DNA of 64,000 nucleotides from Actinopolyspora erythraea (GTDB lineage Bacteria > Actinomycetota > Actinomycetes > Mycobacteriales > Pseudonocardiaceae), in the NCBI RefSeq assembly GCF_002263515.1, contig NZ_CP022752.1, positions 682,001-746,000 on the forward strand. Direction: 5' to 3'. The translations under genes were made by a program, and so were the position numbers. The notes under the pieces are model-generated. The model was not told the DNA's origin, searched no databases, and saw only the letters and a program-made list of their open reading frames with translations. How positions within the stretch are numbered: position 1 is the first letter of the stretch; the number at the start of each line of letters is the position of its first letter. Of the stretch, positions 1 to 64,000 are shown one piece after another.

Positions 1-956
1 CCCCAGTCGATCATCCAGCCCAGCCAGGTCACCATCGGGCCGTCCAGGCCGAGCCCGACCGTCCCCGCGAGGTGCGAACGGACGTAGGCCCTGCGCGAGC
101 GCAGGTCCACCACCCACTCGCCGTGCTCCAGCCGCCGCGCGAGCTCCGCCGGGCTCGCCTCGGCCGGGCGGCGCAGGTCCAGCGGTTCGGGACCGGTGAT
201 GTTGCGCACCCCCATGTGCGCGTAGTACGCGGGGTAGACGTCCAGCCCGGACAGGACGCTTTCGACGAAGTCCCCCTCGGACAGCGTCAGCGCGGGGTTG
301 AACTCCTTCTGCTCCGCGATGGTGCTGGCGTCCCCGGAGGCCTGGGTGGCCGAGCAGAAGCTGCCGAAGCCGTGCGTGGGCCATATCCGCGCCCCGTCCG
401 GCAGCACGTCGGCCAGCTTCCGGGCCGAGGCGTGCTGGTGCCGGGCGAGCCGCTCGCTGTGCTCCTCGCCGAGCAGGTCGGTGCGGCCGGTGGTGCCGAA
501 TAGCAGCGAACCGCCGGTGAACGCGCCGAAGGTGCCGGAGTCGTTCTCCAGCAGGTAGGACAGGTGGTGGAAGGTGTGCCCCGGTGTGGCCAGCGCCCGC
601 ACCCGCAGGTTCTTCGAGACGGTCACGACCTCGCCGTCGTGCAGCGGGCGGTGGTCGAACGGTGCCTCGTCCGCCGCCGCCAGCCCGTACTCGGCCCCGG
701 TGAGCCGGGCGAGCTCCAGCCCGCCCGAGACGTAGTCGTTGTGGACGTGCGTCTCCAGCACGAGCCCGATCCGCACGTCGAGGCGGCCCCCCAGCGCGAT
801 GATCCGGTCCACGTCGCGCTGGGGGTCGATCACCACCGCCGTCTCACCGTCGGTCGCCAGGTAGCTGCGGTCGCCCAGTGAGGAGGTGGCGATCACCTCC
901 ACGTGCGGTGTCTCCGAGACCTCCCGCCCCTCGGGGCTTGTCATGGTTCGCGTCAT
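1..956 (-). CDS. MBL-fold hydrolase with rhodanese domain, persulfide dioxygenase-like (C-terminus cut by window edge)
   Basis: The N-terminal metallo-beta-lactamase domain has the metal motif THVHNDYVSGG (about residues 69-79), giving H70, H72 and D74, with Tyr where ETHE1 has the next His. Later metal-site regions read TPGHTFHH and WPTHGFGSFC. From about residue 255 a rhodanese-like domain starts and runs off the window. Family knowledge: such MBL-rhodanese proteins (ETHE1, CstB, BigR-operon enzymes) oxidise glutathione or low-molecular-weight persulfides in the cytosol. The ATG at 956 overlaps the rhodanese stop as ATGA and follows AAGGAGG at 966-972; a second in-frame ATG lies at 944. It is the last gene of the CstR-rhodanese-MBL operon, which supports a sulfide/persulfide detoxification role. 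Confidence 0.85.
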   Translation of the reverse strand, partial: MTRTMTSPEGREVSETPHVEVIATSSLGDRSYLATDGETAVVIDPQRDVDRIIALGGRLDVRIGLVLETHVHNDYVSGGLELARLTGAEYGLAAADEAPFDHRPLHDGEVVTVSKNLRVRALATPGHTFHHLSYLLENDSGTFGAFTGGSLLFGTTGRTDLLGEEHSERLARHQHASARKLADVLPDGARIWPTHGFGSFCSATQASGDASTIAEQKEFNPALTLSEGDFVESVLSGLDVYPAYYAHMGVRNITGPEPLDLRRPAEASPAELARRLEHGEWVVDLRSRRAYVRSHLAGTVGLGLDGPMVTWLGWMIDW

Positions 957-1273
957 CGCTGTGCACCTCCTTCGGTGTTCCGGCCGGATTCGACCCACGC
1001 CGCCGTTCCACCCGATACCGAGACCGCGTCGACACCCGCTTCGCGCAGGGCCTGGGCGGCCCGCAGGCTGCGGCCCCCCGACTGGCAGACCACCCGTACG
1101 CCGTCCGGGAACTCGCCGGGTGCCCGCAGCACCTGTTCCAGCGGGATGTTGCGCGCTCCGGGGACGTGTCCCCGCGCGTACTCCTCAGGGGATCGCACGT
1201 CGAGGACTTCCGCACCCGCGTCGCGCGCGGCGGCCAGGTCCTCGACGGTCACTTCGATCGACTCTTCCGGCAT
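953..1273 (-). CDS. single-domain rhodanese (sulfurtransferase)
   Basis: A 106-residue single rhodanese domain. The substrate-loop cysteine sits in CQSGGRS, preceded by RVV, the usual active-site loop form; LDVRSPEEYARGHVPGA is the conserved N-terminal signature. It transfers sulfane sulfur as a cysteine persulfide. I chose the ATG at 1273 because AGGAG at 1279-1283 precedes it with 5-nt spacing; the GTG at 1279 would overlap that site. It is translationally coupled to the downstream MBL gene (ATGA), so it probably passes persulfide to or from that enzyme. A palindrome sits immediately upstream, implying control by the CstR-like repressor. Confidence 0.88.
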   Translation of the reverse strand: MPEESIEVTVEDLAAARDAGAEVLDVRSPEEYARGHVPGARNIPLEQVLRAPGEFPDGVRVVCQSGGRSLRAAQALREAGVDAVSVSGGTAAWVESGRNTEGGAQR

Positions 1274-1284
1274 GATCACTCCTA

Positions 1285-1300
1285 ATACCCCCGGGGGTAT
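1285..1300. promoter_or_regulatory. palindromic CsoR/CstR-type operator before rhodanese
   Basis: ATACCCCCGGGGGTAT is a perfect 16-bp palindrome just upstream of the rhodanese ribosome site. It shares the core TACCCCCGGGGGTA with the palindrome at 1743-1758. G/C-tract palindromes of this kind are the known operators of CsoR/CstR repressors. Confidence 0.75.
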
Positions 1301-1426
1301 GAGACATTCGTGCGGACACCCCTGGGGCGTGACGGCGGGGTATCGGGATTCGGCAGGGCGGTTCGCGCCGGTTCGGTCACCGCCGCGCGGGCGCGCCGAG
1401 CGGTGCTCGGGCCGGGTGTCCCGTGC

Positions 1427-1765
<339 letters not shown>

Positions 1766-1994
1766 TCAGGGAAGTGGGGAGTGACGCGGCGCACCCGGCG
1801 GGGAGCGGTCCGGCCCGTCGAACGCGTGGGTGGGTAGGTGAGCGTTTCGGACACCAGTTCGTGCCCCGGCGGCCGGGGTGCGGGCCGGTCCGGGGCACGG
1901 GGTGTCACGGCGTGTTCGTGGCGCCGTGGTCGGTGCGGTGATCGCGGTTGTTCGTCGAGTTCGGCGGTTCGTGACCGGGGAGAGGGTTGACCGT

Positions 1995-2966
1995 TCAGCC
2001 GCCGTACTCGCAGAGGCCGTTGCACACGTACGCCCAGAAAGTGCCGCAGCCCTTGTCGACGAAGGAGCAGTTCTGGGACTTGTACTGGCAGTAGTGCCTG
2101 TCGGGGCAGTACTCGCTCTTGTTGGTGCACTCGCAGGAGGGCTGTGCGGCTTCACTCGGACGGCGTTCCGCCGGTCCCAGTGCGGCGATCACACGTCCCG
2201 CCTCGTCCCTTCCGAAGGCGTCCCGCATCCTTCGGTCGACGTTCTCGATCGCACGTGTCGGGGCGTTCTCCGGGGTGAAATGTACCGAGTTGGCGGCGAC
2301 GGCCTCGGCTTCGTCCAAGGCCGCTCGCTGCTCAGTGGAAAGATCGGGGTTCTCGGTGCGGTATCGCCTGAGGTGGTCGCTCCAGAACCTCGCCTTTCGC
2401 TCGGGCGAGGATTTCGCGTAGATCGCGCGCCGGTAGGCCATCGGGTAGCCGACGAGTTCGTCGTACTGTGCGGGGAGGTTGTTCGCGTTGGCCTCGACCC
2501 AGCGTTGCGCGGCGGCACAGCGCTGCTCGGCCAGTGCGGGGTTCTTGCCGAACAGCACGATCCCGGTGGCCAGCGCCGCCCCGCCGCCGAGGCGCAGGAA
2601 GCCCGCCCTGCCCAGGGTGTTCGACTCGGTGGACTCCAGCGGGTGGCCGTTGGCCTGCCTGCGCAGCGCGCCGAGGGAGCGCAGCACCCGGAGGGTGGAG
2701 CGGGCGCCCAGCCTGCGCAGCAGCGGCGGTGTCATGGCTGGGCCGGTCCAGGCCCGCGCTTCGGTTCCCTCGATCCGCAGCAGGGTGGGCGCGTTCGGGG
2801 GCTGTTCGCCGAACTTCGCGGTGCGCCAGTACCGCACCCGCGGATTGTCCAACGGCAGCACTTCGAGCTTTCCGTCACACGCTTGTGCGATCGCGTCGGA
2901 AATCTCTTGACACGTGGCGCACGATCCGTCGAAAGCCAGTATCCAACGCTGTTCTTCGTCACTCAT
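1995..2966 (-). CDS. bacteriocin fulvocin C-related protein
   Basis: A 323-residue protein in three parts. Residues 1-110 form a DCC/thioredoxin-like domain with DGSCATC (CxxC at 16-19), expected to do thiol-disulfide chemistry. A hydrophobic stretch at about 135-165 (GGGAALATGIVLFG) could be a membrane or export segment. The last 46 residues hold eight cysteines (278, 280, 287, 293, 300, 307, 315, 319). From memory their order (CxC...YCP...C...CS...GCGT.W) matches the Myxococcus bacteriocin fulvocin C, which has four disulfides. The ATG at 2966 follows AGGGAG. No dedicated processing or export genes adjoin it. The family name is firm; whether the tail is released as an antimicrobial peptide is unknown. 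Confidence 0.8.
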   Translation of the reverse strand: MSDEEQRWILAFDGSCATCQEISDAIAQACDGKLEVLPLDNPRVRYWRTAKFGEQPPNAPTLLRIEGTEARAWTGPAMTPPLLRRLGARSTLRVLRSLGALRRQANGHPLESTESNTLGRAGFLRLGGGAALATGIVLFGKNPALAEQRCAAAQRWVEANANNLPAQYDELVGYPMAYRRAIYAKSSPERKARFWSDHLRRYRTENPDLSTEQRAALDEAEAVAANSVHFTPENAPTRAIENVDRRMRDAFGRDEAGRVIAALGPAERRPSEAAQPSCECTNKSEYCPDRHYCQYKSQNCSFVDKGCGTFWAYVCNGLCEYGG

Positions 2967-3520
2967 TTTCACGTCTCCCTGGGAGTGGTGTCCGACATTC
3001 GGGTGAGTGCGTTTTCCTTGCCGGTGGGGGAGGTTATTGGAGTCAGGGTGGACGCAGTAGGGAATCGCTCGGAAATCATTCAATGGTGGTAGAAAATAAT
3101 CCGTCGCGCGATAAGTGACGATTTCTCGGGAAATTTCCGGTGTCTTCGCTGTCACGTGCGGTGGTGTCGCAGGCTCCGGCCGTTGCCCCGGCTCAGCGAC
3201 GGGAAGCTCTCCCGCGAGGAGCTGATTTCGGTGGTGCGGCGTTCCGTGCCGATGCCGCGCGGGCCGTTGACGTCGGTGCCGCCCGACCAGCTGCCGAGGT
3301 TGCCCCGGCCGTGGCGCGACGTCTGGCCGCTGGGGGAGCTGGTGGCGCTGGAACCTCCCGTTTCCTAGGACGGGAAAGCCGCTCCCGCACGGGTCGGCGG
3401 TCGGTTGCTGTGGTTGGACGAGGACGTCGGGCTGGAGGAGGTGGAGCGGTGAGGGTCACGGTCGTGGGTCCGGTTCGATCGTCCGGTGTGGTTCCAGCGG
3501 GGATGTTTTTCCGGCGCTGC
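2967..3520. other. gene-poor gap upstream of the fulvocin-like gene
   Basis: No convincing gene. The sequence just upstream of 2966 is AT-richer and should hold the fulvocin-related promoter. A copy of the ATTTCTCGSGAAAT element lies at 3121-3134. A 70-codon open frame at 3156-3368 (GKLSREELISVVRRSVPMP...) could be a gene remnant but has no ribosome site. Confidence 0.4.
3121..3134 (+). repeat. ATTTCTCGCGAAAT-type dispersed element (copy 1)
   Basis: ATTTCTCGGGAAAT: inverted arms ATTTC/GAAAT around four bases. Related copies lie at 5227, 10244, 16794, 23135 and 23839, all between genes. Confidence 0.5.
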
Positions 3521-3524
3521 GTGG

Positions 3525-3596
3525 GTGTGAGAACGTGCGGCGGCGGTTGTGACATCGCAGGTCGCAGAGTGCTCTCCACGGGCGTGGAGGGGGACC
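3525..3596 (+). CRISPR. CRISPR relic: leader plus a single repeat (repeat family A)
   Basis: A lone 28-bp repeat at 3569-3596 (begins GTGCTCTCCACGGGCG, ends GGGGGACC) is preceded by about 45 bp nearly identical to the leader of the arrays at 4561, 9321 and 10368. No second repeat follows 61 bp downstream, so it is a reduced or nascent array. Confidence 0.75.
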
Positions 3597-3740
3597 GGCA
3601 CGGTTATCACGGCGTGATGGCCAAGCGTTGTGATCGCCACCGCCGGGAGAAAGTCCGCGACGTGGCGAGCTCGCGCGGTCGGGTGATTACCGGCTGGTCA
3701 GGGGTGCGGGGCGGGTGGTGGTGTTGGCATACTTCGCGCC

Positions 3741-4043
3741 ATGTTCCGGATGAACTCGGGCCCCCTGGCGGTCGAGCGTGACCTGGATGACATTCGGGAG
3801 GCGTTGCGGCTGTACGGCGAGCCGCACGAGCTGGTGCAGTTCGATCTGGAGCGGGAGTACGGGTTCACCGAGGAGCAGTTCACCGAGTGGTGGGCCACCG
3901 CTACCAGTGCCGCGAATCCGCCGACCGAGCACGATCGGGAGATGATGCGTCGCCTGTTCGAGGAAGGTGACCAGACGGGATTCTCGGAACGGATCGACGA
4001 CTTGAGCGATCCCACCACCCCTCCGATTTGGTTGAGGCATTGA
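3741..4043 (+). CDS. putative antitoxin partner of the RelE/ParE-like toxin
   Basis: A 100-residue acidic, soluble, helix-rich protein (VERDLDDIREALRLYGEPHEL...). I do not recognise the family. Its stop overlaps the start of the next gene (TGATG at 4041-4045), the usual coupling of antitoxin-toxin operons, and the partner looks like a RelE/ParE toxin. That is the reason for calling it an antitoxin. There is no clear ribosome site before ATG 3741; the message may be leaderless, or ATG 3750 may be used. Confidence 0.5.
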   Translation: MFRMNSGPLAVERDLDDIREALRLYGEPHELVQFDLEREYGFTEEQFTEWWATATSAANPPTEHDREMMRRLFEEGDQTGFSERIDDLSDPTTPPIWLRH

Positions 4044-4279
4044 TGGCCCGCTACGTGATTCGCTGGGGCGAACAAGCCGACCGGACTTACAATGATCTCC
4101 CGCCACGGCTTCAGAAGGCGGTGGATAAACGACTGGACGAACTGCGCGTCGAGCCACACACCGGTACCTACGACAAAGGTCGTGATCAGTGGAAGGCCGC
4201 GTTCGACGGCGGTATCGTCATGTACACAGTGGGGGAGCGGATGTTGTTGATCGACGTGCTGCGCATCACCGCTCTCTGA
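4043..4279 (+). CDS. RelE/ParE superfamily toxin-like protein
   Basis: A 78-residue basic protein with the RelE/ParE pattern: N-terminal strand RYVIRWGEQADRTYNDLP, a helix LQKAVDKRLDELRVEP, then DQWKAAFDGGIVMYTVGER and a final strand LLIDVLRI. Members cleave ribosome-bound mRNA or poison gyrase; which of these applies cannot be told here. The start is the ATG at 4043 overlapping the upstream stop; an in-frame TTG at 4028 inside the upstream gene is less likely. The two-gene overlap with an acidic partner fits a type II toxin-antitoxin system. Confidence 0.65.
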   Translation: MARYVIRWGEQADRTYNDLPPRLQKAVDKRLDELRVEPHTGTYDKGRDQWKAAFDGGIVMYTVGERMLLIDVLRITAL

Positions 4280-4509
4280 TCTTCTGCCGCTGTTCGAAAA
4301 CTCCAGCACGGTGATCGCGGGAATCGGGAATGCGGCATCCGGGAAGGTCGAGGTGCTTCCCGAAGCTCCGGTCCGCTCGTTTCCGGTGAGCTTGTGATGG
4401 AGGCTGGTCTGGTCGATAGCTGGGGTGACTCGGTGTGTGGCAGGTTCGTGGGTACTGGTGTAGTCCGCTCGTTGAGCCGTGAATCGTGCGTGGGGGTTTC
4501 CGTTGTGTC

Positions 4510-4710
4510 GGCGGTGTGAGAACGTGCGGCGGCGGTTGTGACGTCGCAGGTCGCAGAGGGGTGCTCTCCACGGGTGTGGAGGTGGACCGAAACGCTTCCG
4601 CTCGTGTATCTCGCCGGGGGAGTGCTCTCCACGCGTGTGGAGGTGGACCGCCGTTGATGGTCGGAGGGAATCCGGGAGCGGGGTGCTCTCCACGCGTGTG
4701 GAGGTGGACT
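4510..4710 (+). CRISPR. orphan type I-E-like CRISPR mini-array (3 repeats, family A) with leader
   Basis: Repeats of 28 bp start at 4561, 4622 and 4683, an exact 61-bp period giving 33-bp spacers. They begin GTGCTCTCCACG and end GTGGAGGTGGACC with a short internal palindrome, the form of type I-E repeats; the last repeat ends in T instead of C. The 45-50 bp before the first repeat are the shared leader. No cas gene is in the window. Confidence 0.88.
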
Positions 4711-4738
4711 GTGAACCGGTTCGGGAAGCTTTTTCGTC

Positions 4739-5065
4739 TCATGCGGGGTGGTGAACTATCACCGTCATGACGGCGAGTTCGATCGTGTGAACGCCGATGA
4801 GGAGCAGGCCGACGAGAATCGGCCAGTTCGGCCGCCATCCGGCGAGGCGCACTCCGGCGACTCCCGTCCACCACAGCAGGCAGGACAGCGCGCCGAAGAA
4901 CGCGTGGAGTTCGATGTCTGAGCCACTGTGGTGAAAGAGCTTCGTGAGGAATGACAGGCTCAAGATCGTGGTGATCCATCCGCTGTAGGCGAAGGCGGCT
5001 ACGGCGAGGGCGGTTCCGGCGCATTCGCGCAGCAGGATCGTGGTGACCGGGGAGATTCTGGACAT
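4739..5065 (-). CDS. small integral membrane protein, unknown function
   Basis: A 108-residue very hydrophobic protein with about three to four membrane segments: LAVAAFAYSGWITTILSLSFL, ELHAFFGALSCLLWWTGVAGV and NWPILVGLLLIGVHTIELAVMTVIV. The overall form resembles small actinobacterial membrane proteins of unknown role. ATG 5065 was chosen because the frame upstream is low-complexity Pro/Arg/His sequence typical of non-coding high-GC DNA. AGGA lies about 9 nt upstream. It ends 29 bp from the CRISPR array at 4710. Confidence 0.6.
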   Translation of the reverse strand: MSRISPVTTILLRECAGTALAVAAFAYSGWITTILSLSFLTKLFHHSGSDIELHAFFGALSCLLWWTGVAGVRLAGWRPNWPILVGLLLIGVHTIELAVMTVIVHHPA

Positions 5066-5226
5066 GACGATGCGTCCTGCTCGGTTCGATGGTGCGGTGT
5101 TTGCCCCCGGCCGGGGCGGTGGAGAACCGGTACCGCCCCGGCCGGGGTGGGGTGTCGCGCCGGGGTGGGGAGGGGAGGATTTCCGGCGCGGCACCGGCTT
5201 GGGGTGGTTCTGTTTTCGTGGTGCCG

Positions 5227-5240
5227 ATTTCGCGAGAAAT
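5227..5240 (-). repeat. ATTTCTCGCGAAAT dispersed element (copy 2, reverse orientation)
   Basis: ATTTCGCGAGAAAT, an exact reverse complement of the commonest copy. Confidence 0.55.
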
Positions 5241-5348
5241 GGACGGCGGGGTGGTGGGTGGCCCCGCACGCCGTTGTGCGGGGCCGCGACGAACGCACGC
5301 CGGAGGGGCGGGTGCTCTCGTGGCACGCGTTCGGGTTTTGTGCGCTGG

Positions 5349-5876
5349 TCAGGCGGCCAGTGGTGTGTGTCGGGGGCCGTCGTGAGGTGACCGGGTGCTG
5401 GTAGAGGTGGTGCCGCTGAGCTTGTCGGGATCGTGGGTGGGCCGGTCTTGTCCGATGTCGCCGTGTGTGCTCCACAGTGGAAGTGTTCGCGGCAGGTGGG
5501 GCGGAAGATGCCCGATGGTGTGCAGGCAGGCGTCGCAGACCGATCGGTCGTCCTCGTCATGTTCGGGTGGTGCGGGGCTGGCTCGGCCTCGGTAGGGGCC
5601 GTGTCGGGCCAGGTGTCCGCACAGTGCCCGCAGTTCGGAGTGTCGGAGTGCGGTGTTGGCGGGGCAGGCGTGCCATTGGGCTTCGTGCCTGCTGGTGAAC
5701 CAGGCGTGACGCTCGGGCTTGTTCAGCGTGTCGGTGGCCGGGTCGGCCGTGCCAGTAGGAGGATCAGCGGTACCGGCAGCAGGACTGTCGCTTCCACTTA
5801 GGACACTGCTTCTCCGCGAGAGGCGGTTTCCGCTGAGCAGGTGGCGCAGCACGAGCAGCAGCACGGTGAGGGTCAT
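5349..5876 (-). CDS. hypothetical membrane-anchored protein with Cys/His cluster
   Basis: A 175-residue protein. A short N-terminal hydrophobic segment (TLTVLLLVLRHLL) is followed by a Pro/Ala/Thr-rich linker. A Cys/His-rich part then reads HACPANTALRHSELRALCGHLARHG and SVCDACLHTIG, suggesting metal binding. Its ATG overlaps the stop of the upstream gene (ATGA at 5873-5876), so it is the third gene of the minus-strand operon beginning at 6659. I do not recognise the family. The operon diverges from the XRE regulator at 7235, which may control it. Confidence 0.55.
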   Translation of the reverse strand: MTLTVLLLVLRHLLSGNRLSRRSSVLSGSDSPAAGTADPPTGTADPATDTLNKPERHAWFTSRHEAQWHACPANTALRHSELRALCGHLARHGPYRGRASPAPPEHDEDDRSVCDACLHTIGHLPPHLPRTLPLWSTHGDIGQDRPTHDPDKLSGTTSTSTRSPHDGPRHTPLAA

Positions 5877-6394
5877 GATGGCCACGTCTCCCGTTCCAGC
5901 AGTGCCGAGTCGAGTTCGTCGCGCAGGTGTCGGGCTTGCTCGGCGGTCAGCAGCGTCACCGCGGCCGGGGTGGGCGCCAGCAGTGCGATGCCGGAGGCGG
6001 TGGGCTTCAGCCGCAGCACGGTGGGGCCGTGACGTTGTTGGTGGCAGGTGATGTCGCGCCAGCGCGAGGGAGGGATGGTGGTGGGGCTGTCGGTGTCGAG
6101 GTGGGCGAGTTCCAGCAGCCAGGGTTCGTAGGTGTTGGTGGGGCTGGGTGGGTGGTGGTCGCTGGCGGCGAGCAGGTGTTGGGTGCACACGCGGCAGTAG
6201 TGGTGCCACCCGGCCAGGATTCGGTCCGGCGGGTGTGGGGGTAGTTCGATGGCCTGGCCGCAGAAACAGGCCACGAAGCCTCGGCCCGCACGGGCGGAGT
6301 CGGTGTGTTTGTAGGGAGCGGTGGCGTGGATCTCGCCCGAGCCGGTGCCGGTGACGAACCGGGGAGGCGGAACAGGGTGTTCACTGGTGGGCAT
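5873..6394 (-). CDS. hypothetical protein with Cys motif and EQARxLRDxLD tail
   Basis: A 173-residue protein. It contains ACFCGQAIELPPHPPDRILAGW and HYCRVCTQ, two cysteine pairs that could bind zinc, and an aromatic middle. The C-terminal part (VLRLKPTAS...TLLTAEQARHLRDELDSAL) matches the end of the 74-residue protein at 25098 (SLRVWRSQW...TVEQARVLRDVLDAAV). That protein also sits divergent to an XRE/DUF397 pair. ATG 6394 lies inside the end of the upstream gene, and the stop overlaps the next start. No known function. Confidence 0.6.
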   Translation of the reverse strand: MPTSEHPVPPPRFVTGTGSGEIHATAPYKHTDSARAGRGFVACFCGQAIELPPHPPDRILAGWHHYCRVCTQHLLAASDHHPPSPTNTYEPWLLELAHLDTDSPTTIPPSRWRDITCHQQRHGPTVLRLKPTASGIALLAPTPAAVTLLTAEQARHLRDELDSALLERETWPS

Positions 6395-6659
6395 GGCGCA
6401 CCACCCGTCCCCGGAAGCTGGAGACCGCGATCGTGTAGCAGCACGGGGCGCACAACTCGGGATCAGCCTCCGGGGCACCGATATCGAGCATCTCGCCGAG
6501 TCCGAGCCGCATGCGGCACAGACTCAACACCCACGAGGCCGTGTACTCGCTCGGATGATGCTCGATGGCGTGCAGCCGGGGCGGTTGGCCGTAGTGGTGA
6601 TCGGCCTCGGTGGCGGCCAGCACCAGAAACACCGGGCTACGCGGAAACAGCGGCCGCAC
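6381..6659 (-). CDS. hypothetical protein, first gene of small operon
   Basis: A 92-residue protein (HAIEHHPSEYTASWVLSLCRMRLGLGEMLD...PELCAPCCYTIAV) with one CxxCC cluster. The GTG start at 6659 has GGGGGTGAGCTGAG upstream. Its end overlaps the next gene by 14 bp, so the three genes 6659-5349 form one operon. The function is not recognised; the cysteine cluster suggests metal binding. Confidence 0.5.
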   Translation of the reverse strand: MRPLFPRSPVFLVLAATEADHHYGQPPRLHAIEHHPSEYTASWVLSLCRMRLGLGEMLDIGAPEADPELCAPCCYTIAVSSFRGRVVRHAHQ

Positions 6660-7155
6660 CTCAGCTCACCCCCAGCCGGGAGAGGTGGTGGCCCCGCGAG
6701 ATGGGACGCGTCCTGACACGCGTCGTAGTAAGCGCTAGCATGAACAACGCTCCCTTTCACACACGGTTGGTGGAGCCCCCGCGTCCATGTGCTTGCCGGC
6801 TGGGACGCGGGAGAAGAGCTGCTCGTTCGGTGGCGGTGACCATCGAACGAGCAGCTCACAACACGGCGAACGCGCTGCTCGCCTCACACAGCGCAGTGCG
6901 AGTGCGTGCCGGACAGTGCGTAGTGCACATCCCCCTTGGCCGCACTCGGATTTCGCAATCGTCTCCGGACAGTTGTTTCCCTGTCCCAAACGAAGAGTTG
7001 GCGATCGTCGGCTTGTCGCAGGGACTTCTCACCGGGTAGCTGCCGCAGAGCCACCCTGCGCTTCTCTCTTCGAGAGTATTGTTCAACAGCCCTCTCATTG
7101 CCTCCTCCTCGGCATCAGTAATGCTTTTGTGTTGCTGATCGATTATGAAGAACTA
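6660..7155. other. divergent intergenic region, no gene seen
   Basis: About 500 bp between the minus operon at 6659 and the XRE gene at 7235. The AT content rises towards the XRE gene, as expected for promoters. Open frames here have no ribosome sites or recognisable protein features. Confidence 0.4.
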
Positions 7156-7179
7156 TAACGGTTACTGGTAACGGTTACC
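7156..7179. promoter_or_regulatory. direct and inverted TAACGGTTAC repeats, likely XRE operator
   Basis: TAACGGTTAC occurs at 7156-7165 and 7169-7178 (13-bp period). The second is embedded in the near-palindrome GGTAACGGTTACC (7167-7179). It lies 56 bp upstream of the XRE start, so an autoregulatory operator or the promoter of the pair is likely. Confidence 0.55.
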
Positions 7180-7234
7180 AGTCGCCCTTTTGGGTGATCG
7201 CGCTTCGGCCTCCGAAGGGGAGAGGATGCGCGTC

Positions 7235-8086
7235 ATGAAGGAGAGTCCGACCGCACGCCGACGAGCTCTTGGTCAAGCACTGCGTGAACTCCGCATCGCC
7301 GCTGGAAAGGACACCGCTGAGGCGGCAGCGATAATCGAGTGCTCCGAAAGCAAGATCCGCAAAATCGAGTACGGAGACGTACCCACCAAGGTTGCCGAGC
7401 GCAACGCGCTCGTAGAGGCGTACGGAGCCTCCGATGAGGACAGATCCGAGGTTCAGGAACTAGCCAAAGGAGCAAACCAACGCGGTTGGTGGCAGAGCTA
7501 CAGGGGTGCTGTACCTCGCTGGTTCCGCCGCTACGTCGGTCTGGAGTCAGCAGCGGCAGAGATTCGCACCTACGAGACGGAGTTGATTCCGGGCCTGCTC
7601 CAGACTGCGGACTACGCACACGCTTTGATCAACAGCAGCAATCCAGAGATGCCAGCCGAGGAAGTGGCAAACAGGCTCAAGGTTCGTACCGAACGCCAGG
7701 AACGCCTGCTCAGCGACGGAGCACGCCTGGTAGCCGTGATCAGCGAAGCCGCCATCCGGAGAACCGTCGGCGGGCGAAGTGTCATGACTGATCAACTCAA
7801 CCTGTTGTTGGACGTTCAGCAGCAAGCTCAAATCGAGGTGCAGATCATTCCTTACTCGGCCGGTGCCCACCCCGGAACTGGTTTTCCTTTCGTGTTGCTT
7901 CGCTTTCCCGACGACGTAGCCCCTTCGTTGGCTTACACGGAGAGCTTGACCTCGGCCGCTTACCACGATCGTCAGCCTGACGTAGAGACATATACGATGG
8001 TCTTCGACCGGCTACGGGCCACGGCGTCGAGTCCCACGGAGAGTTCGGAGCTGATCCGCAGAGCGGCCCGAGACCTACAGACATAG
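7235..8086 (+). CDS. XRE-family HTH regulator with DUF5753
   Basis: A 283-residue regulator. The N-terminal helix-turn-helix reads ALGQALRELRIAAGKDTAEAAAIIECSESKIRKIEYG (about 10-46). The DUF5753 domain follows (ETELIPGLLQTADYA, VISEAAIRRTVGG, IQIIPYSAGAHPG-like). Known relatives pair with DUF397 proteins (the WhiJ/AbaA-like systems of Streptomyces) and tune development or secondary metabolism; the small partner usually modulates DNA binding. ATG 7235 is chosen over ATG 7226 because AGGGGAGAGG ends just before 7226. The DUF397 gene follows 19 bp downstream. Confidence 0.88.
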   Translation: MKESPTARRRALGQALRELRIAAGKDTAEAAAIIECSESKIRKIEYGDVPTKVAERNALVEAYGASDEDRSEVQELAKGANQRGWWQSYRGAVPRWFRRYVGLESAAAEIRTYETELIPGLLQTADYAHALINSSNPEMPAEEVANRLKVRTERQERLLSDGARLVAVISEAAIRRTVGGRSVMTDQLNLLLDVQQQAQIEVQIIPYSAGAHPGTGFPFVLLRFPDDVAPSLAYTESLTSAAYHDRQPDVETYTMVFDRLRATASSPTESSELIRRAARDLQT

Positions 8087-8105
8087 CAAGACGAGAGGGT
8101 GCGGC

Positions 8106-8306
8106 ATGAGCGAGCTTCACGGCGCTGTATGGCGCAAGTCCAGCCGCAGCGGAGGAAATGGGGGCAACTGCGTTGAGGTCGGTTACGCCTCCGAGATCGT
8201 GGGAATCCGGGACACCAAGGACCGTCGTGGCGGGACCCTCGCCGTGGAATACACCACCTGGACCGCGTTCCTCCGGACCGTCAAGCAGGGCCGCCTCGAC
8301 AGCTGA
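8106..8306 (+). CDS. DUF397 protein, partner of the XRE regulator
   Basis: A 66-residue DUF397 protein with the hallmark WRKSSRSGG...NCVEVGYA...GIRDTKDR...FLRTVKQGRLDS. It is predicted to act with the XRE protein just upstream. A hairpin terminator follows directly. Confidence 0.88.
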   Translation: MSELHGAVWRKSSRSGGNGGNCVEVGYASEIVGIRDTKDRRGGTLAVEYTTWTAFLRTVKQGRLDS

Positions 8307-8318
8307 CCCCACCTCGTG

Positions 8319-8353
8319 AAGTCCCGCTCGGTGTGCCATCGGGCGGGACTTTT
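8319..8353 (+). terminator. intrinsic terminator after DUF397
   Basis: AAGTCCCGC (8319-8327) pairs with GCGGGACTT (8343-8351) and is followed by TT. The same sequence with one change recurs after the second DUF397 gene at 9102. Confidence 0.75.
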
Positions 8354-8460
8354 CGCGTCTGCGGCCGTGCTGGTTTGTCGTGGTGCACGGGGATTGTGCC
8401 GTGTCCTGGGCAGGCAACTGCCCTGCCATCGCTAGCTACAACGCGGTGGACACCCCACGG

Positions 8461-8877
8461 TGGGTGCAGGCCAGAGCGGAACGTCAGAAACGGCTGACCG
8501 AGCTGAATCCCCTACGTCTGCGAGCGGTCATCAGTGAAGCGGCGCTACGTCGTGAAGTCGGCGGCTCCTCGGTCATGACAGAGCAACTGGACCAAGTGAT
8601 GCGTTGGTGTGAGCTTCCGAACGTGATTGTCCAAGTGCTGCCCTACAGCGCAGGAGCGCATGCCAGCCCGTCCGGGGCATTCGCGTTGCTCTCGTTCGAC
8701 AACAACGAAGCTGTCGGATTTCTCGACACTCCGTTGGGAGGGCACACCGTGGATGATCCCAACGATGTGGAGGCTTTGAAGTACGTCGGAGACGAACTAC
8801 GATCCACAGCCCTGCCAGCACCAGCTTCGCTGGAGTTGATACGTAGCATTCGGGAGGCGCACACGGCACAGACCTAG
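8461..8877 (+). pseudogene. truncated XRE/DUF5753 gene lacking the HTH
   Basis: From WVQARAERQKRLTEL onward the sequence matches the second half of DUF5753 in the 7235 protein (VISEAALRREVGGSSVMTEQLD, VLPYSAGAH). The helix-turn-helix and first half are missing. The frame upstream of 8461 shows no similarity and is not preceded by a ribosome site. The stop at 8875 is followed by AGGAGG for the next DUF397 gene. It is most likely the remnant of a duplicated regulator, although a short sensor-only protein is conceivable. Confidence 0.7.
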
Positions 8878-8889
8878 GAGGCTGGCACA

Positions 8890-9090
8890 GTGGATCTCTC
8901 GCGTGCGACGTGGCGAAAGTCGTCACGGTCGAACAGTGGCGGCAACTGCGTCGAGGTCGCCCAGAATCTGCCGGGGGCCGCTCTCCTCCGAGACAGCAAG
9001 CTCGGTACCGACAGCCCCGTCCTCGCGGTCTCCCCGAACCACTTCACCGCCTTCCTCGACGCGCTCAAAAGCGACCGCCTCGACGGCTGA
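8890..9090 (+). CDS. DUF397 protein (second copy)
   Basis: 66 residues: WRKSSRSNSGGNCVEVAQN...LRDSKLG...FTAFLDALKSDRLDG. GTG 8890 follows AGGAGG at 8877-8882. It is paired with a truncated regulator, so its cognate partner may be the intact XRE protein at 7235 or one elsewhere. Confidence 0.85.
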   Translation: MDLSRATWRKSSRSNSGGNCVEVAQNLPGAALLRDSKLGTDSPVLAVSPNHFTAFLDALKSDRLDG

Positions 9091-9101
9091 CCCGCCTCGT
9101 G

Positions 9102-9135
9102 AAGTCCCGCTCGGTGTGCCATCGGGCGGGATTTT
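9102..9135 (+). terminator. intrinsic terminator, duplicate of that at 8319
   Basis: AAGTCCCGC and GGGCGGGATTTT flank the same loop (TCGGTGTGCCATC) as at 8319. This shows the DUF397-terminator unit was duplicated as a block. Confidence 0.65.
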
Positions 9136-9271
9136 CGCTCCGCTGTCCACGATGGTTTGTCGTGGTGTGAGGAGACGGGGGTGTTCGGTTGTTGAGGCTA
9201 CGATGGCTCCTGGCCGGAACCGGTCGAGAAAGGCTGATCCCACGGTCGAGGGGTGGTGCCCTGATATCGCG

Positions 9272-9409
9272 GTGGTGTGAAAACGTGCAACGGCGGTCGT
9301 AACGTCGCAGGTCGCAGAGGGTGTTCTCCACGGGCGTGGAGGTGGACCGCAAAACCCCCCGAGTTCCCCTGACTCGGCACGGTGCTCTCCACGGGCGTGG
9401 AGATGGCCT
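9272..9409 (+). CRISPR. orphan CRISPR mini-array (2 repeats, family A) with leader
   Basis: Repeats begin at 9321 (GTGTTCTCC, one change) and 9382, a 61-bp period enclosing one 33-bp spacer. The second repeat ends AGATGGCCT and is degenerate, typical of the distal end. The leader before 9321 matches the other family A leaders with a few changes. Confidence 0.82.
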
Positions 9410-9493
9410 CCGAAGCCGGGGGCGGCCGGAGCCCGGGTGGATCTGAGTAGTCCTGCCGATGTCGTCGTTCGTTCGAGGTTCGATCCTGGCGGC

Positions 9494-9880
9494 ATGGCAC
9501 AGCAGGGGAGCGCTGTCGGGGGACGCGGGGCGACCGGAGCGGGTCGGGCCCGGTTGGCCACCGAGGCGGCGGGAACGATCATGGTCGTGGCCGCACCGGT
9601 CCTGCTGGTGACGAGCATGGCCGGGTTCTACCTCGCGGCCGGCGTCGCGACCGGATGGGACTACGAGTCCCCCGAAGTGGGCTGGATCCTGCTCGGGGGA
9701 TTCGGTTTCTGCGTGTGGGCGATCATGCTCCTCGGCACGCCGTTGTCGTTCCTGCTGTGCGGGCTGACCCGGCGCGCCTTCCTGCCGGAGCGCGTCGCGG
9801 TGCGCAGAGCGCTGCTCTTCGCCGCCGTGGCGGGACTGCTCGTTCCCGAACTCGTGCTGCTGGTCGTCGGGTTCATGTAG
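9494..9880 (+). CDS. small membrane protein, unknown function
   Basis: A 128-residue protein with three predicted membrane segments: AGTIMVVAAPVLLVTSMAGFY, WILLGGFGFCVWAIMLLGTP and ALLFAAVAGLLVPELVLLVVGFM. ATG 9494 is preferred over the frame start at 9437 because the added residues are not hydrophobic or conserved-looking. The gene stands alone between two CRISPR mini-arrays. No family recognised. Confidence 0.55.
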   Translation: MAQQGSAVGGRGATGAGRARLATEAAGTIMVVAAPVLLVTSMAGFYLAAGVATGWDYESPEVGWILLGGFGFCVWAIMLLGTPLSFLLCGLTRRAFLPERVAVRRALLFAAVAGLLVPELVLLVVGFM

Positions 9881-10317
9881 GAATTCCGAGAGCTCCGTTC
9901 GGAGCTGTGGTCTGCCGTGGGGCTTCGGGGACGGCGGGACAGAGCCGCCTCGGGTGCATGTGAACCGCACGTGCGCTGCGGAGGTGTGGAGATCACGAGT
10001 ACGAGGTGACCCGACGCCGCCTCATGTCGGGACGAGCCGGTGGTGCCCGACTTCGTTCGGCGCGGTTGGTTTCGACGGCGGTGATCGAGGCCAGTCGGTG
10101 TGTCGTTGTGGTGAGGCGTCCGACGAGGTGGCCGAATGCTCGGAGTTCCTGTCTCGCCGGGTGTTGGCCGGTCCGCACCACGGTTGGAAACCCGTCCCGG
10201 GAAATCCCGAACACCGATCCTGCCCCTGCTCTGGCGGACGACGATCTCTCGCGAAATCGCCGCGATGCGGTTTCTCGTGCCGAGAATCGGGAACGACCGT
10301 GGTGGTGGATGGCTCCG
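9881..10317. other. gene-free stretch before the fourth mini-array
   Basis: Nothing coding is recognisable. One copy of the dispersed element (ATCTCTCGCGAAAT) lies at 10244-10257. Confidence 0.4.
10244..10257 (+). repeat. ATTTCTCGCGAAAT-type dispersed element (copy 3)
   Basis: ATCTCTCGCGAAAT, one change from the commonest form; about 75 bp before the leader of the fourth mini-array. Confidence 0.45.
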
Positions 10318-10319
10318 AA

Positions 10320-10517
10320 CGATCCGCGAACGTGCGGCGGCGGTTGCAACACCGCAGGTCGCAGAGGGTGCTCTCCACGAGCGTGGAGGCGGACCGTAGT
10401 TCTTGACCTCGATCCAGTCATGGGCGTAGTGCTCTCCACATGTGTGGAAATGGACCGCGCTGCTACGACTCCATCGCGCTGGAAATCCCGTGCTCTCCAC
10501 GTGTGTGGAGGTGAACC
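10320..10517 (+). CRISPR. orphan CRISPR mini-array (3 repeats, family A) with leader
   Basis: Repeats start at 10368, 10429 and 10490 (61-bp period, two 33-bp spacers). They vary at the centre of the hairpin (ACGAGCG, ACATGTG, ACGTGTG) but keep GTGCTCTCC at the start. The conserved leader precedes 10368. The array ends 28 bp before the convergent tetR gene. Confidence 0.87.
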
Positions 10518-10544
10518 GGTCCGCTCCGTGGAGCGGGAACCACC

Positions 10545-11144
10545 TCAGACGCCGGTCTCCTCCCGCAGCAGCCGCAGCGCCGCGCGGTGCGCCCGGTGCA
10601 GCGGTGTGGCGTCCCGCCGCAGCGTCGCGCGCACCACGGCTCCCTCCAGCAGCAGGAACCACTCCTCGGCCACGTCGGACGGGTCGGAGCACCCCGCCGC
10701 CTCGGCGATCTCCGCCAGCCAGGTGCGGGTTCCCTCCTTGTTCCGCTCGATGACCTCCCGCCCGGGGTGGTCGGCAGCGGTCAGCTCCACTCCGGCGTTG
10801 ACGAATCCGCACCCCCGGAACCCGTCGGCCACGGTCCACTCCTCGTAGCTTTCGAACACCGCCGCCAGCCGCTGCTCGGCCGTCTCGCGCCCCGCCGAGA
10901 CGCGCTCCAGGGTTTCCCGCCAGCGCCGGTCCCGCGCGGCCAGGTGCTCGGCCACCAGCCCGTCCTTCGAGCCGAAGTGCGCGTACAGCGTCACCTTGGT
11001 CACCCCGGCCCGCGCCGCGAGCGTGTTGACCCCCACCGCCTGGATGCCGGACTCGTAGAACAGCCGCGACGCCGTGTCCAGGATGCGTTGTCTGGCCGAA
11101 CCGGGTTCGCTCGTCCCGGGGCCACTCGGTTTCGTCTCCACCAT
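10545..11144 (-). CDS. TetR-family regulator
   Basis: 199 residues. The N-terminal HTH is RQRILDTASRLFYESGIQAVGVNTLAARAGVTKVTLYAHFGSKDGLV, followed by an all-helical ligand domain. It diverges from the haloacid dehalogenase gene at 11224, and the 14-bp palindrome at 11158-11171 lies between, so it probably represses both. There is no ribosome site before ATG 11144; TATAGT sits a few bases upstream, so the transcript is likely leaderless. Confidence 0.85.
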   Translation of the reverse strand: MVETKPSGPGTSEPGSARQRILDTASRLFYESGIQAVGVNTLAARAGVTKVTLYAHFGSKDGLVAEHLAARDRRWRETLERVSAGRETAEQRLAAVFESYEEWTVADGFRGCGFVNAGVELTAADHPGREVIERNKEGTRTWLAEIAEAAGCSDPSDVAEEWFLLLEGAVVRATLRRDATPLHRAHRAALRLLREETGV

Positions 11145-11157
11145 GAGTTGTAACTAT

Positions 11158-11171
11158 ACAAACCGGTATGT
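11158..11171. promoter_or_regulatory. palindrome between tetR and HAD gene
   Basis: ACAAACCGGTATGT: arms ACA/TGT and ACCGGT with single unpaired bases. The position between divergent starts suits a TetR operator overlapping both promoters. Confidence 0.55.
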
Positions 11172-11223
11172 AGAGTCCGGGCGCCGGTGGACCCCGGCAG
11201 TCATCCGAGACGGAGGTATCCGT

Positions 11224-11898
11224 ATGAACACCAGGCCCGTGGCAGTCGCCTTCGACGTGCTGGAGACCCTGCTGGACCTGCGTGCCCTGCGCACCCGCTT
11301 CACCGACATCGGCCAGCCCGCGGAGATGCTGCACCCGTGGTTCCTGCGCTTCCAGCGCGACGCCATGGCGCTGTCGCTGTCCGGCGAGTTCGGCTCGTTC
11401 CCGGACGTCGCCCGCCAGGCGCTGCGCACCGAGAGCGAGCACACGGCCAGCGAGGCCGACATCGACCACGTGCTCGACGGCTTCGCCCACCTGCCCGCTC
11501 ACCCGGACGCCGAGCCCGCGCTGCGCAAGCTCTCCGAGGCCGGGGTGCGCGTGGGCTGCCTGACCGTCGGCAACGCGGAGAACACCGCGAGCTTCCTGGC
11601 CAACGCGGGCCTTGCGCGGTACGTCGACCGGGTGGTCACGGCCGACCAGGCGGGCATCTGGAAGCCCTCGCCCAGCGTCTACCGGGCCACCGCCCACCAG
11701 CTGGAGGTCGCTCCCGGGGACATGGCGCTGGTCGCGGTGCACGCCTGGGACTGCCACGGCGCCAAGCGCGCGGGCTGCACGTCGGGCTGGTGCTCCCGAC
11801 TGGAGGGTGAGCCGGGTGACGTCTTCGACGCCCCCGACGTGACCGGTGACGACCTGGTGACCGTCGCGGACCGGCTGCTCGGGCTGCCCACCCGGTGA
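11224..11898 (+). CDS. haloacid dehalogenase type II (HAD superfamily)
   Basis: A 224-residue HAD hydrolase: motif I FDVLETLLDLR (nucleophile Asp near residue 11), motif II VGCLTVGN, motif III Lys in GIWKPSP, and a HAWDCHGAKRAG segment typical of 2-haloacid dehalogenases. These hydrolyse L-2-haloacids or related substrates in the cytosol; the real substrate is not evident. ATG 11224 follows GGAGGTATCCGT. It is divergent from and probably repressed by the TetR gene. Confidence 0.82.
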   Translation: MNTRPVAVAFDVLETLLDLRALRTRFTDIGQPAEMLHPWFLRFQRDAMALSLSGEFGSFPDVARQALRTESEHTASEADIDHVLDGFAHLPAHPDAEPALRKLSEAGVRVGCLTVGNAENTASFLANAGLARYVDRVVTADQAGIWKPSPSVYRATAHQLEVAPGDMALVAVHAWDCHGAKRAGCTSGWCSRLEGEPGDVFDAPDVTGDDLVTVADRLLGLPTR

Positions 11899-12104
11899 CG
11901 GACTCGCCCCGCCGCCGTTCACCACGGCGGGGCCCGGCGACGGTCGCGCGGTGCTCCCGGCCGCGCGGCGGCGACGCGCCACCGACGGATCCCTGCCGGG
12001 CAGGCGGTGTCGTCACGAAGTCCCAGCTCCCGGTCACCCTCGGTTCGTCCCCCAATAGGATGCTGGTGTTCGACACGAACGCGCAGCCAGGCGAGGAGGG
12101 GCGA

Positions 12105-12959
12105 ATGTCGGCAGGCGAGGACTCGGTACCCACGACGACCCACGGGGCGCTCACGGCGTTTCACGGGCGCGCGGGTGACCACAACGATCGCGCGATGGCG
12201 GGGGCGCGGATCCTCGGCTCCGAGCTCGCCCGGTACATGCGGGCCGGCCTGACCCGGATCGGCCAGTCGCGTCCGGCGCTGAGCGCGAACTGGGAGACGG
12301 AGCTGACCGCCGCGTTGCCCGAGCTGCGCAGGCTCGCCAACCGCTACGACACGCTGCTGGCCGCGGGGGCCAGGCCGGTCACGGCGGTGAACAGGTGCGC
12401 GGTGGCGCTGGCGACGCTGCCGGTGGTGGCGCGCCACCGTCCCGACGCCTGCGTGGTCTGGCTGGACGCCCACGCCGACCTGCACACCCCGGCCACTTCG
12501 GAGAGCGGCTACCTGGGCGGCATGGTGCTGGCCGGTGCCGGCGGTCTGTGGGACTCCGGGCTGGGCGACGGACTCGCCCTCGGCAACGTCGTGCTCGGCG
12601 GTCTCCGCGACGTCGACGAGGCGGAGCGGCGGCTGCTCTCCGAGGGCACGATCAGCGCGGTGTCGGCGGGCGAGGACATCGTGGACAAGCTCCGCGCCGC
12701 CGTGGCGGGCAGGCCGGTGTACTTCCACCTCGACTGCGACGTGTTCGAACCCGGCGTGCTGGCCACCGACTACCGCGTGCCGGGCGGTCTCACCCTGGAC
12801 CGGTTGCACGAGGTGGCCGGGATGCTCGCCGAGCACGAGCTGGTCGGCGTGGAACTCGGCGAGTTCGAGACGATCCAGCCCACCGGCGAGACCGACACCG
12901 ACGCGGCGCGGCGGTTGGTCGAGGCCGTCGCGCCGCTGCTGGACGAGCCGCGAGGCTGA
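12105..12959 (+). CDS. arginase/agmatinase superfamily protein with altered metal site
   Basis: 284 residues with ureohydrolase fold motifs: DAHADLHTP (D121, H123, D125), HLDCDVFEPG (D210, D212) and VELGEFE. The first manganese-ligand motif, GGDHS in arginases, reads VNRCAVALATL here, so Cys98 replaces the His. SGYLGGMVL stands where many members have GNIHGMP. Either it is an arginase-like enzyme with an altered metal centre or a non-canonical member acting on another guanidino compound. ATG 12105 follows GAGGAGGGGCGA; an upstream in-frame extension to 11895 is non-coding in character. Confidence 0.75.
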   Translation: MSAGEDSVPTTTHGALTAFHGRAGDHNDRAMAGARILGSELARYMRAGLTRIGQSRPALSANWETELTAALPELRRLANRYDTLLAAGARPVTAVNRCAVALATLPVVARHRPDACVVWLDAHADLHTPATSESGYLGGMVLAGAGGLWDSGLGDGLALGNVVLGGLRDVDEAERRLLSEGTISAVSAGEDIVDKLRAAVAGRPVYFHLDCDVFEPGVLATDYRVPGGLTLDRLHEVAGMLAEHELVGVELGEFETIQPTGETDTDAARRLVEAVAPLLDEPRG

Positions 12960-13079
12960 CCCCGAGGCCCTCCCGATCGCCCCGAACGGTCGGGAGGGCC
13001 GGTATCGGGTCCGCGCGGGAGACTGCGGTGGTGTTCCGCGCGGACGGTCATTCCTCCGGGAAGGGGACCTCGTCCCCTC

Positions 13080-14126
13080 TCACGGGCGGACCAGCACCTT
13101 GAGCGCCTCGCGCTCGTGCATGGCGCGGTAGCCGTCGGCCACGTCGTCGAGCCCGACCGTCCTGTCGAAGACCAGGCCGGGCTGGACCCTGCCCTCCAGC
13201 ACGTCGGGCAGCAGCTCCGGGATGTAGTCGCGCGCCGGGGCCACGCCGCCGCTGATGGTGACGTTGCGGAAGAACGTCTCGGCCGACTGCGGGATGTTGG
13301 CGTAGGTCGGCGCGCCGACCCTGCCGATCGCCCCGCCGTCGCGCACCACGCCCACGGCGGTGGCCAGCGAGTCGTCCGTGCCGACGCACTCCAGCACGTG
13401 CGGGGCGCCGTGCCCGCCGGTCAGCTCGCGCACCCGCTCGACGCCCTCGGCGCCGCGTTCCGGCACCACGTCGGTGGCGCCGAACCGCTCGGCCAGCTCG
13501 GTGCGCGGGGTGTGCCTGCCCATGATGACGATCCGCTCGGCGCCGAGCCGGGCCGAGGCGAGCACCCCGGACAGCCCGACCGCGCCGTCACCGACCACGA
13601 CCACTGTGGAGCCCCGCTTCACCGAGGCGGACACGGCGGCGTGATGGCCGGTGCTGAACACGTCGGAGAGCGTGAGCAGCGAGGCGCTCAGCGCCTCGTC
13701 GGAACCGCCGGGCAGCCGCACCAGGGTTCCTTCCGCCCTCGGCACGCGCACGGCCTCGCCCTGGCCGCCGTCCACTCCGCCGGAGCCCCACATGCCGCCG
13801 TTGACGCAGGAGGTGGGCAGCCCGTCCCGGCAGAACTCGCAGCTGCCGTCGGAGAAGGTGAACGGCGCGACCACGACGTCGCCGGGGCGCGGCGAGGTCA
13901 CGTCGGAACCGGTCTCCTCGACCACGCCGAGGAACTCGTGGCCGATGCGCTGGGGCTCGGCGGGGCCGTCGCCGTCCAGCCCCACTCCCCGGTAGGGCCA
14001 CAGGTCGCTGCCGCAGATGCAGGCGTGGGTCACCCGCACGATCGCGTCGGTGCTCTCCAGCAGCGCGGGCTCGGGGACCTCTCCCACGCGGATGTCCTTC
14101 GGGCCGTGGAGCAGTGTTGCCTTCAA
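13080..14126 (-). CDS. zinc-dependent alcohol dehydrogenase
   Basis: 348-residue medium-chain dehydrogenase: catalytic zinc site CICGSD...GHEFLGVVEE, a four-cysteine-like structural region (SCEFCRDGLPTSC, with some ligands altered), and Rossmann motif VVVVGDGAVGLSG. NAD(P)-dependent oxidation of alcohols or reduction of aldehydes is expected; the substrate is unknown. It is followed upstream on the same strand by another oxidoreductase (start 15201) with a 61-bp gap, so the two may be cotranscribed. Confidence 0.85.
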   Translation of the reverse strand: MKATLLHGPKDIRVGEVPEPALLESTDAIVRVTHACICGSDLWPYRGVGLDGDGPAEPQRIGHEFLGVVEETGSDVTSPRPGDVVVAPFTFSDGSCEFCRDGLPTSCVNGGMWGSGGVDGGQGEAVRVPRAEGTLVRLPGGSDEALSASLLTLSDVFSTGHHAAVSASVKRGSTVVVVGDGAVGLSGVLASARLGAERIVIMGRHTPRTELAERFGATDVVPERGAEGVERVRELTGGHGAPHVLECVGTDDSLATAVGVVRDGGAIGRVGAPTYANIPQSAETFFRNVTISGGVAPARDYIPELLPDVLEGRVQPGLVFDRTVGLDDVADGYRAMHEREALKVLVRP

Positions 14127-14187
14127 GGGTGCGAACTCCGGATGAGGTGGGTTGTCGATTTCACGATCCGTCGGTGGGCGTGTGCGC

Positions 14188-15201
14188 TCAGCGCAGGTCG
14201 ACCAGCATCTTGCCGGTGTTCTCGCCGCGCATCATGCCCAGGAACGCCTCGGGGGCCTTGTCGAGGCCGTGCAGCACGGTCTCCTCGTAGCGGAGCCGTC
14301 CCTGGCGCAGCCAGCCGCCGACCTCGGCCATGAACTCCGGGTACTTGTCGAAGTGGTCGATGACGATGAAGCCGCGCGCGGTGAGCCGCTTGCTGACCAT
14401 CTGGAACATGCCGCGCGGCCCCGGCTGCGCGTCGACCTCGTTGTACTGCGAGATCGCGCCGCACATGGCGATGCGGCCGAAGTCGTTCATGGTGTGGATC
14501 GCGGCTTCCAGGTGGTCGCCGCCGACGTTGTCGAAGTAGACGTCGATGCCCTCGGGGGCGGCTTCGGCCAGCTGCTGGTGAACCGGTCCCCGCTTGTAGT
14601 TGAACGCCGCGTCGAATCCGAGGTCCTCGGTGAGGTGGCGGACCTTCTCGTCCGATCCGGCGCTGCCGACGACCTTCCGGGCCCCGTGCAGCTTGGCGAG
14701 CTGTCCGGCGATGGAGCCGACCGCGCCCGCCGCGCCGGAGACGAACACGACGTCGGTCTCCCGCAGCCCGGCGATCTCGAACAGGCCGGTGTAGGCGGTC
14801 AGGCCGGGTGCGCCGAGCACGCCGAGGAAGGCGTTGGGGTCCGCCAGCTCCGGATCCACCCGTCTGGCGGCGCTCGCGTCGAGCAGCGCGTACTCGCGCC
14901 ATCCCAGGACGTGAACGACGAGGTCGCCCACCCGGAAGTCCTCGGACTCGGAGGCGACCACCTCGCCGACGGCCGCGCCGTTGAGGGGCTCACCGACCTG
15001 GAAGGGGGCCACGTAGGAGGGGCGGTCGTCCATCTGGCCGCGCATGGCGGGATCGACGCTCATCACCAGGTTGCGCACCAGCAGCTGTCCGGCCGCCGGT
15101 TCGCGCACCGGCACGGTGGCGGTCTCGAAGGTGCTGTCGGTGGGCCACCCGCTGGGGCGTTCGGCGAGCCGTACTTCTCGTGCTGTGTCGGGCAGTGACA
15201 A
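14188..15201 (-). CDS. NADP-dependent oxidoreductase of the CurA/leukotriene B4 dehydrogenase type
   Basis: A 337-residue zinc-free medium-chain reductase: N-terminal GroES-like part (SVDPAMRGQMDDRPSYVAPFQVGEP), AAGAVGSIAGQLAKLHGARKVVGSAGS nucleotide-binding core and DVYFDNVGG. Relatives reduce alpha,beta-unsaturated ketones and aldehydes with NADPH. The start is TTG 15201, supported by GGGAG nine bases upstream; no better ATG lies nearby. OhrR-like palindromes in the divergent region to 15557 suggest peroxide-linked control. Confidence 0.85.
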   Translation of the reverse strand: MSLPDTAREVRLAERPSGWPTDSTFETATVPVREPAAGQLLVRNLVMSVDPAMRGQMDDRPSYVAPFQVGEPLNGAAVGEVVASESEDFRVGDLVVHVLGWREYALLDASAARRVDPELADPNAFLGVLGAPGLTAYTGLFEIAGLRETDVVFVSGAAGAVGSIAGQLAKLHGARKVVGSAGSDEKVRHLTEDLGFDAAFNYKRGPVHQQLAEAAPEGIDVYFDNVGGDHLEAAIHTMNDFGRIAMCGAISQYNEVDAQPGPRGMFQMVSKRLTARGFIVIDHFDKYPEFMAEVGGWLRQGRLRYEETVLHGLDKAPEAFLGMMRGENTGKMLVDLR

Positions 15202-15276
15202 CTGCTTGTTCTCCCGGGATCGTGGTTCGGTTCGGGATCTCGTCCCGCGTCGTGCGGCGGGGCGACACCAAATTCA

Positions 15277-15317
15277 TTGTACACAACTCAAATTGCCAAG
15301 TTTGTATTGCGCGCAAT
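15277..15317. promoter_or_regulatory. two palindromes in the divergent promoter region, candidate OhrR/MarR operators
   Basis: TTGTACACAA (15277-15286) and ATTGCGCGCAAT (15306-15317), the centres about 30 bp apart, with the half-site AATTG between. The first matches TTGTGCACAA before the ohrR-like gene (17436-17445) at 9 of 10 positions. Positioned between starts at 15201 and 15557. Confidence 0.55.
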
Positions 15318-15556
15318 TGATATTACTCCCGGAAGTCGGGACGAACCGCCCCGGCGGCGGGACACTTCCGTGGTGGGGAGTGCTGTGATCGGCTGGAGGA
15401 GGGGGCGGCTCGCCGGGCCCGCCGTTCCGCCCCGGGACCGCTCCACCGGGCGGAGGCCGACGCGCGGCGACACGATCGGAGCCGGCTTTTCCCGAACCGC
15501 CGCCGCTCATCGGCCGGACCGGCCGGAACGAGAACGACAGGAAAGGACCGCGACCC

Positions 15557-16585
15557 GTGGACCACGTCTCACTCGGCAGGACCGGAGTCAAGGTCAGCCC
15601 GCTGTGCCTCGGCGCCATGAACTTCGGTACCTGGGGCAACCCCGATCACGACGACTCGATCCGAATCATCCACCGCGCCCTGGACGCCGGGATCAACTTC
15701 GTCGACACCGCCGACGTGTACTCGCACGGCGAGTCGGAGGAGATCGTCGGCAGGGCCCTCGCCGACGGCCGCAGGGACGAGGTCGTGCTGGCCACCAAGG
15801 CCCACGCGTCGATGGGCGAGGACCCCAACGAGCGGGGCAACTCGCGCCGCTGGCTCGTCCGCGAGGTGGAGAACAGCCTGCGCAGGCTGGGCACCGACCA
15901 CATCGACCTCTACCAGGTCCACCGGCCCGACCCGGACACCCACATCGACGAGACGTTGGGCGCGCTGACCGACCTGATCCGGGACGGCAAGATCCGCTAC
16001 GCGGGCTGCTCCACCTTCCCCGCCCACCTGATCGTGGAGTCGCACTGGGTGGCCGAACGGCGAGTGCGGGAGAGGTTCGTCACCGAACAGCCGCCCTACT
16101 CGATCCTGACCAGGGGGATCGAGGCCGACGTGCTGCCCGTCGCCCGCGACTACGGCATGGGGGTGCTCCCCTGGAGCCCGCTGTCGGGCGGTTGGCTCTC
16201 CGGCAAGTACCGGCGGGGGCGGGACGCCCCGGACACCCACCGCGCGAACTCCATGCCCGACCGGTTCGACCCGACCAGGCCCGACAACGCGCGCAAGCTC
16301 GACGCGGTCGAGGAACTGGCGCGGCTGGCCGCCGACTCCGGGATCACCCTGGTGGACCTGGCGCTGGCGTTCGTGCTCAGCCATCCGGCGGTGACCGCGC
16401 CGATCATCGGCCCCCGCACCATGGAACAGCTGGAGTCCCAGCTCGGCGCCGCCGACATCCGGCTCGACGCGGCGACGCTGGACCGCGTCGACGAGATCGT
16501 GCCGCCCGGCACCACCCTCAATCCGGCCGACGTCGGCTGGACCCCGCCGGACCTGCGACGTAAGGAGCTGCGCCGCAGGCGGTGA
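15557..16585 (+). CDS. aldo/keto reductase
   Basis: A 342-residue AKR (TIM barrel): LGRTGVKVSPLCLGAMNFGTWG, catalytic Asp and Tyr in NFVDTADVYSHGESEE, Lys in VLATKAHASMG, and His in LYQVHRPD. It reduces carbonyls with NADPH. The GTG 15557 start follows AGGAAAGGACCGCGACCC. It is divergent from the CurA-like reductase, and both probably respond to the palindromes between them. Confidence 0.87.
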   Translation: MDHVSLGRTGVKVSPLCLGAMNFGTWGNPDHDDSIRIIHRALDAGINFVDTADVYSHGESEEIVGRALADGRRDEVVLATKAHASMGEDPNERGNSRRWLVREVENSLRRLGTDHIDLYQVHRPDPDTHIDETLGALTDLIRDGKIRYAGCSTFPAHLIVESHWVAERRVRERFVTEQPPYSILTRGIEADVLPVARDYGMGVLPWSPLSGGWLSGKYRRGRDAPDTHRANSMPDRFDPTRPDNARKLDAVEELARLAADSGITLVDLALAFVLSHPAVTAPIIGPRTMEQLESQLGAADIRLDAATLDRVDEIVPPGTTLNPADVGWTPPDLRRKELRRRR

Positions 16586-16898
16586 CGAGGAATTCGGACA
16601 CGGCTCGCTCGGTTGCCTCAGCCGTTCGGGTGGCGGAACCTCTCGCACGGCTCTCGCTGCGGTGAGGCCCGACATCGGGTAGCGACCTACACAACGTCGG
16701 GCTTTCCTCGCGAGAGCACCACGAGAGAACCCACGGCGGCGCCGACCGCGGGAGTGGTGGGAGTTCGGCTTCGGGAGCCCTGCAGGGGCGGCGATTTCGC
16801 GAGAAATCGACGCCGCCCCGAAAACGGGGGCGGAAACCCCTCGCGGGGGAGTCGACTGCCGGTGCGCAGACCGGAGAGTCGCTGCCCGGTGGGAGTGC
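16586..16898. other. intergenic region between convergent genes
   Basis: No gene. Holds a copy of the dispersed element at 16794-16807. CGCCGCCCC...CGGGGGCGG (about 16809-16832) could form a terminator hairpin. Confidence 0.4.
16794..16807 (-). repeat. ATTTCTCGCGAAAT dispersed element (copy 4, reverse orientation)
   Basis: ATTTCGCGAGAAAT within GGCGATTTCGCGAGAAATCG. Confidence 0.55.
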
Positions 16899-17414
16899 TC
16901 ACTCCCGCCGGTCGATCTCCTCGGCGGCCCGGTCCAGGGCGGAGGTGACGCTGTTCAGCGCGGTGTGCAGCTCGCCGAGCTGCTGCTCGTCCAGCCCGGT
17001 CGCGCTGAGAATCCGCCGTGGGATGTCGCTGGCCCGCTCGCGCAGCGCGATGCCCTCCTCGGTGGGGCGCACCACCACCGAGCGCTCGTCGGCCGGGCTG
17101 CGTTCCCGCCGTACGAACCCGGCCTTTTCCAGCCGTTTGAGCAGCGGGGACAGCGTGCCCGAGTCCAGCCGCAGCGATCGCCCCAGCTCCTTGACGCTGC
17201 GTTCGCCGTGTTCCCACACGGCCAGCATCACCAGGTACTGCGGGTAGGTCAGCCCGAGCTCGGCCAGCACCGGCCGGTACAGCGTGTCGAACGCGCGGGA
17301 GGTGGCGTGCAGCACGAAGCACAGCTGGCGTTCCAACCGCAGCAGCTGTTCGGAATCCGCCCGCGAGATCGACTCGCCGCCGGATTCCCGCGCCTCGTCC
17401 GTTCGGTCCGACAC
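16899..17414 (-). CDS. ohrR: OhrR-type MarR repressor, organic peroxide sensor
   Basis: 171 residues with close likeness to Bacillus OhrR: LERQLCFVLHATSRAFDTLYRPVLAELGLTYPQYLVMLAVWEH, LRLDSGTLSPLLKRLEKAGFVRRERSPADERSV. The redox cysteine is C32. The Tyr that contacts it in the same helix is His here, while the following Tyr is kept. Members release DNA when Cys is oxidised by organic hydroperoxides. No ohr peroxidase gene is in the window; the likely targets are the reductases at 15201/15557. GTG 17414 is the best start, with weak ribosome-site support. Confidence 0.82.
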   Translation of the reverse strand: MSDRTDEARESGGESISRADSEQLLRLERQLCFVLHATSRAFDTLYRPVLAELGLTYPQYLVMLAVWEHGERSVKELGRSLRLDSGTLSPLLKRLEKAGFVRRERSPADERSVVVRPTEEGIALRERASDIPRRILSATGLDEQQLGELHTALNSVTSALDRAAEEIDRRE

Positions 17415-17433
17415 GGTACGGAGGGTACCAGTC

Positions 17434-17447
17434 GGTTGTGCACAACC
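17434..17447. promoter_or_regulatory. palindrome before ohrR-like gene
   Basis: GGTTGTGCACAACC, a perfect 14-bp palindrome 20 bp before the start. The core is near-identical to TTGTACACAA at 15277. Confidence 0.65.
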
Positions 17448-17616
17448 AAGTCTCGTGGACTCCTTCTCCCAGGCCACACGTTCCGCGAGCGGCCCGGCGG
17501 GCCCCGCGCGGGACGCCCGGCCCGCCGGGGAGGTCAGCGGCGGGGTCCGGCGCGGGGTCGCGCCGGGCAGGCCTCGGAAAAGCCGATCGGTCGGAGGAGG
17601 GGCGGGCGACGGAGTC

Positions 17617-18204
17617 CTACCGGCGTCCGCTCGCCAGGCCCCGCAGCAGCAGCGCCCAGACCTCCTCGAAGTCCGCGTCGAGCTCCGGGTCGTCCCACTC
17701 CGAGGCGTGCGCGGGGTTGTGGAACCGGGCGGTGGCCGACAGCACCGCCTTCGCCGCGCGGTGCGGATCGTCGACCTCGAACTCGCCCCGGGCCACACCG
17801 TCCGAGACGATCCGAGCGATCATCCCGGCCAGCGTCTCCAGGTGTGCCCCGACCACCTCGCGCGACTCGGTGGCCAGCGCGTGGTAGGTCGCGAACAGCT
17901 CCGGGTCCTCCCGCGCCATCCGGCGCTTGGTCGTGCTCAGCAGCTCCAGCCAGTTCCGGAGCCGTTCGGTGGCGGGGGCGTCCTCGGTGGTCAACGGCCG
18001 GAGCGGCTCGTTGATCCGGTCCAGCCAGCGCGCGGCCACCGCGTCGCGCAGCGCCGCCTTGTTCGGGAAGTGCCGGTACACGCTGCCGTGGCTGACGCCC
18101 AGGGCGCGGGCCACGTCCACCACGGTCGTCTTGCCGGGCCCGAAGCGGCGGAGGGTGTCCTCCGCCGCTTCGAGGATCCGTTCGGCGGTGAGCGCCTCGG
18201 TCAC
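17617..18204 (-). CDS. TetR-family regulator, coupled to aldo/keto reductase
   Basis: 195 residues: HTH RILEAAEDTLRRFGPGKTTVVDVARALGVSHGSVYRHFPNKAALRDAV, then a helical domain of the TetR_C type found in many reductase-linked repressors. GTG 18204 overlaps the upstream reductase stop (GTGA at 18201-18204), so the two are translationally coupled. It probably represses its own operon through the palindrome at 19231. Confidence 0.85.
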   Translation of the reverse strand: MTEALTAERILEAAEDTLRRFGPGKTTVVDVARALGVSHGSVYRHFPNKAALRDAVAARWLDRINEPLRPLTTEDAPATERLRNWLELLSTTKRRMAREDPELFATYHALATESREVVGAHLETLAGMIARIVSDGVARGEFEVDDPHRAAKAVLSATARFHNPAHASEWDDPELDADFEEVWALLLRGLASGRR

Positions 18205-19208
18205 GAGGACCCCTCGGTGTCGCGCTCGCTGTCGAGCAGTGCCATGCCGCCCTCGTCGTAGCGCTGGCCCGCCACGGCCTCCGGCGGCACCGCGCGTTCG
18301 ATCGCGGCCAGCTCCTCGGCGGAGAGCTCGACGTCCAGGGCCCCCAGCGCCTCGCTGAGCCGCTCGCGGCGGCGGGCACCGATCAGCGGCACGATGTCCG
18401 AGCCCTGCGCCAGCACCCAGGCGATCGCCACCTGCGCCACCTCGACGCCCTTCTCCCGGGCGATCGAGCGCAGCCGCTCGACGAGCTCCAGGTTGCGCTC
18501 CAGGTTCTCGCCCTGGAAGCGGGGGTAGTGGCCGCGTGAGTCCCCCCGCTGGGCGTCTCCGCTCCAGTGGCCGGAGATCAGCCCTCGGGAGAGCACGCCG
18601 TAGGCGGTGATGCCGATGCCGAGCTCCCGGCAGGTCGGCAGGATGGAGCGCTCGATGCCCCGCGAGACCAGCGAGTACTCGATCTGTAGGTCCACGATCG
18701 GGTGCACCGCGGCGGCGCGGCGGATGGTCTCGGAGCCCACCTCGGACAGTCCGATGTGGCGCACGTAGCCCGCCTCGACCATCTCCGAGATGGCACCGAT
18801 GGTGTCCTCGATCGGTACCCGGGGGTCGAGGCGGGCCGGTCGGTAGATGTCGACGTGGTCGGTGCCCAGCCGTTGCAGGGTCTGCGCCAACGAGTTCTTC
18901 ACCCCGGCGGGGCTGCCGTCGAACCCGACGATCCCGCCGTCCGGGTCGCGCATCGCGCCGAACTTGACGCTGATCTCCAGCGAGTCGCGGTCGTGCCGTC
19001 GCAGCGCTTCGCGCAGCAGCAGCTCGTTGTGCCCGCTGCCGTAGAAGTCGCCGGTGTCCAGCAGGTTGATGCCCGCCTCGACGGCGGCGTCGATGGTGGC
19101 GTGACTCTCCCGCGTGTCGGTGGGGCCGTAGAAGTCCGACATCCCCATCAGGCCGAGGCCGACCGTCGAGACCTCGGGTCCGGTGTTGCCCAGTGCGTGT
19201 CGCTGCAT
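18201..19208 (-). CDS. aldo/keto reductase (YajO/IolS-like)
   Basis: 335 residues: LGLMGMSDFYGPTD, catalytic Asp/Tyr in NLLDTGDFYGSGHNE and Lys in ISVKFGAMRDPDGG. The motif LGTDHVDIYRPARLDPRVP replaces the usual LYxxHRxD, so the His of the catalytic tetrad is not in its common context. A C-terminal NADPH-binding IGARRRERLSEALGALD follows. It forms an operon with the tetR gene at 18204. Confidence 0.83.
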   Translation of the reverse strand: MQRHALGNTGPEVSTVGLGLMGMSDFYGPTDTRESHATIDAAVEAGINLLDTGDFYGSGHNELLLREALRRHDRDSLEISVKFGAMRDPDGGIVGFDGSPAGVKNSLAQTLQRLGTDHVDIYRPARLDPRVPIEDTIGAISEMVEAGYVRHIGLSEVGSETIRRAAAVHPIVDLQIEYSLVSRGIERSILPTCRELGIGITAYGVLSRGLISGHWSGDAQRGDSRGHYPRFQGENLERNLELVERLRSIAREKGVEVAQVAIAWVLAQGSDIVPLIGARRRERLSEALGALDVELSAEELAAIERAVPPEAVAGQRYDEGGMALLDSERDTEGSS

Positions 19209-19230
19209 GCTTCAACTGTCAAACATGCGA

Positions 19231-19242
19231 TGACAGATGTCA
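19231..19242. promoter_or_regulatory. palindrome upstream of the reductase-tetR operon
   Basis: TGACAGATGTCA, followed by TTTGTCA 8 bp on. It lies 23 bp before the reductase start, the expected place for the operon's TetR operator. Confidence 0.55.
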
Positions 19243-19537
19243 ATATTTGTCATCGAACAGCGCGTGGGTGGACGTGTCAGTGGCGCTGTCGCGGACTCTC
19301 ACGGGCCGTCTCGGCGCGGCAACCCCGACACGAGCAGGCGCGCCACGTCGAGGCGGTCTCGCGAGACGTCCCCGGAGAGCCCGCCGCGTGCGACCGGGCG
19401 AGCGCCTCCGGAAGCGGGGCCCGTCGTTTCGTGGGTGTTGGACTCGACCTCGTGGGAGGGGTGGTCCACCGTCGCCCGAGGTACACGATGCGGAGCTTCG
19501 GCGGCGGTACCGCTCGACGCTCCGCCGAACGGCGCGG
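19243..19537. other. intergenic region, no gene seen
   Basis: No recognisable gene. A perfect GTCTCGCGAGAC palindrome lies at 19356-19367; it resembles but does not match the dispersed element. Confidence 0.3.
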
Positions 19538-20368
19538 CTACAGCTCCGACTCGCCCCAGGAGCCCACGACGACCTCGTCGCCCAGCGAGAGCTTCCCGGC
19601 GCGCAGCACCGCGAACTTGCTCCCCAGGAACACGCCGGTTCGGGTGGACGAGCCCCGGTAGTCGGCCAGCGTCCTGATCGGCTCGGGCCCGGCCTTGATA
19701 CCGGTCTCCTGGTCCACTCTGGTCACGCCGCAACGCTTCGCGAGCTTCGCGTAACCCAGCTCGGCCTCACCGATGGTGATGCGGCGCGCCAGGTCCTCCA
19801 GATGGGGCTCGTCCCAGCCGGAGATCACGATGTTCGGGCGGAACCGGTCCATCGGCAGCTCCGCCTCGCCCCTGACGGCCAGCCTGGCGTTCAGCGAGTC
19901 CAGCGTGGACTCGGACACGACCAGCAGCGGGCCGCTGTCGGCGTACGCGGCGGTTCCCGACGTCAGGCCGTCCGTGGTGCGCTCGTGCTCCGGCGGCACG
20001 CACACGAGGCGGGAACGCGCCCCGATCACCTCGGAGAACCACTCGGCCACCGCGTTGCCCTGGTCGATTCCCCGGTAGTTCACGCCGTGCAGCGTCACGT
20101 CACGACGCGGCAGCCCGGTGTCCACGTTCAGGTGCAGCGCTTCGACCCCCTCGGCCCGGAGCGTGAGTCGCTCGCCGCCGGAGGTGATCTCGGGCCGGAC
20201 CCTCGCCAGCGACGGCGACCCGCGCTGCGTCCGGAACAACCCGTCCTCGTCGGTGACCATGAAGCGACGGTCGTGGCGCAATCCGCTCGCGGTCAACTCG
20301 ACGTCACTGACCGAGTCTCCGGCGCATCCCTTGACCGGATACCGGACCAGTTCCGAAACCTGGGGCAT
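19538..20368 (-). CDS. MOSC-domain protein with N-terminal beta-barrel
   Basis: 276 residues. The N-terminal MOSC_N barrel (VSELVRYPVKGCAGDSVSDVEL...GLRHDRRFMVTDEDG) is followed by the MOSC domain (PMDRFRPNIVISG, AKRCGVTRVDQETG with the conserved Cys, GVFLGSKFAVLRAGKLSLGDEV). Relatives such as YcbX and mARC bind molybdenum cofactor and reduce N-hydroxylated compounds, or carry sulfur. It is a monocistronic unit by spacing. ATG 20368 is the first residue with family similarity. Confidence 0.85.
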   Translation of the reverse strand: MPQVSELVRYPVKGCAGDSVSDVELTASGLRHDRRFMVTDEDGLFRTQRGSPSLARVRPEITSGGERLTLRAEGVEALHLNVDTGLPRRDVTLHGVNYRGIDQGNAVAEWFSEVIGARSRLVCVPPEHERTTDGLTSGTAAYADSGPLLVVSESTLDSLNARLAVRGEAELPMDRFRPNIVISGWDEPHLEDLARRITIGEAELGYAKLAKRCGVTRVDQETGIKAGPEPIRTLADYRGSSTRTGVFLGSKFAVLRAGKLSLGDEVVVGSWGESEL

Positions 20369-20527
20369 CGCGCCGAGTCTAGGGACGTCGGTGCCGGGCC
20401 ACAACTCTCCGGACGTTCGACGACCCCGCTCTGCAGCGAGGTGCCCGCGAAATCTCCGCCGCACCGCATCGCGCCGGACCGCGCCGGACCGGGACGGGTG
20501 AGCGGTCCCCGTCGTCCGCGCTGCCCG

Positions 20528-21235
20528 TCAGCCCGGTCGCCCCGACTCGTCCAACCGTCGCCTGGCGATGTCCGGGCGCCGTTCGGCCTCCGGAGGAGGG
20601 GCCACGGTGACCCCGGCGTCGGTCAGCATGCTCAGGTCCAGCCGCCACTCGCGGGCCGAGCGCCGGTGCCACAGCTCGAACATCCCGGCGATGTGCTCCT
20701 CGGCGTCGTCCCGGCTCCAGCCGTTGACGGCGCACAGGTGCTCCAGCGCGGTCTCCGCCAGCCCGCGAACGCGAGCCAGCCCGAAGTGGGTGACGGTGTG
20801 GCACGCGTCGCACAGGCAGATCAGCCTGCGCAGCGTCTGCACCAACTCGGCTTCGTCGTAGGCCCACCGCTCGTGCGCCTCCAACCGGCGGGGGACCGAC
20901 CTGTCCTCCCGCGCCCCGCAGATCTCGCACTCGGCCCCGGCGCGGCGCACGATCATCCGCCGCAGCCGCTCCCAGTCGCGCGGGCTCACGCACGACCGCA
21001 CGTTGGTGAACCAGCAGGACGAGGGGACGAGGTCCACGAACAGGCCGGTCCCGAACTCCCGGTCCTCACCGGGCAGCGGGTCCGGGACCTCGGGCAGCGC
21101 CTCCCAGCGCCGCAGCGCGGACACCCGCCCACCGGGCGCGTACCAGCGCTTCTCGCGCGGGTCCCAACGCGCTCCCAGCGCCTTGGCCTCGTCCTTCTCC
21201 GCGAACGGCACGTCCAGCCAGTGGCGTTCCGGCAC
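20528..21235 (-). CDS. DUF5710/HNH-like nuclease protein
   Basis: 235 residues. The first 35 form a DUF5710-type module (RHWLDVPFAEKDEAKALGARWDPREKRWYAP), often attached to primases and nucleases. An HNH-like zinc part follows: CEICGAREDRSVPRRLEAHERWAYDE...LICLCDACHTVTHFGLARV, with two CxxC knuckles and the H...H pattern. GTG 21235 sits 5 bp after the stop of the DnaQ-like exonuclease, so the pair is cotranscribed. A DNA repair or end-processing role is inferred; the substrate is unknown. Confidence 0.7.
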   Translation of the reverse strand: MPERHWLDVPFAEKDEAKALGARWDPREKRWYAPGGRVSALRRWEALPEVPDPLPGEDREFGTGLFVDLVPSSCWFTNVRSCVSPRDWERLRRMIVRRAGAECEICGAREDRSVPRRLEAHERWAYDEAELVQTLRRLICLCDACHTVTHFGLARVRGLAETALEHLCAVNGWSRDDAEEHIAGMFELWHRRSAREWRLDLSMLTDAGVTVAPPPEAERRPDIARRRLDESGRPG

Positions 21236-21239
21236 GTGC

Positions 21240-22022
21240 TCACACCCCCGGTACGGCGCTCGGTTCGGGACGCCCGCGCAGCGGCCAGGACTCCGCGTCC
21301 TCGCGCACCCGCTCGGCGCGCTGCCGCAACCGCTCCGCCTCGGCGGGGTCCGAGGCCCTGCCCGCCTGCTTGTCGAGGTAGTCCGCGAAGTTCCTGGTCT
21401 GCGCCCGGTACCAGCCGACCTGGTTGTCGTGCAGCTGCTCCAGCGGCACCTCGCCGATCCGCTCGGGGTAGCTCTTGGCCAGCCGCCAGGCCAACCTCGC
21501 CGCGGCGAGCGCGTCGCCGTCGGAGGTGTGCGCCCCGTCGGCACGCACCCCGTGGTGCTCGCACAGTGCCCCGAGCGTCCGCTTGCCCTTGCGGAACCGG
21601 TCGAGCTGCCGGTCGATGCAGAAGGGATCGACCACCGGGCCGCTGATCGCCAGTTCGCGCTCGTGGTGCCTGCGCAGCTCCGCGTTCAGCACGGAGAGGT
21701 CGAAGCTCGCGTTGAACGCGATCAGCGGTGTGCTCGCGTCCCACGACTCAGCCAGGGCGTCGGCCACCCCGGCCACCACCTCGGGGGCGGGGTGGCCGTG
21801 GGTGCGGGCGTGCTCGGTGGTGATGCCGTGGACCCGGCTGGACTCCTCGGGGATCTCGATCCCCGGGTCCGCGAGCCAGTTGCTGGTGACGGGATCGCGC
21901 CCCGGGACGATCGAGATCAGCGTGGCGGTCACGATGCGGTCCGTGTCGGTGTCGACGCCCGTGGTCTCCAGGTCGAAGGCGAGCAGCGGTCCGTCGGCCC
22001 AGCAAACACCGGAATCGTTCAT
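21240..22022 (-). CDS. DnaQ-like 3'-5' exonuclease (DEDD family)
   Basis: 260 residues with exonuclease motifs: Exo I FDLETTGVDTDTDRIV, Exo II IAFNASFDLSVLNAEL, Exo III HTSDGDALAAARL (the His-x4-Asp of DEDDh). The C-terminal 80 residues (WYRAQTRNFADYLDKQ...) are an extension common in actinobacterial members. It removes 3'-terminal nucleotides from DNA or RNA; a proofreading role is not implied for these stand-alone forms. ATG 22022 begins the first conserved block. Confidence 0.85.
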   Translation of the reverse strand: MNDSGVCWADGPLLAFDLETTGVDTDTDRIVTATLISIVPGRDPVTSNWLADPGIEIPEESSRVHGITTEHARTHGHPAPEVVAGVADALAESWDASTPLIAFNASFDLSVLNAELRRHHERELAISGPVVDPFCIDRQLDRFRKGKRTLGALCEHHGVRADGAHTSDGDALAAARLAWRLAKSYPERIGEVPLEQLHDNQVGWYRAQTRNFADYLDKQAGRASDPAEAERLRQRAERVREDAESWPLRGRPEPSAVPGV

Positions 22023-22261
22023 GACGTGAAAGTACCCGCCGTGCCACGTGGTGTGTCCAACCCGGTGCGCTCCTCCGGGAGGCGGACGACGCGAAAGGGT
22101 GCCGCGCGCGGCGCGGGCCGCGCGCGGCACCCGGGTTCATCGGGAGAGGGGTGAGCCCGTCACGACCGCCGGTGCGGGGGTGGGCACAGCGGTCACCGGG
22201 GCGGTTCGGCGCCGTCGAACGGGCTCTTCCCCACCGGAGGGGAGTCGGGTCCCCGGCTACC

Positions 22262-22927
22262 TCACTCCTCGAAGAAGTCGATGACCTCACCGAGCACGCT
22301 GACGTCGGTCAGGAAACCGATGTGGGTCTGGCCGACGACGTGGTTGTTGTCCGCGCCCAGCACCCTGGTGTTGGTGTAGGGGATGATGACTCCGTCAGTG
22401 GGGGAGTACCAGGTGGCGTAGTCGGACTCGCCCGGAGTCCAGTCACCGGAGTTGAGCCGCTCCTCGAAGTCCGACCCGGGTGTCATCTCCCGGCAGGAGG
22501 CGTAGATCACGCACGTGCTCGCGGTGGTGGTGCCCTGGTTGGCCCCGGCCAGCGAGGCCCAGTTCGCCACGTCGGTGTGGCCGCCGAGCTCCTTCATGTA
22601 CCAGCGGGAGACGAGGCCACCCATGGAGTGGTTGACGATGTCGACCTTGTCCGCGCCGGTCTCGGCGAGAACGTTGTCCACGTACGAGGCGAGTTCGGCC
22701 GCGCTCCGCTTGTTCGACTGGCTCCAGTCGTACTCGAAGGCGTACAACTCGGAGCTGGAGTAGCCGCTCATTCTGAACTGCGCCTCAGCGGCGGTCCAGT
22801 TGGAGGCGCTGCCCGTGTAGCCGTGCACGAACACCACCGGGTTCGGACCGGCCGCGTTGGCCACCCCGAACGAACCGAACGCCGCCATCGCGACAGTCGC
22901 GAGCACAACGCCGAGTATCCTGCGCAT
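22262..22927 (-). CDS. secreted triacylglycerol lipase, small class
   Basis: A 221-residue precursor. A Sec signal peptide (MRRILGVVLATVAMAAFGSFGVANA) precedes PNPVVFVHGYTGSASNW. The Ser sits in VNHSMGGLVSRWYMKELGG, and the acid and base are likely Asp in SPTDGVIIPYTNT and His in GQTHIGFLTD. Similar in size and order to Bacillus LipA-type and Streptomyces lipases that act outside the cell. ATG 22927 has AGAGGAGGACTC upstream. Confidence 0.87.
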   Translation of the reverse strand: MRRILGVVLATVAMAAFGSFGVANAAGPNPVVFVHGYTGSASNWTAAEAQFRMSGYSSSELYAFEYDWSQSNKRSAAELASYVDNVLAETGADKVDIVNHSMGGLVSRWYMKELGGHTDVANWASLAGANQGTTTASTCVIYASCREMTPGSDFEERLNSGDWTPGESDYATWYSPTDGVIIPYTNTRVLGADNNHVVGQTHIGFLTDVSVLGEVIDFFEE

Positions 22928-23130
22928 GAGTCCTCCTCTGTGATCTCGGACAGGACGCGACGAGTCTGGAACCGACGGCGGGGTGGGCACATCGGTGAAA
23001 TCACCAGTGTTCGGTTCCGCCGTCCGAACGCGGCGCGAGCGTGGTGCGCCGAGCGTAGGCGGGAAGGCGCTCTCTCAGATGTGGACCGGTTCCCGGTGGT
23101 CGGGCCGTTTCGGGGCGTCATCGCCCGGCG

Positions 23131-23198
23131 CGGCGATTTCTCGCGAAGTCGTCGGGGTCGCGGGAAGCGCGGGAGCCGTGAAGGAGCCCCCCGGGCGA
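23131..23198 (+). repeat. 68-bp block before CRISPR array 5, duplicated at 23833-23892
   Basis: Starts with the dispersed element ATTTCTCGCGAAGT (23135-23148) and continues CGTCGGGGTCGCGG ... GTGAAGGAGC. About 60 bp are shared with 23833-23892, where no CRISPR repeats follow. It may act as the leader of the array, or be a repeat that the array joined. Confidence 0.6.
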
Positions 23199-23411
23199 GT
23201 AGGCCCCGCGCACCGTGGGGATGAACCGTTGAGGACTTCGAACCTGACGAGATCGTTTTCGTAGGCCCCGCGCACGCGGGGATGGACCATAGGCGACGAA
23301 ATCGATTTTCAGGTCAGGGTCGTAGGCCCCGCGCATGCGGGGATGGACCCACCCGCCCGGGCCGGGCACCGTGCCGACCGTCCGTAGGCCCCGCGCATGC
23401 GGGGAGGCACA
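23199..23411 (+). CRISPR. CRISPR array, type I-E-like, different repeat (family B), 4 repeats
   Basis: Repeats start at 23199, 23261, 23322 and 23384, 61-62 bp apart. They begin GTAGGCCCCGCGCA and end GCGGGGATGGACC, a typical actinobacterial I-E repeat. The first has one extra base and ATGAACC; the last ends GGAGGCACA and is degenerate, marking the distal end on the right. There are three spacers. No cas genes in the window. Confidence 0.88.
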
Positions 23412-23414
23412 CAA

Positions 23415-23446
23415 AAAGCGTCCCCGGATCGCTCCGGGGACGCTTT
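23415..23446 (-). terminator. intrinsic terminator of DUF397 gene, abutting the CRISPR array
   Basis: AAAGCGTCCCCGG (23415-23427) pairs with CCGGGGACGCTTT (23434-23446). A-tracts on one side and TTT on the other allow use in both directions. Confidence 0.75.
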
Positions 23447-23462
23447 ATCTGTTCGCTGGAGT

Positions 23463-23660
23463 TCAGTCGAACCGCTGGTTCTTCACCGCGTCGATGAACG
23501 CGGCCCACTGCTGGCCGGTGGTGGTGAAGTACCCGGCCGAGCGGTCCTTGGTGTCGCGTACCGCCGCGCCGTCGTTGACGCGGCCGACCTCGACGCAGTT
23601 GGTTTGATTGCTTGACCGGCTGGATTTGCGCCAGTTGTCAGGGGTCTGCGACAGAGTCAC
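23463..23660 (-). CDS. DUF397 protein
   Basis: 65 residues: NWRKSSRSSNQTNCVEVGRVNDGAAVRDTKDRSAG...WAAFIDAVKNQRFD. Nearly identical over its second half to the copy at 23929, so a recent duplication. GTG 23660 overlaps the stop of the truncated XRE fragment (GTGA), preserving the coupled layout. Confidence 0.86.
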   Translation of the reverse strand: MTLSQTPDNWRKSSRSSNQTNCVEVGRVNDGAAVRDTKDRSAGYFTTTGQQWAAFIDAVKNQRFD

Positions 23661-23826
23661 GTCGTACTCTCCAATCGGTTGGCCACGGTGGCGATGTGTC
23701 CGATCGAGTCCTCAGGGGTCATCGCCGCACGGTCGAGATGTTCTCTCGCTTCGAGATACGCTGTCGTGTCGTCCTTGTCGCGCAGCGTCGCGCTGGACCT
23801 GTGGTGTTCGAGGCGTACCACCGGGG
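23657..23826 (-). pseudogene. C-terminal fragment of an XRE/DUF5753 regulator
   Basis: About 55 codons (VVRLEHHRSSATLRDKDDTTAYLEAREHLDRAAM...LEST) match the end of the 24114-24965 regulator (VVHLEHHRSSAFLRDEGDVSAFLDAREDVDRLAM...LETA). The rest of the gene is absent. Just upstream lies the 23833-23892 block with the ATTTCTCGCGAAAT element, which marks the break. Confidence 0.8.
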
Positions 23827-23832
23827 CCGGCC

Positions 23833-23892
23833 CCGGTGATTTCTCGCGAAATCGTCGGGGTTGCGGAAAACGATGGGAGCTGTGAAGGAGCG
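23833..23892 (+). repeat. second copy of the 23131 block, with element ATTTCTCGCGAAAT
   Basis: The element is at 23839-23852, followed by CGTCGGGGTTGCGG and GTGAAGGAGC as at 23131. It sits at the breakpoint of the truncated regulator. Confidence 0.6.
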
Positions 23893-23913
23893 CCCCCGGC
23901 GAACCGGGGGCGC
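23890..23913 (-). terminator. intrinsic terminator after DUF397 (23929)
   Basis: GCGCCCCCGG-CGAA-CCGGGGGCGC, a perfect 10-bp stem with a tetraloop, directly past the DUF397 stop on the minus strand. Confidence 0.7.
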
Positions 23914-23928
23914 TGTTGTCGGGGTCGG

Positions 23929-24117
23929 TTATTCGAACCGCTGGTTCTTCACGGCGTCGATGAACGCGGCCCACTGCGGCCCGGTGGTGGTGAAGTATCC
24001 GGCCGAGCGGTCCTTGGTGTCGCGTACCGCCGCGCCGTCGTTGACGCGGCCGACCTCGACGCAGTTGGTTTCCTGGCTGCTGTAGCTACTCTTCCGCCAC
24101 GTGTGCGATAGGGTCAC
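23929..24117 (-). CDS. DUF397 protein, partner of XRE at 24114
   Basis: 62 residues: WRKSSYSSQETNCVEVGRVNDGAAVRDTKDRSAG...AFIDAVKNQRFE. GTG 24117 overlaps the XRE stop (GTGA), so the two are translationally coupled. Confidence 0.88.
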   Translation of the reverse strand: MTLSHTWRKSSYSSQETNCVEVGRVNDGAAVRDTKDRSAGYFTTTGPQWAAFIDAVKNQRFE

Positions 24118-24965
24118 GCCGTCTCCAATCGTTCGGTTGTCTTGGCAATGAGTTCTCTCGACTCCTGCTCGCTCATCGCCAACCGATCGACATCTTCTCG
24201 CGCATCGAGGAACGCTGAAACGTCCCCCTCGTCACGCAAGAACGCGCTTGACCTGTGGTGCTCCAGATGCACCACGGGTGATGCACGCTCGAACTCCAGC
24301 AACATGAACGGTCCTGCATGGGCGGGTGTCCAGCCGATTCGCTGCGGGATAACGCGAACCTCGATGTTGTCCCGCTGTCCCATCTCGATGAGGTGCCATA
24401 GCTGCTCGCTCATGACTTCTTCGTCACCAACGGGTTGGTGCAGCACCGATTCCAAAATAAACGCTGTGTAGTTGACCGGAGATCGTCGTCGGGTGATGAC
24501 GTCTCGACGACCGAGGCGGAGTGTCACACGCTCATCGACGTTCGGGATGCCTGCTCCCATGATCGCCTGTGCGTAGTCGCCGGTCTGTAGCAGTCCGGGC
24601 ATGAGCAGTGGAGAAACGTCGGTGATCGCAGTCGCGGTACGTTCGAATTCCAGCAGCGCGGTTAGCTGGTCACCCTCTCCTGTGGCACCGACCGAGACCG
24701 AGTTAACTGGTTCCGTCGCCGCCTCCCGCGTGAGTTCCAGCAACCGTTCTCGTTGGTGACTGGGCAGTTCCAGTACTGCGCACAGCGCCGAGACAGCTTC
24801 CGTGGTTGGTACCCGTCCACCACGCTCCCAACGGACAACGACCGAGTGCGACACGTCCAGCTGTGTAGCCATTTTACGCAGGGTGAATCCTGCGTTCTGG
24901 CGAGCTTTCCGCAGTTCGGATCCGAGGATGTACGCCCGTGGGGCTAGGTTCGTGGTCCCGGTCAT
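24114..24965 (-). CDS. XRE-family HTH regulator with DUF5753
   Basis: 283 residues, the same length as the 7235 regulator. HTH: LGSELRKARQNAGFTLRKMATQLDVSHSVVVRWERGGRVP. DUF5753: MPGLLQTGDYAQAIMG, ILESVLHQPVGDEEVMSEQLWHL, VIPQRIGWTPAHAGPFMLLEF. It diverges from the plus-strand operon beginning at 25098, and the inverted repeat at 25044-25062 lies between. By analogy with WhiJ-type systems it should repress itself or its neighbours with DUF397 as co-factor. Confidence 0.88.
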   Translation of the reverse strand: MTGTTNLAPRAYILGSELRKARQNAGFTLRKMATQLDVSHSVVVRWERGGRVPTTEAVSALCAVLELPSHQRERLLELTREAATEPVNSVSVGATGEGDQLTALLEFERTATAITDVSPLLMPGLLQTGDYAQAIMGAGIPNVDERVTLRLGRRDVITRRRSPVNYTAFILESVLHQPVGDEEVMSEQLWHLIEMGQRDNIEVRVIPQRIGWTPAHAGPFMLLEFERASPVVHLEHHRSSAFLRDEGDVSAFLDAREDVDRLAMSEQESRELIAKTTERLETA

Positions 24966-25043
24966 GCACCACACGGTAAATGAGAGGACGACTCGCAGAG
25001 ATCGCCTGGACGGGCGATTGTTCTTTCGGTCTCGGTACCGACA

Positions 25044-25062
25044 AACTGGTCTCGCACCAGTT
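25044..25062. promoter_or_regulatory. inverted repeat between XRE gene and toxin-immunity operon
   Basis: AACTGGT-CTCGC-ACCAGTT: perfect 7-bp arms around 5 bp, midway between divergent starts at 24965 and 25098. The obvious candidate operator for the XRE protein. Confidence 0.65.
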
Positions 25063-25097
25063 AGGAGTCACTACTGAGAGCGATAGGAACTTATCGA

Positions 25098-25322
25098 ATG
25101 TCACAGGAATATGAGACGTCCGGTTTCGGGGTACGAGTGCGATGCACGCATGAGGGCGGCTCCGGTTCGCTGCGGGTGTGGCGGTCGCAGTGGACTCCGG
25201 AAGTGATTCGGATTGAGACGCCGACGGTGTTTAACCGGACGGTGTGGACGGTGGAGCAGGCTCGTGTGTTGCGGGATGTGTTGGACGCGGCGGTGCGGTG
25301 TGCTGGGGGTGGGTCGCGGTGA
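25098..25322 (+). CDS. small hypothetical protein with EQARxLRDxLD tail
   Basis: 74 residues (VRVRCTHEGGSGSLRVWRSQWTPEVIRIETPTVFNRTVWTVEQARVLRDVLDAAVRCAG). The last half resembles the C-terminus of the 5873-6394 protein. First gene of a coupled plus-strand operon; the stop overlaps the next start (GTGA at 25319-25322). No recognised function. Confidence 0.55.
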   Translation: MSQEYETSGFGVRVRCTHEGGSGSLRVWRSQWTPEVIRIETPTVFNRTVWTVEQARVLRDVLDAAVRCAGGGSR

Positions 25323-25567
25323 CCAGTTATGCGGGCAGGTTGGGGATGTGGTTGGCCCATGAGCAGTGGAAGCTGGAGCAGGCCTCCTACGACATTCCGG
25401 CGCGGCGGGCCACCCCGAGGCAGTGCGCGGAACTCGCCGGGGTGTTGCAGCGGCTGTCGGATGAGCTGCGCGACTACGCGGCCGGGCTCGCCTTCGGCGG
25501 CGGCAATCCGCCGGAGTCGGGGTCGATCGATCCCGACGAGCCACCCGGAGGGGAGGATCAGCGATGA
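25319..25567 (+). CDS. small hypothetical protein
   Basis: 82 residues, helical and acidic at the end (MWLAHEQWKLEQASYDIPARRATPRQCAELAGVLQRLSDELRDYAAGL). GTG 25319 overlaps the previous stop and its own stop overlaps the next ATG (ATGA at 25564). Family not recognised. Confidence 0.55.
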   Translation: MTSYAGRLGMWLAHEQWKLEQASYDIPARRATPRQCAELAGVLQRLSDELRDYAAGLAFGGGNPPESGSIDPDEPPGGEDQR

Positions 25568-25997
25568 GTGCGCCGCCGGTGCTGCTGGCCACCGCGATCG
25601 CGCTGGCCGGGGCCGTGATCGTGCTGGGTGGTTGGGGTCATCGGGTCAGCTATCGGCCGCGTCACGCGGGCGGCAGTGGTCCGGCCGCCAGACGGTTGGC
25701 CGCGCTCAGGTTGGAGCACTACGCCCGGGGCGAGTACCCGACCGTCGAGTTGATCGGCTGGCCCTCTGCGATCCGGACGAGCAGCCGCACCTGTTCGGGC
25801 CGGCCCCATCCGTCCCGGTGGCGCCCTCACTGGTATCGAGACCGGAGTCGCCACCGGCCGTGCCGCCTCCCACCAGCCCGACCGCCATGAATACCGCTAC
25901 CGCTGCTTCAGCTTCCTCCCCTGAATCAGCATCGGCACCGGATCCTCCCGAGCTGGCACTCATGCGCCGCGTGCTCGACGGGCTGCACCGCTTGTGA
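25564..25997 (+). pseudogene. small membrane protein gene with probable frameshift
   Basis: ATG 25564 starts MSAPPVLLATAIALAGAVIVLGGWGHRVSYRPRH...YPTVELIG with one membrane segment. Near 25755 this frame turns into Arg/Ser/Pro-rich noise. Another frame carries ALCDPDEQPHLFGPAPSVPVAPSL...PELALMRRVLDGLHRL to a stop at 25997 and looks like the true C-terminus. A one-base indel within about 25750-25760 joins them. It may be a real mutation or a sequencing error. Confidence 0.55.
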
Positions 25998-26179
25998 ACC
26001 ACGGCCCGGCACCGTCGAACCCCCGACGTCCGGTGCCGGACCGTCCGCCGCCCGGCCGGCCGCTCCCCTTCCCCGTCCGGCCGGGCGGTTCCAGCGAAAG
26101 ACGTGCGAGTCACCGGCACGGCCGCTCCGCTCCCGTTCGCACGCCCGCCCTGTCGGACCCTCCTGGTAGGGGAGGGTCC

Positions 26180-26275
26180 GTGGCGCTCGGCGAGATCCGT
26201 GGACGGCTTCAACGGGCCATCGACGCCGTGGCGCGAGCCGCCCACCACGCACGCGGCCACACCGCCGCACTGTGA
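26180..26275 (+). CDS. short helical peptide gene upstream of deaminase
   Basis: 31 residues, one amphipathic helix (ALGEIRGRLQRAIDAVARAAHHARGHTAAL). GTG 26180 has AGGGGAGGG just upstream. An alternative GTG at 25994 overlaps the previous stop but would add 62 Pro/Arg-rich residues. Short helical proteins of this kind commonly precede SCP1.201-type deaminase genes in actinobacteria; the role is unknown. Confidence 0.4.
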   Translation: MALGEIRGRLQRAIDAVARAAHHARGHTAAL

Positions 26276-26284
26276 GGAGCAACG

Positions 26285-27025
26285 GTGTCCGAGTCCGATG
26301 TGGAACGCCTGGCCAACCAGGTCAGCGGTGCTCTCGGTCAGCTGCCGCCCGAACAACTGCACCGAGTGCGGTCCTGGGTCGAGGAATTCGCCCTACCCAC
26401 CCTCGCCGAGATCGGCCAGGGCAGCACCTCGCCCGACCTGACCGAAGCCGTCACGCTGCTCGAACAGACCCGCGAACTCATCGACGACGTCCTCGCCCTG
26501 AGCGACACCACCCGAGGACACCTGGTGAGCTACCTCGCCACCCTCGGCATGACCGGCGAGCAGCCCCCACCGAGCCTGCCCCACCCCTCCACCCATCCCC
26601 GAATACCCACCCACACCTCCCACGACCACTCCTGGACCGAGCAGGTGCGCCAACGACTGCCCGAACACACCGGCGGACAAACCACCGGACTCACCTACGA
26701 CCAGGACGGCACCGAACTCACCGAAACCAGCGGACGCGAAGAGGTCTCCGACCGCGCCCGACTCACCCCGCACAACTCCACCCTGTTCCCGGCCGACGAC
26801 CGTGGTGCCCCCGCCGTGTCCACCCACGTGGAAACGAAATACGCCCAACGGATGAGAGAGCGCGGGCAGACACACGGCGTCGTCGTGCTGAACAATCGCA
26901 TCTGTCCTGGTGAACAGAACTGCGAGGCCGCAGTAGCCGCGATTCTGCCCCAAGGGTCCACGCTGGTGGTGTGGCAGCCCGGCGCGTCGCGGCCAAAAGA
27001 GATCCACGGAAAGGCCCGCCCATGA
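26285..27025 (+). CDS. SCP1.201/DddA-like nucleic acid deaminase toxin
   Basis: 246 residues. Residues 1-90 form a helical N-terminal module, 91-160 a Pro/His-rich linker, and 175-246 the deaminase. Catalytic signature: H181-V-E183 (STHVETKYAQRMRERG) and the zinc cysteines C207 and C213 in NNRICPGEQNCEAAVAAILPQG. The layout NN...C...C...LP.G..L.V matches the DddA family, which deaminates cytosine in double-stranded DNA; spacing is C-x5-C rather than DddA's C-x2-C. GTG 26285 follows GAGGAG. It is coupled (ATGA) to an Imm1 immunity gene. The exact substrate, DNA or RNA, single or double strand, is not known. Confidence 0.82.
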   Translation: MSESDVERLANQVSGALGQLPPEQLHRVRSWVEEFALPTLAEIGQGSTSPDLTEAVTLLEQTRELIDDVLALSDTTRGHLVSYLATLGMTGEQPPPSLPHPSTHPRIPTHTSHDHSWTEQVRQRLPEHTGGQTTGLTYDQDGTELTETSGREEVSDRARLTPHNSTLFPADDRGAPAVSTHVETKYAQRMRERGQTHGVVVLNNRICPGEQNCEAAVAAILPQGSTLVVWQPGASRPKEIHGKARP

Positions 27026-27480
27026 CCGTAGCCACCGAAACCGTCGTTATTACTGCCATCCTCGGTCACGAGTTCCACTACGCACGTACCCCCGAGGAAA
27101 CATCCCACCTCGTCGAGGCCGTCCTCGACACCCGATATTCGCAGCTCTACGTCTGGGACCGCCCCTGTCTCTCGTTCGACCACGACGGCGGACCACAGTT
27201 TCCCGGCGGGCACCGGATGCGCATCACAGCAGAATCCGCGGTGGGCTGGGCAGCTCTCAACTACATGCACCCCGGCGCACCCGACGGCGCGCTCGTTGAC
27301 TCCTACAACCCCGCCGCCACCGAGGACACGCCCCCGCTGCTGTTCGACCCCGAAGGCGACCTGTGGTTCCCCGCCACAGCCTCGATCCCACTCGACCAAG
27401 CCCGCCAAGCCATCACCGAATACTGCCGGACCGGACAGCGCCCCACCCGCGTCGAATGGCAACCCGGCCAGTGGTACTGA
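27022..27480 (+). CDS. Imm1-family immunity protein
   Basis: 152 residues: PEETSHLVEAVLDTRYSQLYVWDRP...SAVGWAALNYMHPG...DLWFPATASIPLDQARQAITEYCRTGQRPTRVEWQPGQWY. The FPa.a.ip...a..ai.ey..tG.rP..v.W ending is typical of Imm1, the usual partner of SCP1.201 deaminases. Its ATG overlaps the toxin stop, so antidote and toxin are made together; it presumably binds and blocks the deaminase. Confidence 0.82.
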   Translation: MTVATETVVITAILGHEFHYARTPEETSHLVEAVLDTRYSQLYVWDRPCLSFDHDGGPQFPGGHRMRITAESAVGWAALNYMHPGAPDGALVDSYNPAATEDTPPLLFDPEGDLWFPATASIPLDQARQAITEYCRTGQRPTRVEWQPGQWY

Positions 27481-27593
27481 GGGAGCCACCGCGAGTGGTT
27501 CGGTGGTGACACGACCCCGGGTGCGCCGACCCGTGTTCGGTTTTCGTCCCGTTGCGTCTTTTCGTGATGTTACTCACGGTTCACACTGTGGTC

Positions 27594-30326
27594 ATGTCGG
27601 TCGCGATCACCGCCGAACTCGGGACACCGATCCGGTTGCACGGTCGCAGCTCCCTGCTGGAGTGGCTGCTGCGCCGAGTCGACCGGCACACGCGCGGCGG
27701 CGCGGCGGTGGTGCTCAGCGGGGAGTACGGCAGCGGGAAAACGGTGCTGCTGGAACAGCTCGCCGTCCACGCGGGACTGCCGAGCCTGGACCTGACCGGT
27801 ACTCCCGGGGAGCGCGACATCCCGTTCGCCGGGCTGAACCGGATGTCCGGCGCGGGTGCCGTCACACTCCCCGAGTTCCCGCTGTCCGCCCCCGAACCCA
27901 CGTCGTACCAGCGATTGTGGCGGGAACTCGGTCGACAGCTCGGGGACGGGCCGCTGCTGTTCCGGGTGGACGACGCCCACCTGCTGGACCCGCCCTCCCT
28001 GCGGGCGCTGGCCTTCCTGGCCCGCAGGATCGAGCGGCTGCCGGTGCTGCTGGTCCTCACCGTCACCACGGAAGCCGGCTACGACCACCCTCTCGGCGAC
28101 GCGCTGGACGGTATCCCCCACGCGCGGCTGGCCCCGCTGGACTTCTCCGACAGCATGCGGCTGCTGTACGGGAGCACCGACTTCCCACCGTCCCCCGAGA
28201 TAGCCGAGGAGGTCGTCTCGCGAGCGGAGGGGAACCCGCTGGCACTGGTCGAGTTCGCGCGGGCGCTCACCGGCAAGCAGTCCGTCGGGCTCGTGCCGCC
28301 GCCCCGCGTGCCGCCGCCCGGCGGAAGGTTCCGGGGCGAGGTGAGGCGCCGCCTGTGGGACCTGCCCGACCGGGCGCGGGAGCTGGTCATGCTGACCGTG
28401 GCGGACGAGGAGCTCGGCCGCGAGGACGTGCTCGTGGCGGCACCGCTCGCGGCGGGTGACCCGCACGCGTGGGCGTCGGCCGTGCGCTCGGGGCTGGTCG
28501 CCACAACGGAAGGTGGACTGCGTCCGGCCGGTGAACTGGCGCGGAGTTGTCTGGAGTTCGAGGCGTGCCCCGGCGAGCTGCGGGACGCGCGGCTGTCGCT
28601 GGCCCGGGTCTTCGAACGGGCCGGGGACCACCCCCGAGCGCTGCGACATCGCGCCGCGGCCGGGGACGAGCCCCCGGAACGGCTGGTCGGGCAGCTGGAG
28701 CGAACCGCCGACTCGGCCGAGCGGCACGGCGAGCACGAGACCGCCTCGCGGTTGTACGAGCGGGCCGCCGAGCTGAGCGAGCACGACGAGTCCAGGGCCA
28801 CCCGTCTCCTCGCCGCCGGGCGCGGGGCCTGGACTGGCGGGGATCCGCAGCGCACCCTGGCGATGACCCGCCGGGCGCGCACCCTCGTCCGCTCGGCGGG
28901 ACCGCGCGGGATGCGCGACCTGCTGCGCGGTGGCATCGAGCTGTGCGACGGCAGACCGGCCACAGCGGTTCGCCAGCTCACCGAAGCCTCGACCGCGCTG
29001 CTGGACACCGACCGCGAGCTCGCGGTCACCGCACTGATGCTCGCCGGGGACGCCTGCTGCGTCGCCGGTGACTACCGGGGCTACTACGAGCTCGCCGAGC
29101 GGGCCGAGTGGCTGCGAAGCCCGGAGGACTCCCACGACACCGCGCTGATCCTCCGGAACCTCACCGCGATGTCGGCGACCTTCCGGGGCAGGCACGAGGT
29201 CGCCGCGCCCGCCCTGCGCGAGGTCGTGCGGCTCGCAGACCGGGTAACCGGGGCGGCGCCGCTGGTGCTGGCGGGCCACGCGGCCTTCACACTGGGCGAG
29301 CCCGCCACCTCCTACCGGCTCGCCACCCGAGCGCTGCGCACCGCCGAGGAGCGGGGCGAGACGGTTCAACTGCCCTGGGCCTCGGTCTACGTCTCGCTGG
29401 CGGCGCTGCTGCTGGAACGCTACGCCGAGGCCGAGAGCAGGGCGCTGGAGGGAGTGCGGCTCTCCCGGGCGCTGGGACAGCGCAACCGGATGATCGACCA
29501 CATCGCGCTGCTGGCGCTGGTGGCCGCGTTGCGCGGCGAACCGGAGACCGTGGAGCTCAGGCTCGCGCAGGCCACCGAGGAGGGCCTGTTCAGCAGGGGG
29601 CTCGGGAGGCCGGACGCCTTCGGCTCGTGGGCGGCGGCCTGCGCCGAACTCGCGCACGGCCGTCCGGTGCGGGCCGTCCACCGGCTGCGGCTGATGGACT
29701 CCGGCATCGGCGGCTTCAACCCCGCCGTGCGGGTGCTGGCCGCACCGCACTTCGTGGAAGCCGCCGCCTCCTGCGGTGAGCACGACGACGCGGTGCCGCT
29801 GCTGGGAGCTTTCGACCACTGGGTGAGTTCCACGCGCAGCACCACCCGGATGGCACTGTCCCACCGCTGCCACGCGCTGCTGGCCGAACGCGCCGCCGAC
29901 GCCGACGAGCGGTTCCGCGCCGCGATCGAGTCGCACCGCGAGAGCGGAAGCGGACTGGAACTGGCCAGGACCGAGCTGCTCTACGCGGCCAGGCTGCGCC
30001 GCGCCCGCAAACCCACGGCGGCGCGTGAACTGCTCGACGAGGCCAGCGCCATCTTCGACGACTACGGCGCCGAGCACTGGGCGGCGCGGGCGCGTGCCGA
30101 GCTGCGCGCCGTCGGTCGGTCCGACGGTCCCCGCCGCTCCAAGGAGGCCGTCGAGCTGACCGGGCGGCAGGCGGAGATCTCCAGACTGGTGGCGGAGGGG
30201 GCCACGAACCGCGAGATAGCCGGGATGCTCTACGTCAGCGACCGCACCGTCGAGCACCACCTGCGCAACGTCTTCGCCAAGCTCGGAGTGCGTTCCCGCA
30301 CGGAACTGGCCAAGCTGTTGCGGTGA
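27594..30326 (+). CDS. LuxR-family regulator with AAA ATPase domain (LAL type)
   Basis: 910 residues. The N-terminal NTPase has Walker A GEYGSGKT (43-50) and Walker B-like LLFRVDDAHLLD. A long helical TPR-like middle follows (RLYERAAELSEHDESRATRLLAAGRGAW...). The C-terminal LuxR HTH is LTGRQAEISRLVAEGATNREIAGMLYVSDRTVEHHLRNVFAKLGVRSRTEL. LAL regulators activate catabolic or antibiotic genes and bind inducer and ATP. The start is uncertain: ATG 27567 and TTG 27552 are in frame upstream, and no ribosome site is clear. Monocistronic. Confidence 0.85.
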   Translation: MSVAITAELGTPIRLHGRSSLLEWLLRRVDRHTRGGAAVVLSGEYGSGKTVLLEQLAVHAGLPSLDLTGTPGERDIPFAGLNRMSGAGAVTLPEFPLSAPEPTSYQRLWRELGRQLGDGPLLFRVDDAHLLDPPSLRALAFLARRIERLPVLLVLTVTTEAGYDHPLGDALDGIPHARLAPLDFSDSMRLLYGSTDFPPSPEIAEEVVSRAEGNPLALVEFARALTGKQSVGLVPPPRVPPPGGRFRGEVRRRLWDLPDRARELVMLTVADEELGREDVLVAAPLAAGDPHAWASAVRSGLVATTEGGLRPAGELARSCLEFEACPGELRDARLSLARVFERAGDHPRALRHRAAAGDEPPERLVGQLERTADSAERHGEHETASRLYERAAELSEHDESRATRLLAAGRGAWTGGDPQRTLAMTRRARTLVRSAGPRGMRDLLRGGIELCDGRPATAVRQLTEASTALLDTDRELAVTALMLAGDACCVAGDYRGYYELAERAEWLRSPEDSHDTALILRNLTAMSATFRGRHEVAAPALREVVRLADRVTGAAPLVLAGHAAFTLGEPATSYRLATRALRTAEERGETVQLPWASVYVSLAALLLERYAEAESRALEGVRLSRALGQRNRMIDHIALLALVAALRGEPETVELRLAQATEEGLFSRGLGRPDAFGSWAAACAELAHGRPVRAVHRLRLMDSGIGGFNPAVRVLAAPHFVEAAASCGEHDDAVPLLGAFDHWVSSTRSTTRMALSHRCHALLAERAADADERFRAAIESHRESGSGLELARTELLYAARLRRARKPTAARELLDEASAIFDDYGAEHWAARARAELRAVGRSDGPRRSKEAVELTGRQAEISRLVAEGATNREIAGMLYVSDRTVEHHLRNVFAKLGVRSRTELAKLLR

Positions 30327-30455
30327 GCGCTCGGCGCGGCCCGTCTCGGCCGAGGGGCCACTTGTCGGCTCCGCCGCTCGGGCGCTCGCTGGTGGGAACC
30401 TCCCGGGGAAGGGCTTCTCCCCGGGTGAACGGTCGATGAGTTTTTCCGGAGGGGC

Positions 30456-31301
30456 ATGACCGAGCGGGAGTCCGACGATGAGGGATTCCGAACCGACAGC
30501 AAGGGTAGGCACGCCCCGCTGCGGGAGGACGAGGTCGAGCGAGCGCTGGACACCATCGTCTCCAGGGGCAGGCCGAGACTGTTCCGGACCATGCCCGAGC
30601 TGCTGGCCAGCGGAACCATCGCCGGAGTCGAGATCTCCCTCGGAGTGCTGGCCTTCCTGTCCGTCGAACAGGCCACCGGCAGCAAACCGCTGGCCGGACT
30701 GGCCTTCGGGGTCGGCTTCATCGCGCTGCTGCTGGGAAACAGCGAGCTCTTCACCGAGGGGTTCCTGGTGCCCATCGCCGTGGTGCTGGCCCGCGAGGCC
30801 GGTTGGTGGCGCCTGGCGCGGTTCTGGCTGGCCACCTTGGTGGGCAACCTCATCGGGGGCTGGGGGACCATGTGGATGGTGGTGGTCGCCTTTCCCGGCC
30901 TGCGCGAGGTGGCGGTCGAAACCGGCAGGACCTTCGCCGAATCCGGTTTCACGCCGCGCACCTTCCTGCTGGCGGTGCTGGCCGGCAGCACGATGACGCT
31001 GCTCACCAGGATGCGCATCGGGACCGACGACGACGTGGCCCGGGTGCTCGCCTCGATGGCCACGGCGTTCCTGGTTGCCGGGCTCGGCATGTACCACTCG
31101 GTGCTGGACACACTGTTCATCTTCGGCGGCATCCACGCCGGAGCGGGGTACGGGTACGGCCCGTGGATCGCGTTCTTCGGCTGGACCGTGCTGGGCAACG
31201 CGGTCGGCGGCATCGGGCTGACGACCTTCCTGCGGCTGGTGCGCAGCCACGAGCGGCTCTACGAGTGGCGCCGCAGCGCTCCCGCCAGTCACCGCCCCTG
31301 A
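30456..31301 (+). CDS. formate/nitrite transporter family channel
   Basis: 281 residues. A 40-residue cytosolic N-terminus leads into about six membrane segments (ASGTIAGVEISLGVLAFL, GLAFGVGFIALLLGNSELFTEGF, FWLATLVGNLIGGWGTMWMVVV, FLLAVLAGSTMTLLTRM, MATAFLVAGLGMYHSVLDTLFIF, WIAFFGWTVLGNAVGGIGLTTF). The GNSELFTE and AGLGMYHSV boxes are the half-helix regions of the FNT pore. It carries formate, nitrite or similar small anions. ATG 30456 follows GGAGGGGC. Confidence 0.85.
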   Translation: MTERESDDEGFRTDSKGRHAPLREDEVERALDTIVSRGRPRLFRTMPELLASGTIAGVEISLGVLAFLSVEQATGSKPLAGLAFGVGFIALLLGNSELFTEGFLVPIAVVLAREAGWWRLARFWLATLVGNLIGGWGTMWMVVVAFPGLREVAVETGRTFAESGFTPRTFLLAVLAGSTMTLLTRMRIGTDDDVARVLASMATAFLVAGLGMYHSVLDTLFIFGGIHAGAGYGYGPWIAFFGWTVLGNAVGGIGLTTFLRLVRSHERLYEWRRSAPASHRP

Positions 31302-31386
31302 ACAGGACCGAAACGGCGCGGAGCCTCTCGGCGGGTTCCGCGCGCGACCGGGACCGGCCCCCACCCGGCCGGAGCGCGTTTCCGGT

Positions 31387-32496
31387 TCACCGCTCACCGC
31401 CCGAGTCCCCGTCGGCCTCGTCCGCGCGTTCCGCCCGCTGCTGGTTGGCCCGGCGCTGCGCTTCCCGGTAGCCGTAGGCGGCGCGGCGGACCGTGGCGTC
31501 GTCCTCCAGCCCGGAGCCGAGCGCACCGGCGGCCACCCCCATCGACGTGGCGGCCCACGCCAGCCCGAGGTAGTTGCCGAAACCGATACCGCCGCCGAGC
31601 TTGCTGCTCAGCAGCTCCGGGTCGATCAGGAAGAGGCTGCCGGCCAGGTTGATGACGAACAGCACCACGTACAGGCAGCTGACGCCGGTCACGATCGTTA
31701 TGGAGGTGGAGGAGTTGTACAGCAGCCGTTGTTCCCGGTCAGCGGTGTATTTGGGTTTCTCCCACAGGTTGTGGGTCACGATCAGCCAGGTCGCCATCAG
31801 CGCCACCGCCAGCACGACGACCAGGATCTGACGCCAGGGCCCCAGCATGTCGGCGATCTGCCAGACCGTGCTGGACGTCAGCGCGAACACTGAGGTGGCC
31901 AGCGCCGCGGCCAGCGCTCCGGACATCCCCAGCACCAGCCGCCACGGCGTGTTGCTGCGCACCATCCCGGAGAGCAACCGCGCCCGGCCGCGCCGCTTCG
32001 TCGAGCGGTACCGCACCGCGATCGACTCGCTTTCGGCGCGCTCCCGCCGGATCGGGGCCAGCAACTCGGTCGGCCCGCTGTACAGCCCACTCCCGCTCCG
32101 ATCTCCGCTGTCGGTCAGCTCGCCGAGCACGTTGACCAGCAGTTGCCTGGCTCTGCGCTGCGGCTGGAACCCGCCGAGAGCGGGCAGCGAGATCACCGCG
32201 ACCCGTTCGTGCTCCGAACCGATGTCGGCCAGCACCGGGCGCCTGGCCCGCCGCAGCGGCAGATCGGTCACTCCGACCGCGTAGTCCCAGCCGTGCAGCT
32301 CACGCTGCCGCTCGGTCGCGTCGAGGATCTCCTTGCCGCTGCTGCGGCCCGCCGCCACCGGATCGCTGACCACCTCGACCGTCCACTCGCCGCCCCCGTC
32401 GAAGTTCTCACCCAGTCGCTCCTGCAGGCTCCCGGCCAACGATTCCGCGATGTTGCTCGGGAAGTCCGGATCGCTGACCAACCCCAGTAACGGCAC
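31387..32496 (-). CDS. membrane protein of unknown function
   Basis: 369 residues. Residues 1-190 are soluble (GLVSDPDFPSNIAESLAGSLQERLG..., VGVTDLPLRRARRPVLADI). The second part has four membrane segments (LVLGMSGALAAALATSVFAL, ILVVVLAVALMATWLIV, ITIVTGVSCLYVVLFVINLAGSLFLI, LGLAWAATSMGVAAGALGSGL), ending in a charged tail. GTG 32496 follows AAGGGAG at 32503-32509. No family recognised. Confidence 0.65.
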   Translation of the reverse strand: MPLLGLVSDPDFPSNIAESLAGSLQERLGENFDGGGEWTVEVVSDPVAAGRSSGKEILDATERQRELHGWDYAVGVTDLPLRRARRPVLADIGSEHERVAVISLPALGGFQPQRRARQLLVNVLGELTDSGDRSGSGLYSGPTELLAPIRRERAESESIAVRYRSTKRRGRARLLSGMVRSNTPWRLVLGMSGALAAALATSVFALTSSTVWQIADMLGPWRQILVVVLAVALMATWLIVTHNLWEKPKYTADREQRLLYNSSTSITIVTGVSCLYVVLFVINLAGSLFLIDPELLSSKLGGGIGFGNYLGLAWAATSMGVAAGALGSGLEDDATVRRAAYGYREAQRRANQQRAERADEADGDSGGER

Positions 32497-32696
32497 CGCA
32501 CACTCCCTTCTCCGCCGAGGGCGTGCCTTGTCACCTCGATCTTCGCGGACGGCCGCTCCGAGAGCTCCCCCGGTGAGGCCGGTGGGCTGCCACCCCGTGA
32601 GCGGCGTTCCACCTCCCAGCGGTCTCTCCCGGAACCACCGGGCGACGCGGCGGTGCGGCACGGGAGGTCTCGAATTCCCGAGAGATGGCCGCCGCC

Positions 32697-33035
32697 TCAG
32701 TCGTGCTCGATGCCCTTCCCGGTGCTGCTGCGGGTCCCGTGGGTGGTGGGACGCCCCTTGCCGCGTGGCGGCTCGGGGGTCACCTCCGAACCGGAACGGC
32801 TGTGCTCCGGTACGTCGGAGGGTTCCCCCTCCCGCGGTCCAGGAGTGGGTTCGGCGCCTTCCCGGAGCTCGGTGAGCCTGCCGGTCAGCTGCTCGATCAC
32901 CGGCACCCGGTTGGCGTGGGCCCGTTCGTACTCCAGCAGGGCGGTCAGCTCGTCCTCGGTCAGTGACCTGATCCGGTGCGCCAGCGTCGAGAGCGGCATC
33001 TCGTCGTATCCGGGGATCGGCAGTCGCGCTGTCAA
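32697..33035 (-). CDS. small conserved hypothetical protein
   Basis: 112 residues. The first 55 (LPIPGYDEMPLSTLAHRIRSLTEDELTALLEYERAHANRVPVIEQLTGRL) form a short helical module common in actinobacterial proteins; the remainder is a disordered, charged, Pro/Ser-rich tail. The start is TTG 33035, supported by AAAGGAG five bases upstream. No known function. Confidence 0.65.
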   Translation of the reverse strand: MTARLPIPGYDEMPLSTLAHRIRSLTEDELTALLEYERAHANRVPVIEQLTGRLTELREGAEPTPGPREGEPSDVPEHSRSGSEVTPEPPRGKGRPTTHGTRSSTGKGIEHD

Positions 33036-33083
33036 TGGAACTCCTTTCCGGCCCGCCGGTTCGAAAACCCCGGGCACCAGCGT

Positions 33084-33302
33084 TCAGGCGGGCACGACAG
33101 GGGCCACCCAGCCGTCGGAGGCGGTGGTCCAGTCGGCGCTGCGCGACCAGCCCGCGGCGAGCAGCTCGTCGTCGACCCGCTGCGGTTCCGAGGCCGTCGG
33201 CGGCAGCTCCAGCTCGGTCACCTCGGCGCCCCGGTCGTCGCGCACCGTCACCATCGGGTTCCCGCTATCGCCCGCCGTGATGAAGTGGGCGGTGTTGGCC
33301 AT
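33084..33302 (-). CDS. small hypothetical protein
   Basis: 72 residues (NTAHFITAGDSGNPMVTVRDDRGAEVTELELPPTASEPQRVDDELLAAGWSRSADW). ATG 33302 has GGGGAGGAACGGGA upstream. Precedes the 33035 gene by 48 bp on the same strand, so the two are probably one unit. No family recognised. Confidence 0.6.
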   Translation of the reverse strand: MANTAHFITAGDSGNPMVTVRDDRGAEVTELELPPTASEPQRVDDELLAAGWSRSADWTTASDGWVAPVVPA

Positions 33303-33519
33303 TCCCGTTCCTCCCCGTTCGCCCGTTCTCGTCCCGTGACGAAGGCCTACCCCGCGCCGGACCCGATTACGCATCCGAGGGCACGGGTCCGACTCGCCGC
33401 GACGGGAGGAGGAGCGCTCGGCGGTGGTCGGAACGCGTCTCCGGCCCGGCTCCCGCGTGCGAGTTCACCCCGCCTCGCGTAAGGAGGGGCCCGGAACGGG
33501 ACGAAGCGAGGTGACCCGC

Positions 33520-35499
33520 ATGGTGCTCGCCGCCGGTGAGACCACCGGCTACCTGGGGCCGGTCGTGGCGCTGTTGTGCGCGGCGGGTCTGATCGGCTAC
33601 CTCAGCATCCGGCTGCGGATCGTGCCCATCGTGGGATTCCTGCTGGCCGGGGTGCTGATCGGTCCCCACCAGCTGGGGCTGGTCTCGGACTCCGAGGTGG
33701 TCCGCGCGGCGGCCGACATCGGTGTGATGCTGCTGCTGTTCACCATCGGCATCGAGTTCTCGCTGGACCGCATGGCCTCGATCCGCCGCTACGTGCTGCT
33801 CGGCGGCGGTGTCCAGGTCGTGCTCACCGTGGGACTGACCGCGGCGGTGTCGATGGCCTTCGGCGTCGGGTGGCGCGCCGCCGTGCTGACCGGGCTGCTC
33901 GTGGCGCTGTCCTCCACCGCGATCGTGCTCAAGGTGCTGTCTGCCTCGGGACGCACCACCACGACGGTGGGCGCCACCTCGATCGCCACCCTCATCTTCC
34001 AGGACCTGGCCGTGGTGGTCATGGTGCTGATCGTCCCGCTGCTCGGGGACCGGGCCGACGGCGGACCGCTGGGGCTGCTGCGGGCGCTGGGCACCGCGCT
34101 GGTGGTGCTCGTGGTGGTGCTGGTGGTGGCGCGCAGGGTGATGCCGCCGCTGCTGGAACGCGTGGCGCGCACCTGTTCCCCGGAAGTGTTCCTGCTGGCC
34201 GTGGTGGCCATCGGGCTGGGAACCGCCTGGCTGACCTCGCTGGCCGGGGTGAGCGTGGCGCTCGGTGCCTTCCTCGCGGGGCTGGTGGTCAGCGAGTCCA
34301 GGCACAGCTCGCACGCGCTCGGCGAGGTGCTGCCGCTGCAGATCCTGTTCAGCGCCGCCTTCTTCGTCTCGATCGGGATGCTGGTCGATCTGCGCGCCGT
34401 GCTGCGGATGTGGTGGCTGATCCTGCTGCTGGCGGCGGCGGTCGTGCTGCTCAAGGTGATCACGGGCGGGGTGGCGCTGCTGGCGCTGCGGGTAGGGCTG
34501 CCCACCGCCGTGGCGGGAGGATTCCTGCTGGCCCAGATCGGCGAGTTCTCGTTCGTGCTGCAGCGCGCCGGGCGGAGCGCCGGGTTGGAACCGCTGGAGA
34601 TGGGGCCGGACGGGGAGCAGGTGCTGGTGGCGGTCACCGTCACCCTGATGATCCTCACCCCCGCGCTGGCCGCGGCGGGGGAGCGGCTGGCGGAGGCGCT
34701 GCGGCGGCGTCGTCCCACCGCCGAGCGGGAAGCGCGGCGCTCGGAACCGACCACCGGCGGAGAGGTGCTGATCTCCGGCTGGGGGGACGTGGCCGCCGGA
34801 CTGACCACCGAGCTGCGCGCGCGGGGCCTCTCGGTGGCGGTGATCACCCTCGGACCCGAGCTGGCCGCCGACGCCGAGCGGCGGGCGGACAGGGTGGTGC
34901 GTGGCGACCCCTCGCACGGCAACGTGCTGCACGAGGCGGGGCTTCCGACGGCCCGGCTGGTGGTCATCTGCGAGAACACCGGTGAGCAGGCCGCTCGGGT
35001 CGCCGCCGTTGTGACGCGGTTCGCTCCCGGGAAACCGGTGGTGGTGCGCCCGACCGACCGGGCAGGTGCGGCCGAACTCGTCCCCGCCGGGGTGGAGCGG
35101 ATCGTGGACACGGTCGACGCCGTGACGCGCCCGCTGGCCGACGCGGTGCTGCGGCGCCTCGGCGAGATCGACCGGTCCGACCACCCGGATCCCAGCGTTC
35201 CCGTGGATTTCCGTGTCGACCCGGCCACGGCCTGCCCGCACGTCTCCGAGATCGAGCCCGTGCTGCCGTCCTCGGCGGGATGCGCCGAGTGCCTGCGGCT
35301 GGGCGAGCGGGACTGGGTGCACCTGCGGACGTGCCTGCACTGCGGGAACGTGGGGTGCTGCGACTCCTCCCCGCACCGGCACGCCAGCGCTCACGCCGAG
35401 GCGTGTGCTCACCCGGTCGTGGCCTCGGCCGAGCCGGACGAGCACTGGGGGTGGTGCTACTTCGATCTGACCAGGCTGGAGCGGGCCACGGGAGGGTGA
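33520..35499 (+). CDS. CPA2 cation/proton antiporter with RCK-N and UBP zinc-finger domains
   Basis: 659 residues. Residues 1-385 form a CPA2 (KefB/KefC-like) antiporter with 11-13 membrane helices (GFLLAGVLIGPHQLGLVSD, LLLFTIGIEFSLDRM, TSIATLIFQDLAVV, LGAFLAGLVVSES). Residues about 420-540 are an RCK/TrkA-N regulatory fold (VLISGWGDVAAGLTTELRARG). The last 85 residues are a UBP-type zinc finger (ACPHVSEI...CAECLRLGERDWVHLRTCLHCGNVGCCDSSPHRHASAHAEACAHPVVAS). It would exchange K+ or Na+ for protons at the membrane. ATG 33520 has GAGGTGA upstream; GTG 33511 is an alternative. Confidence 0.87.
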   Translation: MVLAAGETTGYLGPVVALLCAAGLIGYLSIRLRIVPIVGFLLAGVLIGPHQLGLVSDSEVVRAAADIGVMLLLFTIGIEFSLDRMASIRRYVLLGGGVQVVLTVGLTAAVSMAFGVGWRAAVLTGLLVALSSTAIVLKVLSASGRTTTTVGATSIATLIFQDLAVVVMVLIVPLLGDRADGGPLGLLRALGTALVVLVVVLVVARRVMPPLLERVARTCSPEVFLLAVVAIGLGTAWLTSLAGVSVALGAFLAGLVVSESRHSSHALGEVLPLQILFSAAFFVSIGMLVDLRAVLRMWWLILLLAAAVVLLKVITGGVALLALRVGLPTAVAGGFLLAQIGEFSFVLQRAGRSAGLEPLEMGPDGEQVLVAVTVTLMILTPALAAAGERLAEALRRRRPTAEREARRSEPTTGGEVLISGWGDVAAGLTTELRARGLSVAVITLGPELAADAERRADRVVRGDPSHGNVLHEAGLPTARLVVICENTGEQAARVAAVVTRFAPGKPVVVRPTDRAGAAELVPAGVERIVDTVDAVTRPLADAVLRRLGEIDRSDHPDPSVPVDFRVDPATACPHVSEIEPVLPSSAGCAECLRLGERDWVHLRTCLHCGNVGCCDSSPHRHASAHAEACAHPVVASAEPDEHWGWCYFDLTRLERATGG

Positions 35500-35615
35500 T
35501 CGGTTCCGGTCGCCGCGACGTCCCCGGTCGGCCGCTTCCCGAACCGGTTACGCAAAGCGGGTGAGTTGCCCGCCGAGCGGTTGCTCCCGGTGCGGTCGGT
35601 GATCAGGCTGAGGGG

Positions 35616-37613
35616 GTGAGCACAGATCGCGCGGAGATCGGGGCTGCCGCTGCCCGCGCGGCGGTACGGCACGGCGCGGGGATTCGCGGGGAGCCCGGCT
35701 TCCCGGCCACCGACTACCGCGCCTCGGCCCCGTCCTCCGCCAGGTCGGTCGTGCTGGCCCGGTTGGTCTCCTCCCTCGTCAGGGAGGAGCTGCTCGACCC
35801 CGGCCGGGCCGCCGAACGCGGCCTGCGGCTCCCGCTGGGCAGGGTGACCGCGACGGGCAGACTCGCCCCCACCGGTCCGATCACGCTGTCTGAGGAGGGG
35901 ACTCTAGCCGCCCGTGTGGTGCGTGATCCCGTGGAACTGATCGACGTGCTGCTGCGGCTGGGGTTGCTCGGCGGTGACCCGGCGAGTTGGCGACGGCTGC
36001 GCTCGGACCTCGCGGAGGGTGTGGCCGGGCTGGCCCGTGCGCTGCGCGCCGAGCGGGTCCGCGCCCGGAGGCTCCGCGCCTCGGTAGCCGGGGACGAACC
36101 TTGTTCGGCCCCGTTCGCCGCGCTCGTGGCGGCGCTGCGCGCGGAGCACGGCGCGGCGGGCTCGCTGCTGAGCGCCTTCGAGCAGTGGGTGATCGACGGG
36201 CACCCGATGCAGCCCGTCGCCAAGACCAGGACAGGTATGTCCACAACGGACGCGAGTCGCTACGCCCCCGAGTTCGGGGTCGGGTTCGACGTGCCGCTGG
36301 TGGCGCTCGCCCGACACGCCGTTTCCGGTGCCGACCACACCGGAGAACTCGACGGTGCCGGGGCGGTCCGGCGCGAGCTGCGGGCCGCCTTCCCCCGGGC
36401 GAGCGCGGCGGCGGACTCGGAACTGCTCGCACTCGGGCTGTCGCCCACCGACTACGTCCCGGTCCCGGTACACCCCCACCAGCTGCGTTCCGCCCTCCCC
36501 GAACTGCACGGGGAGCTGTTCACGGCGGGAACTGCGGTGCCGCTCGAAACCTCCGTGCCGTCCCGCCCGCTGATGTCGCTGCGCACGCTGGATGCCCGCG
36601 AACCGGAGCACCCGCCGGGCCTGCAGGTCAAGACCGCCGTCGAGGTGCGCCTGACCGGTGCGGTGCGCGGGATCTCCCCGGGCGCTGTCCACAACGGCCC
36701 GCGACTGTCCGCGCTGTTCGACCGCATCGCGGCGCGGGACCCGGAAGTCGCGCCCCGGGACGGGACCGGGCGTCCGCTCTTCACGGTGTGCCGGGAGCTG
36801 GCCTCGGTCGGACACCTGCCCGCTCACTCGACGGGGGAGCCGGAGCGCGACCGGGCGCGCGCCCGCTCCCTGGCGGTGGTGCTGCGGGAACACCCCGCCG
36901 CTTCGACGGCCCCGGGTGAGGTAGCGCTGCCGGTGGCGGCCCTGCTCGCCCGTTCCCCGTTGACCGGGAACACCGTGCTCGCCGACGTGCTGGCCGACTC
37001 CGACCCCGCCCGGCGGGACCGGAGGTTCCGCGCCCCGCCGGGACCCCGGCTCGACACCGCGCGGCACTGGCTGCGGCTGCACCTCGACCTGGGGCTGCCC
37101 CCGTTGCTGGGACTGCTGGTGCGCTACGGCATCGCGCTGGAGCCGCACCCGCAGAACACCGTGCTGGTGCTGCGCGACGGGCTGCCGCACCGGTTCCTCG
37201 TGCGGGACATCGGCGGTGTCCGGGTGCTGACCGACAGGCTCCGGCGGCGCGGCCACCGGTTCCGGCCCCACGAGGACTCCGCGCTGGCGAGCGTGGACCC
37301 GGCGGCACTGCGCGACAAGCTGTACTTCCCGCTGTTCGGCAACCACCTCGGCGAGCTCGTGGCCGCCGCGGCCGCCGCCACGGGGTACTCGGAGGATCCG
37401 CTGTGGCGGGTAGTGCGGGACAGCGCGGGCGAGGTCTTCGACCGGTTGCGCTCCACCGCGCGCTGCCGTGAGGAGGCCGACGACTGCGCCCGCGACGCGG
37501 AGGCCCTGCTGCGGCGACCGTGGCGGCTCAAGACGATGCTGGGGATGCGGCTGTCCGGGCTGGTGACCGAGCAGCGCTACGTCCCCGCCCCGAACCCGCT
37601 GTCGGCCGCATGA
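35616..37613 (+). CDS. IucA/IucC-family NRPS-independent siderophore synthetase 1
   Basis: 665 residues. Motifs: GHPMQPVAKTRTGMS (usual form GHPxHPxxKxRxG, second His is Gln here), VHPHQLRSALPE, RPLMSLRTL with the ATP-binding SxRT, QVKTAVEVRLTGAVR (Lys, Arg), GIALEPHPQN and LVRDIGGVRV. The C-terminal FhuF-like region covers YFPLFGNHLGEL. It adenylates a citrate- or succinate-type carboxylate and couples it to an amine or alcohol. GTG 35616 follows TCAGGCTGAGGGG. Coupled by ATGA to the second synthetase. Confidence 0.88.
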   Translation: MSTDRAEIGAAAARAAVRHGAGIRGEPGFPATDYRASAPSSARSVVLARLVSSLVREELLDPGRAAERGLRLPLGRVTATGRLAPTGPITLSEEGTLAARVVRDPVELIDVLLRLGLLGGDPASWRRLRSDLAEGVAGLARALRAERVRARRLRASVAGDEPCSAPFAALVAALRAEHGAAGSLLSAFEQWVIDGHPMQPVAKTRTGMSTTDASRYAPEFGVGFDVPLVALARHAVSGADHTGELDGAGAVRRELRAAFPRASAAADSELLALGLSPTDYVPVPVHPHQLRSALPELHGELFTAGTAVPLETSVPSRPLMSLRTLDAREPEHPPGLQVKTAVEVRLTGAVRGISPGAVHNGPRLSALFDRIAARDPEVAPRDGTGRPLFTVCRELASVGHLPAHSTGEPERDRARARSLAVVLREHPAASTAPGEVALPVAALLARSPLTGNTVLADVLADSDPARRDRRFRAPPGPRLDTARHWLRLHLDLGLPPLLGLLVRYGIALEPHPQNTVLVLRDGLPHRFLVRDIGGVRVLTDRLRRRGHRFRPHEDSALASVDPAALRDKLYFPLFGNHLGELVAAAAAATGYSEDPLWRVVRDSAGEVFDRLRSTARCREEADDCARDAEALLRRPWRLKTMLGMRLSGLVTEQRYVPAPNPLSAA

Positions 37614-39667
37614 CCGGTGAGCTGGCTCTGCCCGGCGGGGCTCCGGGAATCGGTGACTCCTGCTCGCCCGATGCCGAGGAGGAGGTGCTGCTGCGCGAAC
37701 TGCGCGCGAGGGACGCCCGGCTGGCCGAGAACTGCTCGGCGGAACTGCCACGTGCGCGGGGGGACACCACCCGCCGGGCGTTCGCCGCGCTGCTGCGTGA
37801 GCGGCTGCTGCCCGGCGCGGTGGAGACCTTCCGGCTGCCGGTGGCGTGGGGGGACGGCACCTCGGCGGCGAGCCGGCTGCGAACGGGTCGCGACGCCGTC
37901 CGGTTGCTGGGGCCCTCGCTACGAGCCGGGAAGGGCGAACTGGTCCTGGTGCGGCTGGTGGCGGGAACGCTCGCGGCGGTGTGCGAATCGGGAGCCTCGT
38001 TCGGGTTGTACCGGGTTCGCCGTCCGGTGCTGTTCGACGACGGTGTCACCGCCGTGGAACTGGACCGGCCGCGACGACTGGTGGACGCGCTGCGTTCCGA
38101 CCCGGGGACCGAGCCCGAGGCCGCGAGCTGGGACAGGTTGCGCGAGGAACTGGCCGACTCGGCGCGCAACCTGGCGCTGTCCCGCGCGGCCGTGCGGCGC
38201 AACGCGGCAGCCGTGGCGCTGCGAGCGGCGCGCCTCGGCACCGGTGACCTGTTGCGCACGCTGGGCACCGGGCGCTCCGCAAGTGAGGTCACCCTCGACC
38301 TGGACTCGCTGACCTGCGAAGGGCACAACATCCACCCCTGCGGCATGGTTCGCGGCGGTTTCTCCGTCGCGGACTCGGTGAGCTACCCGGCCGAGGCGGC
38401 GGGGACGGTCGACGTGGAGTTCGTGGCCCTGCGCGAGGGCTACTTCCGGTCCACCCCGCACGGGAGCGGGGGTTCGGTCGGGGAGCTGCTCGCCGAGCAC
38501 TTCCCCGAACCCTTCGCGCGGGCACGGGCGGCGCTGTCGGAACGGGGACGCGACCCCGCCGAGTATCAGCTGGTTCCGGTGCACCCGTGGCAGATGCGCA
38601 ACGCCGTACCGCGCGAGTACCCGGCCGAGCTCGCCTCGGGGGCGATGCTTCCACTACACGAGGTGCGGCTGCCCTGCAGGCCCACCCTCTCGACGCGCAC
38701 CCTGGTGACCGCCCACCCCGGCAGGCACGGGCGGCGGCTGACCGTCAAGACGGCGCTGGACGTGCTGCTGACCTCGGCCAGGCGCACCATCGCTCCGGAG
38801 AGCACCCGGGACGGCCCCCGGCTCAGCGCGCTGCTCGGGGAGCTGTTCGCGCGGGACTCGGTGCTCGGGAGTCGGGCGGGGATCGTTCCCGACCTGGCGG
38901 GGATCGCCTTCGAACCCCCGGAGGGGCCGTCGGCGCGGGCGGGCCGGGCACGTGGTCTGTCGGCGCTGTTGCGGGAGGACCCCGCCGACTCGCTCGGCAC
39001 GGCGGAGCAGGCCGTCACCGCCTCGGCGCTGCTGCTGCGCTCCCCCGTCTCGGGGGAGCCCCTGCTGGGGGAACTCGTCTCGGCCAGGGCCCGGTGCCAC
39101 GGCGTCGCGCGCCCGGAGGCGGCCCGCTGGTTCCTGCGGGAGTACGCGGAGGCGCTGCTGTCGAGCACCCTGCCGCTGATGTCGTGCTACGGCATCGCGC
39201 TGGAGGCGCACCTGCAGAACGTGCTGGTGGTGGTGCGGGGCTCCCGGCCGGTGCGGTTGCTGCTGCGCGACTTCGCGGGGGTGCGGATCCATCCGGGGAG
39301 GTTGCGCGCGGCGGGCCACGCGGTCCCGACGAGCCGCCCGGGGGTGACGAGCGTCGACGACCCGAGCGCGCTGCACGCCAAGACGTGCCACGCCACGCTG
39401 CAGGCCAACCTGGCCGAGGTGGTGTTGCTGCTGCAACGTTCGTGCGCCCTGCCGGGAGCGGTGGGGTGGCGGATCGCGCGTGAGGCGGCTTCGGCGGTGG
39501 CCGCACGTGTCGGGCAACGGGGTGGTACCGCGCTCTCCGAGGATCTCGCGGCGCTGTTCGCTCCCGAGTCGCCGCAGAAAGCGCTGGCCACCATGCGGCT
39601 GCGTCCCGACGAGGGGGAGGTCTACCTGCCGCAGCCCAACCCGATGTCCGACCCGTCGCCCGGGTGA
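37610..39667 (+). CDS. IucA/IucC-family NRPS-independent siderophore synthetase 2
   Basis: 685 residues, only distantly like its neighbour. Motifs: GHNIHPCGMVRGGFS (Met where Lys is usual), PVHPWQMRNAVP, RPTLSTRTL, TVKTALDVLLTSARR, GIALEAHLQN and LLRDFAGVRIHPG. ATG 37610 overlaps the previous stop. Two consecutive synthetases suggest two amide couplings on one carboxylate core. No amine-supplying hydroxylase, exporter or uptake gene adjoins them in the window. Confidence 0.87.
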   Translation: MTGELALPGGAPGIGDSCSPDAEEEVLLRELRARDARLAENCSAELPRARGDTTRRAFAALLRERLLPGAVETFRLPVAWGDGTSAASRLRTGRDAVRLLGPSLRAGKGELVLVRLVAGTLAAVCESGASFGLYRVRRPVLFDDGVTAVELDRPRRLVDALRSDPGTEPEAASWDRLREELADSARNLALSRAAVRRNAAAVALRAARLGTGDLLRTLGTGRSASEVTLDLDSLTCEGHNIHPCGMVRGGFSVADSVSYPAEAAGTVDVEFVALREGYFRSTPHGSGGSVGELLAEHFPEPFARARAALSERGRDPAEYQLVPVHPWQMRNAVPREYPAELASGAMLPLHEVRLPCRPTLSTRTLVTAHPGRHGRRLTVKTALDVLLTSARRTIAPESTRDGPRLSALLGELFARDSVLGSRAGIVPDLAGIAFEPPEGPSARAGRARGLSALLREDPADSLGTAEQAVTASALLLRSPVSGEPLLGELVSARARCHGVARPEAARWFLREYAEALLSSTLPLMSCYGIALEAHLQNVLVVVRGSRPVRLLLRDFAGVRIHPGRLRAAGHAVPTSRPGVTSVDDPSALHAKTCHATLQANLAEVVLLLQRSCALPGAVGWRIAREAASAVAARVGQRGGTALSEDLAALFAPESPQKALATMRLRPDEGEVYLPQPNPMSDPSPG

Positions 39668-39689
39668 GGTTCCGCTCCTGCCGGAGGGC

Positions 39690-41237
39690 TTACTGGTCCA
39701 CCTTCTTGAGCACGAGGTGCGAGGGCTCGGTCCACGGTGAGTCGATGTTCCAGGCCGGGGCGGAGCCACGGCCCATGACCCTGGTCAGGACGTAGTCGAC
39801 CTCTCGCGGTTCCACGGGTGTGAAGTTCCGGTAGTTCGCGCGGAGCAGGGTCGCGGTAACCGGCCCGGCCTCCGCGATGCGTTCGTTGATGTCGGGAGTC
39901 AGGATTCCGCGGTCGGAGAGTCCGTCCACGATGGAGCACTCGCAGAAGTAGGCCAGGGTGCCGATCTCACCGGGGCTGCGCACCGTGGCGTCGCCGATCT
40001 CCTCCTCCAGCAGGTTCCCGATCCTGGCGTAATCCGACGGGGTCGCCCAGTTGGTCGTGATCGTGGCGCGCTGCCAGGGCGTCCCGGTCTCCACGGCGAC
40101 CCTGGCCTGGTTGGCGAACACCGCGGTTCCCAGGACCACCGCCACGGTCGCGGCCAGCATCGGAATTCGCCGCCGGTGTCGGGCGGCCACCGCCGCAGTG
40201 GCTCCGATCACACCGGCGAGGAACATCGTGAGCCCGAGCATGCTCGGAACGTAGTACCAGTGGTACGGCGGAACCCCGAGCGTGGTGTAGGCGTAGAAGT
40301 GCGCGATCCCGCCCACTCCCATGAGTGCCCAGGGGTGCAGCTTGTGCGCCGCGGTGTTGCGCAGCAGTCGTGTCACCAGCCATACCGGCAGCGCGAGCAC
40401 TCCGAGAGCCGCAGTGACCAGCGCCGCGGTGGTCGCGGTGGGATACACCTCGTAGTACAGCCGCAGTCCGTTACCGAAGTCCCAACTGCCCCAAGCTTCT
40501 TGCATCTGCTTGAGTACCAGCGTGTCGGGCACGGCCGAGCCGAACGCGAACCAGCTGAAGCCGAACCAGGGCAGCGAGACGAGGCAGGCGGGCACCAGCC
40601 AGCGCCAGAATCTCCGCCACAGCGCGGGGCGGCCCAACAGCAGCACCACGACGAAGATGCCCAGATCCAGTCTGGTCAACGCGAGCAGTCCGGCCGCCAC
40701 GCCGAACAGCACTCGATTGTGTGTGGTGGCTCCAAGCAGTAGCAGTCCCAGCAGCGCGGAGGCCAGGGTCATCTCCAACCCGACCGAGGAGAGCAGGAAC
40801 GGGTTGGTCAGCACGAGCAGCGTGCCGAGGATCACGGTCAGGCGCGAAAAACCACTGTGTCGTGCGGAGCGGTGCAGTGCCACGGCCAGGACCGCGTTGG
40901 CGAGTACGAAAAGTGCGCCCAGCGCCAGCACGGGCTGCCGCAGCAGGAAGGTCAGCGCTGCCAGTGCCAGCACGTTCAGCGGCGAGGTGGCGGTGTTGGA
41001 GAATTCCTGCTCGATCATTCCCCAGTGGCCGTGAAAGGCCAGGTTACGTGCGAAGTCGATGGTGATGTAGGCATCGTCGGTGAGTCCGCCTCGCACGAGC
41101 ATGAACACGAGTCCGGCGAGCAGTGCGGCACCACCGGCCACCAACGCGGTTTCCCGCTTTCCCGATTGGTTCGGTATCGCGCCACTGGAAAATAACTGAG
41201 AAGATTCCTCGTCCCGCGTCGCTTCGGTGACCGCCAC
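39690..41237 (-). CDS. GT-C-like multi-spanning membrane protein, putative mannosyl/arabinosyltransferase
   Basis: 515 residues with about ten membrane helices and a soluble C-terminal 110 residues. The first extracytoplasmic loop has GGLTDDAYITIDFARNLAFHG; the Asp pair is the usual catalytic spot of GT-C enzymes that use lipid-linked sugars. Later, FNGLRLYYEVYPT-type and ALMGVGGIAHFYAYTTLGVPPYHWYYVP segments are also GT-C-like. Role in cell-wall glycan assembly is inferred. GTG 41237 follows AGAGGGG; GTG 41252 is an alternative. Confidence 0.7.
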   Translation of the reverse strand: MAVTEATRDEESSQLFSSGAIPNQSGKRETALVAGGAALLAGLVFMLVRGGLTDDAYITIDFARNLAFHGHWGMIEQEFSNTATSPLNVLALAALTFLLRQPVLALGALFVLANAVLAVALHRSARHSGFSRLTVILGTLLVLTNPFLLSSVGLEMTLASALLGLLLLGATTHNRVLFGVAAGLLALTRLDLGIFVVVLLLGRPALWRRFWRWLVPACLVSLPWFGFSWFAFGSAVPDTLVLKQMQEAWGSWDFGNGLRLYYEVYPTATTAALVTAALGVLALPVWLVTRLLRNTAAHKLHPWALMGVGGIAHFYAYTTLGVPPYHWYYVPSMLGLTMFLAGVIGATAAVAARHRRRIPMLAATVAVVLGTAVFANQARVAVETGTPWQRATITTNWATPSDYARIGNLLEEEIGDATVRSPGEIGTLAYFCECSIVDGLSDRGILTPDINERIAEAGPVTATLLRANYRNFTPVEPREVDYVLTRVMGRGSAPAWNIDSPWTEPSHLVLKKVDQ

Positions 41238-41743
41238 TGTTACCCCTCTCACCGCAAGAACAGTGTGAGTAGTTGTTTTGAATCCGTCTCGGGTTTCAGG
41301 GCTTATGATATAGAACTTGCCCAGGTGCTCGGTCGCCCCCCGCGCGAGTCGACGATCGCCGTGGCCAGTCAGCTACTTTTCGTTTCCGCACCTTGGTTGA
41401 ACTGCGTTTTCCCGCGCTTCCGGCCGCACGCGCCGGCTCGCCCGGAGTGCTTGTTCCGCACGAACTCCCGCCGGAGGCTCTCGGTGTCGTATCGCTGATG
41501 GTTGCAGTCATCGGTCAGTGTCAAGCACCGTAGCGCGTGTCGCTCCTACACGCTCGATCGTTTTTCGACGAGTGACGGCAGTCGATCTTTTCTCGCACCA
41601 GGCGATCACAGTGGTGCGGAAACGCCGTGTGCTGCCGCGGGCGGTGGCGGTGCGGGGCTGCCTTTCGGTGTCCGGGAGAGCTCGGTGCGGCCACGGGAGC
41701 GTGCTGGCCGATACGTGGTGTTCGCGGGGTTCTCCGTCCCCGG
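41238..41743. other. intergenic region of about 500 bp
   Basis: No gene supported. It should hold the promoter of the GT-C-like gene and lies beyond the 3' end of the tetR gene at 41744. Frames here lack ribosome sites and family features. Confidence 0.4.
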
Positions 41744-42409
41744 TCAGCCGAGTTCGTCCGGCCGCAGTCCCCGCCGCAGCCGTTCGAAGTTCTCCGCCAG
41801 GTAGTGCCGCATGCTCTCCCCGGTTTCGGATTCCTGCCAGCTCTGCACCGAGACCCGCAGCGTGGTGATGGCCGTCGCGCCGAGCAGGCGCACGTAGACG
41901 TCCTCGGTCGTCCTGCCGAGCCGTTGCGCGAATCCCTCGACCAGTGCGGCCTCCAGCGCGCGGAAAGCGGTCACGACCTTTTCGATCAGTTCGGGGTGGT
42001 GCCGGAGCACCACGGCCTGGTCCCGCCAGGTGGGCCCGTTCATGGCCGTCTCGATTGCCTCTCCGAGTACCGCTCCGGCCACTTCGAGGGGGTCCTCCTC
42101 GGGGGGACGTTCCAGGACGCGGGCGGCGGTGTTGTCGATGGTCTCCCGGTCCCAGGGGACGAGCACTTCCTCCTTGGAGGTGAAGTAGTTGAAGAACGTC
42201 CTGGGGGAGACGTCGGCGTGGGCGCAGATGTCGTCGACCGTGACCGCGCCCGTGCCGTGGTCGCGGAACAGCCGGACGGCGGCCTGCTGCAGGGCCTGTC
42301 TGGTCGCGCGTTTCTTGCGTTCCCGCAGCCCGCCGGTGCCTGCCTCGCCCGCCCCGTGGTTCGGCGAGGGGCTCGCCGCCCTGGGCGCGGTGCGCGCTGA
42401 CCTGGCCAT
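41744..42409 (-). CDS. TetR-family regulator
   Basis: 221 residues: HTH RKKRATRQALQQAAVRLFRDHGTGAVTVDDICAHADVSPRTFFNYFTSKEEVL, then a C-terminal MftR-like helical domain. ATG 42409 follows GGGAGAGCGCAA; the ATG at 42463 lacks a ribosome site. Divergent from the membrane protein at 42678 with a strong inverted repeat between, so it probably represses that gene. Confidence 0.85.
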   Translation of the reverse strand: MARSARTAPRAASPSPNHGAGEAGTGGLRERKKRATRQALQQAAVRLFRDHGTGAVTVDDICAHADVSPRTFFNYFTSKEEVLVPWDRETIDNTAARVLERPPEEDPLEVAGAVLGEAIETAMNGPTWRDQAVVLRHHPELIEKVVTAFRALEAALVEGFAQRLGRTTEDVYVRLLGATAITTLRVSVQSWQESETGESMRHYLAENFERLRRGLRPDELG

Positions 42410-42530
42410 TTGCGCTCTCCCTGGCTGCTGCGATGCCGCGACGCTGCTGAGCTGGGGGTTCATCGTAGTGGGGTCGTTCGTGGCCGGACAAACCGGGCGT
42501 GTGGGCCCCTCACGGTTAAAGTGCGTAGGT

Positions 42531-42559
42531 GCATTTTTGCAGTCGCTGCATGAAAATGC
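42531..42559. promoter_or_regulatory. inverted repeat between tetR and YhgE-like gene
   Basis: GCATTTTTGCAG, TCG, CTGCATGAAAATGC: arms GCATTTT and TGCAG are mirrored with two extra bases in the right arm. In the divergent promoter region, so a TetR operator is likely. Confidence 0.6.
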
Positions 42560-42677
42560 TACGGTAGTGCTCGACGCGTTAGGCGTCCCGTCGCGTCGGT
42601 GATCGGCCAGTGCCTCGACACGGCCCGCCGCTCGCAACCGCTCGCAATCTTTTCCGCAGTCGTGGCGAGGAGCCGGT

Positions 42678-44063
42678 GTGCCCAAGGAAGAGCTGAAGTC
42701 GTTGGCTCGCAAGCTGGTGTCGACACTGTGGTTCCCGATGTTCTTCGTCGTCGGGTTCATGGTGTTCTACCTGATCCCGTTCCACGCCCCCGCGCCGCAC
42801 GACGTGCCGGTGGCCGTGGTCGGTGACCGGGCGGCGGCGGGTATCCAGGTCTCGTTCGACAACTCGGTGCCCGACGGCTACGACATCTCCTCGGTGCCCG
42901 ACGAGGGGGCAGCCAGGCAGGCCGTGCGCGACCGGGACGTCGTCGCCGCCTACGACCCCTCCGCCGGGGAGATGTTCTACGCCAGCGCCAACGGCAGGAT
43001 GGCCGTGCAGATGCTGCGGCAGTCCTTCGCGCCGGTGGCCGCGCAGTCGGGGCAGCAGCTGACGCTGACCGACCTGGCCGCCACGGCTCCCGGTGACGTG
43101 ATGGGGACGGGGCTGTTCTACTGCCTGATGGCCATGAACATCGCCCCCTACGTCCTGGTGATGATGCTGCTGCGGGCGGAGTTGACCACCCGGCAGAAGC
43201 TGGGCTCGATGGTCGGTTTCGGCGTGGTGTCGTCCCTGATCTGCTACTTCACGGCTCTGTCGTTGGACGTCATCTACAACGATCCGCTGCTGCTGCTGGT
43301 CGGCTTCCTGCTCACGCAGGGGATCGCCTGGACGGCCTACGGGCTGGTGCCGATCGTCAAGCAGTTCATCCCCGGCGTCGCCATCGGACTCTTCGTGCTG
43401 CTGAGCCTGCCCTCCAGCGGGGGCGCGATCCCGCTGCACTTCGTGCACCCGATCTTCCAGTCCCTGCACCACGTCATGCCGCTGGGCAACGCAGTCGACG
43501 CGATGCGCGGCATCCTCTACTTCGACGGCACGGGGGCGCTGCGCAGCACCCTGGTGCTGTGCGCCTGGTTCGTGCTCGGTGCCGCGCTGGTCACGTTCAA
43601 CCACTTCCGCGCCAAGCGGCTCGCGGCGGCCCGCGCGTCCGAGCGGGATGCGGCCGAGCAGCGGGACGAGCCGGCCGGGCGGGAGGCCCAGGCGGAGTAC
43701 GAGCACGAGGACGACAGCGGCGTCACCGTCGATCCCGCTCTGGAGGCCCCCGAGCCCGTGCACCGTAGGACGCTCGCCGGGGCGGTGACCGACGGTTCCG
43801 GGGCCGCGGTGCCGGGGGCCAGCGTCACCGTGACGGATGGGCGCGGTGTCCAGATCGCCAGGATGTTGACCTCCCCGGAAGGGGAGTACCGGGTGCACGA
43901 CCTCCCCGACGAGCCGGTCACGGTGGTGGCCTCCGCCGTCGGGGTGGAACCCGCCGTGGACAGGCTGCGTGCGCGGGCGGGGCGCGTGGAGCGCTGCGAC
44001 TTCCTGCTGGACGACGAGTCCGAGAGCCGCAGCGTCCGGCCCGCCGGTGTGGCCGGTGCCTGA
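42678..44063 (+). CDS. YhgE/Pip-like ABC-2-type membrane protein with C-terminal carboxypeptidase-regulatory-like domain
   Basis: 461 residues. One N-terminal membrane helix (LWFPMFFVVGFMVFYLIPF) and an outside domain (VAVVGDRAAAGIQVSFDNSV...VAAYDPSAGEMFYASANG) precede five more helices, the plan of DUF3533/YhgE exporters. A charged linker leads to an Ig-like CarboxypepD_reg domain (TLAGAVTDGSGAAVPGASVTVTDGRGVQIARMLTSPEGEYRVHDLP). Likely moves a lipid or small molecule; the cargo is unknown. GTG 42678 has GAGGAG upstream. Confidence 0.75.
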   Translation: MPKEELKSLARKLVSTLWFPMFFVVGFMVFYLIPFHAPAPHDVPVAVVGDRAAAGIQVSFDNSVPDGYDISSVPDEGAARQAVRDRDVVAAYDPSAGEMFYASANGRMAVQMLRQSFAPVAAQSGQQLTLTDLAATAPGDVMGTGLFYCLMAMNIAPYVLVMMLLRAELTTRQKLGSMVGFGVVSSLICYFTALSLDVIYNDPLLLLVGFLLTQGIAWTAYGLVPIVKQFIPGVAIGLFVLLSLPSSGGAIPLHFVHPIFQSLHHVMPLGNAVDAMRGILYFDGTGALRSTLVLCAWFVLGAALVTFNHFRAKRLAAARASERDAAEQRDEPAGREAQAEYEHEDDSGVTVDPALEAPEPVHRRTLAGAVTDGSGAAVPGASVTVTDGRGVQIARMLTSPEGEYRVHDLPDEPVTVVASAVGVEPAVDRLRARAGRVERCDFLLDDESESRSVRPAGVAGA

Positions 44064-44128
44064 ACCCGCTCCCGTTCGGCGGGCGGACGTCCACCCGGGC
44101 GGCGGGGTGGGCGTTGGTTTCGGGTTTG

Positions 44129-44148
44129 CTGAGTGAGTACTCACTCAG
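44129..44148. promoter_or_regulatory. 20-bp perfect palindromic operator of tetR-drrAB operon
   Basis: CTGAGTGAGTACTCACTCAG, 12 bp before the GTG of the TetR gene. TATTGT lies between, so the promoter is overlapped by the operator and the transcript may be leaderless. Confidence 0.8.
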
Positions 44149-44160
44149 TATTGTGGTGGT

Positions 44161-44814
44161 GTGAGCACACCGGAATCCCGACGCCGTGCCCCCGCGATGA
44201 GTTCGCGGGAGCGGCGAACCGCGATCGTCCGGGCCACGCTGCCCCTGCTCGCCGAACAGGGGGCGAACGTGACCACCAAGTCGATCGCCCAGGCCGCGGA
44301 CGTGGCCGAGGGGACGGTGTTCCGGGTCTTCGCGGACAAGGGCGAGCTCCTCCGCGCCTGCCTGGCGGAAGCGTTCCGCACCGACGAAGTGCGTGCTCGG
44401 ATGAGCGAGATATCCACGGAGCTGTCCATCGACACCAGGCTCACCGAAGCGGCGGTGCTGGTGCTCGATCACTTCTCCCGCCTGGGGGAACTGAAGCGCA
44501 ACCTGGCCGCTTCCGACTACGACGTGCACCGGCACGAGGCTCACGGTGAACAGCACCCCGGCCGGCACGGCCCACCCCGGTTCGTGCTCGAACTGACCGA
44601 GGCGCTCGCCGAGCTGATCGTCCCGGACGAGGGACGACTGCGAGTGCCGGTGCACGACGTCGCGGCCATGCTGCTCGGCCTGCTGCTGAGCGCGAGCTTC
44701 GACGGGAACAGTGACGACGAGGCCCGCTCCAAGCTGGCCCCGCGCATCGACGTACTGCTGCGCGGCGCGCTGGTGGAGCGGAAACCCCAGACATCGACCG
44801 GCCCGGACCGGTGA
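44161..44814 (+). CDS. TetR-family regulator of the DrrAB-like exporter
   Basis: 217 residues: HTH RRTAIVRATLPLLAEQGANVTTKSIAQAADVAEGTVFRVFADKGELLRACL. First gene of the operon with the ABC ATPase 10 bp downstream. A perfect palindrome overlaps its promoter, so it likely represses the whole operon and is released by the exported compound. Confidence 0.87.
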   Translation: MSTPESRRRAPAMSSRERRTAIVRATLPLLAEQGANVTTKSIAQAADVAEGTVFRVFADKGELLRACLAEAFRTDEVRARMSEISTELSIDTRLTEAAVLVLDHFSRLGELKRNLAASDYDVHRHEAHGEQHPGRHGPPRFVLELTEALAELIVPDEGRLRVPVHDVAAMLLGLLLSASFDGNSDDEARSKLAPRIDVLLRGALVERKPQTSTGPDR

Positions 44815-44824
44815 GAGGGAAACA

Positions 44825-45772
44825 ATGGCAAGACCGCCTATCGAGGTCGAAAACGTAACCAAGGACTTCGGGAAGTTCAAGGCTCTCGACGACGTGAGCC
44901 TGCGGGTTCCCGAGGGCAACGTGCTCGGGCTGCTCGGCCACAACGGGGCGGGCAAGACCACGCTGGTCAACATCCTCAGCACGCTCTCGCCGCCGACCGG
45001 CGGCACCGCGCGCATCGCGGGCTACGACGTGGTGCGGCAGAGCAGGCAGGTCTGCGCCCGGATCGGCCTGACCGGGCAGTTCGCCGCAGTGGACGAACAA
45101 CTGTCCGGGCTGGACAACCTGGTGCTCATCGCCAGATTGCTCGGTGCGGGCAAGCGCGCCGCCAAGCAGCGGGCCGAGGAGCTGCTGACCCTGTTCGAGC
45201 TGACCGAGGCGGCCAAGCGTCCCGCGCGGACCTACTCCGGCGGCATGCGGCGCAGGCTGGATCTGGCGGCGAGCCTCGTCGGCCACCCGGACGTGATCTT
45301 CCTCGACGAACCCACCACCGGTTTGGACCCCACCAGTCGGATGGGGCTGTGGCGGATCGTGGAGAACCTGGTCGACGACGGCACCACGGTGCTGCTGACC
45401 ACCCAGTATCTCGACGAGGCGGACCGGCTCGCAGACTCCATCACGGTGCTCTCCAGCGGCAGGGTCGTCGCCTCCGGCACCGCCGAGGAGCTCAAGGCCG
45501 AGGTGGGGCAGCGAACCGCCACCGCCACCCTGGCGGACCCGGCCGAAGCCCCCCGGGCGCTCGAAGCCCTCGGCCGTGCCGGGCTCAGCCCGGTGCACGA
45601 CGAACAGCGGCACGCCGTCACCGCGCCGGTCAACGCCTCGCACGAGCTCGCCGTGGTGGTCCGCGCGCTGGACGAGGCGGGCATCGAGGTCAGCGGTCTC
45701 GGTCTCGGTGAGCCGACCCTGGACGACGTCTACCTGAACCTCGCCCACCACGCTTCCGAACCGGCCGCCTGA
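44825..45772 (+). CDS. DrrA-like ABC exporter ATPase
   Basis: 315 residues: Walker A GHNGAGKTT (38-46), signature YSGGMRRRLDLAASL, Walker B VIFLDEPTTGLDP, and the H-loop region replaced by TQYLDEAD as in DrrA. The C-terminal DUF4162-like tail (ATLADPAEAPRALEAL...GEPTLDDVYLNLA) is typical of daunorubicin-resistance ATPases. It drives drug or lipid export with the permease at 46011. ATG 44825 follows GAGAGGGAAACA. Confidence 0.9.
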   Translation: MARPPIEVENVTKDFGKFKALDDVSLRVPEGNVLGLLGHNGAGKTTLVNILSTLSPPTGGTARIAGYDVVRQSRQVCARIGLTGQFAAVDEQLSGLDNLVLIARLLGAGKRAAKQRAEELLTLFELTEAAKRPARTYSGGMRRRLDLAASLVGHPDVIFLDEPTTGLDPTSRMGLWRIVENLVDDGTTVLLTTQYLDEADRLADSITVLSSGRVVASGTAEELKAEVGQRTATATLADPAEAPRALEALGRAGLSPVHDEQRHAVTAPVNASHELAVVVRALDEAGIEVSGLGLGEPTLDDVYLNLAHHASEPAA

Positions 45773-46010
45773 GCCGAGCTCTCCGCTCCCGAACCGCTCG
45801 GCACCCCGACGGCGGGTGCCACTCACCTTCGTGACCGCACGGTTCTGCCGCCGGTTCGCGCCGCCGTGGCGTCTCCACCCCGTGTTCCCACAGGGGGCGG
45901 CGTGTGCGTCCGGGTCCCGTGGCCGGCTCCCGTGGGCACCGCGAGCCGGTGCGGGGTGGCCGCCTCGAACAGTTGAAACGAAAAAGCTTCATGAGTGACG
46001 GGAAGTACAG

Positions 46011-46847
46011 ATGACCAGCACACTCAGCGCTCCCAGCGGCGAAGCGCCGGAGTCTTCACCCGATCGGGCCAACTGGCACGGCGCCAGCGTCTGGACCCAG
46101 ATCGTGGTCCTGACCGGCAGGTCCTTACGCGCGGTGGTGAAGGACCCCCGAATAGTCGTGTTCAGCCTGCTGCAGCCGCTGATCATGCTGACGCTGTTCA
46201 GCCAGGTCTTCGGCAAGGCGTTGATGTCGAGCATCCAGACCGGCAGCTACATCAACTACCTGATGCCCGCCATCCTGGTGACAACCGGCATCGGCGCCTC
46301 GTTGCAGTCCGGCGTGGGACTGATCACCGACATGAAGAACGGCGTGCTCGGCCGGTTCCGCGCACTGCCGATCCGCATGGGCTCGGTCCTGCTCGCCCGC
46401 AGCCTCGCCGACCTCTTCCGCACCGCGGTGCAACTCGTGATCCTGCTGTGCGCGGCCGCGGTGCTGTTCGGGTTCTCCCCGGAGGGCGGATTCCTGGGGA
46501 CCTTCAGCGCCTGGCTGCTCGCGCTGATGGTCAGCTGGTCGCTGACCTGGGTCTTCCTCGCGATCGCCTCCTGGGTGCGCAAGGAGGAGGTCATGCAGAG
46601 CGTGGGCTTTCTGGCCATGTTCCCGCTGATGTTCGCCTCCAGCGCGTTCGTGCCGCTGGACGCGCTGCCGAACTGGTTGAGCGTCGTCGCCCGCGTCAAT
46701 CCGCTGACCTACGCGGTCGACGCCTCCCGCGACCTGTCGCTGGCGCTGCCGGTGGGCACCGGGGTGCTGTCCGCCGTGGGAGCCAGCGCCGTGCTGCTGG
46801 TGGTCGGTGCCTTCTTCGCGGTCAAGGGGTTCCGCCGCCCGCTGTGA
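46011..46847 (+). CDS. DrrB-like ABC-2 transporter permease
   Basis: 278 residues with six membrane helices and the ABC-2 motif (LMPAILVTTGIGASLQSGVGLITDMKNGVLGRFRALPIRMGSVLLARSLADL; FLAMFPLMFASSAFVPLDALPNWL; RVNPLTYAVDASRDL). It pairs with the 44825 ATPase, 238 bp upstream; the gap shows no gene and is unusually long for this operon type. ATG 46011 has a GGGAAG-like site upstream. Confidence 0.9.
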   Translation: MTSTLSAPSGEAPESSPDRANWHGASVWTQIVVLTGRSLRAVVKDPRIVVFSLLQPLIMLTLFSQVFGKALMSSIQTGSYINYLMPAILVTTGIGASLQSGVGLITDMKNGVLGRFRALPIRMGSVLLARSLADLFRTAVQLVILLCAAAVLFGFSPEGGFLGTFSAWLLALMVSWSLTWVFLAIASWVRKEEVMQSVGFLAMFPLMFASSAFVPLDALPNWLSVVARVNPLTYAVDASRDLSLALPVGTGVLSAVGASAVLLVVGAFFAVKGFRRPL

Positions 46848-46972
46848 GCTCCGGCGGGCGAGCGTGACGTGACGGGTGCCGACCCGGAATCCGCCCTGGC
46901 TCACCTCGACGGATCACCGGCCGGGGCGGGGCGCGGATTCCGCCCCGGCCGGTTCCCCGCCGACGGTGAGGG

Positions 46973-48136
46973 TCACAGCGGGGTGAGCGTCAGCGTCGCC
47001 GAACTCGCCCCGGTGTCCTGGACGTAGGACGCGTAGCCCGCCACGTCGTCGAAGGCGAAGCCGTAGGCCTTGCCGTCGACCGTGTTGGCGTGCAGCGCCT
47101 TCGCGTAGTGGTTCGTGACCGAGTGGCCGTAGAAGCTCGCCGCGTTCGTGGCGGGCTGGGTCGTGACGCTGTGCAGGTTGGACCTGTTGAGCCCGGCGCC
47201 CAGGATCGCCGCCACCGGGCCTCGCGGAGCCGCGCCCGCGAAGAGCGCACCGTCGCAGAACAGCACGTCACGGGTGCTCGGCCGGTCGAACGCCCCCACC
47301 TCGCCGCCGAAGACGAACTGGTCGCCGGACACCGAACCGCGGTGGACACCGGTGCCGATGTCCACGGTCATGGTGGTCGAGCGGTACTTCTCCCACACCT
47401 GGTCGATGTAGGAGTCGAAGTACGTGCTCGAGAAGTTGCCCAGGTCCAGCGCGTGCCCGGGCGCCACGATCCGGTAGTCGCCCTGCCGCAGGTTCTCGAA
47501 CCCGGGGGTGGAGGTGATGCTGGAGAAGATCCGGTCACGACCACCCGGCTCCAGCGTTCCGGTGGTCTGGTCCGAGGCGCCCACCAGCCGGATAGCGGAG
47601 GGAACGCTGAACATGTCCACCATCGTGGTGTTGCAGTACATCCCGGTCTCGTTGAGCGTGAATTCGAAGACGTCGTGCAGCACCGTGTTGCTGGGGTCGC
47701 TGGGCACCCACCCCGCCGGATACCGCAGCGCCGGTTCGCCGGTGCCGCTCTCGACCACTTTGAACTTGAGCTCGCCGCCGAGGGCGAAGTAGACCCGCCC
47801 CGACATGGCGGGAAGGCTGATCGTGGTGTCACCGCTGTTGTTCAGCGGGATCCCGTAGTGGGCGTAGCCGTCGGACCCGTTGTCGGAGAACGAGATCGGC
47901 ACCCGCCTGCCGTCCGGGGTGACGTGGACCTGCTGGCCGGACTGGTCGACTCCGACGATGTAGAGCGTGATCGAGGTGTTGGCGTAGGCGCCGGTGTGGT
48001 TGACCACCGTCAGCGGCAGCGGGACGGCGGACAGCTTGGCCCGCCGCCGCGTCGCGGCGGCCGCGCCGCCGCCCAGCACGGGAGCGGCCAGCGCCGCCGT
48101 GGACAGTCCTCCCAGGAATGTTCTCCTGTTGAACAA
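46973..48136 (-). CDS. secreted glycoside hydrolase family 64 beta-1,3-glucanase
   Basis: 387 residues. The Tat signal NRRTFLGGLSTAALAAPVLGGGAAAA precedes a thaumatin-like GH64 fold: PLTVVNHTGAYANTSITLYIVGVD, YCNTTMVDMFSVPSAIRLVG, HALDLGNFSSTYFDSYIDQVWEKY. GH64 enzymes cut beta-1,3-glucan to pentasaccharides and attack fungal cell walls. The start is TTG 48136, with GGAGGAGGCACC directly before it. Stands alone. Confidence 0.87.
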   Translation of the reverse strand: MFNRRTFLGGLSTAALAAPVLGGGAAAATRRRAKLSAVPLPLTVVNHTGAYANTSITLYIVGVDQSGQQVHVTPDGRRVPISFSDNGSDGYAHYGIPLNNSGDTTISLPAMSGRVYFALGGELKFKVVESGTGEPALRYPAGWVPSDPSNTVLHDVFEFTLNETGMYCNTTMVDMFSVPSAIRLVGASDQTTGTLEPGGRDRIFSSITSTPGFENLRQGDYRIVAPGHALDLGNFSSTYFDSYIDQVWEKYRSTTMTVDIGTGVHRGSVSGDQFVFGGEVGAFDRPSTRDVLFCDGALFAGAAPRGPVAAILGAGLNRSNLHSVTTQPATNAASFYGHSVTNHYAKALHANTVDGKAYGFAFDDVAGYASYVQDTGASSATLTLTPL

Positions 48137-48595
48137 GGTGCCTCCTCCGGTCGGGCCGTGGTGACGGCCACCATGCGGTCCAGACCAGTGTGGTGGTGCC
48201 AGAACCGATCAAGCACTCCCTCGTCCCGGCGCAGCGGGTGCTCCGGGCGGCAGAGACCGAAAGGGCCGCCACGACGTCCCGAACGGGACAGCGGGCTCGT
48301 CAGCTCCGGCTTTCCCCGAAAGTCGCGCTGCCACCACGGCCCGCGCCGGGACTCCGCGTCGGCGGCCGGACCCCGCCCGGAGAACATCGGGGAAGAGCGG
48401 TTCGCGACTCCCGGTCGCCTCAGCCGCCCCGTCAGCGCGGTGTCAGCGCTGAGTAAGACCGTGTTGCTATCCAGAACGGGTAATCCCCGGCTCCGAAGGT
48501 TCTCGTCCCCGGATCGTCGGACGGACGGGGTGCGTCCGACGAGTCGTGTCCGGGGCGTTCGAGCAGCACGGGGAGGTCCGAACCCGAGGAGACCA
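48137..48595. other. divergent intergenic region
   Basis: About 460 bp between the glucanase and the decarboxylase. No gene seen. It must carry both promoters. Confidence 0.4.
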
Positions 48596-50656
48596 ATGGC
48601 GCGCACCACGGTTCTGTTCGTAGTGGACGAGCGGCTGTCCGGGAGCTCGGAGCGGGTCGACCGACTCGTCGCGGAACTGACCGAGCGGGGCCACGAGGTC
48701 CGCTGGCGATACCCGCGCCCGGAGCGTTCCCACCCCGGCGAGGACGAGGTCGGTCCGCCCGTTGCCGAGGGCACCGACGACGGCGAGTCGGGGCGGGACA
48801 CCCACCCCGAGACCCCTGTCCCTGGCCGGAGGAGTTCCCGCGCTCCCTTCTTCCAGGCCCTGCGCGAGTACGGTCGGTCGGGAACCGAGTCCTGGCACAG
48901 CCCGGCGCACGCCGGTGGACATGCGCTCACCAACACCCAGGTCGGGGCGGAGTTCGCCGACTACCTCGGCTCGGAGGTGCTGCGTACCGACCTCTCGGTT
49001 TCGGTCCCCCGGTTCGGTTCACTGCTCGAATCCACCGGTCCGATAGGCGAGGCCGAGCGCGAGGCAGCACGGATCTTCGGCGCCGACGAGACGTTCTTCG
49101 TGCTCAACGGGAGTTCCGGGGCCAACCGTACGATCATGCACAGTTGCCTGGCACGCGGTGACGGAGCACTGCTGGACCGCAACTGCCACAAGTGCGTCTG
49201 CGACGGCGCGGCCCTCGCCGGGGCGCGCCCGAGCTACCTGGCCGCCCAGCGCAACGGTTACGGGCTCTGCGGTCCGATCCCGCCCGAGACGCTGCGGCGT
49301 TCCGGGGCGGGGACAAGCGCGTCCTACGCCGCCATCACCAACCCCACCTACGACGGCATCTGCTACGACACCACCCGCGTCGCCGAGCTGCTCGGGAACT
49401 CGGTACGCGACCTCCACTTCGACGAGGCCTGGTTCGCCCACGCCGCGTTTCACCCGCTCTACCGGAACCGCTACGCCATGGCCGTATCCGGTGCGTCCGG
49501 TGCGCCGCGCGTCTACGCGGCGCAGTCGACCCACAAGATGCTCGCGGCCCTCTCGCAGAGCGCGATGATCCACGTAGGTGCCCCGGAGGGCGAAACCCCG
49601 GACACGCACCGCCTCAACCTCACCTACGCCATGCACGCCTCCACCTCGCCGTCCTATCCCATGATCGCGGGACTGGAGGTGGCCTCGGTCATGCTGGACA
49701 ACGGCGAGGGGAACGCGCTGCTCGACGAGGTGCTCGACGAGGCGATCCGATTCCGGCAGGAGATCGCCGGACGAGCGGCCGATGCCGCCGCGAGCGGTTC
49801 AGGGTGGTTCTTCGACGTGTGGCAGCCGCACACCGTGGACGATCCCGGCTCCGGGCAGCGGTTCGACTTCCACCGGGCATCTCCCGAACTGCTTCGCGCC
49901 GAACCCCGGTGCTGGACACTCGACCCCGAGGCCGATTGGCACGGCTTCGCCGAGCTGGACGAGAACTACGCGCTGCTCGACCCGACCAAGGTGACCCTGC
50001 TGTCCCCCGGCTGCGACCAGTGGGGACGGTTCGCAGCGGCGGGCCTGCCCGCCGGGATCGTGGCACGTTACCTGGCGGAGCGGGGCGTCGTCGTGGAGAA
50101 GACCGGACACTACACGCTGCTGTTGCTGTTCTCACTGGGAACCAGCACCGCGAAGCGGCAGCATCTCTGCGGGGCGTTGCGGGATGTGAAACGCGCGTAC
50201 GACACCGACGCCCCGCTGATCGACGTGCTGCCCTCGCTGGTGAGCGAGTATCCCGAACGCTACCGGGGCGAGACGCTGCGCGGACTGGCGCACGACATGC
50301 ACGAGCGGCTGCGGGTTCACCGGCTGCCCGAGCTGCTGGACCGGGCCTACACCCGGCTGCCTCGGCAACCGAGCACTCCGGCGGACGCGCACGACGAGGT
50401 CGTTCGGGGGCGGACCACTCCGGTACCGTTGGACGAGCTGGACGGCAGGGTAGCGGCGAACATGGTCGTTCCCGTGCCACCGGGTGTGCCGATCCTGATG
50501 CCCGGTGAGGAGACCGGCCCCGCCGATGGTGCCTCGCTGGGGTACCTGGCGGCGCTGCGCGACTTCGACCGCGCGTTCCCCGGTTTCGAGCACGACGTCC
50601 ACGGCATCGACCGCGACGAGTCCGGCGAGTATCACCTCGAGTGCCTGCTCACCTAG
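48596..50656 (+). CDS. Orn/Lys/Arg decarboxylase (PLP, fold type I)
   Basis: 686 residues. The N-terminal wing region (1-90) includes a charged low-complexity stretch. PLP domain: HSPAHAGGHALTNTQVG, FVLNGSSGANRTIMHSCLARGD, FDEAWFAHAAFHP and the Lys motif AQSTHKMLAALSQSAMIH. The C-terminal domain ends MPGEETGP...LAALRDFDRAFPGFEHDVHG. Members decarboxylate arginine, lysine or ornithine to agmatine, cadaverine or putrescine; which one is not clear. ATG 48596 follows GAGGAGACCA; the long open frame upstream is shadow of the glucanase. Confidence 0.87.
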   Translation: MARTTVLFVVDERLSGSSERVDRLVAELTERGHEVRWRYPRPERSHPGEDEVGPPVAEGTDDGESGRDTHPETPVPGRRSSRAPFFQALREYGRSGTESWHSPAHAGGHALTNTQVGAEFADYLGSEVLRTDLSVSVPRFGSLLESTGPIGEAEREAARIFGADETFFVLNGSSGANRTIMHSCLARGDGALLDRNCHKCVCDGAALAGARPSYLAAQRNGYGLCGPIPPETLRRSGAGTSASYAAITNPTYDGICYDTTRVAELLGNSVRDLHFDEAWFAHAAFHPLYRNRYAMAVSGASGAPRVYAAQSTHKMLAALSQSAMIHVGAPEGETPDTHRLNLTYAMHASTSPSYPMIAGLEVASVMLDNGEGNALLDEVLDEAIRFRQEIAGRAADAAASGSGWFFDVWQPHTVDDPGSGQRFDFHRASPELLRAEPRCWTLDPEADWHGFAELDENYALLDPTKVTLLSPGCDQWGRFAAAGLPAGIVARYLAERGVVVEKTGHYTLLLLFSLGTSTAKRQHLCGALRDVKRAYDTDAPLIDVLPSLVSEYPERYRGETLRGLAHDMHERLRVHRLPELLDRAYTRLPRQPSTPADAHDEVVRGRTTPVPLDELDGRVAANMVVPVPPGVPILMPGEETGPADGASLGYLAALRDFDRAFPGFEHDVHGIDRDESGEYHLECLLT

Positions 50657-50700
50657 CGGCGGGGGCGGTGGTTCCGGAAGAAGCCGACAGTGAGCCGGAC

Positions 50701-52218
50701 TCAGGTGTGCTCCCGCCGGAGCGCGTTCTTGTCCACCTTTCCGGTGGCACTGCGCGGCAGTCGCTCGACGAGGTCGACGCCACGGGGAACCTTGTACCTG
50801 CCCAGGCGTTCGGCGAGGAACCCGGTGAGCTCGGCGCTGTCGGGCTCGCTGCCGGAACGCGCGACGACGACCGCCTTGCCCACCTCGCCCCACGTGGGGT
50901 CGGGCATCCCCACCACGGCCGCTTCCGCGACCGCCGGGTGCTCGTGCAACACCGCCTCGATCTCGGCCGGGTAGACGTTCTCGCCTCCGGAGACGAACAT
51001 GTCCTTGAGCCGGTCCACCACGCGGTGAAACCCCTCGTCGTCGACGGAGGCGACATCGCCGGAGCGGAACCAACCGTCATCGGTGAAGGAGTCCGCGGTG
51101 GCCTCGGGCCGTCGCCAGTACCCGTCCACGACGTTCGGCCCCGCCACGAGGATCTCGCCCGGTTCGCCGGGTGACGGTGCCGTGCCGTCGGGCTTTTCGA
51201 GGCGGACGTCGCTGAAGAACGCCGGTTTGCCCGCGCAGCCGATCCGGCTCGGGCTGTCGGCCGCGCTCAGCAGCAGTACTCCGGGCGAGGCCTCCGTCAT
51301 GCCGTATCCCTGCATGAGGGGCAGTCCGCGTTCGCCGTAGCGGCGGATGAGCTCCTCCGGAACCGGGGCGCCGCCGCACAGCGGGAAGCGCAGGCTCGAC
51401 AGGTCCGCCTCGGGCCAGCGTGGCGACCGGCTCAACGCCTCGAACATGGTCGGAACCCCGAACACCAGCGTGATCCGCAGCCGTTCGACCAGGTCGAAGG
51501 TGGTGTCGACGTCGAAGCTCTCCTCCAGCACCACCGTCCCGCCCTTGAGCAGCGTGGGCAGGCAGGTCATCCCCAGCGCGGCGCTGTGGAACAGCGGGGC
51601 GTTGATCAGGGTGACCTCGGTGCTGGTGAGATCGACGTCCACCACGACGTTGAGGGCGTTCCAGACGGCGTTGCCGTGGCTGATCCGGGCCCCCTTCGGC
51701 CTGCCGGTGGTGCCGGAGGTGTAGAGGATGAACGCCGTGTCCTCGTGCGCCACGGGTTCGTCGACCCGATCGGCCGGAGAGGCGGCGATCAGGGATTCGA
51801 GGTCTTCCTCCGGTGCCTCGTCCCCGTTGACCGCGATCAGGCGAAGCCGGGGGAGGCGCTGCCGCAGCGCCCGTGCCGTCTCGGTGTGCCGCCGCTCGTG
51901 CACGAGCACCTCGGCACCGCAGTCCTCCAGCATGAAGGCCAGCTCGGCGATGGCCAGCCTGGTGTTCAGCGGTACGAACACCGCACCTAGGGCCCCCGAG
52001 GCGAACATCGTTTCCAGGAACGCCGGGTGGTTCGGACCGAGGTAGGCGATCCGGTCACCTCGGCCGAGGCGGTGACCGCGCAGCCCGTTCGCCAGCGCGT
52101 GGACCCGGTCGCGCAGCTCCGCGTAGCCCAGCGTGCGTTCCCCGTGGACCACTGCGGTGCTGTCCGGTGTGCTACGGGCGCGTCTGGTCGGCCAGGATCC
52201 CAGTCCCTGGTCGCGCAT
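50701..52218 (-). CDS. acyl-CoA synthetase, probable feruloyl/coumaroyl-CoA ligase
   Basis: 505 residues of the ANL superfamily: FILYTSGTTGRPKGARISHGN, INAPLFHSAALGM, LMQGYGMTEASPG, WFRSGDVASVDDEGFHRVVDRLKDMFVSGGENVYPAEIE and the catalytic Lys in PRSATGKVDKNAL. It activates a carboxylic acid to its CoA thioester. The neighbour at 52299 is a hydroxycinnamoyl-CoA hydratase-lyase, which points to ferulic or p-coumaric acid as substrate. ATG 52218 has GGAGGTGGAACAGCC upstream; gap to the upstream gene is 80 bp. Confidence 0.82.
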   Translation of the reverse strand: MRDQGLGSWPTRRARSTPDSTAVVHGERTLGYAELRDRVHALANGLRGHRLGRGDRIAYLGPNHPAFLETMFASGALGAVFVPLNTRLAIAELAFMLEDCGAEVLVHERRHTETARALRQRLPRLRLIAVNGDEAPEEDLESLIAASPADRVDEPVAHEDTAFILYTSGTTGRPKGARISHGNAVWNALNVVVDVDLTSTEVTLINAPLFHSAALGMTCLPTLLKGGTVVLEESFDVDTTFDLVERLRITLVFGVPTMFEALSRSPRWPEADLSSLRFPLCGGAPVPEELIRRYGERGLPLMQGYGMTEASPGVLLLSAADSPSRIGCAGKPAFFSDVRLEKPDGTAPSPGEPGEILVAGPNVVDGYWRRPEATADSFTDDGWFRSGDVASVDDEGFHRVVDRLKDMFVSGGENVYPAEIEAVLHEHPAVAEAAVVGMPDPTWGEVGKAVVVARSGSEPDSAELTGFLAERLGRYKVPRGVDLVERLPRSATGKVDKNALRREHT

Positions 52219-52298
52219 GGCTGTTCCACCTCCCGGTTCGGGACCGTGTCGGGCACGAACGTTCCGTCGGGACGAGCGACGGAGCGGAGCTCTCGCGG

Positions 52299-53150
52299 TC
52301 ACGTCCTGTTCTCGTAGGCCCCCATGCCGGGCCGGTAGGTCTTCTCGTCCAGGAACTGTTCGAGACCCTGCTGCTTTCCCCGTTCGGGGTCGTGTCCGGT
52401 GGCGGCGTCGAGTTTGGCGTAGAGGTAGTCCTCGGCCTGGTCCCAGGAGAGCTGCCGGGCCTTCTTGAAACCGACCTTGGCCGCCCGCAGCACGTGGGTG
52501 TTCATCCCGGCGAGCTTGGTCGCCACTTCCTCGGTGCGCTCGCGCAGCCGTTCGGCGGGAACCGCTTCGTTGACCAGGCGCATCCGCTCCGCGCGGCGAC
52601 CGTCGAAGGTCTCGCCGGTCATGATGAACCACAGCGCGTCGCGGGAGGGCACGGTTTCGGCGAGCGCGCGGGAGACGAGTCCGCCGGGCGGGATGCCCCA
52701 GTTGACCTCGGAGAGTCCGAAGGTGGCTTCCTCGTCGGCGATCGCCAGGTCGCAGCACACCAGGGGAGTGAACGCTCCGCCGAAGCACCACCCGTTCACC
52801 ATGGCGATCGTGGGCTTGGCGAAGTGGATCAGGCGTCGCCACTGCCATTCCGCGCTCTCGCGGCGGGCCCGGTTCTCCACGTGGGGCGGGGCCTGCTCGA
52901 CCTCCCGGAAGTACTCCTTGAGGTCCATTCCCGCCGACCAGGCCTCGCCGTTCCCGCGCAGCACCACCGCGCCGACCCGTTCGTCGGCTTCGAGCCGCTC
53001 CAGCGCCCGGATCATCTCGCGGTTGAGCGTCGGATTCATGGCGTTGCGCTTGCGGGGGCGGTTGAACGACAGCCAGCCGATCCCGGCCTCGTCGACCCAG
53101 ACCTCGACGGTTTCGTACTGGTTCGCGGCGGGTTCCTCGGTGGTGGACAA
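52299..53150 (-). CDS. ech: p-hydroxycinnamoyl-CoA hydratase/lyase (feruloyl-CoA hydratase-lyase type)
   Basis: 283-residue crotonase: VDEAGIGWLSFNRPRKRNAMNPTLNREM, AWSAGMDLKEYFREVEQAPPHVENRARRESAEWQWRRLIHFAKPTIAMVNGWCFGGAFTPLVCCDLAIADEEATFGLSEVNWGIPPGG. The GMDLKEYFRE and EWQWR blocks are characteristic of enzymes that hydrate and cleave feruloyl- or coumaroyl-CoA to vanillin or 4-hydroxybenzaldehyde and acetyl-CoA. The MarR-type operator at 53215 lies 65 bp upstream. Forms an operon with the CoA ligase. Confidence 0.85.
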   Translation of the reverse strand: MSTTEEPAANQYETVEVWVDEAGIGWLSFNRPRKRNAMNPTLNREMIRALERLEADERVGAVVLRGNGEAWSAGMDLKEYFREVEQAPPHVENRARRESAEWQWRRLIHFAKPTIAMVNGWCFGGAFTPLVCCDLAIADEEATFGLSEVNWGIPPGGLVSRALAETVPSRDALWFIMTGETFDGRRAERMRLVNEAVPAERLRERTEEVATKLAGMNTHVLRAAKVGFKKARQLSWDQAEDYLYAKLDAATGHDPERGKQQGLEQFLDEKTYRPGMGAYENRT

Positions 53151-53214
53151 GTGGACGCTCCTCGAACGGGTGCGCGGGACCCGGTTCGTTCCGGGGTCTC
53201 GCGATGGAAATCAA

Positions 53215-53227
53215 TCAGGTTCCCTGA
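53215..53227. promoter_or_regulatory. 13-bp operator upstream of the hydratase-lyase operon
   Basis: TCAGGTTCCCTGA (arms TCAGG/CCTGA). It is the exact reverse complement of the site at 53912 before the MarR gene. Confidence 0.75.
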
Positions 53228-53315
53228 TGATGAACAAAGAACGAGGGCGCGGCAAGGGGCCGTTCGGGGGGTTTCGCTACGGGCGGGGCGGCGAGCAGGG
53301 GCGGCACCGTGAGCC

Positions 53316-53831
53316 TCAGGAGGGGTTCGCCGGAGGCTCGTCCGGAGGACCGGAGTTGCGGGGGACGAGCGGGGTCAACGCGGTGTAGCTCCTGTCGAGG
53401 CACTCCCGGAACACCAGGCGTTCGCCCGGGTTCAGCGAGTCGAGTACGCGCTGTTCGAGGGCGTCGACCAGCGGGGAGCAGGTGACCACGAGATCCCGGC
53501 CCCGCCTGGTCAGGCTGATCAGCAGCGCTCGGCGGTTCGTCTCGTCGCGCCTGCGCCGTACCAGCTCGTGCCGCTCCAGCCACCGCACCATCTCGTGCAT
53601 GGTCTGCGGCGTCACGAACGAGCGCCGCGCGAGCTGGGCGGAGGTGAGCTCGCCCCGCCGCTGCAGCACGGTCAGGGCGGTGTACTGCAGCGTGGTCAGG
53701 CCGTGGGGGCGCAACGCCTCGTCCATGAGCGACCGGATGATCATTTCGAGCCGTTTGACCAGGTACAGCGTCAACGGGGCCTCGGCGTCGGAGGAGTCCT
53801 CGCCGCCCTTCTCCTCGGCGTAGTCGGTCAC
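53316..53831 (-). CDS. MarR-family regulator of the hydroxycinnamate operon
   Basis: 171 residues: winged helix in LTTLQYTALTVLQRRGELTSAQLARRSFVTPQTMHEMVRWLERHELVRRRRDETNRRALLISLT. Known relatives (FerC/CouR/HcaR-type) release DNA on binding hydroxycinnamoyl-CoA. Identical operators before this gene and before ech support direct control of both. GTG 53831 is the only plausible start; the nearest GGGGAG lies about 16 nt away, so translation may be weak. Confidence 0.83.
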   Translation of the reverse strand: MTDYAEEKGGEDSSDAEAPLTLYLVKRLEMIIRSLMDEALRPHGLTTLQYTALTVLQRRGELTSAQLARRSFVTPQTMHEMVRWLERHELVRRRRDETNRRALLISLTRRGRDLVVTCSPLVDALEQRVLDSLNPGERLVFRECLDRSYTALTPLVPRNSGPPDEPPANPS

Positions 53832-53911
53832 GGGCTCATCGTGTCACTCCCCGTCGGGGTGTCCCGCTCCAGGTCCTGGGGTGTGCTCCGTCGAACACCC
53901 TCCAGTATGTA

Positions 53912-53924
53912 TCAGGGAACCTGA
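53912..53924. promoter_or_regulatory. 13-bp operator upstream of marR gene
   Basis: TCAGGGAACCTGA, flanked by AT-rich sequence (GTATGTA and ATATTC) that likely is the promoter. Confidence 0.75.
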
Positions 53925-54272
53925 ATATTCTGGTGCGGCTTCTCCGGTGTTGGTTCGGCTCTTCACGGGGCGGAACCGCTGTTGGTCACAGTTGGAGCGG
54001 GGCAGGTTTCCCCGCCTGCCGGGGTGTCCACTCCGGATCAGGTGCGGAGCTGTCGTCCGGGCGTCGCGTTGTGGGTGAGGGGGCTGTTAGCCACGGGCCC
54101 TGACTCCGGTGAGGTCTCCTCGCCTGCCTCCCACGGAAGGGTGAGACAGCTACGCGTCGGCATGTCGACGAGGAGTGGGCGGGTCCCGCGCACTCCTCCG
54201 CCGGGAGCCGTTACGCGCATCGCCCGGTCCGTTGACGATGCGCGATGTTCCCGGACGAACAGGGCGATCATA
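53925..54272. other. intergenic region, no gene seen
   Basis: About 350 bp before the DUF11 gene with no recognisable coding sequence. Confidence 0.35.
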
Positions 54273-54692
54273 GTGCGAGGACCGAACGTGTTCCGCCGTC
54301 CTCCTCGGGGCGGGCGGCGTCGAGCGACCGGTGCGACCGTGGCCGCGTGCCTGCTCTCGGTGGGTACCGTCACCGGCGCGGCAACGGCGACTCCCGCCGA
54401 GCGACCCGCGGAGGGGCCGGGAGCCCGGCAGACGGAAGGCTCCGCGCGAAGTCCGCAGCTCGACATCACCAAGACCGTGAATCCGAACCCGATGACAGTG
54501 GGCGCGGAAGCGGAGTACGTGATCACCGTGACCAACACCGGTGACACCGACGCCGAGGACGTGGTCGTCACCGACCAGCTCGACTCCGGGGTCCGGGGAA
54601 GAGAACTTCCCGCCGACTGCTCCGTCGACGGCCGGACCGTGCCGGAGGTGCCCCAACTGTGCCCCGCGAACCAGGCGGCGACGATCAAGTGA
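54273..54692 (+). CDS. secreted DUF11-domain protein, probably truncated
   Basis: 139 residues. A basic N-terminus and hydrophobic core (RRRATGATVAACLLSVGTVTGAATA) form a signal peptide. A DUF11 repeat follows (LDITKTVNPNPMTVGAEAEYVITVTNTGDTDAEDVVVTDQLDSGV). DUF11 proteins normally carry many such repeats and a cell-wall anchor. Here the frame stops inside the first repeat at 54692, 47 bp before a tRNA fragment on the opposite strand, suggesting the rest was lost. The GTG start at 54273 is tentative. Confidence 0.6.
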   Translation: MRGPNVFRRPPRGGRRRATGATVAACLLSVGTVTGAATATPAERPAEGPGARQTEGSARSPQLDITKTVNPNPMTVGAEAEYVITVTNTGDTDAEDVVVTDQLDSGVRGRELPADCSVDGRTVPEVPQLCPANQAATIK

Positions 54693-54739
54693 GGGTGATC
54701 GATCCAGCGCCCCTCGAGGGTCAACCGGTTGATTTGCTG

Positions 54740-54784
54740 TGCGCCCTCGGCGGGATTCGAACCTGCGACACCCGCTTCAGGAAG
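54740..54784 (-). tRNA. 3' half of a tRNA-Arg(CCU) gene, probable attachment-site scar
   Basis: Reading the minus strand from 54784: anticodon loop containing CCT, 3' anticodon stem, variable loop, T arm GCAGG-TTCGAAT-CCCGC, acceptor CGAGGGC, then GCA. The match to tRNA-Arg(CCU) begins in the anticodon loop and ends at the 3' end. Upstream sequence cannot pair as a D-arm or acceptor. One T-stem pair is broken (A opposite C). This extent is exactly what tyrosine integrases duplicate at att sites; it is not a working tRNA. Confidence 0.65.
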
Positions 54785-54877
54785 ACTGCCGCCACCGTAT
54801 ACAGGTGTTTGACCTGCATCGATCGTTGTTCCATGTATTGCTGTCGCTCCACCGGGCTCGCCTGATTTACTTACTTC

Positions 54878-55219
54878 ATGCCCACGGTCGTGCCCGAGAA
54901 CATTCGGCAGAAGGAGCTATCGAAAGCTCTCATCGCTGCGCGATATCGAGGGCTCTCCGAGATGGTTCGTCGATTTCTCTGAGAAGCTGGTCGCAGCGTG
55001 GCTCATCCATCGATATACAACCCCACCGAAGGATGGGTAAGCTGGAACAGCGATACGATCCCGAACTGGGAATCACGTGGCCGTCTCTTGAATCTCCTGG
55101 CGTATGCAAGAGGCGGTCCGTTCGTGAGATTCTCCGAGCAGGATCGCATACCCGCCCGATTGCCGTCGGTTATTACGACGCCTTCCACGAATGCCGCTCG
55201 ATTTGGATCGATTGCCTAG
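54878..55219 (+). pseudogene. decayed small gene, unknown function
   Basis: A frame from ATG 54878 (PTVVPENIRQKELSKALIAARYRGLSEM) meets TGA at 54980. It reopens in the same frame as VAHPSIYNPTEGWVSWNSDTIPNWESRGRLLNLLAYARGGPFVRFSEQDRIP up to 55219. A second frame over the middle reads WFVDFSEKLVAAWLIHRY, so an indel is another explanation. Base composition is AT-richer than the rest of the window. I recognise no family. Confidence 0.4.
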
Positions 55220-55325
55220 AGTGTGTCGCCGGGCGATGACAGCTGAGGGTCGGTAGGATTATCCGCCGCGTACCTACCAGGACGGAGGGTATAACGATTG
55301 GGGCAGGTGTGTTCAGAGTGAGCAT

Positions 55326-55718
55326 ATGGACGAGCTAAGCGAGCTGGTAGAGCGCTTCCGTGAGGGGGTCGCAGCTGGAGACGCGGACATCCTTACCACG
55401 TTTTGGGTAGGCGATGAGGACAACCTCGTCTACGCCGTCTGGGAGTGGGCTCGATCGTTGCGAACCCGCGACGAGATAGCCCAGTACTATCGGGAGGCAC
55501 TCGGCCCTGTCGGGAGCGTGGACACGGCTAAGGTCACAGATCTGGTGGTAGTAGCAGGGGAAAATTAGGGGCGCTCCTTTTTCCGGTTTCGCTTCGCGGG
55601 AAATGATAAGGCGAGTGGTGAACGGTTCGACGTGGGCATTCGTATTTCGATGTTCGCCCGGATCCGTGATGGTCGGTCATCTCGGTGTCCAGGGGGCGTT
55701 CCAATACGGCTTTGGTGA
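55326..55718 (+). pseudogene. NTF2-like (SnoaL/SgcJ-type) protein interrupted by an in-frame TAG
   Basis: ATG 55326 begins DELSELVERFREGVAAGDADILTTFWVGDEDNLVYAVWEWARSLRTRDEIAQYYREALG, the start of an NTF2-like fold. TAG at 55566 stops it after 80 residues. The same frame continues SFFRFRFAGNDKASGERFDVGIRISMFARIRDGR, the expected remaining strands, to TGA at 55716. A single nonsense change therefore splits the gene. These proteins are small ligand-binding or isomerase folds. Confidence 0.6.
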
Positions 55719-56430
55719 TCTGATTCAACAAACCGGCCGTGCCATCGATCGGAGTCCCCCGCTGTATCGGCGTCCGCGGCCACTGCGTTCATAGCTTCCG
55801 GTGGCAGAATCCGCGCCAAAAGCTGCTATACCTCTGGATGATCCCGACTCTCTTTCTCGCTCGTGGCCAAGTGTCATTCAGTTCCAGTCGCCATCGCCGG
55901 TGATCTACTCGGCCTACCGAGTCTCGCACAAACCGGTAAACACGCCCCATCGCTAGGTCGACATTCTTGGTATGCGATTGTTTCGAGATTTCGATGAGGT
56001 GCTCCAGAAAGTAGCCGAGTCGGTCGAGCTCGGTGGCCATGCCAACACCATCGGCCACCTCGGCTGGCTGGGAAGTGCCACCACTCAGCCCCATAAAACC
56101 CCGAAGGAGTGCTCCCTGGATCCCGGAGGAGAAACAGTCAACACCACTATGGCTCTACTACGTTACCTCGTCGAACGCGCGATCGTCCACCTGAAAGAGT
56201 GGAATATCCGGGGCACCCGGTGCTGCCGCCCACTCGTGAACCTTCAACGAGCACCCCACATCGTCACCGTAAATCAACGACTCCGAACGAACCTCCTGTC
56301 TGCCAATCGAGTGCATACCTTCTGCACAGGGGCGAACACTGGCGCGGATCTGACACGATTTGACGCCACACGCCCGCTCCTTATTATCGTTCTTTCTCAG
56401 GAACTCGCGCTCCTTCTGTCGCCTTACGAA
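55719..56430. other. AT-richer, gene-poor stretch before the biosynthetic cluster
   Basis: No safe gene. A minus-strand frame at 55789-56040 (ATELDRLGYFLEHLIEISKQSH...VYRFVRDSVGRVDHRRWRL) could encode an 83-residue protein. Another near 56158-56290 (LIYGDDVGCSLKVHEWAAAPGAPDIPLFQVDD) looks like a C-terminal fragment. Both may be relics. Confidence 0.35.
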
Positions 56431-56436
56431 CCAACA

Positions 56437-56465
56437 TGTCAGCGACATGTCAGCGACACGTCAGC
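56437..56465 (+). promoter_or_regulatory. SARP-type direct heptamer repeats upstream of the synthetase
   Basis: TGTCAGC at 56437, TGTCAGC at 56448 and CGTCAGC at 56459: three heptamers with an exact 11-bp period, about 168 bp before the synthetase start. SARP activators of antibiotic clusters bind such repeats next to the -10 region. Confidence 0.75.
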
Positions 56466-56632
56466 GCTCCGCAACACCATGACATTCCCGTGTGGGAAAA
56501 GTTGCGCGCGAAAAGCCCTCTCACGATCTCCGGGAGGCCGAAATGGCACGAGGTCGCTCTCCACGCGCGGCGACGGAGTCCTGAAATTCACGCTCTGGAG
56601 GAAGACACAACCGAACGGCACAGGAGAACACC

Positions 56633-59600
56633 GTGACCTCTCGCATCGAGACCGCGGCGGAGAAACCACCCGCCGACTGGAACGAGACCGCCACCGACTA
56701 CCCGAAGAACACTCCGATCCACCGTCTGTTCGAACAGCAGGTCCGTACTCGCCCGGAGGCACCGGCGGTGAACAGCGGCGCCGAGGCCCTGCGCTACTGC
56801 GAGCTCGACGGCTCGGCGAACGCCCTGGCACACGAACTGGTCTCCCACGGGGTCCGCGCGGGCGAGCTGGTGGGAGTCCTGATCAAGTCCTCGGCCGAGG
56901 CCGTCGCGGCGATCCTGGCCACGCTGAAAACCGGAGCTGGCTATGTCCCCCTGGATCCGGACGACCCGGACCACAGACTGCACGGGATGTGCGAGCAGGC
57001 CGGCATCCGCGTGGTGCTGACCACCGAATCCCTGCGCTGCCGGGTGAGTGACGACCGCACCGTCGTGACGGCACGACTGGACACCTTCTCCCCCGCTCCC
57101 CCCGAGGAGGAAGCGGAGACCTCCGGTTCCGATCCGGCCTACGTGATGTTCACCTCTGGGTCCTCGGGGACCCCCAAGGCGGTGATCGTTCCCCACCGGG
57201 GGATCACGCGGCTGGTGCGGGGAACAGACCACCTGGTTCTCGGCCCCGAGGACACGGTGCTGTCCACGACCAACCTGTGCTTCGACATCTCCTGTTGGGA
57301 GATCTTCGGCGCTCTGCTCAACGGATCCCGGCTGTTGTTCGTCGACACCGAGACCCTGCTCGCGCCCAACGCCCTGGCCGAACTCATCGAGTCCGAGCGG
57401 GCGAGCGTGCTGATCCTGAGCACGGGAGTGTTTCACGAAGTGGCCCCCAAGCGCCCGGACATGTTCGGATCGCTGCGTTTCCTGGCGCTCGGTGGGGAGG
57501 CGATGAATCCCAACGTCGCCCGGAGCGTACTCGCCCACGGCCCGCCCGGCCAGTTCCTCAACGGCTACGGCCCCACCGAGAACACGGTCATGTCCACCGC
57601 CTACGATGTCGCGGAACTGGACGCGGACGCCGAGACCGTGCCGATCGGGCGTCCGATCAGCAACTCCACCGCCCACGTGCTGCGCCCGAACTTGGAACCG
57701 GCCGACATCGGCGAGGAGGGCGAACTGTGTGTCGGCGGTGACGGAGTGGCCCTCGGCTACCACGGGGCACCCGAACTCACCCGGCAACGGTTCGTCCCAG
57801 ACCCCTTCTCAGAGGTCCCCGGAGCGCGGCTGTACCGCACCGGGGACCGGGCACGTTGGCGCCCCGACGGGGTGCTCGAGTACCTGGGACGCCAGGACCG
57901 ACAGGTGAAGATCAGCGGGTTCCGCGTGGAACTGGGCGAGATTGAGTCCGTACTGGGAGCTCATCCCGAGGTGGACCAGGCCGTGGTCGAAACCCGCGTC
58001 TCCGATTCCGGGGACCGGCGTGTGCTCGCGTGGGTCTCCTCCGAACGCAGTGGCGCGAGTCCGGGTTTCGCCGAGCGGGTACGGGAGTACGCACGCGACC
58101 GCCTTCCCGAGTTCATGGTTCCGGAGGCGATCCGGCCGGTGGGGACCTTCCCACTCAACCACAGCGGCAAGGTGGACAGGTCCCGACTGCCCGAGATCGA
58201 CAGGCAACCGACGGAGGTGCGCAACCGGCCCGCGACGGAGACGGAACAGAGCGTGGCCGCGATCTGGTGCGAGCTGCTCGGGCTGCCCGCCGTCGACCGC
58301 GAAGATGACTTCTTCGCCCTGGGGGGACGTTCCCTGCACGCCACCCGGATGGTGGCACTCCTGGAAGAGGAGTGGAAGATCCCCGCCTCGCGCGGACGGT
58401 TCCTGATCCGCTGCCTGTTGGCCTCACCCACGCTGCGTGAGTTCGCCGAGAAGATCGAGGAGTCCATCTCCACGACGGGCTCCCCGGCCAACGAGACCGT
58501 GGACTTCTGGGCGGAGACGCGGCTGGACCCGGAACTGCGGTTCGACGCCCCCGTCGTGGAGAACCCGAACGACCCCGGGACGGTGCTGCTCACCGGAGCC
58601 ACCGGCTTCCTGGGGGCGTACCTGCTCGACCGGCTCGTTCGTCGCACGCGCGCCACGGTGCTGTGCCTGACCCGGGCCGAGGACGACCAACAGGCGCTGA
58701 CCAGGATCGCGGCCAACATGCGGCGTTACGGACTGTCCTTCGAGGAGGTAGCCCATCGGGTCGTTCCCTTACCCGGGGATCTCGCCCGGTCCGGTCTCGG
58801 GGTCGGGAGCCGTTTCGACGAGCTCGCCGAACGGGTCGATCTCGTGGTGCACAACGGCTCGCACGTCAACTTCGTGTTCCCGTACTCGAGCATGCGCGCG
58901 ACCAACGTCGGAGGCAGCCGCGAAGTCCTGAGGCTGGCCACCACCTCCAGGCTCAAACCCGTTCACTACGTCTCGTCGATCACCACTATCGCCGGCAACG
59001 GCGTGGCCGGGATCCGTCACGTCCCCGAGGATGCCCCGCCCGCCCATCCGGACAAGCTGTCCATGGGATACCAGGCGACGAAATGGGTTTCCGAGTGGCT
59101 CTTCCGGCAGGCCTCCGAACACGGGCTGCCGGTGAGCATCCACCGTCCCCACGAGATCACGGGAACCACCGGGGAGGGGATCTGGAACACCGACACGCTG
59201 ATATGCGCGCTGTTTCGCACCATCGCCGAGACCGGTCTCGCTCCGGACGTGGCGCTGCCGCTGGACTTCGTTCCCGTGGACGTGGCGGCCGAAACGCTGG
59301 TGCATCTGATCACCCACGAGCCGCCCCGGGGACACGCCTACCACCTGACCAATCCCCACGGCGCCCATCTCGGGCTGCTGGTGGAGCGGCTGCGGGTACG
59401 GGGATACCCGGTGCGGAAGCTGGACTACGGGCAGTGGGTGACCGAAATGATCCGGTTGGTCTCCAAGGATCCCGAGCGCCCACTGACCCCGTACATTCCC
59501 ATTTTCACCGACGCGGCCAACACCGGCGACATGACGGTCAAGGAGATGTACTTCGCCGGGACCTTCCCCACCTTCGGACGGCAGAATCTCGTCCGCGGGC

Positions 59601-59710
59601 TGGCCGACTCCGGGCTGGTCATCCCGCCCGTCGACGAGCGGCTGCTCGACCTGTACCTCGACTACTTCGAACGCTGCGGCTTCCTCGACCCCACCTCGAA
59701 GGGCGCCTGA
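56633..59710 (+). CDS. A-T-R synthetase: adenylation, carrier and thioester-reductase domains
   Basis: 1025 residues. Adenylation domain about 30-525: YVMFTSGSSGTPKA (170-183), NLCFDISCWEIF, NGYGPTENT, YRTGDRARW, GRQDRQVKISGFRVELGE and NHSGKVDR. The first three pocket residues read D-I-W; the substrate is not predicted with confidence. The carrier has DDFFALGGRSLHATRM with phosphopantetheine Ser567. The reductase has LLTGATGFLGAYLLDRL (NADPH site) and Y813/K817 in GYQATKWVSEW. No condensation domain is present, so it loads one acid and reduces it to an aldehyde or alcohol, like Lys2 or carboxylic acid reductases. GTG 56633 follows CAGGAGAACACC. Confidence 0.88.
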   Translation: MTSRIETAAEKPPADWNETATDYPKNTPIHRLFEQQVRTRPEAPAVNSGAEALRYCELDGSANALAHELVSHGVRAGELVGVLIKSSAEAVAAILATLKTGAGYVPLDPDDPDHRLHGMCEQAGIRVVLTTESLRCRVSDDRTVVTARLDTFSPAPPEEEAETSGSDPAYVMFTSGSSGTPKAVIVPHRGITRLVRGTDHLVLGPEDTVLSTTNLCFDISCWEIFGALLNGSRLLFVDTETLLAPNALAELIESERASVLILSTGVFHEVAPKRPDMFGSLRFLALGGEAMNPNVARSVLAHGPPGQFLNGYGPTENTVMSTAYDVAELDADAETVPIGRPISNSTAHVLRPNLEPADIGEEGELCVGGDGVALGYHGAPELTRQRFVPDPFSEVPGARLYRTGDRARWRPDGVLEYLGRQDRQVKISGFRVELGEIESVLGAHPEVDQAVVETRVSDSGDRRVLAWVSSERSGASPGFAERVREYARDRLPEFMVPEAIRPVGTFPLNHSGKVDRSRLPEIDRQPTEVRNRPATETEQSVAAIWCELLGLPAVDREDDFFALGGRSLHATRMVALLEEEWKIPASRGRFLIRCLLASPTLREFAEKIEESISTTGSPANETVDFWAETRLDPELRFDAPVVENPNDPGTVLLTGATGFLGAYLLDRLVRRTRATVLCLTRAEDDQQALTRIAANMRRYGLSFEEVAHRVVPLPGDLARSGLGVGSRFDELAERVDLVVHNGSHVNFVFPYSSMRATNVGGSREVLRLATTSRLKPVHYVSSITTIAGNGVAGIRHVPEDAPPAHPDKLSMGYQATKWVSEWLFRQASEHGLPVSIHRPHEITGTTGEGIWNTDTLICALFRTIAETGLAPDVALPLDFVPVDVAAETLVHLITHEPPRGHAYHLTNPHGAHLGLLVERLRVRGYPVRKLDYGQWVTEMIRLVSKDPERPLTPYIPIFTDAANTGDMTVKEMYFAGTFPTFGRQNLVRGLADSGLVIPPVDERLLDLYLDYFERCGFLDPTSKGA

Positions 59711-59723
59711 AAGGAGCAGGAAC

Positions 59724-60290
59724 ATGCACGTGGGCATCCTCGACGGAGGAATCAGCGGACTCACGGCCGCGTGGCTGCTCGACGACTCCATCGGCACCGG
59801 CGTGGACGGCGTAACCCGCTTCGGATAGCGACACCGACTCGGCTTGACCGCCGAGTCGGTGTCCGTCGGGAACGGGGTTCGCCGACCTCGGCGCACAGCA
59901 TCTGGCTCCGAAGCCGTTTCCCACCCACACCCGCCTGCTGCCACAGCTGGAACTGGAGGAGGAACTGGTCGAGGCCCCGATGAGCGTCACGGTGCTGTTG
60001 AGCGGGAAACCCTTGCTGGTCACACTCCCCACCCAGATCTACGCCCCGACCGGAGGGTTAGGCGGCCAACGCGTTGTTGCGCCGCCTGGAAACGTTCCTG
60101 ACCCGGGCCGCAGGGCTCGAGAACGATCCGAACACCTGGCAGCTGCCGGCCGAGGACGTGGTCGAGCCGCTCGATGTTCCCGACTCGTTCAAACGGGAGG
60201 TCCTCTACCCCCTGGTGCTCTCTTGCACCGGGTGTTCACTGAAACAGGCCCGCGCTCCGTCGTTCCGGGCCGCCGTGGCCTTCCTCATCC
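59724..60290 (+). pseudogene. broken FAD-dependent oxidoreductase (plus-strand copy)
   Basis: ATG 59724, with AAGGAGCAGGAAC before it, opens HVGILDGGISGLTAAWLLDD, an FAD Rossmann motif whose first Gly is Asp. A stop follows at 59826. The remainder survives in shifted frames: FADLGAQHLAPKPFPTHTRLLPQLELEEELVEAPMSV, ALLRRLETFLTRAAGLENDPNTWQLP and VLSCTGCSLKQARAPSFRAAVAFL. These match, in order, the minus-strand paralog (FDLGTQEVSAEDYPLNTRLMRLHG..., ALFGCDPREAGNLSARAATAAFL). The C-terminal part is absent. It lies 13 bp after the synthetase, so it was once cotranscribed with it. Confidence 0.75.
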
Positions 60291-61473
60291 GCAGCGCACC
60301 CGCCGAGCCGCCGCTGCGCCCGGACCACTTCGGTGGTGGGAAGCAGCTGCCGGAAACTCTCCCGAGCCAGGACCTTGGTCGGCTGTCGGGCGCGTCTGCT
60401 CACCTGGCTGCGGAAAACGTCGACACCGTGCACGGGCCCGTACCACACGGTCGTTTCGCTGTATCCCTCGCCGAGGGTGAGGTTGTTCGTCGACCAGTGT
60501 TCGCGCCTGTCGGGCATTCCCACCGGATCCCGGTGCAGGGCGTAGTCGACCTGCCGGTACGGGAAAGCGGTCAACGTCGTCCCGAGCTCCCGGAGCCCGT
60601 CGAGCGAACCGGCGATCTCCGCCGTCACGGGCGGGGGAACGGCGAATACGACAGCCTCGACCCGGGTGACCTCCCCGGTAGTGTCGACCAGCTCGTAGTC
60701 GGACCCGTTCTCCCGCACCCGCACCACTCCGGTATCCGGACGGATCCGCGCCAAGTGGAGATCAGTGGCCAGCGACCACGCCAGACTCTCCAGGCCACCG
60801 CGCACGTTCTCCGTGACCGGGGCGTGGTCACTGTGCTGGCCACCGAGGAAGGCCGCCGTGGCCGCACGGGCAGACAGGTTTCCCGCCTCGCGCGGGTCAC
60901 AGCCGAACAGCGCGGCGGGCAACGCGTACAGCAAGGGACGGGTCCGTTGGGCCGTGCCGAGCGAGTCCAGCATCTCGTCGAGCCGGACCTCCCAGTCCAG
61001 TCCCGTCCCGTGCTCTCCCACTCCTGCGCCCGCGCCAGGAATTCGGCCAGCCGGTCCCAGTGTCGACCGAGCACCTTCGTCCGGGGCCATCCGGGATCGG
61101 GACCGTGCGGCCCGACGAGCAGCGGGACCTCCTCGCCCTCGTGGAGCACGGTGCGCGAGGCCGGGACCTCCACGAAGTCCTCGTCCTCGAAGCCGTGCAG
61201 CCGCATCAGCCGCGTGTTGAGCGGATAGTCCTCGGCGGACACTTCCTGGGTGCCGAGGTCGAACCAGACCGGTCGGCCTCCGACGCGGGCCGCGACGGAA
61301 CGCGCGTTGCCACCGATGCGTCGTCCGCGTTCGAAAACCACCGGCTCATGGGGCCCGTCGATCAGCCAAGCCAGGGTGAGGCCGGCCATGCCCGCCCCGA
61401 CGATTCCTACTCGCAACGTGGGTTCATCCGAAGTGCTCGGTGACGTGACGACGCACCGCTCGTGGTGACGCAT
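60291..61473 (-). pseudogene. frameshifted FAD-dependent oxidoreductase (minus-strand copy)
   Basis: The N-terminal frame from ATG 61473 reads VGIVGAGMAGLTLAWLIDGPHEPVVFERGRRIGGNARSVAARVGGRPVWFDLGTQ up to RAQEWESTG near 61005. The gene then continues in another frame as GLDWEVRLDEMLDSLGTAQRTRPLLYALPAALFGCDP...VEAVVFAVPPPVTAEIAGSLDGL...STNNLTLGEGYSETTVWYGP, open to 60236. An indel within about 60995-61015 separates them. The family resembles COG2907-type flavin oxidoreductases. The expected C-terminal FAD-binding segment is missing. It starts 10 bp after the 61483 gene, so the two formed an operon. Confidence 0.75.
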
Positions 61474-61482
61474 CCCGGACGA

Positions 61483-62154
61483 TCATTCGAGACGCAGGTC
61501 CGCCGCCGCCTTCCAGAACCGCCCGATGCTCTCCTCGAGCAGACGAGCGCGGAATACGGCCTCGTCCGGGTCGTCGCCCCGGTCCAGCCCGTCCTGGAGG
61601 GTTTCGAGGACCTGACGCATGAGTTCCTCGGGATGTCCACCGTCGTAGTAGGTGAAGAACTCCTCGGGAACGGGCAGCTGTTTCTCGCGCACCCCGGCGG
61701 CGATCTCGGCGCAGTCGGAGAAGTAAATGGTCATGTCGGTGTGCAGTGCGAGCGCCCCGCTGGCCTGACTGCCCGTCAGCGCGATCCACGACAGGGTGCT
61801 GTTGAAGGCGTAGGCCTCCCACTCGGCGGGCCAGCGGACGAGGTCGTGCTCGGCCATGCCCAGGGAACGGGCGCATTCGAGCAGCTTCGGCAGTGCTCCG
61901 GTGATCATCTCACTCAACCGCGCGTAGAAGTCCACCACAGGACTGTGCGGGAAGCGGGCCATGAACAGCCCGTAGACGGCGAGCTCGGCGTGGTGGGCCT
62001 TCTCCTCCACGGCCACGAAGCGTTTGAGGTGTTCGACGGTGAGAGTGTTCTGGTTCAGCCGTTCGAGTAGCGCGTTGCCCACCGGACGTTCGGTGCGCAT
62101 CTGGCGCACCCGTTCGACGAGTTTCTCGGCGTCGGCGGTTTTTCCGTCGCTCAT
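61483..62154 (-). CDS. heme-oxygenase-fold (TenA/PqqC-like) protein
   Basis: 223 all-helical residues: LTVEHLKRFVAVEEKAHHAELAVYGLFMARFPHSPVVDFYARL, LVRWPAEWEAYAFNSTLSWIALTGSQASGALALHTDMTIYFSDCAEIA. Candidate metal or active-site residues are E/H in EEKAHHAE and E in EWEAY. This fold includes thiaminases, PqqC and heme-oxygenase-like di-iron oxidases; which chemistry applies is open. ATG 62154 follows GGGAGGATCCC. SARP-type heptamers lie 124-152 bp upstream in the same orientation. Confidence 0.65.
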   Translation of the reverse strand: MSDGKTADAEKLVERVRQMRTERPVGNALLERLNQNTLTVEHLKRFVAVEEKAHHAELAVYGLFMARFPHSPVVDFYARLSEMITGALPKLLECARSLGMAEHDLVRWPAEWEAYAFNSTLSWIALTGSQASGALALHTDMTIYFSDCAEIAAGVREKQLPVPEEFFTYYDGGHPEELMRQVLETLQDGLDRGDDPDEAVFRARLLEESIGRFWKAAADLRLE

Positions 62155-62277
62155 GGGATCCTCCCGGCCAGCGCGTGGTACATCCCCGTCTTTCCGTTCA
62201 GGAGGAATTCCGTGAAAACCGGAGCCACACCGATTCCGTTCCACGGGAATTCCTTGCCCACCTTTGTCCCTCCCCGA

Positions 62278-62306
62278 GCTGACACGATGCTGACGCGGCG
62301 CTGACA
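62278..62306 (-). promoter_or_regulatory. SARP-type direct heptamer repeats upstream of the heme-oxygenase-fold gene
   Basis: On the minus strand: TGTCAGC (62306-62300), CGTCAGC (62295-62289), TGTCAGC (62284-62278), exact 11-bp period. Same heptamer and spacing as at 56437, oriented toward the gene starting at 62154. Confidence 0.75.
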
Positions 62307-62575
62307 TATCCGTTTTCGACGAGAACTTCCCGCGTGCGGAAATCATCGAGAGGGAGCAGCACTCCCTCAAGCTGTTGTCCGTTGCTTTCCGAAAGAGTTA
62401 CGGTGTGGCGGCCACACCCGGAAACGAGCCGTACGGGAATCGCGGACCCTGGGCCGCGGAGTCAGAAGAGCGCGAAATCCCATCCTCTTTCTTCGTCGGC
62501 AGGCGTTCCTCGTCCGCACCGGAGGAGGCCGCGGGGAGCACGGCCCGCCGAGTTCCACTCGCCACGGAGGCAACC

Positions 62576-63496
62576 ATGTCCGAGGAGACAGCGAGGATCG
62601 AACCCGTCGTGATCCGAGCGGAGAGCACGGATCCGCAGCAGGAACGACTCGTCAACGCCTACGAGTACGACGTCGACACCTGGCGCAAGGTGCTCGGGCA
62701 CAACCTTCTCTTCGAATGGGGTGTGTACGACCATCCGGCCTCTCCCCGGCCGGTTTCACTGGACGAGGCGGGAGCCCGCTTCTTCGACCGTCAGCTCGAA
62801 CTGGCCGAGCGGAACGCCTCTAACCCCCTGGACCCGCGAAGGATTCTCGATCTCGGGTGCGGCTGGGGATACTGCCTGCGCCGGCTGGCCCAGTGGTTCC
62901 CGAGATGCCCGCGCCTGGAGGGGGTGAACATCAGTCGCAGCCAGCTGGAGCACTGTGGATCTCTGCTGGCCGAACACGGCCTGAAGCAGCGCACTAACCT
63001 GTACCTGTGCAACGCACGTGACCTCCGCTTGTTGCCGGACGCCGACGTCGGCCACGACCTGGTGGTGATGCGCGGGGTGGCCACTCACTTTCCTCCCGAG
63101 CTCTACGAGAGGTCGGTGGCCGCGTTGGCCGACCGGGTCGTCCCAGGAGGGGCGTTGGTCATATCCGACACGCTCTACGACAACGCCGCCGATTCGACGG
63201 CGGCGATCACCGAAGACGAGAACGATCCTTTCGAACTGCGGCACCGGAAGAGCCCCGAGTACTTCGTCCGCGTGTTGCGGGAAAACGGTTTCGCGATCCG
63301 TGACATGCGAGTGCTGCCGTCCAACACCGACGTCGCCCACTGGCTGCTGGAACTGCGTTCCAACATCGAGACCCATTTTCCCGAAGGAGTAACGGGGGCC
63401 CTGGAGGAAATCCGGGTGGCGGCCGTCCACCTGTCGGTCATGATGTTGTGTGGGCAGGCGGGCGCCTACAGCATCCTCGCGGAGCGGGCGGAGTGA
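62576..63496 (+). CDS. SAM-dependent methyltransferase (class I, CFA synthase-like start)
   Basis: 306 residues. An N-terminal VNAYEYDVDTWRKVLGHNLLFEWGVYDHP region recalls cyclopropane fatty acid synthase-type methyltransferases. SAM motif I is ILDLGCGWGYCLRRLAQWFP; motif II LEGVNISRSQLEHC; later HDLVVMRGVATHFPPELYERS and VPGGALVISDTLYD. Methylates a small molecule or lipid of unknown identity. ATG 62576 follows CGGAGGCAACC. Divergent from the heme-oxygenase-fold gene, with the SARP repeats in the shared promoter region. Confidence 0.82.
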   Translation: MSEETARIEPVVIRAESTDPQQERLVNAYEYDVDTWRKVLGHNLLFEWGVYDHPASPRPVSLDEAGARFFDRQLELAERNASNPLDPRRILDLGCGWGYCLRRLAQWFPRCPRLEGVNISRSQLEHCGSLLAEHGLKQRTNLYLCNARDLRLLPDADVGHDLVVMRGVATHFPPELYERSVAALADRVVPGGALVISDTLYDNAADSTAAITEDENDPFELRHRKSPEYFVRVLRENGFAIRDMRVLPSNTDVAHWLLELRSNIETHFPEGVTGALEEIRVAAVHLSVMMLCGQAGAYSILAERAE

Positions 63497-63575
63497 AGGC
63501 CCTGGAACGCCTTGCCGGAAGGCGGGTTCCGCGTGCCGGCCGTGGCGCCGAACACCACGCGGAACTCGTCCCACC

Positions 63576-64000
63576 TCAGACCGGCATGTCGAGAACCATC
63601 ACCGGTTCCGTGGTGGGCCGTGCCGAACCGCCCTCGGGCTCGACGGTGACCGCCATGCGCTCGGCTCCTTCCGGTGTCCGGCTGACGACACTGGACTCCA
63701 CCATTCCCACTGCCGGTTCGAACACTCCCGCCGACACCGGTCTCCCCCTTGTCCAGGAACCACAGTTGATACGCCCTGTTCGGCGGCTCGGCCATGTCCG
63801 GACCGAGGAAGGCCACGCCGCCCCTCCGCTCGGATACCACGACCGCGGCTCGGTTCTTCCTCTCGGAGCTCCGGACCACGCGTGTGTCGGGAGAGCCCGC
63901 AGCAGCCGCAGCCCCCGCGTGGCAGTGTCGAGGCGATCGATCCGCTCGTCCTGGCGTGTGACTTCGGCGAGCTGCCGCTGGGTGTCACGCCACTCCCCGA
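63576..64000 (-). pseudogene. frameshifted anti-sigma K factor (RskA) C-terminal region
   Basis: Pieces of an RskA domain lie in three frames. AEVTRQDERIDRLDTATRG is at the window edge. VVRSSERKNRAAVVVSERRGGVAFLGPDMAEPPNRAYQLWFLDKGE is at about 63750-63890. VSAGVFEPAVGMVESSVVSRTPEGAERMAVTVEPEGGSARPTTEPVMVLDMPV ends at 63576. At least two indels separate them. RskA proteins are membrane anti-sigma factors; this copy appears inactive. The upstream part lies outside the window. Confidence 0.7.

Follow-up and report, generated by a model that had tools for sequence, protein, structure and literature searches.

The two heptamer triplets found around an A-T-R (ATR) synthetase gene of Actinopolyspora erythraea, one ahead of the synthetase and one ahead of a heme-oxygenase-fold (HO-like) gene, are members of a set of about 12 sites spread over the whole genome. 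Comparison of sequences makes it likely that a SARP-type activator uses these triplets as operator-promoter elements, and SARP1 and SARP2, encoded far from this locus, are the best candidates for it. A pathway that is clustered elsewhere appears to be split here over three loci, tied by one promoter type. The window is the whole stretch of 64,000 nucleotides that was analysed (genome positions 682001-746000).

Triplets and genes of the synthetase locus

The triplet 5' of the A-T-R synthetase gene is located at 56437..56465 on the forward strand (heptamers 56437-56443, 56448-56454, and 56459-56465) and reads TGTCAGC-gaca-TGTCAGC-gaca-CGTCAGC, while the triplet 5' of the HO-fold gene is located at 62278..62306 on the reverse strand (heptamers 62300-62306, 62289-62295, and 62278-62284) and reads TGTCAGC-gccg-CGTCAGC-atcg-TGTCAGC. 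The GTCAG cores are exact in both, and each triplet has a single mismatch to TGTCAGCN4TGTCAGCN4TGTCAGC, which confirms from the sequence the two triplets of exact 11-bp period and opposite (convergent) orientation described by the sequence-only reading. The window contains five heptamer pairs with up to 2 mismatches against 0.52 expected, and none of 100 shuffles reaches five. PapR2 binds a heptamer with the consensus GTCAGSS (excerpt of PMC7040171), which fits all three heptamers at 56437, each reading GTCAGCG, and one of the three at 62278 (GTCAGCG, GTCAGCA, and GTCAGCT).

A -10-like hexamer, CACCAT (56475..56480, forward strand), lies 9 nt past the third heptamer, or 8 nt in the GTCAGSS register, a position enriched across the site set. 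The HO-fold gene has GACAAA (62263..62268, reverse strand) 9 nt past its last heptamer, a hexamer that on its own is a weak -10; comparison of promoter sequences places GGGACAAA there, likewise in A. mortivallis and in genome G002. SARP sites consist of at least two direct heptamer repeats at a period of 11 or 22 bp, an arrangement that these heptamers share, and the claim of SARP-type spacing and number stands on three heptamers, this period, the published GTCAG core and a fixed gap to the -10-like hexamer.

The synthetase frame (56633..59710, forward strand; 1025 aa) is intact, matches the Pfam models AMP-binding, PP-binding, and NAD_binding_4, and has 88% identity to an A. mortivallis protein. 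It is followed by remnants of two amine-oxidase-like genes detected by tblastn. FAD2 (59724..60370, forward strand) is reduced to three fragments in different frames, which match residues 1-218 of its 426-aa counterpart in A. mortivallis, and lacks the rest. FAD1 (60305..61416, reverse strand) has lost the C-terminus and matches residues 1-186 in one frame and 137-369 in another. The HO-like gene (61483..62154, reverse strand; 223 aa) has an intact frame and 88% identity to its A. mortivallis counterpart. At E≤1e-3, nothing in the window matches the HisF-like or the ADH protein of A. mortivallis. By these comparisons, the window locus appears to be a degraded version of the A. mortivallis cluster, in which the FAD genes are broken and the HisF-like and ADH genes are gone; the broken or lost genes have intact counterparts at 2.73 and 3.50 Mb, where triplets precede them as well. 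A class I methyltransferase gene (62576..63496, forward strand; 306 aa) is divergent from the HO-like gene and has no triplet of its own; G002 has a similar gene in the same divergent placement (78% DNA identity over 893 bases).

The HO-like protein matches no Pfam family. Its AlphaFold model (pLDDT 93.3) has TenA (1rtw) as the best Foldseek match, followed by CADD (1rcw), and the modelled protein has the TenA/heme-oxygenase fold. Both gene identities given by the sequence-only reading hold, the synthetase by Pfam and the HO-like fold by model and structural search. In an alignment of 18 sequences, the candidate diiron ligands are Glu50, which is invariant, and His54, Glu57, and Asp140, which are nearly so. 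A defence role for the HO-like and ATR proteins was considered and rejected, as neither has a PADLOC match.

These genes lie on an island of about 10.3 kb, which has an intact tRNA-Arg(CCT) gene at one end (genome positions 746992-747066) and at the other a 42-bp copy of the 3' half of this gene (54741..54782, forward strand; 95%), the presumed left end, as in an integrative element. A region at L007 5576-6718 scores 23.5 bits for Phage_integrase (cut-off 27.1) and 21.5 for its N-terminal SAM-like domain (cut-off 22.6), and is a remnant at best. The earlier proposal of a 6-7 kb cluster bounded by the triplets is not supported, since the local cluster is one decayed part of this island and the methyltransferase gene lies outside the interval.

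The tRNA-bounded locus, the sub-threshold integrase remnant and the broken FAD genes could mean that the island arrived with its own control and that the window sites are relics of a donor regulator, which the resident SARPs do not read. This is quite unlikely, because the window sites keep exact cores, their heptamer type and spacing recur at both resident loci (2.73 and 3.50 Mb), and the close cluster of A. mortivallis has the same sites and no SARP1/SARP2 relative in its 20-kb stretch, so that the activator would be encoded elsewhere there too. The window island would instead be a later, now decayed copy that has kept its switches.

A genome-wide set of sites and its promoter geometry

The full triplet with up to 3 mismatches occurs 6 times in the 5.24-Mb genome, and the GTCAG-core triplet with up to one mismatch 11 times, while the reversed patterns have 0 matches. 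One weaker member (48430..48458, forward strand) has two good heptamers and AGTAAGA as the third, and is located 71 bp 5' of an Orn/Lys/Arg (OKR) decarboxylase frame (48530-50656), whose counterpart in G002 (60% identity over 276 residues) is behind a triplet. The core triplet has 48 matches in 10 genomes of the genus against 8 for the control; its version with a 10-bp period has 2 matches, none of them in this genome, and its reversed control 5.

The approximately 12 promoters with the element belong to HO-like, ATR, FAD, HisF, and ADH genes at three loci (the window, 2.73 Mb, and 3.50 Mb), to two operons (KASIII-SDR-AfsA-acyl-CoA-oxidase-like and N-acetyltransferase (NAT)/tryptophan-dioxygenase), and to single genes. 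Orthologous targets are found behind triplets in five genomes for KASIII, four for NAT, three for SDR, and two each for ATR and the OKR decarboxylase; HO is a further such target. Wherever a close AfsA gene is present (five genomes, 59-100% identity), the triplet precedes KASIII; the same holds for NAT in all four genomes that carry a close DUF6875-dioxygenase (66-100%). This recurrence before the same operons in several species points to a wider regulon rather than to noise. The triplets had been taken as markers of a small regulon; their SARP type is upheld, while the local 6-7 kb regulon is rejected, since the sites recur genome-wide. Triplets before unrelated genes, named beforehand as an argument against the idea, were found in part: other biosynthetic operons carry sites, yet these are the same operons in several species.

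The set also has weak members. The site of the sister HO operon at 3.50 Mb and the ATR site of G002 have 2 core mismatches each. Triplet matches number only 2 in G004 and 3 in G005. G009 encodes both SARPs and has a single match; a further site, in front of its HO gene, has 2 core mismatches, and no triplet match accompanies its distant AfsA-like gene (27%).

Across 44 sites, TANNNT occurs at a single fixed gap in 11, and at most once at any other gap from 5 to 13. At least two of its three fixed bases are present at the fixed gap in 30 of the 44, and in at most 4 at the other gaps. The base 3' of GTCAG is mostly C or T, and the enriched position lies 9 nt past TGTCAGY, equivalent to 8 nt past GTCAGYN. 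The 3' repeat of SARP sites is located 8 bp from the -10 element (excerpts of PMC10936776 and PMC4393881), so the set has the distance of SARP sites.

Chance repeats, or repeats with another role, are highly improbable. The motifs are short, the genome is GC-rich and some sites have no sensible gene downstream; the first called gene is more than 200 bp away in 8 of the 44, although in at least one case (L048) this distance is a gene-caller error, and some other sites have merely a very short frame behind them. Against this stand the lack of reversed matches in this genome and the recurrence before orthologous operons, and a chance origin of the set as a whole is rejected by the shuffles, the reversed and 10-bp-period controls, and the fixed gap to the -10 element.

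SARP1 and SARP2 as candidate activators

The genome has five BTAD matches, at 0.37, 0.49, 3.497, 3.502, and 4.72 Mb, all outside the window, in agreement with the statement that it contains no SARP gene. Use of the motif as a search handle for the activator, as had been suggested, led to candidates elsewhere in the genome. SARP1 and SARP2 (frames of 257 and 319 aa) have Trans_reg_C and BTAD matches above cut-off and no large C-terminal domains, and are encoded at 3.497-3.503 Mb, about 2.8 Mb from the window, following a triplet-HO-ATR-FAD series. This sister locus has a weak triplet of its own, and a one-mismatch triplet is found about 440 bp 5' of SARP1 in G001 and G005. Since both genes sit inside a target locus, they may also regulate themselves.

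Relatives of SARP1/SARP2 (at least 45% identity) are present in 7 of the 10 genus genomes, which together have 46 triplet matches against 6 for the control, while the three others have 2 and 2, counts that ignore kinship among the genomes. SARP1 and SARP2 are probably the activators of the triplet promoters, as these distributions suggest.

In the wider family, the exact core triplet is present in 89 of 200 genomes and the reversed control in 13 of 200 (19 matches), while relatives at E≤1e-50 are found in 7 of 200 (11 candidates scored per genome). The core-triplet class is real in the family by these counts, but other regulators must read similar sites, since the triplet is common and the relatives are few. 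The motif alone thus names no activator, and its use as a sufficient tag for SARP1/SARP2 was rejected.

Alternatively, the reader of the triplets could be one of three large BTAD proteins (frames of 743, 1002, and 1187 aa) or else a response regulator of the OmpR/PhoP type. Such large BTAD proteins are present in this genome, triplets of this class are found in many genomes of the family that lack SARP1/SARP2 relatives, and a TCA triad is common to Pho boxes and the AfsR-bound region (excerpt of PMC7040171). This alternative is unlikely, because large BTAD proteins (frames of more than 900 aa) are found in all ten genomes of the genus, even in the three whose triplet counts are at background, and because the SARP1/SARP2 relatives are themselves behind or beside triplets in G000, G001, G005, G006, and, with 2 mismatches, G009.

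In the mode described for SARPs, the activator molecules would occupy the heptamers along one face of the helix, at 8-9 bp from the -10 element on its upstream side, and would help RNA polymerase to start. We infer binding and activation, as well as which SARP reads which site, and the three HO/ATR loci may serve one pathway. It is possible, and proposed only tentatively, that genus-typical small SARPs are the master switch of a decentralised pathway, whose pieces, clustered in other actinomycetes, would be united here only by the shared SARP promoter, and that they also drive the AfsA-type operon; in that case, the regulon would supply itself with a hormone-like signal.

In genome mining, an activator gene is usually expected next to the pathway that it controls. 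Here, it is a promoter motif rather than gene neighbourhood that connects the parts of an orphan A-T-R/HO-like pathway. The motif also indicates likely activators and brings in the AfsA-type and NAT/tryptophan-dioxygenase operons, which a neighbourhood search would not connect to the pathway. The motif set gives targets for switching on silent chemistry in the genus.

Comparison with related clusters and known SARP systems

Loci of Streptomyces and Actinomadura contain the same gene set, whole or in part, in one place (HO-FAD-HisF-ADH-ATR-MT-FAD-aminotransferase). Unlike the window locus, none of the seven Streptomyces loci among the matches listed has a triplet with up to 2 core mismatches, so these clusters were rejected as a footprint of the sites; they have no SARP1/SARP2-like gene at 1e-8, and three have a LuxR-type gene, one of them Pfam-tested. 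The Actinomadura terrae locus has triplets and a SARP gene (35% to SARP1). The expectation of triplets in homologous clusters is borne out in A. mortivallis, G002, and A. terrae, and not in the Streptomyces loci or within the 20 kb of four more distantly related HO paralogues in the genus (L050, L051, L052, and L053). A literature search covering titles and abstract openings found no published description of the HO/ATR gene set among the matches listed. The combination of ATR and HO-like genes is reminiscent of the mgo/pvf/ham clusters, and valdiazen/leudiazen-type chemistry was considered for this reason; visual inspection of the stretches read revealed no AurF-like N-oxygenase.

The sites share their heptamer core and 4-bp spacers with those of PapR2 (pristinamycin)/RedD-type SARPs, and SARP1 and SARP2, like these proteins, combine an OmpR-type DNA-binding domain with BTAD. 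The PimR-type triple heptamer operator has no overlap with the -35 box, according to the published excerpt, whereas the present sites keep the spacing to the -10 element that is usual for SARPs. The PimR heptamer differs in sequence from the heptamers described here. PapR2 bound the redP and redQ upstream regions in EMSA, and SARP genes are usually located within their own cluster (excerpt of PMC7040171), whereas here the sites are chromosome-wide and SARP1 and SARP2 are 2.8 Mb from the window. Among the matches listed, no precedent was found for a pathway split chromosome-wide under one SARP (excerpts of PMC6627628 and PMC7749508). CcaR resembles the proposed activators in that a single SARP has heptameric sites in both the cephamycin C and the clavulanic acid cluster (excerpt of PMC6627628). 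The CcaR clusters adjoin as a 35-kb super-cluster, whereas the three HO/ATR loci of A. erythraea lie about 0.8-2.8 Mb from one another and contain parts of what is a single cluster elsewhere.

Triplets in the window and their putative targets

Three TGTCAGC-like heptamers with an 11-bp period precede the gene of the A-T-R synthetase (ATR; 56437-56465, forward strand) and that of a TenA/heme-oxygenase-fold protein (HO; 62278-62306, reverse strand), and the sequence agrees exactly with the sequence-only reading that had described them as SARP-type sites. Heptamer pairs with at most two mismatches occur five times in the window against 0.52 expected, and none of 100 shuffles reaches five. In the genome, a single contig of 5,243,930 bases of which the window spans 682001-746000, the full heptamer triplet has six matches at up to three mismatches and the triplet of GTCAG cores has 11 at up to one mismatch, the two window sites included; both reversed patterns have none. 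A twelfth, weaker site (two core mismatches) lies at 3.508 Mb before an HO-ATR-FAD series.

The other putative targets of the 11 core matches are an HO-like/FAD/HisF-like operon at 2.73 Mb and the ADH gene divergent from it, an SDR gene, an IclR-type gene and, within the window, an Orn/Lys/Arg (OKR) decarboxylase gene, as well as an N-acetyltransferase (NAT) operon, which runs in one direction through a DUF6875-tryptophan-dioxygenase fusion, a class III aminotransferase, an amidase and a class I/II aminotransferase (stretch L054 2782-9440, genome about 2.655-2.661 Mb). A KASIII-SDR-AfsA-acyl-CoA-oxidase-like operon (L016 6429-10905, genome about 1.631-1.636 Mb) is also a putative target and resembles a signal operon of the butyrolactone/butenolide type that would be under SARP-type control. 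The convergent layout of the window recurs in L015 (7974-9465, genome about 2.328-2.329 Mb), where two triplets flank a DeoC/LacD-family aldolase gene and a convergent 136-aa gene without Pfam match, each of them a putative target.

Several targets are shared among the ten Actinopolyspora genomes compared (G000-G009). KASIII stands behind a triplet in G000, G001, G002, G005 and G006 (mutual identity 70-96%), NAT in G000, G001, G004 and G006 (59-91%), SDR in G000, G002 and G006 (63-68%), ATR in G000 and G006 (88%), HO in G000 (two loci) and G006, and the OKR decarboxylase in G000 and G002 (60% over 276 residues). The IclR genes behind triplets in G002 and G006 are 55% identical, and the IclR of G000 matches these at only 30-32%. 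All five genomes with a close AfsA gene, among the ten searched, have the triplet before KASIII, a count that omits a 27% match in G009 with no triplet match beside it. The triplet precedes NAT in 4/4 genomes with a close DUF6875-dioxygenase; the matches omitted are partial, one of 41% in G007 and weak ones in G001 and G004.

Candidate SARP activators and their distribution

BTAD matches number five in the genome and none in the window, which indeed lacks a SARP gene, as had been claimed. The genome search for SARP genes gave two small ones with Trans_reg_C plus BTAD domains, SARP1 and SARP2, at 3.497-3.503 Mb. The series there runs triplet, HO-like, ATR, FAD, SARP1, radical SAM, PLP-decarboxylase-like and SARP2. 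The window cluster and this locus are sisters.

Seven of the ten genus genomes contain relatives of SARP1/2 at 45% identity or more: both kinds in G000, G001, G005 and G009, one relative plus a copy that is broken or only a fragment in G004 and G002, and a SARP2-like gene with a more distant SARP relative in G006. In all seven the main SARP locus adjoins an aspS-like gene, and in five (G001, G002, G004, G005, G009) a hisS-like gene is nearby, these neighbours being assigned by eye with Pfam confirmation in G001 only. Core triplets number 48 against 8 reversed over the ten genomes, overlapping registers included; the seven genomes that have SARP1/2 relatives account for 46 against 6, and the remaining three for 2 against 2. 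When the period is set to 10 bp, the ten genomes have two matches and the reversed control of this version has five. A one-mismatch triplet lies about 440 bp upstream of SARP1 in G001 and G005, and in G006 a further SARP gene is found downstream of a HisF-like gene that has a one-mismatch triplet. SARP1 and SARP2 may share the putative sites or divide them.

The exact core triplet occurs in 89 of 200 family genomes, whereas SARP1/2 relatives at E<=1e-50, with 11 candidates scored per genome, occur in only seven of the 200, all Actinopolyspora. The motif class is therefore general, and the candidacy of SARP1 and SARP2 as activators rests on which genomes of the genus carry them and on the genes around them.

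The window cluster and its relatives

The nearest HO-like proteins are those of A. mortivallis (88%) and A. biskrensis (79%). The A. mortivallis cluster is whole, with triplet, HO, FAD1, HisF-like and ADH genes and then convergent FAD2 and ATR genes, the latter with its own triplet. The window has intact ATR and HO genes and only fragments of the amine-oxidase-like genes FAD2 and FAD1, and no match to the HisF-like and ADH genes was found. The 3' half of tRNA-Arg(CCT) is copied over 42 bp at 54741-54782; together with the intact gene at genome 746992-747066 (stretch L007 6992-7066) and an integrase-like remnant beside that gene (L007 5576-6718), this suggests an island, put at about 10.3 kb, which holds the ATR, HO and methyltransferase genes and would be bounded by the partial copy and the intact tRNA. 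ARAGORN also calls a tRNA-Sec (anticodon TCA) at 51165-51248, reverse strand.

Compared with A. mortivallis, the 2.73-Mb locus has HO (67%), FAD1-type (56%), HisF-like (52%) and ADH (55%) genes, and the 3.50-Mb locus has ATR (59%), FAD2-type (51%) and a distant HO (27%). These resident loci thus complement each other in gene content, and the island appears to be a later, A. mortivallis-type copy that has retained its switches.

The scan for homologous loci, which is a sample, gave at least nine. In stretches L029 and L030-L036 an actinomycete gene set, to which the analysis could attach no name, comprises HO-like, FAD, HisF-like, ADH, ATR, methyltransferase and aminotransferase genes, with two copies of some. 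Actinomadura terrae carries this set together with triplets and a SARP gene (35% to SARP1), and one of the triplets, with exact cores, precedes HO. Among the matches listed, seven Streptomyces loci have the set, whole or in part, none with a triplet at up to two core mismatches; tblastn at 1e-8 found no SARP1/2-like gene in the seven stretches. Three of them have small genes read as LuxR-type, one of these genes being tested with Pfam. The same sites in homologous clusters, sought after the sequence-only reading, are present in A. mortivallis and Actinomadura terrae and absent, at up to two core mismatches, from these seven loci. Given triplets and a SARP gene in Actinomadura terrae, and in the seven Streptomyces loci neither of these but LuxR-type genes in three, one regulator family may have replaced another in the control of the HO/ATR pathway.

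Promoter geometry and the PapR2 heptamer

Geometry was scored in 47 rows, 46 core matches of the seven SARP-bearing genomes and the two-mismatch sister site, which become 44 sites after merging overlapping registers; the scoring omits two rows of G007/G008 and four of Actinomadura. In 11 of the 44 a TANNNT hexamer starts at a gap of exactly 9 nt from the third TGTCAGY, and at least two of its three fixed bases are present at this gap in 30, against at most 1 and 4, respectively, at other gaps from 5 to 13. In the unmerged rows (gaps 0-18) gap 9 has 11 and 31 of 47, and no other gap exceeds 1 and 8. At the -10-like position the ATR promoter reads CACCAT. The HO promoter has GACAAA there, which is poor as a -10 and is shared with A. 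mortivallis and G002. In the PapR2 register, which begins one base later, the hexamer distance becomes 8 bp, the distance given for SARP sites in two reports (PMC10936776, PMC4393881). The heptamer type found here is already published, as GTCAGSS, for PapR2 (PMC7040171).
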